From a virus, in IMG/VR virus record IMGVR_UViG_3300020377_000033, positions 1 to 23,308 of that record: 23,308 bases of DNA, one strand, 5' to 3'. Position 1 is the first letter of the stretch, and every line of letters starts with the position of its first letter. The notes beneath the pieces were generated by a model, which saw only the letters and a list, made by a program, of their open reading frames with translations, searched no databases and was not told the origin of the DNA. Positions 1 to 23,308 of this stretch are shown here, piece after piece. A program made the translations under genes and the position numbers.

Positions 1-396
1 AGCGATTCGTGGATACCGGCCTCCGTACTGCCGACCCCAGCCCCTCAAGACGGCTGGGTGTTTAGATGGGTACGCACCAGCACATTGGGCCAGTCAGATG
101 CTACGAATGTTTCCCAGAAGTTTAGGGAAGGATGGGTGCCTGTAAAGCAGGAAGATCATCCAGAGCTTGAGGTTATGTCTGATATAGATTCCCGATTCAA
201 AGGCAACATTGAAATAGGTGGTCTTTTACTCTGTAAACAGCCAGAAGCAGAGGCTGAGAAGAGAAAGGCATACTACGAAGATGTCGCTAACAATCAGATG
301 GCGTCTGTTGATAACAACTTCTTAAAGCAAAACGATCCCCGAATGCCCGTTCTCAATCCTGAGCGGTCAACTCGGACTACCTTTGGTCGAAGTTGA
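1..396 (+). CDS. conserved phage virion-associated protein (5' partial)
   Basis: The frame is open from base 1 and ends at the TGA at 394-396, so the gene starts upstream of the window. A GTG at 58 and a Met codon later are possible internal starts, but the codons before 58 read as plausible protein (ending APQDGWVFRW), so a partial gene is preferred. The visible 131 residues contain FREGWVPVK, DIDSRFKGNIEIGGLLLCK and the C-terminal RSTRTTFGRS. I recall this pattern from conserved proteins lying just upstream of capsid genes in marine podoviruses; their function is unknown to me. A head-assembly or minor capsid role is inferred only from position next to the capsid cluster. Confidence 0.75.
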   Translation, partial: SDSWIPASVLPTPAPQDGWVFRWVRTSTLGQSDATNVSQKFREGWVPVKQEDHPELEVMSDIDSRFKGNIEIGGLLLCKQPEAEAEKRKAYYEDVANNQMASVDNNFLKQNDPRMPVLNPERSTRTTFGRS

Positions 397-412
397 CTCC
401 GGTTTACCGGAG
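397..412 (+). other. perfect inverted repeat right after a stop codon
   Basis: CTCCGGT at 397-403 and ACCGGAG at 406-412 are perfect inverted copies, giving a 6 to 7 bp stem with a TTTA-like loop. It begins immediately after the stop of the first gene. No U-run follows directly (AGCTTTGG), so it is not a canonical terminator; an mRNA processing or stability hairpin ahead of the decoration/capsid genes is more likely. Confidence 0.5.
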
Positions 413-447
413 AGCTTTGGCCTTTAATCTAAGTTTGGAGACTTAAA

Positions 448-1035
448 ATGGCTACAGCGGCTACTCCGATGGGTGCAGAACCCGTAGGCACTCTTAGTGC
501 TTCTGGTTCTTTCACCGGAAAAGTGCGCCATATCAAGATTGCTAGTGGTTATGCTACGGACATCTTTTATGGCGATTTCGTCAAGCTGGTTGCGGCTGGT
601 ACTTTGGAAAAGGCGGCGGTTACGACTGCTGTCGTGGCAGGCACTGTCGGCATCTTTGTCGGCGTTTCCTACACCGATCCCGGTACTGGTCAGTTAACCT
701 TTAACCAATACTTCCCTGCCTCAACAGCGGCAAGTGACATCATGGCTTATGTCGTGGATGATCCCAAGCTGTTGTTCCAGATGCAGGGAGACGAGGCAAT
801 TGCTCAGACTGGTCTGGGTAACAACGTCTCGGCTGTCAGCACTGCTGGCTCAACTGCTATCGGTAGGAGCAAGAATGCTCTTGACGGTGGCTCTGTCGCA
901 ACCACCAACACGCTCCCGCTTCGTATTGTGGACTTCGTGGACGGCCCTAACAGCACGGTAGGTGATGCTTTCACCGACTGTATTGTGACGTACCTCCCAC
1001 TTAGCCATGCCTACGAAACCAAGCTCGGCGTTTAA
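448..1035 (+). CDS. probable capsid decoration/structural protein
   Basis: 195 aa. The ATG at 448 follows a GGAG at 437-440, and the leader GGAGACTTA is repeated before the capsid gene, suggesting matched high translation. The protein is rich in Gly, Ala, Ser, Thr and Val, lacks membrane segments, and has an N-terminal region (SGSFTGKVRHIKIASGYATD, about residues 19-38) followed by alternating beta-like stretches, including FYGDFVKLVAAGTLEKA and TVGIFVGVSYTDP. It sits directly upstream of a gpT-type major capsid gene, where Mu-like and many marine phages carry a decoration or minor head protein. I recognise the general type from uncultured marine phages but no named family, so the role is an inference from position and composition. 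Confidence 0.6.
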   Translation: MATAATPMGAEPVGTLSASGSFTGKVRHIKIASGYATDIFYGDFVKLVAAGTLEKAAVTTAVVAGTVGIFVGVSYTDPGTGQLTFNQYFPASTAASDIMAYVVDDPKLLFQMQGDEAIAQTGLGNNVSAVSTAGSTAIGRSKNALDGGSVATTNTLPLRIVDFVDGPNSTVGDAFTDCIVTYLPLSHAYETKLGV

Positions 1036-1048
1036 GGAGACTTAGGAA

Positions 1049-1957
1049 ATGGCTATTTCACGCGCACAAATGTTGAAAGAACTGCTCCCCGGTCTGAACG
1101 CCTTGTTCGGCTTGGAGTATGAGCGGTACGACGACGAGCACACGATGATTTACGAAACTGAATCATCTGAGCGTTCGTTTGAGGAAGAAGTAAAGCTGTC
1201 CGGCTTCGGTGCCGCACCAGTTAAAGCTGAAGGCGCGGCCATCAGCTATGACTCGGCGCAAGAGTCGTTCACTGCTAGGTATAATCACGAAACGATTGCT
1301 CTCGGCTTCAGTATTACAGAAGAAGCAATGGAGGACAATCTATATGACTCACTGTCTGCAAGATACACAAAGTCTCTTGCAAGAGCAATGGCTCATACCA
1401 AGCAAGTGAAGGCGGCGGCGCTTCTCAACAACGGGTTCAACACCTTTAACTCTGGTGATGGTGTAACCCTGTTCAGCACGGCTCACCCGCTGGTAAACGG
1501 AGGAACTAACTCCAATACGTTTGCTACTGCGGCTGATCTGAATGAAACCTCACTGGAAGATGCTGTGATTAACATCGCCGCATTTACCGATGAGCGTGGA
1601 CTGCTGATCGCGGCTAGACCTCGGCGTCTAATCGTTCCCCCCGCACTTCAGTTTGTAGCAACTCGATTGCTTGAGACTGAGGGTCGGGTCGGAACGTCTG
1701 ACAATGACCTGAACGCCCTTCGCAACAACGGATCAATCCCAGAAGGATATTCGATCAATCACTTCTTGACCGATACTAATGCCTTCTTCTTGATTACCGA
1801 TGTACCGAATGGCATGAAGCATTTTGAGCGCACCGCGCTTGAAACCTCAATGGACGGAGACTTCGACACAGGAAACGTGCGCTACAAAGCCCGCGCTCGT
1901 TACTCGTTCGGTGTGTCTGATCCACTCGGAATTTACGGCTCGCCCGGAACTTCCTAA
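1049..1957 (+). CDS. major capsid protein, Mu gpT-like
   Basis: 302 aa; forms the icosahedral head shell (HK97-type fold in this family). Diagnostic segments are LPGLNALFGLEY (residues 13-24), FEEEVKLSGFGAAPVKAEG (44-62), an HETIALGFSITEEAMEDN stretch (80-97), AMAHTKQVKAAALLN (113-127), FSTAHPLVNGG (142-152), ERGLLIAARPRRLIVPP (182-198) and the C-terminal SFGVSDPLGIYGSPG. This pattern and length match gpT-like major head subunits of marine phages. AAGGAGA at 1034-1040 is a strong ribosome site for the ATG at 1049. A perfect hairpin terminator starts a few bases after the stop, consistent with a very abundant product. No protease or scaffold gene is visible in the window; they may lie upstream. 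Confidence 0.93.
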   Translation: MAISRAQMLKELLPGLNALFGLEYERYDDEHTMIYETESSERSFEEEVKLSGFGAAPVKAEGAAISYDSAQESFTARYNHETIALGFSITEEAMEDNLYDSLSARYTKSLARAMAHTKQVKAAALLNNGFNTFNSGDGVTLFSTAHPLVNGGTNSNTFATAADLNETSLEDAVINIAAFTDERGLLIAARPRRLIVPPALQFVATRLLETEGRVGTSDNDLNALRNNGSIPEGYSINHFLTDTNAFFLITDVPNGMKHFERTALETSMDGDFDTGNVRYKARARYSFGVSDPLGIYGSPGTS

Positions 1958-1963
1958 AATGTC

Positions 1964-1985
1964 GGGGGGCTTTGCCCCCCTTTTT
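1964..1985 (+). terminator. rho-independent terminator after the capsid gene
   Basis: GGGGGGC (1964-1970), loop TTT, GCCCCCC (1974-1980), then TTTTT (1981-1985). The stem is perfect and G/C only and the U-tract is immediate, so this is a textbook intrinsic terminator. It lies seven bases after the capsid stop codon and would set capsid mRNA above downstream messages. Confidence 0.9.
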
Positions 1986-1996
1986 CCCTGACTAAT

Positions 1997-2012
1997 TGTT
2001 CCACATGGAACA
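1997..2012. promoter_or_regulatory. parS-like 16-bp palindrome
   Basis: TGTTCCACATGGAACA is an inverted repeat with 7-bp arms and a 2-bp centre. It differs from the bacterial chromosomal parS consensus TGTTTCACGTGAAACA at three positions: a symmetric T/C and A/G pair, which I recall from proteobacterial parS variants, and one central base (CACATG in place of CACGTG). It lies in the short gap between the capsid terminator and the next ribosome site. ParB binding is a hypothesis; a repressor operator, an mRNA hairpin or chance are alternatives. Confidence 0.35.
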
Positions 2013-2041
2013 TTAGACACTAGCCACGACAGGAGAATCAC

Positions 2042-2524
2042 ATGGCTAATTCTACATTCAACGGTCCCGTCCGTTCTGAAAACGGGTTCTCAGACATCAC
2101 CAAAAACTCCACCACTGGCTCTATTACCAGCACTATGACGTTATCCACCTACGAGGCGACGATTACCGTTGCTGACGGTGCGACGACAGGTAAAGAAGCC
2201 GCCATTGGTATCCCGTCAAACTTCCTCCCTATGGGTGTCACGGTTGTTGTCACTACAGCCGCCGCTAATGCCGTCAACCTTAACGATATTGGCACTGACG
2301 CAGACACAGATGGCTTTGTCGATGGTATCTCTGCCGCTGTCAACTCTACAGGCTTCAAGGGATTCTTCCCTTGCAACGGCGTTCTCGGAATGTCCGGTGG
2401 CACAACCACTGCGGCTACAGCAACGGCTGACGAGGTAGAGGTTGTTCTATCTGGCGATCCGGGTGGCGACACAGTCATTGTCCTGAAGTTTTTTGGCATA
2501 TCCAGTTCTTCAGACGCATCATAA
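2042..2524 (+). CDS. small virion structural protein candidate
   Basis: 160 aa. AGGAGA at 2031-2036 positions the ATG at 2042. The N-terminus reads ANSTFNGPVRSENGFSDITK, a pattern I recall from capsid-proximal proteins of uncultured marine phages. The rest is Thr/Val/Ala/Gly-rich with predicted beta strands (TYEATITVADGATTGKEAAI, then TVIVLKFFGISSS at the end), and one Cys lies in GFFPCNGVLG. There is no signal peptide or membrane span. Isolation between two hairpins (1964-1985 and 2531-2545) and its own strong ribosome site point to an abundant product, perhaps a second decoration or head-vertex protein. The family function is not known to me. Confidence 0.6.
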   Translation: MANSTFNGPVRSENGFSDITKNSTTGSITSTMTLSTYEATITVADGATTGKEAAIGIPSNFLPMGVTVVVTTAAANAVNLNDIGTDADTDGFVDGISAAVNSTGFKGFFPCNGVLGMSGGTTTAATATADEVEVVLSGDPGGDTVIVLKFFGISSSSDAS

Positions 2525-2530
2525 ATTGAC

Positions 2531-2548
2531 GGGGGCATAGCCCCCTTA
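2531..2548 (+). terminator. weak terminator or processing hairpin
   Basis: GGGGGC (2531-2536), loop ATA, GCCCCC (2540-2545), followed by TTATC. The six-bp stem is strong but the U-tract is poor, so partial termination or 3'-end stabilisation is more likely than a full stop. Confidence 0.6.
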
Positions 2549-2561
2549 TCTGGAGGACAAG

Positions 2562-2972
2562 ATGGCTGATGTAGTCACAACCAAAATTATTGAGGACGGC
2601 GCCAGAACAGCAATCATGCACTTCACCAACGTCAGCGATGGCACAGGTGAATCTGGCGTTGCCAAGGTAGATGTGTCTGCTCTCAGTGCAGACCCTGTCA
2701 GTAAAGGCGCCTGTACCAGCGTTAACATTGAGTGCATTTGGTATACAACCAAGGGCATGGGTGTGCAGATTTTTTGCGATGCAACGACCAATGTTTTGGC
2801 ATGGGAACTAATTGCTGACTATGGCGACACACTAGACTTTTCGGAGTTTGTAGGCCTGCCCAACAATGCCGCCGCGTCTGGGAAGACAGGTGACATCCTG
2901 TTTACCACCACAGGCGCCAGCAATACCGATACATACTCTGTTGTTCTGAAACTCAAGAAGAATTACGGCTAA
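2562..2972 (+). CDS. conserved small phage structural protein candidate
   Basis: 136 aa, ATG at 2562 after GGAGG at 2552-2556. The N-terminal half (ADVVTTKIIEDGARTAIMHF, then TNVSDGTGESG) and the aromatic stretches IWYTTKGMGVQIFCD and VLAWELIADYGDTLDFSEF suggest a compact beta-sandwich; the end is YSVVLKLKKNYG. There are three Cys but no export signal. I recall similar proteins in marine phage structural modules, unnamed. Its stop overlaps the next start by one base (TAATG), so translation of the following basic protein is coupled to it. Confidence 0.6.
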   Translation: MADVVTTKIIEDGARTAIMHFTNVSDGTGESGVAKVDVSALSADPVSKGACTSVNIECIWYTTKGMGVQIFCDATTNVLAWELIADYGDTLDFSEFVGLPNNAAASGKTGDILFTTTGASNTDTYSVVLKLKKNYG

Positions 2973-3184
2973 TGAGACAGTATTACAAGAAAGGCGGCAA
3001 AACTAAGAAGTCCAAGTCTCGCGTCAACGAGGCTGGAAACTACACCAAGCCCGGACTCCGCAAGCGTATATTCAATCGAATAAAGGCTGGCGGTAAGGGC
3101 GGTAGGCCGGGGCAGTGGTCGGCGCGTAAGGCGCAGATGGTTGCCGCCGCTTACAAGAAAGCTGGGGGAGGATACAGAGACTAA
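2972..3184 (+). CDS. tiny basic protein with GGRPGQWSARKAQ motif
   Basis: 70 aa, overlapping the previous stop by one base. Lys, Arg and Gly make up a large share of the residues. It begins MRQYYKKGGKTKKSKS and then carries a conserved-looking core, YTKPGLRKRIFNRIKAGGKG followed by GRPGQWSARKAQMVAAAYKK. The core resembles a short family seen in phages and algal viruses that may correspond to DUF5872 or a relative; I cannot check the name. The charge suggests nucleic-acid or capsid-interior contact, which is inference. The N-terminal peptide recurs in the gene at 3586. Confidence 0.7.
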   Translation: MRQYYKKGGKTKKSKSRVNEAGNYTKPGLRKRIFNRIKAGGKGGRPGQWSARKAQMVAAAYKKAGGGYRD

Positions 3185-3342
3185 TGCATGAGTTTAATGA
3201 TGCTAAAAAGCGCAAAATGATTAAAGAGCTAAGAAAAGCGTCTAAGCTACACGCTGGTCAGGCTGACACGCTTGAAAGGTCTATGATGAAAAAGGCCAAG
3301 CCAAAGCCTAAAGCAAAGGCAAAATCCAAGCGTGGCTCTTAA
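3184..3342 (+). CDS. 52-aa basic helical protein
   Basis: ATG at 3184 overlaps the previous stop by one base and the frame ends at TAA 3340-3342. The protein starts MHEFNDAKKRKMIKELRKAS and ends in a Lys/Ala/Pro tail (KPKAKAKSKRGS), with an amphipathic helix in between (KLHAGQADTLERSMMKK). The TAATG junctions on its left, its overlap with the next gene and its position inside an unbroken run of basic genes support it as real despite its size. Function is unknown; nucleic-acid binding is suggested by charge only. Confidence 0.7.
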   Translation: MHEFNDAKKRKMIKELRKASKLHAGQADTLERSMMKKAKPKPKAKAKSKRGS

Positions 3343-3586
3343 AAAGTCTCAAAAGTCCTTAAAAAACTGGACTAAACAGAAGTGGCGCACCAAGTCTGGC
3401 AAGCCCAGCACCCAAGGCAAAAAAGCCACGGGTGAGCGTTATCTTCCTGAAAAGGCCATCAAGTCTTTATCCGACAAAGAGTATGCCGCGACTACGCGAA
3501 AAAAACGCGCAGATACCAAGAAGGGTAAGCAACACTCAAAGCAACCCAAGAAAGTTGCCAAGAAAACGTCGAGGCATCGAAAGTAA
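3332..3586 (+). CDS. tiny basic protein, RYLPEKAI...EYAATTRKKR family
   Basis: 84 aa from a GTG at 3332, overlapping the end of the previous gene by 11 bases. Key segments are SLKNWTKQKWRTKSGKPS, GERYLPEKAIKSLSDKEYAA, TTRKKRADTKKGKQ and a Lys-rich tail. I recognise this pattern (Trp-x2-Gln-Lys-Trp, then RYLP, then AAT-RKKR) as a recurring short family of phages and some large DNA viruses, possibly DUF5872; its function is unknown. GTG is the only start that keeps the N-terminal LKKSQKSLKNW intact. Confidence 0.7.
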   Translation: MALKKSQKSLKNWTKQKWRTKSGKPSTQGKKATGERYLPEKAIKSLSDKEYAATTRKKRADTKKGKQHSKQPKKVAKKTSRHRK

Positions 3587-3855
3587 TGCGGATGTATTAC
3601 AAGTCTGGCGGCAAGGTCAATAAAAAGTCCATGTCGTGTAACAAGCCAAAGCGAACGCCCAGCCACGCCAAAAAGAAGTTTATGGTCAAGGCATGCGAGG
3701 ATGGCAAAGAAAAAATTATCCGCTATGGCGACAAGAATATGAAGATCAAGAAGAGCCAGCCGGGGCGGCGCAAGTCCTTCCGTGCCAGACACAAGTGCGA
3801 CTCTAAGCCGCCAAGCAAGATGTCTGCTCGTTACTGGTCCTGCAAGAACTGGTGA
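3586..3855 (+). CDS. tiny basic Cys-containing protein, ARYWSCKNW motif
   Basis: 89 aa, overlapping the previous stop by one base. It begins MRMYYKSGGKVNKKSMS, close to the start of the 2972 protein, then has SHAKKKFMVKACEDGKEKII and a C-terminal block RRKSFRARHKCDSKPPSK followed by ARYWSCKNW. The C-terminal block is a motif I recall from many marine phages and cyanophages. C18, C37, H69, C71 and C86 could bind a metal, but their spacing is not a standard finger. Function is unknown. Confidence 0.72.
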   Translation: MRMYYKSGGKVNKKSMSCNKPKRTPSHAKKKFMVKACEDGKEKIIRYGDKNMKIKKSQPGRRKSFRARHKCDSKPPSKMSARYWSCKNW

Positions 3856-3859
3856 TGAT

Positions 3860-3985
3860 ATGCCTATAAGCAGAGCGCAGATGGGCAAGCAGATCAAAAA
3901 TGCGCCCAAGTCAAAAAAGATCAAGGCGGCTAAGTGCAGGAACGGCTTGGCTCGTAGGGGTAGAACGAGAGGAAGGAAGGTCTGA
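3860..3985 (+). CDS. 41-aa basic protein, ending GLARRGRTRGRKV
   Basis: ATG at 3860, TGA at 3983-3985, overlapping the next start by one base. The frame is open further upstream (Met at 3782), but that part overlaps the previous gene and lacks similarity to anything I know, so the short form is preferred. The protein starts MPISRAQMGKQIK and ends KCRNGLARRGRTRGRKV; the latter resembles a short tail seen in many phage proteins of this size. Its first eight residues nearly equal those of the capsid protein (MAISRAQM). Function is unknown. Confidence 0.65.
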   Translation: MPISRAQMGKQIKNAPKSKKIKAAKCRNGLARRGRTRGRKV

Positions 3986-4680
3986 TGGCGACTAGCGGAA
4001 CGACAGCCTTTACTCTTGACTTGTCAGACATATTTGAAGAGGCGTTCGAGCGAGCAGGATCTGAGCTACGAAGCGGCTATGACTACCGGACGGCACGGCG
4101 CAGTCTGGATTTGTTGATGCTGGAGTGGCAGAACCGTGGTCTTAACTTGTGGACAGTAAGGGATGCTACGCAGACGCTGACCGCAGGCACTTCGTCTTAC
4201 GACCTGACTTCGGAGAAACAAGACATCGTTGAGGGTCTGTTGCGTACTGATGCAGGCGACACCTCAAAGCAATCTGACCTGACCATGCAGAGAATTTCGG
4301 TGAGCCAGTATGCCCACCAGACCAACAAGCTGACTCAGGGCAGACCACTGCAATATTACGTCGAGCGCAAGCCTGCGGGACTGACGTTGCACTTTTGGCC
4401 TGTGCCAGACGCAACAACTACCTACACATTTGCGTATTACTACCTAGACAGAATAGAGGACACCGGAAAGCCAGCCTCTAACAACATGGATGTGCCAGCG
4501 CGGTATTTGCCGTGCATGGTGGCGGGTCTGGCCTATTACATAGCGAGCAAGAAGCCTGAGTCGATATCTTTGGCGCCGGCACTCAGAGAGGTGTATGAGG
4601 AGCAGTGGAATTTAGCGGCAGACGCATCTAGAGAAAAAGCATCGCTTTATATGGCTCCCGGTGGGTATAACAATTTATGA
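3985..4680 (+). CDS. head-tail connector protein candidate (gp4/gateway-like)
   Basis: 231 aa. Its N-terminal half has a helical segment (DLSDIFEEAFERAG, DYRTARRSLDLLMLEWQNRG, LNLWTV, about residues 12-61), then a beta region (QTLTAGTSSYDLTSEKQDIV) and LHFWPVPDATTTYTFAYYY, and a C-terminal helix (PARYLPCMVAGLAYYIASK, then REVYEEQWNLA). This layout and the gene order (capsid, connector, adaptor) fit the tail-accessory proteins that close the portal in short-tailed phages, such as P22 gp4 analogues. The stop overlaps the following ATG (ATGA at 4677-4680), so the connector genes are translated together. The exact family is not certain. Confidence 0.65.
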   Translation: MATSGTTAFTLDLSDIFEEAFERAGSELRSGYDYRTARRSLDLLMLEWQNRGLNLWTVRDATQTLTAGTSSYDLTSEKQDIVEGLLRTDAGDTSKQSDLTMQRISVSQYAHQTNKLTQGRPLQYYVERKPAGLTLHFWPVPDATTTYTFAYYYLDRIEDTGKPASNNMDVPARYLPCMVAGLAYYIASKKPESISLAPALREVYEEQWNLAADASREKASLYMAPGGYNNL

Positions 4681-5021
4681 GTAGCTACGCCAAAGGCTCC
4701 AAGGCGTTTGGGTTTTGTGATCGGACAGGTTTTCGATACCCACTGCGCGACTTGGTAAGACAGATTGAGGATGGCCGCTGGAACGGTCTGCTGGTTGGCA
4801 GAGACGTTGTAGATCAGGACCAGCCTCAGCTGAAGTTGGGGGATGTCAATGCGAACGATCCACAGGCGCTTAGGTTTCCTAGGCCCGACAACAGTCTTGA
4901 CGAAAGTCGTGCGCTTTCTGCGTTCGATCCTGTCGGGGGAGGCAATACGGCGCTTGGAAGCCGAACTGTCGGTCTTGATATGGCGGGTGCTGTTGGGCGC
5001 GTAACGGTGGAGACATCCTGA
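4677..5021 (+). CDS. conserved phage protein, AFGFCDRTGFRYPL motif
   Basis: 114 aa, overlapping the connector gene by four bases. It opens with YAKGSKAFGFCDRTGFRYPL (residues 4-23) and has a RDVVDQDQPQ segment and a PQALRFPRPD segment. Similar proteins in podovirus structural clusters often read FCDRCGFRYPL; here the second Cys is Thr, so the CxxC knuckle is incomplete. The C-terminal half is Gly/Ala-rich and probably flexible. It lies between two connector-type genes, so a minor head-tail junction role is likely, but no function is established that I know of. Confidence 0.65.
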   Translation: MSSYAKGSKAFGFCDRTGFRYPLRDLVRQIEDGRWNGLLVGRDVVDQDQPQLKLGDVNANDPQALRFPRPDNSLDESRALSAFDPVGGGNTALGSRTVGLDMAGAVGRVTVETS

Positions 5022-5662
5022 TGGCGTTTACGTTTACCTCTCTAAAGCAGGCAATACAAGATTATTGCGAGTCAAATGAAACCAGCTTTGTCAATAACCT
5101 GCCAACAATTATCACGCAGGCAGAAGACAAAATCCTGAAGACAGTGCAACTTCCCGATTTTCGTAAGAATGTTACTGGGTCTGTGGCAAGCGGTAATCAA
5201 TACCTCATCATGCCTACAGACTTTTTGACACCCTACTCTCTGGCTATCGACAACTCTGGCTTTGAGTATCTTATTTTTAAAGACGTAAACTTCATACGTC
5301 AGGCGTATCCGTTAACAACAACGCAGGGAGCGCCCAAGTATTACGGCATTTTTAGCCGCACCGCGTTTATTCTCGGCCCCACCCCTGATTCTGCCTATGA
5401 AGCAGAGCTTCATTATTTCCACAAGCCCACCTCAATCACCGCGTCTGGAGACGGCACAAGCTGGCTCGGTACCAACGCAGAGTCCACGCTTTTGTACGGA
5501 TGTCTTGTTGAGGCATACACATACTTGAAAGGCGATCCCGACCTAATGCAGTTATATGCTCAAAGGTACGCGGATGCTCTGCTAAAGCTGGAGCGGCTGG
5601 GTGAGGGGTACAGCACGACAGACAGTTATCGTAGCGGCGAGGTAAGGGAATCTAGAGGATGA
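5021..5662 (+). CDS. phage adaptor protein, SU10-type
   Basis: 213 aa, overlapping the previous stop by one base. Features are an N-terminal helix region (FTSLKQAIQDYCESNETSF), a helix that includes IITQAEDKILKTVQLPDFRK (about residues 30-49), the loop YLIMPTDFLTPYSLAI, and a C-terminal helical part (TLLYGCLVEAYTYLKGDPDL, then QRYADALLKLERLGEG). This matches the adaptor family that sits below the portal and links it to the tail nozzle in SU10 and related podoviruses; the size is typical. The gp10-like nozzle gene at 20339 is its expected partner. Confidence 0.8.
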   Translation: MAFTFTSLKQAIQDYCESNETSFVNNLPTIITQAEDKILKTVQLPDFRKNVTGSVASGNQYLIMPTDFLTPYSLAIDNSGFEYLIFKDVNFIRQAYPLTTTQGAPKYYGIFSRTAFILGPTPDSAYEAELHYFHKPTSITASGDGTSWLGTNAESTLLYGCLVEAYTYLKGDPDLMQLYAQRYADALLKLERLGEGYSTTDSYRSGEVRESRG

Positions 5663-5949
5663 TGAGCGTTAGTACCGACGTTGAAGTCGGTAGTGTTGTC
5701 GTTCATACGACAAAAAACAGAGGCTTTACCCCAGAAGAGATTGCTGAGAGATGCTTAGATAAGATCGTCTCGGTAGCTGATACTGCGTTGCCAGAGGTAC
5801 GGGCACAGGCGCAGGCATTCAAGGATCACATTAGAGCGGTTCTTGTTTTTTACATGAAAGAGGCCGCAAATAGCGACCGAACCACAGTCTATAACGCCCT
5901 TGTTGATGCAGGGCAAAAAGATCTAGCCGAACTTATCAGGAGAATGTGA
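5659..5949 (+). CDS. conserved phage protein of unknown function
   Basis: 96 aa; ATG at 5659 overlaps the adaptor stop, and a second in-frame ATG at 5662 could equally serve. The sequence has VVVHTTKNRGFTPEEIAERC, a helix LPEVRAQAQAFKDHIRAVLV, then FYMKEAANSDRTTVYNALVD and the end LAELIRRM. This pattern (NRG-TPE, QA-AFK, YM-A-SDR-T, DLAE-IR) is widespread in marine phage structural clusters, always small and helical, without a named role that I know. Coupling to the adaptor suggests an assembly factor or minor tail component. Confidence 0.72.
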   Translation: MMSVSTDVEVGSVVVHTTKNRGFTPEEIAERCLDKIVSVADTALPEVRAQAQAFKDHIRAVLVFYMKEAANSDRTTVYNALVDAGQKDLAELIRRM

Positions 5950-5950
5950 T

Positions 5951-6397
5951 ATGGCTTTTAGCGGAAACTATATGTGTACGTCTTTTAAGCAACAACTGCT
6001 ACAGGCGAAACACGATTTTACAAATAGCTCGGGTGATACATTTAAGCTAGCAATGTACACCAACAGCGCGAGCTTTGACGCGGCCACGACCGCCTACACC
6101 ACAAGCAACGAGATCAGCGGTACAGGGTATTCTGCGGGTGGCGGCACGCTGACTAATGTTACTCCTACCACGTCAGGAACAACGGCCCTTACCGACTTTG
6201 CCGATCTCACGTTCTCCAGTAGCACCCTGACGGCGCGTGGAGCACTTATATACAACACCACGACAGGCAGTGGTTCTGGCACCACAGACACGATTGTTGT
6301 TCTGGACTTTGGCTCTGACAAGTCTTCTAGTGCTGGTGATTTTACTATTGTGTTCCCTACTGCGGATGCCTCTAACGCCATTATTCGGATTGCTTAA
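5951..6397 (+). CDS. probable tail structural protein, beta-rich
   Basis: 148 aa. The start (SGNYMCTSFKQQLLQAKHDF), then FKLAMYTNSASFDAATTAY, TSNEISGTGYSAGGGTLT and the end TIVFPTADASNAIIRIA form a pattern I recall from tail-fibre modules of uncultured marine phages. It has no signal peptide or membrane span. It is the first gene of the fibre block, two bases upstream of fibre 1, so it may be an attachment or collar protein for the fibres. That role is inferred from order only. Confidence 0.6.
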   Translation: MAFSGNYMCTSFKQQLLQAKHDFTNSSGDTFKLAMYTNSASFDAATTAYTTSNEISGTGYSAGGGTLTNVTPTTSGTTALTDFADLTFSSSTLTARGALIYNTTTGSGSGTTDTIVVLDFGSDKSSSAGDFTIVFPTADASNAIIRIA

Positions 6398-6399
6398 TC

Positions 6400-7788
6400 A
6401 TGGCCTTGGTTGTTGCTGATCGCGTAAAAGAAACCACTACTACGACAGGCACGGGGGCTATTACGCTTGCCGGCGCGGAGACTAACTTTGTTACGTTTTC
6501 GTCTGCGTTGTCCAATGGTGACACAACTTACTACGCCATTATCGATGACACCAATAACGCCTTTGAGGTAGGGCTAGGTACGTTTTCGTCTGGCGGCAAC
6601 TCTATAACGCGGACCACGGTCCTTGCTAGCTCTAACAGCGGCTCTGCTGTTAACTTGTCAGCAGGAACCAAGGAAGTGTTTGTTAACTACCCTGCTGGAA
6701 AAGCAGTGTTTCTTGACGCCTCTGGAGATGCTAATTTTGCTGGGGCTGTCAATGTCACCAGCACATCCGCCCTCAAACTTCCTGTGGGCACAACCGGACA
6801 GCGCCCAACACCGGCTCAAGGGCAGATTAGGTACAACAGCACTACGTCTGGATTTGAGGGTTACAACGGGTCTGCGTGGGGGTCTATTGGTGCTCAATTC
6901 GCTTATACCAGAACTAGCGCCACGGCCACGTCCGGCCAGACCACGTTTTCTGCAACATATACCGTAGGGTATGTAGACGTTTACCTTAATGGAGCCAAGC
7001 TGGTTGTAGGGACAGATGTTACCGCAACCAACGGGTCTTCCGTCGTTCTTGCCTCTGGAGCTACAACCGGCGACTCGGTAGAGATCATCGCTTACGAGAC
7101 GTTTGCCGTAGCCAATGCACTGCTGGCGGCAAACAATCTGTCTGACGTAGCAAGTGCGGTAACAGCACTGTCTAATCTAGGCGTAACGTCCACCGCGGCG
7201 GAACTAAACATCCTAGATGGCGTGACCTCTACTACGGCAGAGTTAAACATCCTTGATGGTGTCACCTCTACTACGGCAGAGCTAAACATTTTAGATGGCG
7301 TTACTTCCACCGCGTCGGAACTAAACATTCTGGATGGGGTGACGGCCACAACGGCTGAGATTAACTATCTCGATATTACGACTCTCGGCACGTCTCAGGC
7401 GAGCAAGGCAGTCACCGCCGACGCAAATGGCGTAGTGACATTCGACAACGGGATATCGGAAGAATATAACGCCGTGTCATCTAGCTCTAATGCTACGGCG
7501 GTAAACCTGCGTGACGGCACTAACTTTAGCCACACGCTCACAGAAAACACCACGTTTACCTTTAGCAACCCAGCCGCCAGCGGCAAGGTATCTGCTTTTA
7601 CGCTGAAGATCGTACAGGACGGAAGTGCTTCTGGTTACTCCGTGACATGGCCCGGATCAGTCGATTGGCCTGCGGCTACAGCACCTACGTTAACCGCTAC
7701 GGCTAACGCGGTCGATTACTTCGTGTTTATCACGCACGACGGTGGCACTACCTACTACGGCTTTACGGCGGGACAAGCTCTGGGATGA
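6400..7788 (+). CDS. tail fibre 1 with NILDGV repeats
   Basis: 462 aa. Residues 1 to about 108 form a domain beginning MALVVADRVKETTTTTGTGA that recurs at the start of the fibre at 12035 and is probably the virion-attachment end. A short stretch (PVGTTGQRPTPAQGQIRYNS, about residues 128-147) is common in phage fibres. Residues 263-327 are five 13-residue repeats of the form TSTxAELNILDGV, followed by the joint EINYLDITTLGTS...ASKAVTAD and a beta-rich C-terminus (FSHTLTENTTFTFSNPAASG, then YYGFTAGQALG). Trimeric beta-fibre structure is expected from the family. The stop overlaps the glycine-rich gene (ATGA at 7785), as in T-even gp37/gp38 order. Confidence 0.8.
   Translation: MALVVADRVKETTTTTGTGAITLAGAETNFVTFSSALSNGDTTYYAIIDDTNNAFEVGLGTFSSGGNSITRTTVLASSNSGSAVNLSAGTKEVFVNYPAGKAVFLDASGDANFAGAVNVTSTSALKLPVGTTGQRPTPAQGQIRYNSTTSGFEGYNGSAWGSIGAQFAYTRTSATATSGQTTFSATYTVGYVDVYLNGAKLVVGTDVTATNGSSVVLASGATTGDSVEIIAYETFAVANALLAANNLSDVASAVTALSNLGVTSTAAELNILDGVTSTTAELNILDGVTSTTAELNILDGVTSTASELNILDGVTATTAEINYLDITTLGTSQASKAVTADANGVVTFDNGISEEYNAVSSSSNATAVNLRDGTNFSHTLTENTTFTFSNPAASGKVSAFTLKIVQDGSASGYSVTWPGSVDWPAATAPTLTATANAVDYFVFITHDGGTTYYGFTAGQALG
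7186..7380 (+). repeat. five 39-bp in-frame repeats (TSTxAELNILDGV)
   Basis: Units start at 7186, 7225, 7264, 7303 and 7342; the last is degenerate (ends INYLDIT). Codons differ between units at synonymous sites, so the array is old or under selection against identity. It lengthens the fibre shaft; related units occur at 10127-10243. Confidence 0.9.
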
Positions 7789-9485
7789 GTCGATCTTCCG
7801 TAAAAATCATCCAAGCCGCCGCCGGAGCCGGCGGAGCCGGTATGGAGTATGCGGATGGTAGCAGAGGCGGCGGTGCAAGCGGCTCAACTACCACCGTAGG
7901 CAACGATACCGTAGAGGCTTTTACTTCAAGCGGAACTCTGACCATCACTCAAGAGGGGTGGTGCACTGTATTGCTGGTAGGCGGTGGCGGCTCTGGTGGA
8001 GGGGCGCAATCTAACTATACCAACTGGGGTGTCGCGGATGAACGGTATAAGGGGTATGCAGGTGGCGGCGGAGGCGGAGGCGTTGTCGCCAGACTAGTTT
8101 ATTTCGACAAAGGAACTTACAACGTAACTGTAGGTGCTGGAGCCGCCACAACAAGCGGGGCTTCTATAGGCGCTACAGGTAGTACGTCCAAGATAGAAAC
8201 AAGCGTTGGCGGCACTATTAATGGCCCCGGCGGAGACAGTGATTTTTTGACTGTTAATGGCGGGGGTGGCGGTTGTGGCACGGGTGGAGGCAGTAATTGG
8301 AACTCTACAGGAGGCGCTAATCCCGGTGGTGGCACAGGTTACTATGGTGGCAGTCATCCAAAAGGCGTCCTAGATGAAGGACGAATTGAAGCGGACAACT
8401 CTGGCTATTCAGGTGGCGGTTCACCCGGATCAAGCTCTAAATTTGACAGTAATGCAAGCTGGGGAAGTAACGCTCCTGACGGCCCTTATTGGGCTATTGA
8501 GTCATCCTCCAACAAATACTACGGCGGAGCGGGAGCAGGCAACCACGGTGGCCCCGGCTACCTTCAAAATGCAAAAACTGGCGGAAACGGCGGCGGCGGA
8601 AACGGCGGCTATTACAACGGCAGTTATGGATCGCCTACTGCTGGGACTGATGGCTTAGGCGGCGGCGGAGGCGGTGGCGCTCCGGGCAATTCCACACAAA
8701 ACCAAGGAGGGGCCGGAGGGTCTGGGTTGGTTGTTGTGCGGTTTGGCGAAGACTTACTTAGGGCCGACACGCACAAGATGGTGTATTGCTCTGGCAAAAT
8801 CTCCCTCAAAGATCAGCTGAGGGCGGTTAAGATGAGAAATCCGCAAAACGTGGATGTGTCTTACTCCAACATGGAGTACTCAACTTATCAGACACTCTCC
8901 ACATCCATGAGTTCTTGGAACGGATCATCTTACACGGTTAGCTACATCCCTTCATATTACGACGGAAACACCGCGGGCTATATCGGAACGCACTACGATG
9001 AGTTTTTACTCAGCAATGGTGTAATGACATTTGAGTTTAATTTTCGCTCTAGAGATTCTGCCCAAACGGAAAGACCCGTGTTGAGCTTGGGAACCGCCAG
9101 CCAACACATTGATATATACACGGATCAGTATAGGTGTTTTGTCAATTGTGTTTCTGGTAGCTCTAGTTTAGGGACAAGACAGACTGCGGCTGTAGGCACA
9201 GGCCGTAATTATGGTATGACGCCGATGGTTATTATTGTGGACACAAACAACAACAAAATACTGGCGATGAACGCAAGTAGCGTCATTGAAGACTTAGGCA
9301 CTGCTTATGGCTTTTCGTTTGCGTCTTCTGGAAACAAGCTGTACCTCTCGCATAATCAAACGGGATCTCGTTCTACAACCTCGAGCCAATACGCGCCCTC
9401 TTCCTTGAGAATGATTGCGGATGCTGTTTATTCAACGGGCGATACAATCACGCCGCTGGCGTTTCCAAACCACACGCTCTATTAG
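7785..9485 (+). CDS. glycine-rich adhesin-like protein 1 with extra C-terminal domain
   Basis: 566 aa, coupled to fibre 1 by a four-base overlap. After EAFTSSGTLTITQEGWCTV and LLVGGGGSGGG the protein is dominated by Gly runs to about residue 320, including GTYNVTVGAGA, and the domain closes with GGAGGSGLVVVRFGED. This is the Gly_rich pattern of receptor-binding proteins such as the S16-type gp38 adhesin, where polyglycine helices present variable loops. Residues from about 329 to the end form a non-glycine domain (HKMVYCSGKISLKDQLRAVK, VMTFEFNFRSRDS, NKLYLSHNQTG) not present in adhesins 2 and 3. It is probably the tip that contacts the host; the receptor cannot be read from sequence. Confidence 0.7.
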   Translation: MSRSSVKIIQAAAGAGGAGMEYADGSRGGGASGSTTTVGNDTVEAFTSSGTLTITQEGWCTVLLVGGGGSGGGAQSNYTNWGVADERYKGYAGGGGGGGVVARLVYFDKGTYNVTVGAGAATTSGASIGATGSTSKIETSVGGTINGPGGDSDFLTVNGGGGGCGTGGGSNWNSTGGANPGGGTGYYGGSHPKGVLDEGRIEADNSGYSGGGSPGSSSKFDSNASWGSNAPDGPYWAIESSSNKYYGGAGAGNHGGPGYLQNAKTGGNGGGGNGGYYNGSYGSPTAGTDGLGGGGGGGAPGNSTQNQGGAGGSGLVVVRFGEDLLRADTHKMVYCSGKISLKDQLRAVKMRNPQNVDVSYSNMEYSTYQTLSTSMSSWNGSSYTVSYIPSYYDGNTAGYIGTHYDEFLLSNGVMTFEFNFRSRDSAQTERPVLSLGTASQHIDIYTDQYRCFVNCVSGSSSLGTRQTAAVGTGRNYGMTPMVIIVDTNNNKILAMNASSVIEDLGTAYGFSFASSGNKLYLSHNQTGSRSTTSSQYAPSSLRMIADAVYSTGDTITPLAFPNHTLY

Positions 9486-9493
9486 GGGTATTT

Positions 9494-9952
9494 ATGTTAT
9501 TGGTGAAAGTGCAAGGAGAGGACATTCAGTACCCTTATCCGGTGTCGCAATTAAAAGCTGACAATCCCAACACATCTTTTAGCAGTCCACTGCGCCCTGA
9601 GTCTTTGGCGCCGCTTGGTGTTTATGAAGTCGTCATGGAGCCAGACCCTAGCTTTGATGAATACACGCAGAAAGTGGTTGAGGCGAGTGAGCCGGTTCTT
9701 GTCGATGGGACTTGGACAATCACTAAAACTGTCGAGGACTTGGCTGGTGCGGAAGCAGAGGACGCCCTAGTCAGGCTGTCTTCACAAAGGCGTAGCTCTA
9801 GGGATGAGAGGCTGAGTCAGACCGATCACTATGGATTGTCAGATGTAACCATGTCAGCGGAGATGGCGACCTACCGACAGGCTTTGCGTGACGTTCCACA
9901 GCAAGAAGGGTTTCCACAAAATGTCACATGGCCAATAAAGCCCACGGAGTAA
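9494..9952 (+). CDS. tail fibre chaperone-like protein (Phage_tail_APC type)
   Basis: 152 aa. The C-terminal segment (SSRDERLSQTDHYGLSDV, then MATYRQALRDVPQQEGFPQN and VTWPIKP, about residues 100-150) matches the short domain found in many phage tail-assembly chaperones or fibre-end proteins (R-x2-RL-x2-TD ... YRQALRD-P-Q-GFP-V-WP). The N-terminal part (VKVQGEDIQYPYPVSQLKAD) also resembles small proteins next to fibre genes. AGGGGT at 9484-9489 lies close to the ATG at 9494. It separates fibre pair 1 from pair 2 and may fold or attach one of them; this is inferred from family and position. Confidence 0.7.
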   Translation: MLLVKVQGEDIQYPYPVSQLKADNPNTSFSSPLRPESLAPLGVYEVVMEPDPSFDEYTQKVVEASEPVLVDGTWTITKTVEDLAGAEAEDALVRLSSQRRSSRDERLSQTDHYGLSDVTMSAEMATYRQALRDVPQQEGFPQNVTWPIKPTE

Positions 9953-9955
9953 ACG

Positions 9956-10708
9956 ATGACTAACGCGAGAGTTGTAGCGGATTTGGGTACAGTCACCAGT
10001 ACTCCCGCAGAAATTAACCTTCTAGATGGATCGTCTTCTGGGACGATAGTGAACGCAAAGGGCGTTATCTATGGCGGTTCTGGAGAGGTTAACGCGACTA
10101 CGCTTCAGATTGCAGGCACTGCGATTACCTCAACTGCGGCAGAGTTAAACATCCTTGACGGCGTTACGGCTTCTACAGCAGAAATCAACATCCTTGATGG
10201 CGTTACGTCTACGGCAACAGAAATTAACTATGTAGACATTACCACTTTAGGCACTTCTCAAGCGTCAAAAGCCGTAACAGCAGATTCAAATGCCAAGGTT
10301 AAGTTTATTGGCACCACGTCACTTGCTGAAATAATCGAAAAGGTAGACATTCCGACAAGCACCACAGGCACAATTAACTTTGATTTTTTGACGCAGGCAG
10401 TGCAGTTCTACAACACCGACCAGACGGCAAACAGAACAATTAACTTCCGTGGGGATGGCTCTAACAGCCTAAACAGTATTATGGCTACCGGTGAAAGCAT
10501 GACCTGTGCAGTGTTAATGAAGCAGGGCGGGTCAGCTTACTACCTTAACGCTTATCAGGTGGATGGCTCTAGTGTTACCCCAGAGTGGTCTGGTGGGACT
10601 GCGGCATCTGCTGGTAACGCGAACTCTGTGGATTCGTATGTGTTCACTGTTATTAAGACAGGTAACGCGGCGTTTACAGTTTTTGCTAGCCAGACGCAGT
10701 TCGCATAA
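9956..10708 (+). CDS. tail fibre 2, lacking the shared N-terminal domain
   Basis: 250 aa. It starts directly with repeat-like sequence (ADLGTVTSTPAEINLLDG), then three NILDGV-type units at residues 58-96, the joint EINYVDITTLGTS...ASKAVTAD, and a C-terminal domain (FIGTTSLAEIIEKVDIPTST, TANRTINFRGDGS, GESMTCAVLMKQGGSAYYLN, VTPEWSGGTAASAG, ending FTVFASQTQFA). The C-terminal domain is closely similar to that of fibre 3. The attachment domain of fibres 1 and 3 is absent. TAATG joins the gene to the glycine-rich gene at 10708. Confidence 0.75.
   Translation: MTNARVVADLGTVTSTPAEINLLDGSSSGTIVNAKGVIYGGSGEVNATTLQIAGTAITSTAAELNILDGVTASTAEINILDGVTSTATEINYVDITTLGTSQASKAVTADSNAKVKFIGTTSLAEIIEKVDIPTSTTGTINFDFLTQAVQFYNTDQTANRTINFRGDGSNSLNSIMATGESMTCAVLMKQGGSAYYLNAYQVDGSSVTPEWSGGTAASAGNANSVDSYVFTVIKTGNAAFTVFASQTQFA
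10127..10243 (+). repeat. three 39-bp in-frame repeats (TSTAAELNILDGV type)
   Basis: Units at 10127-10165, 10166-10204 and 10205-10243, homologous to the five units in fibre 1. The last ends in INYVDIT and runs into the shared joint. Confidence 0.85.
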
Positions 10709-11646
10709 TGCCTATGCTCGGTACAGCCGGGGGAGGCTCTGCTCGCGGATTTAACCCCGGAGGCGGCAAGCTAGAGGTCACTGGCGGTGACGCTGTTTAC
10801 AACAACGGCGGCTTTACCTACAGATACTTTAAGTCCAGTGGCACCTTGTCTGTATCCGGCGGAACACTTACAGATGTTGCGTATGTCATTATTGGTGGCG
10901 GCGGCGGTGGCGGCGGCGGATTTGCAATATGTGCGACTGGCGCAGGTGGCGGATCAGGCGCTTTTCGATGGCTTTCTCCCGGCAACGAAATCAGCGTGGC
11001 AGAGGGCAGTTACGCTGTCACGGTAGGCGCAGGTGGAAGTGCTGGCGCAGGCAGTTCTTATAACCGCGGCGGAAATGGCGGGGACTCATCGTTTAATAGT
11101 GTTACGTCGAATGGCGGTGCAGGAGGAGCCACATGGGGCGGTGGTCCTATGCCGGGAACAAGCAACGGTAACGCCTCGGGTTCTGGCGGCGGTACGGCGG
11201 GAGCTTATTCCGCTGGCGGGTCTGGTGGCGCTTATGGCGACAATGGCGGTTACGGTAATGGTAATGGAACTAGTAACGGCACAGCAGGCTCTGGCGGCGG
11301 TGGCGGCGGGAGAAAGGGATATGACGGCGGTAACGGTCTCGGCGGTAATGGTTATTCTTCTGGCGGCTCCGGTGGCCCCGGCGGCATTGTTAACTGGTAT
11401 GGCTCCAACCTAAACGGAGCAGAACAAAGCGGGTCAGACTACTATTACGCAGGTGGCGGTGCTGGTGGTGGTACCGGCGGTGCTGGCACAGGCGGTGTGG
11501 GTCACGGTGGCAACGGTGGTAGCGGCGCAGGTGGCACTAATTCTGGCGGTGGTGGCGGTGGTGCTACCAACTACGGTTGTTATTCAAGCGCCTCTGGCGG
11601 CGCTGGCGGTTCGGGCATTGTCATCATTAAGCACCCGGAGGTGTAG
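10708..11646 (+). CDS. glycine-rich adhesin-like protein 2
   Basis: 312 aa, overlapping fibre 2 by one base. A short leader (LGTAGGGSARGFNPGGGKLE) precedes the strand motif FTYRYFKSSGTLSVSGG, then VAYVIIGGGGGGGGG and repeated Gly runs with interspersed Asn, Ser and Tyr. SYAVTVGAGGSAGAG is a landmark, and the domain closes GGAGGSGIVIIKHPEV with nothing after it. The Gly content and pattern match the adhesin-like proteins at 7785 and 13126. GGC/GGT codons dominate, which creates long antisense frames that are artefacts. Confidence 0.7.
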   Translation: MPMLGTAGGGSARGFNPGGGKLEVTGGDAVYNNGGFTYRYFKSSGTLSVSGGTLTDVAYVIIGGGGGGGGGFAICATGAGGGSGAFRWLSPGNEISVAEGSYAVTVGAGGSAGAGSSYNRGGNGGDSSFNSVTSNGGAGGATWGGGPMPGTSNGNASGSGGGTAGAYSAGGSGGAYGDNGGYGNGNGTSNGTAGSGGGGGGRKGYDGGNGLGGNGYSSGGSGGPGGIVNWYGSNLNGAEQSGSDYYYAGGGAGGGTGGAGTGGVGHGGNGGSGAGGTNSGGGGGGATNYGCYSSASGGAGGSGIVIIKHPEV

Positions 11647-11648
11647 GC

Positions 11649-12017
11649 GTGGCGCATTTTGCAGAAATCTCTGACGACGGCACTGTTCTCAGGGTTATTG
11701 TCGTTAACAATGACGTTACCACGGATGAGAGCGGTTCTGAGCAGGAGCAACTTGGCAAGGATTTTTGCCAAAACTTGCTCGGCGGAGAATGGGTGCAGAC
11801 AAGTTACAACAACAACTTTAGAAAGCGTTTTGCTCCCATAGGGGGATCGTATGACTCGGTCAACGATGTGTTTTTGTACCCACAGCCATTCCCTAGCTGG
11901 ACGTTAAATAGCGAATACGAGTGGGAAGCCCCGGTCCCGTACCCGACTGACGGCGGCTTGTATGAATGGTCGGAAGAAGGTCAGGAGTGGATTCTTGTAG
12001 TAATGCCACTTCCCTAG
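11649..12017 (+). CDS. conserved marine phage protein, PPVPYPTDGGLY-type
   Basis: 122 aa from GTG at 11649, three bases after the previous stop. It has an MAHFAEISDDGTVLRVIVVN start, a FCQNLLGGEWVQTSYNNNFR core, KRFAPIGGSYDSVNDVFLYP, and an Asp/Trp/Tyr-rich end (EAPVPYPTDGGLYEWSEEGQ). I recognise this as a compact family common in cyanophages and other marine phages near tail-fibre genes, of unestablished function. GTG is chosen because AHFAEI is the usual first segment of the family as I recall it. Confidence 0.75.
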   Translation: MAHFAEISDDGTVLRVIVVNNDVTTDESGSEQEQLGKDFCQNLLGGEWVQTSYNNNFRKRFAPIGGSYDSVNDVFLYPQPFPSWTLNSEYEWEAPVPYPTDGGLYEWSEEGQEWILVVMPLP

Positions 12018-12034
12018 AAATTTAAAGGTATTTT

Positions 12035-13126
12035 ATGGCTCTCGTAATTAAGGATCGGGTTAAAGAAACCACAACAACGACAGGCACAGGCGCTTTGTCA
12101 CTGGCTGGGGCGGAGTCTAACTTTGTCACGTTTTCTTCTGTCTTGTCTAACGGCGACACGACTTACTACGGAATTGTTGACACGAGTAACACTGCGTTTG
12201 AGGTTGGCTTGGGCACTTATGCTAGCTCTGGAAACACCCTGACTAGAACGACGGTTTTTGCTAGCTCAAATAGCGGTTCGGCAGTGGACCTATCGGCAGG
12301 CTCAAAGATTGTATTTTGCGCGTACCCGTCAGAAAAAGCCGTCTTTGAGGACGCTACAGGCAAGGTAACTATTGACGATAATGTCGGCATTGAAAGCGGT
12401 CTTATAGACCTCAAGAATAGCGGCACGGCATCAAGAATTAAGTTTTATTGTGAAGCCGCAAATGCTCACGCTCAGACGGTACAGGGTGCGCCTCATGCTT
12501 TGGGGGCAACTAACACATTGGTGTTGCCCGCTACGGGGAGCAACCTTGTTTCTGACACTGCAACTCAGACACTTACCAACAAGACGCTTACGTCGCCTAA
12601 GATCAACGATAGCACGGCCATAACGGCCACCGGCACCGAAATTAACTATGTAGACATTACCACGCTGGGTACGTCAGAGGCGTCGAAGGCTGTCACGGCG
12701 GACGCCAGTGCCAAGGTTAATTTTATCGGCACGACCTCTGTTGCCGAGATGATCGAAAAGGTCACCGTACAAACTAGCACTACAGGCACAATCAATTTCG
12801 ACCTGTTGACGCAAGCCGTGGAGCTTTATACAGCAAACCAAACGGCAAACAGGACAATTAACTTTCGCGGAAACGGCTCAACCACCCTTAACAGTGTTAT
12901 GGCCGTGGGAGAAAGCATGACGGCGGCGGTTTTGATGACGCAGGGCGGGTCTGCCTATTATCTCAACAGCTACCAAGTAGACGGGTCAAGCGTTACTCCT
13001 GAGTGGTCAGGTGGAACAGCGCCCTCTTCCGGCAACGCATCATCTATTGATTCGTACACATTCAGCATCATCAAAACGGCGGATGCCACATTCACCGTCT
13101 TGGCTAGCCAGACGCAGTACGCATAA
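12035..13126 (+). CDS. tail fibre 3, mosaic of fibres 1 and 2
   Basis: 363 aa. Residues 1 to about 108 (MALVIKDRVKETTTTTGTGA onward) parallel the start of fibre 1. The middle (DLKNSGTASRIKFYCEAANA, then GATNTLVLPATGSN and TQTLTNKTLTSPKI) is a common phage fibre segment. The joint EINYVDITTLGTS...ASKAVTAD and the C-terminal domain (TANRTINFRGNGS, GESMTAAVLMTQGGSAYYLN, ending FTVLASQTQYA) parallel fibre 2. NILDGV units are missing. TAATG couples it to the adhesin at 13126. Confidence 0.78.
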   Translation: MALVIKDRVKETTTTTGTGALSLAGAESNFVTFSSVLSNGDTTYYGIVDTSNTAFEVGLGTYASSGNTLTRTTVFASSNSGSAVDLSAGSKIVFCAYPSEKAVFEDATGKVTIDDNVGIESGLIDLKNSGTASRIKFYCEAANAHAQTVQGAPHALGATNTLVLPATGSNLVSDTATQTLTNKTLTSPKINDSTAITATGTEINYVDITTLGTSEASKAVTADASAKVNFIGTTSVAEMIEKVTVQTSTTGTINFDLLTQAVELYTANQTANRTINFRGNGSTTLNSVMAVGESMTAAVLMTQGGSAYYLNSYQVDGSSVTPEWSGGTAPSSGNASSIDSYTFSIIKTADATFTVLASQTQYA

Positions 13127-13986
13127 TGCCCCTCTTCTCTACGATTGGCGCGGCATCCCTAAAGGGCTTTAACTCCGGATCGGCACCTCTTCTCATGGAC
13201 GCGCTTATCATTGCTGGCGGTGGTGGCGGAGATAACGGCGCGCCACTTAGCACCGCTAATGGCGGTGGAGGTGCTGGCGGTTACAGGGAATTCACAGATC
13301 TTGATGTGGTCCTTGGAAATTCATACACCGTGACCATTGGGGCCGGGGGGTCTGCTGGGTCTAACGGCTCGACATCTTCTTTTTATGGTTACAACACAAC
13401 GGGCGGCGGCGATTCTGAGGATAGTGGCGGCTCCGGAGGTGGTGGAAACGGCGCTTTAGGTGGTGGCTCCAATGGCGGGTCGGGCAATGCTGGCTCGTAC
13501 AACCCATCTGAGGGCAATGCTGGCGGAGCAGGAAACGGCGGCGGCACTTCGGGCGCTGGCGGTGGCGGCGGTGGCGCTGGGCAAGCAGGCTCTACCCCGA
13601 CTGTTAGCGGCGGCGGCATTGGGCAGTTTGGTAACGGTGGTAGCGGAACGACAAGCTCCATAACCGGCTCTGCTGTGGCTCGCGCAGGCGGCGGAGGCGG
13701 TGGCGTTTCGTTTAACGGATACCAAGGGCAAGGCGGCGCTGGTGGCGGCGGAATTGGCGGCATACCCAACAGCACAGCCGGATCAGGTGGCACCAATACA
13801 GGCTCCGGTGGCGGTGGGGCCGGGGTAGATGGCTCATACGGCGGCGGTGGCGGCTCGGGCGGCTCAGGCGTTGTTATCATCAGGACGCTTCTAACAGCAA
13901 GCGCCACCTCTGGAAGCCCAACCCAGACCACTGACGGAGGCTACAAAATATATACGTTTACCGGCTCTGGAAGCATTACGTTTTAA
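13126..13986 (+). CDS. glycine-rich adhesin-like protein 3, permuted ends
   Basis: 286 aa, overlapping fibre 3 by one base. It begins MPLFSTIGAASLKGFNSGSA and goes straight into DALIIAGGGGG, SYTVTIGAGGSAGSNG and long Gly runs, closing GGSGGSGVVIIRTLL. A 30-residue tail then ends GGYKIYTFTGSGSITF. The strand that precedes the first Gly run in adhesins 1 and 2 (FTSSGTLTI, FKSSGTLSV) is missing there and appears instead at the C-terminus. Role as for the other glycine-rich proteins. Confidence 0.7.
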   Translation: MPLFSTIGAASLKGFNSGSAPLLMDALIIAGGGGGDNGAPLSTANGGGGAGGYREFTDLDVVLGNSYTVTIGAGGSAGSNGSTSSFYGYNTTGGGDSEDSGGSGGGGNGALGGGSNGGSGNAGSYNPSEGNAGGAGNGGGTSGAGGGGGGAGQAGSTPTVSGGGIGQFGNGGSGTTSSITGSAVARAGGGGGGVSFNGYQGQGGAGGGGIGGIPNSTAGSGGTNTGSGGGGAGVDGSYGGGGGSGGSGVVIIRTLLTASATSGSPTQTTDGGYKIYTFTGSGSITF

Positions 13987-13995
13987 GGTGAAATT

Positions 13996-14916
13996 GTGAA
14001 TCGTTTACCTATCATTTTTTTGTGTTTGCTTTGGCCCACTCTGTCTCTGGCGGAAGAAACAACGACGAATATAAACACGACATCGTCATCCACCAGCACA
14101 AGTACCAATGCCAATAACAACAATAACGTCAATACGACGACTTATACGGGCACGTCTACGAACGCTAACGTCAACACAAACACAAATGTTAACACGTCAG
14201 TCATTGACTCGACTTCAAGCGCAATTAATAACAACACCAACCTCAATCAAAATATTAACAGCACCAATTACAATGGGTTGATCCGGAACATAAACAACAC
14301 CAACTCAACTAATAACAATACCAATTTCAACACAAACACAAATAACAGCACTAACACCAACAACAACACATCGGTCAGCACTGCCACGAACATTAACCAG
14401 AATACCAGCACAAGCAATAGTGTTAGCTTGTCGACCTCCGACACAACCATTAATCAGACGAGTGACTCTAGGTCAGAGGTGAACTCAAACAATAACAACG
14501 TAAACACTAATAACAGTAATTCAACTAGCAACTCGACCAGTGACTCGACTCAACGAATCACGCAGGACATAAACTCGCCGCCGCCAAGCGCGATAGCACC
14601 CTCGATTGGCAGTAGCTACAGCCAAGACCTTTGTACGACGGGCATATCAGGTGCAGTGCAGACCCAGATACTAGGGTTTTCAACTGGTAAGTCTGTGCGA
14701 GATAAAAACTGCGAAAGAATTAAGCTGAGCAAGACCCTGTACGACATGGGTATGCGTGTGGCCGCAGTCAGTCTCATGTGCCAAGACTACAGGGTGTGGT
14801 CTTCTATGATGGATGCCGGTACGCCGTGCCCCATAGAGGGCCAGATAGGCGATGAGGCTAAGGTTTTGTGGGAAACCTATCCAGAGCGGGTGCCAACGCC
14901 AGAAAGGCGGATGTGA
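13996..14916 (+). CDS. exported Asn/Thr/Ser-rich disordered protein with Cys domain
   Basis: 306 aa from GTG at 13996, with AAGGTG at 13985-13990 as ribosome site. The N-terminus (MNRLPIIFLCLLWPTLSLAE) is a clear Sec signal peptide, cleavage likely after LSLA; no lipobox is present. Residues about 22-185 are almost only Asn, Thr and Ser with some Val, Ile and Asp, and should be disordered or stacked beta. From about residue 200 a folded domain follows with C213, C239, C262 and C278 (DKNCERIKLSKTLYDMGMRV, MCQDYRVW, AGTPCPIEGQIGDEA). I recall this C-terminal pattern from uncultured marine phages, without function. Four Cys in an exported domain fit two periplasmic disulfides. Confidence 0.75.
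   Translation: MNRLPIIFLCLLWPTLSLAEETTTNINTTSSSTSTSTNANNNNNVNTTTYTGTSTNANVNTNTNVNTSVIDSTSSAINNNTNLNQNINSTNYNGLIRNINNTNSTNNNTNFNTNTNNSTNTNNNTSVSTATNINQNTSTSNSVSLSTSDTTINQTSDSRSEVNSNNNNVNTNNSNSTSNSTSDSTQRITQDINSPPPSAIAPSIGSSYSQDLCTTGISGAVQTQILGFSTGKSVRDKNCERIKLSKTLYDMGMRVAAVSLMCQDYRVWSSMMDAGTPCPIEGQIGDEAKVLWETYPERVPTPERRM
14059..14550 (+). repeat. A/C-rich low-complexity tract coding Asn/Thr/Ser
   Basis: AAC, AAT, ACA, ACG, AGC and TCA-type codons dominate, so the coding strand is strongly A- and C-rich with few G, unlike the flanks. No fixed repeat unit is seen; runs such as AATAACAACAAT are short and irregular. Confidence 0.85.
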
Positions 14917-14917
14917 C

Positions 14918-16783
14918 GTGAAGCGCCTCGCGAGTGCCTTGCTTCTATTTTACGCGGTTGTTGGGCACGGTCAGACACTAACGTCTGAAAACCTTCTTAG
15001 CCTAACGGAAGCGTCAAATAACGTGGCCTTCAACGCTACAGCGGGCACATACAGATATAGCTTTCAAACGGGTAATGTGACTACGGTTGGTGTGTTGCCT
15101 ATATATGACCCACTGCAGATCCTGACTCTGAACTGGTCGTTTGAGGCGTTATACAATTGCAACAACTCGATTGGTGGCTTCTGCGCCGATCCAAATGGCA
15201 CTGAGGATGAGATACAGGCATTTTTAGCTGTAGGCAATGAAGCCGGTGACACTGATGCTAGAGAAGTATTCAACCGGCGAGATTTCAATCAAGAATGGCA
15301 GACCTTTAGCGGTGCGGAGGTGTATGACTTTGGTAGCGCCTACGAGGCGGTGAGCTTACGAATTGACGGCATAGATCGAGGGTTTTGGGCTGGAAACTAC
15401 GGTCCAGCCGTACGAAATCCATCTGTGGTTGCTATATACACCCCGATAAACACAAATCCCGTTATTTTGCCTGATTGCTCAAACCCGCTGAATGACCCGT
15501 CTTGCGCGGGTTATGCAGACGCTCTTGCCGCACAGCAAGTGGTAGTTGTTGAAGAGCCAAAGCCTCCGACTTTCGCTGAGCAAGCAACGAATGTGGTTTT
15601 TGGCGATTCTCCTGACGATTTTCTGTACCTCGATCAGCCCGACAGAACGGGCAAGCCTAGAGCATTGAAGCAGGCAGAGCCCCCGCAGGCGTACCAAGAT
15701 ACATCGCAAGAGACGATTATGTTTGGCGACCCTCGTGCGGCCATGCCGCCCTTGGATGGTGAGCCACCTCCTGAAGCTAGACCTCGAATTAACGATGCGC
15801 CACCTGTGGTTGAGGAGCCAGCGGAAATCGTTGAGCCTTTGCCTAGCGTTGAAAAGGAAAGGAAGGTTGAGCCAGTAAGAGAAGAGAAAAGGCTGAGACA
15901 GGCAGAGCCAGAGGAAATCATTGCAGAGGTTGCAAGGGTTACAAGGCGTCCAAGCCCGGAAGTTATGCAAGCGAGGCAAGAGGTGCCGATAGAGCGCCCT
16001 GTTAAGGAAAGGCAGGCTGTTCCTATGGAGGTGGCGGCGACAACACGCTCAGAACCTGTTGCGGAGTCTGTTCGCACGATTGCAAGGCCCGCCGTTGATG
16101 TGGTTGGAATAGCTCTGTCTCTTGCCAAGGAGCAATCAGTACAATCAACACAATCAAACAAGTCAGGAAGTTCGTCGCAAAAATCAGAGCCAATGCAACA
16201 GATAGCGCAGGTCATTGGTCAGTCAGGCGCTGATAGTTACTGGCAGATGGCGACCGAACAAACCAACATCAGCCAGACGTTAATACAGCTTTCGCAACAA
16301 CAACAGTCAGACAGTATGACCTCCGTTGATGTGGCCCCACCAGCGCAAGCGCAATTTGAAGAAGACTTCAATGATGCATTGGCTACAGGTCAAAGTGTCG
16401 GTCAGTTTCTAAGCTCACAGCCGCCAGACTTTAGCCGCTTTGAAATTGATGAGCCTACGATCCAAGAGCAGAGAATGGTTCAAAAGGCCACCGTGGCTAT
16501 TAAAACTATGAGCCAAGCGCAGGTAGAGCAAAGTATTGATAGTCAGCTGGACACTTTGGCTGATACAGGTGGCTTTACAGATCAATCTGTTGCCGTGTTC
16601 TTGATATCCAATAATTCTGACTTCAGTCAATATCAGGACGTAAACCTGTCTGACCGCGACGAATTTTATAAAAACACTCAGGTGTATCCAAACAACGCCC
16701 CACGAGTAGATCCTTTTGGTGTGCTTAGGCTTGGTGGTTCAGACACATATAAAGACTTGGTGGATATTCAATGGCAGAGATAG
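14918..16783 (+). CDS. exported Pro/Glu-rich multidomain protein of unknown function
   Basis: 621 aa from GTG at 14918, one base after the previous stop. The frame is open upstream to an ATG at 14852, but starting at 14918 puts a signal peptide (KRLASALLLFYAVVGHGQ) at the N-terminus. Residues 20-175 form a beta-rich domain with C81 and C89, and C187 and C196 follow (PDCSNPLNDPSCAGY). Residues about 200-395 are rich in Pro, Glu, Arg and Val (VEEPAEIVEPLPSVEKERK) like periplasm-spanning linkers. The end is helical with two similar units, ALATGQSVGQFLSSQPPDFS and a later TDQSVAVFLISNNSDFSQY. No enzymatic motif is seen. It overlaps the coiled-coil membrane gene by 13 bases. Confidence 0.72.
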   Translation: MKRLASALLLFYAVVGHGQTLTSENLLSLTEASNNVAFNATAGTYRYSFQTGNVTTVGVLPIYDPLQILTLNWSFEALYNCNNSIGGFCADPNGTEDEIQAFLAVGNEAGDTDAREVFNRRDFNQEWQTFSGAEVYDFGSAYEAVSLRIDGIDRGFWAGNYGPAVRNPSVVAIYTPINTNPVILPDCSNPLNDPSCAGYADALAAQQVVVVEEPKPPTFAEQATNVVFGDSPDDFLYLDQPDRTGKPRALKQAEPPQAYQDTSQETIMFGDPRAAMPPLDGEPPPEARPRINDAPPVVEEPAEIVEPLPSVEKERKVEPVREEKRLRQAEPEEIIAEVARVTRRPSPEVMQARQEVPIERPVKERQAVPMEVAATTRSEPVAESVRTIARPAVDVVGIALSLAKEQSVQSTQSNKSGSSSQKSEPMQQIAQVIGQSGADSYWQMATEQTNISQTLIQLSQQQQSDSMTSVDVAPPAQAQFEEDFNDALATGQSVGQFLSSQPPDFSRFEIDEPTIQEQRMVQKATVAIKTMSQAQVEQSIDSQLDTLADTGGFTDQSVAVFLISNNSDFSQYQDVNLSDRDEFYKNTQVYPNNAPRVDPFGVLRLGGSDTYKDLVDIQWQR

Positions 16784-17241
16784 AGTTTGCAGGGCTGAAG
16801 GTTTCGGGCGGTAAATTACTGCTTGTAATACCGCTCCTAGGAAGCATTTTAGCCGCTATGTGGGGTGGTTTTGAACTGTATCAACGCCTATTGACTGCCG
16901 AGCAGGCTGTGACGGAATACGTCTCACCCGACTTTAGTTCTTACGATGAAGCTCTAGCCGTCATTGACACAAAGATGGGCAATGTTGAGTCACTGACCAC
17001 TGCTCTTGAGAGAGAGCTAGACCGGCTACAAGCTGATATAGACGTTGTTGAGTCAATCGCAAGGAGCACAGATGACACCGTTGCCGAAGCCACCAGAGAG
17101 CTTCGGGACGATGTTTACGCCCTTGAAGAGCGAGTCAATGACAGTCTAAGAGACATAAATAACGAATTAAGAAGTATGCGAGATGATCTAGAAGAGCGCA
17201 TAGAAAGGATTCTAGATAACCCCCTGAATACAGAGGAGTGA
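16771..17241 (+). CDS. membrane-anchored coiled-coil protein
   Basis: 156 aa. After MAEIEFAGLKVSGGK comes one transmembrane segment (about residues 15-35, LLLVIPLLGSILAAMWGGF), then ELYQRLLTAEQAVTEYVSPD and a long charged heptad-like helix to the end (ELDRLQADIDVVESIA, ALEERVNDSLRDINNELRS). I recall close relatives in marine phages, uncharacterised. The topology, a short N-terminus, one span and a long coiled coil, is that of inner-membrane spanin subunits (Rz), but the family itself is not a known spanin and no overlapping Rz1-like lipoprotein is present. A role at the envelope, perhaps with the exported proteins upstream, is inferred. Confidence 0.72.
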   Translation: MAEIEFAGLKVSGGKLLLVIPLLGSILAAMWGGFELYQRLLTAEQAVTEYVSPDFSSYDEALAVIDTKMGNVESLTTALERELDRLQADIDVVESIARSTDDTVAEATRELRDDVYALEERVNDSLRDINNELRSMRDDLEERIERILDNPLNTEE

Positions 17242-17248
17242 GGGTAGC

Positions 17249-17479
17249 ATGGACCAAGGCATGATTAACACAATCATCACCCTCGGTGCAGGTGTTTTCG
17301 GGTGGCTTATGAAGACTTTATGGGACTCCGTCAGGAGGCTGGAAGCGAATGTCAGCGGGATAGAGATTCGTGTTGCCGGTGACTATGTCAGGCGAGACGA
17401 GTTTCGGCAGGACATACAGCGCATCTTTGAAAAGCTCGACACAATTGAAGCCAAGATAGATTCTAAGGCTGATAAGTAA
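17249..17479 (+). CDS. small membrane protein with C-terminal helix
   Basis: 76 aa. One transmembrane segment spans about residues 5-24 (MINTIITLGAGVFGWLMKTL), followed by WDSVRRLEANVSGIEIR, DYVRRDEFRQDIQRIFEKLD and a Lys-rich end (AKIDSKADK). Phages carry many small proteins of this plan, annotated variously as holin-like or unknown. It follows another membrane coiled-coil gene by seven bases and overlaps the next start by one. Holin accessory or membrane anchor are possible; neither is shown. Confidence 0.68.
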   Translation: MDQGMINTIITLGAGVFGWLMKTLWDSVRRLEANVSGIEIRVAGDYVRRDEFRQDIQRIFEKLDTIEAKIDSKADK

Positions 17480-18261
17480 TGTTTGGTTCTAGTAGTTTTT
17501 CGGCGGCGCCTTTTTCGGACCTTGGTAGCTCCGATCTTGTTGCAAATGGCGTTGCCGCAACAGGCGCGGCTGGGTCTGTTTCCGTTACCGGTCTGGCAAA
17601 TGTCTCTGTAACAGGGGTTTCTGCTACAGGAAACGTGGGTGGCATTCAAATTGACGGCGACAGTACGGCAAATGCCGGTGGCATAGCGGCCACAGCGTCC
17701 GTCGGCTCCGTTATTGTTCAGATTCCCGCAACAGTCAATGTAACCGGCGTATCGGCAAGTATGCCGATGACATCATCTGACGGCGGCGGTTCGCTACTAG
17801 GCGGTTTGGCGCTAGTCGAAGAGCCGATGGTGGCTCTGGCCATTGCAGACCTGCAAATCATAGTCAGAGAAGGCATTGGGGTTAGCGTTACCGGCGTCGA
17901 GGCAACGGGAAGTGTTGGCTCTGCAACCGTTAATGCTGATGCAAATGCCAGCGTAACGGGAGTTTCCGCTACCGGAGGCGTGGGTAGCGTTACTGTTGTT
18001 GCGGCTGGTCAGATTGAAGTTACAGGTGTGGCCGGCACGGGCGCTGTCGGATCTGTAACAATTACAGAGGGAAGCGGCTCTGCGGTGGCGATTACGTCAC
18101 CGTCACTTCAAGGTAGCGTTGGTGTTGCATCTGCGACTGGCGCCATTGGCGTTTTGGTGACAGGAGTTGCGGGAACAGGCCAAACGTCCGGCGCGTCAGT
18201 TGTTGCGTGGAACGAAATTAAACCGAATCAAGACCCGAATTGGACAGAGATAGCGGCATAA
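17479..18261 (+). CDS. VTG-repeat tail fibre-like protein
   Basis: 260 aa. It is built of units of the form VTGVxATGxVGSVTV (for example SVTGVSATGGVGSVTV and EVTGVAGTGAVGSVTI) and ends VVAWNEIKPNQDPNWTEIAA, a C-terminal tag I recall from many marine phage repeat proteins. Around residues 100-132 the repeats are interrupted by SSDGGGSLLGGLALVEEPMV and ALAIADLQIIVREG. Extended beta-solenoid or fibre structure is likely. It lacks a signal peptide and precedes another repeat fibre by three bases, so a virion appendage is the best guess. Confidence 0.7.
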   Translation: MFGSSSFSAAPFSDLGSSDLVANGVAATGAAGSVSVTGLANVSVTGVSATGNVGGIQIDGDSTANAGGIAATASVGSVIVQIPATVNVTGVSASMPMTSSDGGGSLLGGLALVEEPMVALAIADLQIIVREGIGVSVTGVEATGSVGSATVNADANASVTGVSATGGVGSVTVVAAGQIEVTGVAGTGAVGSVTITEGSGSAVAITSPSLQGSVGVASATGAIGVLVTGVAGTGQTSGASVVAWNEIKPNQDPNWTEIAA

Positions 18262-18264
18262 GAT

Positions 18265-19236
18265 ATGACTAGCACATATACAACCAACCTAGGCATAGAG
18301 AAGATCGCAACAGGCGATCAGTCTGGCACATGGGGCGATACAACCAACACGAACTTCGACATTCTGGATCAGGCTGTCAACGGAATATTGGCGCTGACCC
18401 TGTCCTCCGCCGGTAGCTCCGGCTCGCCAACAGATATTCCTGTTACGAACGGCGCTGTATCGAACGGCAGAAATAAGTTTATTGAATTTACTGATGGCGG
18501 CGACCTTGGCGGCACAGCGTATGTCAGGCTGACGCCAAATGACGCGGAAAAGATTGTATTTGTTCGTAATAGTTTGTCGTCAAATCGGTCTGTCATTCTG
18601 TTCCAAGGCACATATAACGCCTCAAATGATTTTGAGCTAGCCAACGGCAAAGATGCGGTGCTGAAGTTTAGCGGCTCTGGTTCAGGCGCTACGGTCACGC
18701 AGGTTTTTGTTGACTTGTTAGCAACAACGGTGAGCGCCAACCTGACAGGTAACGTGACCGGAAATGTTACGGGCGCAGTAACGGGAAACGTCACCGGCAA
18801 TTTGACGGGAAACGTGACGGGCGACTTGACGGGAAACGTAACGGGAAACGTGACAGGGAACGTGACCTCGACGGGGTCGTCCTCATTTTCTTCGATTGAT
18901 GTCAATGGCGGCGCCGTAGATGGCACTCCGATTGGGGCTAGCTCGGCAAGCACGGGCGCGTTTACAACGCTCAGCACTACAGGCACGGCGACACTACCTA
19001 CTGTGGACATCAACGCTGGAAGCATTGACGGCACCAACATAGGCGCGTCGACCCCCGGTGCAGGCACCTTTAACGCTTTGGCTACCACTGGCGACAATAT
19101 TAGGATCGACACCAGTCAGACGCCAGCCAATTCGTCAGCGTCAGGCACCAAGGGCGAGATAGCCTATGACACAGACTACATATATGTGTGTGTTGCAACG
19201 AATACATGGAAAAGGGTTGCACTGTCTACATTCTAA
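18265..19236 (+). CDS. tail fibre 4 with LTGN/VTGN repeats
   Basis: 323 aa. The N-terminus (TSTYTTNLGIEKIATGDQSG, TWGDTTNTNFDILDQAVNG) is the standard start of many phage fibre proteins and probably docks on the tail. Residues 160-199 are ten tetrapeptides (LTGN, VTGN and close variants). Then come SSIDVNGGAVDGTPIGASS, a similar second unit (VDINAGSIDGTNIGAST), and a C-terminus (GTKGEIAYDTDYIYVCVA, then TWKRVALSTF) typical of fibre ends. It is the last gene before the holin. It has no adhesin gene directly behind it, unlike fibres 1 to 3. Confidence 0.82.
   Translation: MTSTYTTNLGIEKIATGDQSGTWGDTTNTNFDILDQAVNGILALTLSSAGSSGSPTDIPVTNGAVSNGRNKFIEFTDGGDLGGTAYVRLTPNDAEKIVFVRNSLSSNRSVILFQGTYNASNDFELANGKDAVLKFSGSGSGATVTQVFVDLLATTVSANLTGNVTGNVTGAVTGNVTGNLTGNVTGDLTGNVTGNVTGNVTSTGSSSFSSIDVNGGAVDGTPIGASSASTGAFTTLSTTGTATLPTVDINAGSIDGTNIGASTPGAGTFNALATTGDNIRIDTSQTPANSSASGTKGEIAYDTDYIYVCVATNTWKRVALSTF
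18742..18861 (+). repeat. ten 12-bp repeats (L/V-T-G-N)
   Basis: Units of 12 bases encode LTGN, VTGN, VTGA, VTGN, VTGN, LTGN, VTGD, LTGN, VTGN and VTGN. Several share ACGGGAAAC exactly, so slippage could change copy number without breaking frame. Confidence 0.9.
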
Positions 19237-19245
19237 GGAGGCGTC

Positions 19246-19647
19246 ATGTTACAAGCACTGATTGGCCCGGTTACGGGGCTTCTGGATAAGTTCATACCGG
19301 ATGCGGATGAAAAAGCGAAGCTCGCGCACGAGATTGCGACGATGTCGGAGCGACATGCCCAAGAGCTTGCCAAGGGCCAGATTGAGATTAACAAGGCTGA
19401 AGCGGCACACAAGTCAATGTTTGTCGCAGGCTGGAGGCCGTTTGTCGGCTGGACTTGCGGCGTTGCTTTGGCTTGGCACTTTGTGGGTCAGCCTATTGCT
19501 GTTTTTGTTATTACATTTGCTGGTGTGGACGCCCCTCCGTTACCTGTATTTGAGATGGAAAGCCTGTTGACCGTGCTTCTTGGCATGCTGGGACTGGGTG
19601 GCTTAAGGACGTTTGAAAAGACTAAGCAAGTAGCAAGGGAGAAGTAA
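19246..19647 (+). CDS. holin of the 3-TM superfamily (GTA-type)
   Basis: 133 aa with an excellent ribosome site (AAGGAGG just before 19246). A charged amphipathic N-terminus (about residues 1-55, KAKLAHEIATMSERHAQELA) leads into KSMFVAGWRPFVGWTCGVAL, the family signature, and hydrophobic segments at about 58-80, 82-95 and 104-122 (LLTVLLGMLGLGGLRTFEK at the end). This matches the 3TM holins found in gene transfer agents and many marine phages. It would open the inner membrane to let the endolysin at 19988 reach the wall. Confidence 0.88.
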   Translation: MLQALIGPVTGLLDKFIPDADEKAKLAHEIATMSERHAQELAKGQIEINKAEAAHKSMFVAGWRPFVGWTCGVALAWHFVGQPIAVFVITFAGVDAPPLPVFEMESLLTVLLGMLGLGGLRTFEKTKQVAREK

Positions 19648-19650
19648 GCG

Positions 19651-19791
19651 ATGATTGAACCGATAAAGGCCGTTGGGAAGGTTTGTAAGTCTCGTGTCAT
19701 GCACCTTACTGAGTGGCAAGCCGGGGCGATGTTTATTTTTGCAGTCGTGTTAAATATTGTCTTGGTGGCGGTTTTTGCGCTTCAGCAATGA
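19651..19791 (+). CDS. 46-aa single-span membrane protein in the lysis cassette
   Basis: ATG at 19651, three bases after the holin stop, with AAGGGAGAAG as ribosome site; TGA at 19789-19791. A basic N-terminus (MIEPIKAVGKVCKSRV) is followed by one hydrophobic span at about residues 25-44 (GAMFIFAVVLNIVLVAVFAL). Its stop overlaps the next ATG by four bases. Good ribosome site, tight spacing and membrane span support a real gene. It could be an antiholin or second holin; no family is recognised. Confidence 0.65.
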   Translation: MIEPIKAVGKVCKSRVMHLTEWQAGAMFIFAVVLNIVLVAVFALQQ

Positions 19792-19991
19792 TCACCCCTG
19801 AGTTATTAGATCGCTGGCGGATACTTCCGCGAGTGGTTATGTTTGTAATGATTGTTATGACCTATCGGGTTGTCGAGTGGTTTATGGATCTGTCCGATCC
19901 GAACCCCGAGCAAGCGGCCTTGGTCAGCGTGATGACTGGGGCACTAACCGGCGCTTTCGGCCTGTTCTTGGGGCAGGGAAAGAAAGAATGA
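19788..19991 (+). CDS. 67-aa membrane protein, holin-like
   Basis: ATG at 19788 overlaps the preceding stop (ATGA). The frame is open upstream, but the earlier part would lie inside the 46-aa gene, so this start is chosen. The protein (MITPELLDRWRILPRVVMFV start) has two hydrophobic segments at about 13-31 and 42-62, with WFMDLSDPNPEQAALVSVMT between and GAFGLFLGQGKKE at the end. The pattern VEWFM...DP...QAA-VS...GLF recalls small proteins next to endolysins in marine podoviruses. Probable holin or lysis regulator. Confidence 0.7.
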   Translation: MITPELLDRWRILPRVVMFVMIVMTYRVVEWFMDLSDPNPEQAALVSVMTGALTGAFGLFLGQGKKE

Positions 19992-20338
19992 AAGAGTTTA
20001 AGTATTTCAAGCTGTCCGACTTTGACTGTCAGGAGACTGGCGAAAACGAGATGGACCATGATTTCATCATGGAGCTAGATGAATTGCGCGAATCTTGCGG
20101 CTTTCCGTTTATTATTACCTCTGGCTACAGGTCAAATAGCCACAGTCTAGAGGCAAAGAAAAATAAGCCCGGAATGCACGCCTATGGCATTGCCGCAGAC
20201 ATTGCGGTGCGTAGCGGCGTGGAGAGAATGACCATTGTTCAAAGGGCAATAGAGCAGGAATTTAATGGCATAGGAGTGGCTAAGTCATTTGTTCATGTAG
20301 ACAAACGGCAATCTACGCCAGTGATGTGGGTGTACTGA
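19988..20338 (+). CDS. M15 family peptidase, probable endolysin
   Basis: 116 aa; ATG at 19988 overlaps the previous stop, and the upstream in-frame extension lies wholly inside the previous gene. The protein has FKLSDFDCQETGENEM at the start, PFIITSGYRSNSHS (about 40-53), HAYGIAADIAV with H64 and D71, and FVHVDKR with H103. These are the zinc ligands and SGYRS signature of M15A-type DD-carboxypeptidases/endopeptidases, which cleave peptidoglycan cross-links. No signal peptide or wall-binding domain is seen, so release through the holin at 19246 is expected. The length is at the small end but complete for a single catalytic domain. Confidence 0.9.
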   Translation: MKEFKYFKLSDFDCQETGENEMDHDFIMELDELRESCGFPFIITSGYRSNSHSLEAKKNKPGMHAYGIAADIAVRSGVERMTIVQRAIEQEFNGIGVAKSFVHVDKRQSTPVMWVY

Positions 20339-22189
20339 GTGGCTCTTACCAAGATACAGTTTAGACCGGGTATAGATAAGGAAGGCACCGAATACAGTGC
20401 CGATTCCGGCTGGTTTGACTCAGATCGCATTCGTTTTAGAAAGGGTCGAGTCGAAACAATAGGCGGCTGGCAAAAGTATGTCAGCACGGCGATCAAGGGT
20501 GTGGCGCGGTCACTGTTTGACTGGGGTGCGGCTGATGGCAACAAATATTTAGGTGTCGGCACTAACCTCAAGTTTTATATTGAGTCAGGCGGTACTGTTG
20601 CAGATGTGACCCCGATCAGGGCCACCACCTCCGCTGGCGATGTGACTTTTGCGGCAAGCAACGGCTCCTCTACGTTAGTGGTTACTGACACGGCACATGG
20701 CGCGGTAGAGGGCGACTTTGTAACGTACTCAGGGGCGGCATCATTAGGCGGCAATGTGGTGGCGGCTGTCCTTAACCAAGAGTATCAGATCGGCCTAATT
20801 GTTAATGCGAACAGCTATAACATCACGGCCAAAGACACATCAGGCGCTACAGTCACAGCCAACTCAAGCGATACAGGCAACGGTGGTAGCTCTACAGTTG
20901 GGGCGTACCAGATCAATACCGGCACCAACTTTTATGTAGACAGCACGGGCTGGGGAGTGGGCGGCTGGGGTGTCTCTGCTTTTGGTGAGTCAGTCGCGAT
21001 TACATCATCTAATCAGCTACGCCTGTTTAGTCAGGATGCTTTTGGCGATGACCTGTTATTCAATCCACGAGGAAGCTCTGTTTTCTTTTGGGACGAAAGT
21101 AGCGGACTTAGTACGAGAGCGGTTGCGCTGTCCAGCTTGGGTGGCGCATCTAATACGCCAGTTGAGGCGCTTCAAGTCATGGTGTCTGACATTGACAGGC
21201 ACGTTATCTGTTTCGGATGTAATCCAATTGGCTCGTCAACTCTAGACCCGTTATTTATTCGCTGGTCTGACCAAGAGAACGCGGTAGATTGGACCCCCAC
21301 CGCGACGAACAGCGCCGGAGGTCAGGTTCTTTCCACCGGCACAACTATTGTGGGTGCGATCAAGACTCGTCAGGAGATACTGATATTTACGGACGTGGGC
21401 ATACAGGCCATGCGGTTTGTAGGCGCTCCGTTTATTTATTCTTTCTCTCCAGTAGCAGAGAACGTCAGCATGATCTCACCTAAGGCTGGGGTGGCGGCGG
21501 CTGACAGCGTGTTCTTTATGGACAGAGAGGGATTCTATGTGTATCGCGGCTCTGTGCAGAGGTTGCCATGCACGGTTCTGGATCATGTGTTTTCTAACCT
21601 ACAGTTTCAACAGAGATTCAAAATATTCGCAACCACTAACCCTGACGATTCAGAGGTAACGTGGTACTACCCCGTAGGCGGGGCAAGTGTAGACATAACA
21701 AACTATGTCACATTTAACTATCAAGAAAACAACTGGACCATTGGCACGCTAGATCGCGGTGCGTTTATACATGCGCCGACCAAAGAGTTTCCGATTGCGG
21801 CGTCTAACAGTCTAACTAGCGATAACTACCTGTACATACATGAGTTTGGCCACACTGCGGACGGCGAGCCGCTAAATGCGTTTGTTGCGTCTGGCGGGAT
21901 TGGCCTTGGCGATGGTGAGCAGTTTGCCGCTGTGCGTCGTGTAATACCTGACTTTACATTTAGAGGCACCACTGCGGCGGTTGATTTATCGCTGGAGGTT
22001 AAAGGTCGTGATTTCCCGCTGGGAGAAGAGACCCTGTTAGATACAGCGACAATCGTCAGTAATACGGGTCAGTTTCACCTGAGAGCCAGAACTCGGGAGA
22101 TGATTATTAAAATATCCAGTAACGGAACAGACTATGGCTGGACGCTGGGTGATTTGCGGTTTGATATTAGAACGGATGGACGCCGATAG
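20339..22189 (+). CDS. tail nozzle / packaged-DNA stabilisation protein (P22 gp10-like)
   Basis: 616 aa from GTG at 20339, directly after the endolysin stop. The N-terminus (FRPGIDKEGTEYSADSGWFD, RIRFRKGRVETIGGW at 30-44) is the usual start of this family. A beta insert (about residues 95-190, DTAHGAVEGDFVTYSG, QEYQIGLIVNANSYNIT) precedes WGVGGWGVSAFG and a propeller-like core (NPRGSSVFFWDESSG, VMVSDIDRHVICFG, RWSDQENAVDWTPT, TRQEILIFTDVGIQAMRFVG, FMDREGFYVYRGSVQRLP). The end (GWTLGDLRFDIRTDGRR) is also typical. The family forms the hexameric nozzle below the adaptor in short-tailed phages, so the protein at 5021 is its likely neighbour in the virion. Confidence 0.85.
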   Translation: MALTKIQFRPGIDKEGTEYSADSGWFDSDRIRFRKGRVETIGGWQKYVSTAIKGVARSLFDWGAADGNKYLGVGTNLKFYIESGGTVADVTPIRATTSAGDVTFAASNGSSTLVVTDTAHGAVEGDFVTYSGAASLGGNVVAAVLNQEYQIGLIVNANSYNITAKDTSGATVTANSSDTGNGGSSTVGAYQINTGTNFYVDSTGWGVGGWGVSAFGESVAITSSNQLRLFSQDAFGDDLLFNPRGSSVFFWDESSGLSTRAVALSSLGGASNTPVEALQVMVSDIDRHVICFGCNPIGSSTLDPLFIRWSDQENAVDWTPTATNSAGGQVLSTGTTIVGAIKTRQEILIFTDVGIQAMRFVGAPFIYSFSPVAENVSMISPKAGVAAADSVFFMDREGFYVYRGSVQRLPCTVLDHVFSNLQFQQRFKIFATTNPDDSEVTWYYPVGGASVDITNYVTFNYQENNWTIGTLDRGAFIHAPTKEFPIAASNSLTSDNYLYIHEFGHTADGEPLNAFVASGGIGLGDGEQFAAVRRVIPDFTFRGTTAAVDLSLEVKGRDFPLGEETLLDTATIVSNTGQFHLRARTREMIIKISSNGTDYGWTLGDLRFDIRTDGRR

Positions 22190-22197
22190 GATGGTAT

Positions 22198-22422
22198 ATG
22201 GCTAGTGACCCTTTACAAGTGGGCGGTGTTAGGTGGCCTAATATGATGCAGAAGCCTACGGGTATTGTTGCGGGGGCGGCTAATCCTGCGATGAACCCCA
22301 CCACTTTAAGCAACTCACAACAACCATTAGATGCGGCCAAGGTAAAATTCCAGCCTACATCTGTTGATACCACACCCTCCACTGATGCCACGAAAGGTAG
22401 GTCAATAGACACTTATGCCTAA
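22198..22422 (+). CDS. small phage protein of unknown function
   Basis: 74 aa, eight bases after the nozzle stop with AGGA upstream. The sequence (LQVGGVRWPNMMQKPTGIVA, NPAMNPTTLSNSQQPLDAAK) is Pro/Asn/Gln-rich without predicted domains, probably largely unstructured. Its last eight bases overlap the next gene. It lies between nozzle and other structural candidates, so a minor virion role is possible; I recognise no family. Confidence 0.55.
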   Translation: MASDPLQVGGVRWPNMMQKPTGIVAGAANPAMNPTTLSNSQQPLDAAKVKFQPTSVDTTPSTDATKGRSIDTYA

Positions 22423-22612
22423 ATACACGACATTGCCAGTAGCCAGCGCAGAGTACGAGCGTGAAAATGAGCAGGTTGCCAGAAGATCGATAGAGCAATC
22501 GCTACAAGATATATCGTCAACTGTAGAAGGCAACACAAACAAGACAAACAAGGACTCGTCACTGGCCCTGCGCCGGTTCCAGTTCTTGCTGATGGGTGCA
22601 GGCAATGGCTGA
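22415..22612 (+). CDS. small conserved phage protein, helical
   Basis: 65 aa, overlapping the previous gene by eight bases. PKYTTLPVASAEYERENEQV at the start, ARRSIEQSLQDISSTVEG in the middle and SLALRRFQFLLMGAG at the end form a pattern I recall from marine phage structural clusters. It is mainly helical and charged, likely an oligomeric coiled coil. Function is unknown. Confidence 0.65.
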   Translation: MPKYTTLPVASAEYERENEQVARRSIEQSLQDISSTVEGNTNKTNKDSSLALRRFQFLLMGAGNG

Positions 22613-22934
22613 TGTCATCAAGGTTCTTGGTCAGCTTAACCCGTCTGCTACAACCACAACCACGTTGTATACAGTGCCAAACCTAAATCAAACAACGGTA
22701 AGCTCGATTAATGTATGCAACAGAACATCTGGCGCACTGACCTTCAGACTTAGTGTCCATGTTGCAGGCGCAGGGGCAGACGATAAGCAGTTTATTTACT
22801 ATGATAAGTCAGTCTCAGCGACAGACACATTTTCCGCTGTGTTAGGGCTGACACTCAACCAAAGCGATGTGGTCAAGGTGCATGCAAGCGGCACCGGCCT
22901 TAGCTTTAACATGTTTGGGGTAGAGACAAGCTAA
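22605..22934 (+). CDS. small beta-sandwich virion protein candidate
   Basis: 109 aa from ATG at 22605; a GTG at 22596 would add three residues, but MADVIKVLGQLNPSATTTTT is the form I recall from relatives. VSSINVCNRTSGALTFRLSV, QFIYYDKSVSATDTFSAVLG and LSFNMFGVETS give alternating beta strands. The family recurs in tail and appendage modules of marine phages and is unnamed. It overlaps the preceding gene by eight bases and the next start by one. Confidence 0.68.
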   Translation: MADVIKVLGQLNPSATTTTTLYTVPNLNQTTVSSINVCNRTSGALTFRLSVHVAGAGADDKQFIYYDKSVSATDTFSAVLGLTLNQSDVVKVHASGTGLSFNMFGVETS

Positions 22935-23308
22935 TGAATCAATATCCAGCAAAACCAATAATGGACGAGATGGCGAAGCATGGTCGCTACGGCGACTCTA
23001 TGCTGGTCCACATGAATCCTGTCGAAGTGGCAGGCATCGCCTCCTTGACCCCGGGCGGTCTGACAACCAACCCAGTCACAGGGCAACCTGAGGCATTTGC
23101 CTTCCTTGCGCCGATGCTTCTAGGTGCCGCAGGGATAAGTATGACGCCGCTCGCCTCCGCGGCTCTTGTGGGCGGAATCACCGCCATACAGGAAAAGGAT
23201 ATTGGTAAGGGGCTTTTGGCCGGTATCGGTGGATTAGCCGGTGGTGCTATCGGTGACAAACTAGGAAAACTGTTTGGAACAGCCTCTGATGCGGCAACGC
23301 AGACTACA
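22934..23308 (+). CDS. probable internal virion protein (3' partial)
   Basis: The ATG at 22934 overlaps the previous stop by one base and the frame stays open for 125 codons to the window edge. The start (MDEMAKHGRYGDSMLVHMNP, VEVAGIASLTPGGLTTNPVT, GQPEAFAFLAPMLLG) resembles the N-termini of large internal or core proteins of marine podoviruses. It is followed by Gly/Ala-rich hydrophobic stretches (LLAGIGGLAGGAIGDKLGKL) that could insert in membranes, as expected of ejected proteins. Without the rest, a tape-measure-like protein cannot be excluded. Confidence 0.65.
   Translation, partial: MNQYPAKPIMDEMAKHGRYGDSMLVHMNPVEVAGIASLTPGGLTTNPVTGQPEAFAFLAPMLLGAAGISMTPLASAALVGGITAIQEKDIGKGLLAGIGGLAGGAIGDKLGKLFGTASDAATQTT

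Follow-up and report, generated by a model that had tools for sequence, protein, structure and literature searches.

What is the role of a run of adjacent phage genes whose predicted products are exported or membrane-anchored, and which of these genes belong together? This question is raised by a locus in the viral record IMGVR_UViG_3300020377_000033, analyzed here over a stretch of 23,308 nucleotides (the window), for which an earlier sequence-based annotation (the original prediction) had proposed an envelope-spanning protein set. The window belongs to a contig of 61,353 bases, itself included in a 38-contig genome bin; the presence of genes for a terminase large subunit, a portal and a DNA-ejection protein beyond the window identifies it as a tailed-phage contig.

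Results

Gene content of the locus

The locus comprises genes A–D, all of them (as well as the lysis genes of the window) on the plus strand, and their predicted coordinates, including a 13-base overlap of B and C, proved correct. Gene A (13996..14916) encodes an exported protein with a signal peptide followed by an Asn/Ser/Thr-rich stretch (74% N/S/T, residues 21–195) and a helical C-terminal domain of ~100 amino acids with four Cys residues (14566..14913). This domain, with its invariant Cys and its NCER and CQD motifs, is conserved more strongly than any other part of the module, remaining constant in several relatives (e.g., HTVC115P and MW202481) where the N-rich part is short or absent; AlphaFold2 predicts helices at its positions 47–104 (pLDDT about 80–92), i.e., the end of the domain is helical. 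Protein A matches a profile of unknown function, phrog_20531 (6.8e-12 for the window, 2.8e-18 for HTVC023P); neither A nor B matched a Pfam or NCBIfam family above the cut-off, the A fold gave no PDB match by sequence or by structure, and BFVD matches of A were limited to its own relatives. By the crude rules applied throughout for signal-peptide, lipobox and span calls (simple rules, as opposed to trained predictors), a type-I signal peptide is present in 105/105 complete A relatives, a lipobox in 1/105 and a hydrophobic C-terminal tail in 31/105. The A domain may reside at the outer membrane, as hinted by a lipoprotein of the roseophage CRP-207 that scores as a relative of this domain (7.6e-6). 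Small proteins with an A-like Cys pattern are found directly before A in roseophage-type genomes (L027:7771-8031, L028:886-1101, L026:1728-1940); those of L026 and L027 satisfy the lipobox rule, and the A profile scores the one in L026 at 7.6e-6.

Gene B (14918..16783) starts with GTG, at the same position where its relatives begin, and encodes a 621-aa exported protein. Its predicted anatomy (a beta region containing Cys residues, then a linker rich in P/E/R, and helices at the end) is in agreement with the signal peptide, the composition and a low-confidence AlphaFold2 model (strands at 68–175, helices at 441–620, mean pLDDT 44), which was too poor for a fold search. The Cys residues are at positions 81, 89, 187 and 196; the Cys-pair motif CSNPLNDPSCAG(Y) (15476..15511) is present in the window protein as a single copy, CSNPLNDPSCAGY, and in 1–8 copies in 49/89 complete B relatives vs. 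2/1224 background ORFs. The linker (residues 206–420, 15533..16177), defined by composition, contains 17% P, 14% E and 12% K+R in residues 206–330 and 9% P, 12% E and 13% K+R in residues 331–420. The last 75 residues (16556..16780, ending in GGSDTYKDLVDIQWQR) form a conserved C-terminal domain common to most of the family, with a usual end pattern MV..QY. The N-terminal beta domain seems to be exchangeable between relatives, one of which shows a weak match to CBM_4_9 (carbohydrate-binding) and another to NIDO (nidogen-like); a weak match of B to F-box sugar-binding (E=0.065) is only a hint of a relation. No Pfam family was detected for B at E<=0.1. A type-I signal peptide was called in 90/90 complete B relatives and a lipobox in 7/90.

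Gene C (16771..17241) encodes a protein with one N-terminal transmembrane span, a coiled coil and a conserved C-terminal NPL. The predicted one-span coiled-coil architecture is upheld by a single N-terminal hydrophobic span in 71/72 relatives, and an NP[LM] end occurs in only 0.25% of background ORFs of similar size. The similarity of C to an Rz-like profile (phrog_7686) reached only E=0.056, and its Pfam matches, weak and of coiled-coil type, were set aside as generic noise. The position of gene D (17249..17479; phrog_462, 1.4e-13), which encodes a small one-span protein, varies: D follows C in the clade of the window, precedes A in CRP-810 and MW202675, and is absent elsewhere. It is an optional neighbor outside of the constant module. 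Two other small proteins recur close to C. In many large-genome loci (L046:13123-13611 and 17 others), C is directly followed by a gene for a protein of 160 aa with one span at its C-terminus (phrog_32327, function unknown), which could be an unrecognized holin. A YRYPCQ(D/N)P.NW motif is shared by small exported or membrane proteins at L065:12235-12552, L075:6350-6544, L028:2828-3016 and L052:1852-2088, situated close after C in the first three.

Conservation and spread of the module

A search of viral contigs with B yielded 17 close relatives, and a search with the A domain gave over 600 viral stretches; the 80 that were retained include contigs of 200–350 kb. Carriers of the module, which number in the hundreds, are aquatic tailed phages: podoviruses, roseophages, one autographivirus and one T4-like pelagimyophage, in addition to the 200–350-kb contigs; A is encoded by the cultured Pelagibacter phages HTVC115P, HTVC023P, HTVC033P, HTVC202P, Baldr and T4-like Mosig, as well as by the cultured Roseobacter phages CRP-207 and CRP-810. 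Eighty-six loci include the whole of B plus 450 bases or more of downstream DNA; C directly follows B in 71 of them, and a C-profile score within 3 kb is found in 13 more. Of the resulting 84 loci one is doubtful: the weak match in HTVC115P (L018, 6e-5) is probably a different small membrane gene, with the real C a few genes further on. The two loci without C are both on short contigs. The main variation in order is an insert of three exported genes between B and C in one clade (L079:11086-12535, similar in L081, L087, L090, L091, L093 and L105), the tested members of which gave no Pfam match.

Since the A-B-C arrangement recurs in diverse phages, it is not due to chance. Thus, the predicted unbroken run of four genes holds for A, B and C, which are kept together across very different phages, but not for D; scattering of the genes among relatives, which would have spoken against a common unit, was looked for and not seen. 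Judged from these comparisons of sequence and gene order, the true unit is A-B-C. Protein distances covary (B-C 0.77, A-B 0.68, A-C 0.53, p=0.0005), a pattern that fits joint inheritance and perhaps contact between the proteins, or may be a product of shared ancestry only. Small Lys/Arg-rich proteins, alike in pattern, adjoin or lie near the trio in other phages (L026:4228-4506, L027:9757-10050, L022:6965-7237) and are ~10 kb off in the window (3586-3855).

Existing records provide an incomplete picture of these genes. In MW202481, A (L024:8851-9357) and C (L024:10194-10601) were not called and B was named 'transport protein tonB' by the depositors, while C is misnamed lysozyme in CRP-207 and CRP-810, and A is misnamed OmpA family protein in CRP-810 (record errors in these roseophages are at L027:9375-9797 and L026:3292-3873). 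No paper describing the trio was found in the open-licence literature searched, and the pelagiphage isolate papers searched discuss neither these genes nor lysis. The module is genuine and widespread, and apparently no description of it exists.

Genomic setting with respect to lysis genes

The lysis cassette of the window begins 2.0 kb after C with a 3-TM holin (19246..19647; PF11351 6e-22, phrog_3427 holin), followed by a small membrane protein of unknown function (19713..19991; phrog_10198) and an M15 peptidase endolysin (19985..20338; PF08291 3.2e-10, phrog_894 endolysin). Using profiles of six lysis families as markers, we found a density of 1.74 markers per 10 kb within 1 kb of the module vs. 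0.15–0.19 beyond 3 kb (~10-fold). A marker is present within 1 kb of 34% of the modules, as compared to 11% of gene triplets taken as controls from these contigs (28 groups; p=0.007 by sign-flip test, p=0.03 by Wilcoxon test); this triplet control was used as a clearer test than the percentile rank of lysis proximity (0.30 vs. 0.42 expected). The endolysin type (GH19, GH24, M15, SleB or amidase) swaps freely beside the constant module, and the trio adjoins M15 in HTVC023P and a 3-TM holin in Mosig and S28C10. This linkage is frequent but not universal: an annotated endolysin is about 19–22 kb away from the trio in HTVC202P and 13–14 kb away in Baldr, and many large-genome loci contain no recognized lysis gene near the module. 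The neighbors of the trio in Mosig are primase and ribonucleotide reductase genes; in HTVC202P, the trio precedes the terminase.

In at least four relatives, the cassette containing the trio also includes a canonical two-gene spanin. In L065 and L068, the spanin pair directly precedes a GH19 endolysin and A; in L092, it is located just after C (phrog_812 Rz-like, 7e-12) and is followed by GH24; in L079, it is found further down (phrog_812, 4e-12). The trio adds to spanins in these phages and, hence, is not simply a spanin replacement. The Rz family (PF03245) was above the cut-off in 0/35 trio-bearing records. The lipobox rule, which does recognize T7 gp18.7, detected no lipobox protein in the window, HTVC202P or Baldr; this result, together with the near-complete lack of lipoboxes in A and B, bears out the original view that this is not a standard Rz/Rz1 pair. 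By the same rule, the pelagiphages HTVC010P, HTVC011P and HTVC019P, which have no trio, have no lipoprotein either, which means that SAR11 can be lysed without the trio. In a published survey, no spanin was found in 91/677 phages (PMC6139136).

Three probably paralogous glycine-rich genes of the window (7785-9485, 10708-11646, 13126-13986) alternate with genes of ELNILDGVT-type repeats (6400-7788, 9956-10708) or a related protein (12035-13126), an arrangement resembling duplicated tail adhesin sets.

Discussion

Building on the export signals, predicted topology, conserved order and lysis-gene linkage established in this study, we infer, as a preferred yet tentative model, that the products of A, B and C assemble into a complex across the envelope that is linked to lysis and acts late, together with the lysis genes. 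In this model, C would be anchored in the inner membrane and would expose its coiled coil and conserved NPL terminus to the periplasm, where it may meet the conserved C-terminal domain of B; B itself would be secreted to the periplasm, its P/E-rich linker bridging the two end domains. The swappable N-terminal beta domain of B may meet an outer-membrane or cell-wall glycan, and A, also secreted, would be a partner on the outer-membrane side. Most likely, such a complex would help, at lysis, to open the outer envelope or to prime it, working beside holin, endolysin and, where present, spanins. The late envelope action originally proposed is consistent with the trans-envelope anatomy and with a late, often lysis-gene setting. 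The lysis reading is weakened by the trios distant from any recognized lysis gene and by the spanin-bearing trio phages, in which outer-membrane disruption is already covered because canonical spanins are present. A broader and more doubtful extension of this model is that the trio may represent a new class of envelope machine, a three-protein trans-periplasmic device distinct from holin, endolysin and spanin, shared across aquatic phage families, whose action on the outer envelope would come during or ahead of lysis and whose outer domain would be exchangeable and matched to the surface of the host.

The swappable N-terminal domains of B fit host-surface recognition as well as lysis. A somewhat unlikely alternative is superinfection exclusion or surface change, with A and B coating or altering the infected cell and C as their anchor, thus blocking receptors or DNA entry of competitors. 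The export of A and B, the low complexity of A and the weak CBM_4_9 and NIDO matches among B relatives are compatible with this role, as is the position of the trio beside, and not always inside, the lysis genes, as lysis cassettes often host extra envelope genes. Cor and Bor, small envelope extras of lysis cassettes, are single lipoproteins; the trio shares with such extras the adjacency of small envelope genes to lysis genes and differs from them as a conserved three-gene unit. The A-B-C order, strictly kept from podoviruses to a T4-like phage and to very large phages, points to a core function more than to an exclusion gene, and the presence of the module in only 2/389 bacterial genomes argues against a usual prophage moron.

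It is less likely still that A forms a surface fiber for aggregation, exported or anchored by B and C, with a purpose like that of pelagiphage curli. Curli clusters (type VIII secretion; CsgG, CsgF, CsgA/B), described in other pelagiphages and proposed for 'sibling capture' (PMC7029224, PMC9599517), are likewise phage-encoded envelope sets of SAR11 and related phages, and a lysis role was suggested for CsgGF (PMC9004378). The N/S/T-rich stretch of A and the three additional exported genes between B and C in one clade would suit a fiber system. However, CsgG (PF03783) was found in 0/35 trio records (some of which may be fragments) vs. 4/14 genomes in a positive control, and there was no curlin Pfam match or other sequence similarity; the curli link was, therefore, rejected. 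Moreover, it is the 4-Cys domain of A, and not its variable N-rich part, that is constant.

Even less probable is a non-canonical spanin equivalent, with C as the i-spanin and B or A as the outer-membrane part in place of Rz/Rz1. The spanin-like topology originally noted for C (N-terminal span and periplasmic coiled coil) is indeed predicted, and B is long enough to cross the periplasm. In the autographivirus S28C10 (tail fiber, others, holin-like, A, B, C, TerL), the trio, between the holin-like gene and TerL, occupies the Rz/Rz1 place of T7 (tail fiber, holin, TerS, Rz, Rz1, TerL). With two-component spanins (lambda Rz/Rz1, T7 18.5/18.7, T4 PseT.3/PseT.2), the trio shares an inner-membrane coiled coil with an exported partner, adjacent or overlapping late genes, a lysis-cassette setting and periplasmic Cys; it differs by having three proteins instead of two, a much larger B and no lipoprotein to serve as an o-spanin. 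The two-gene spanins found beside it in L065, L068, L079 and L092 weaken the spanin reading of C, since the trio is not the sole envelope-spanning set of these phages. As in unimolecular spanins (T1 gp11), a single exported protein might span the periplasm, and some A proteins have a hydrophobic tail, but the u-spanin pairing of a lipobox with a C-terminal transmembrane domain on one polypeptide was not found, A and B having type-I signal peptides. Spanin replacement, suggested by the T7 synteny and by lipoprotein-less HTVC202P and Baldr, was rejected, as the trio-less controls are also lipoprotein-less and some relatives carry both systems. Virion structural proteins, e.g., fibers, are very improbable, as all A and B have Sec signal peptides, which misfit cytoplasmic assembly, and the Mosig and HTVC202P trios have other neighbors, despite the window trio being between glycine-rich/tail-fiber-like genes and the lysis cassette.

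With TonB, whose name was given to B in one record, B has in common a Pro/Glu-rich linker thought to cross the periplasm; TonB, in contrast to the predicted secreted B, has an uncleaved N-terminal span as an anchor and a TonB C-terminal domain, which was found in none of 48 diverse B proteins.

Overall, the novelty concerns the gene module, which is matched by no known family or system, whereas its mechanism is a proposal. The module is present in hundreds of phage contigs, including those of cultivable SAR11 and roseobacter phages, where its genes have been called hypothetical or misnamed (OmpA, lysozyme, tonB). It bears on the question of how the outer membrane is broken by phages of streamlined marine bacteria, several of which have no recognizable spanin, and its presence in the cultured phages HTVC023P, HTVC202P, Baldr, Mosig and CRP-207 makes its function accessible to testing.
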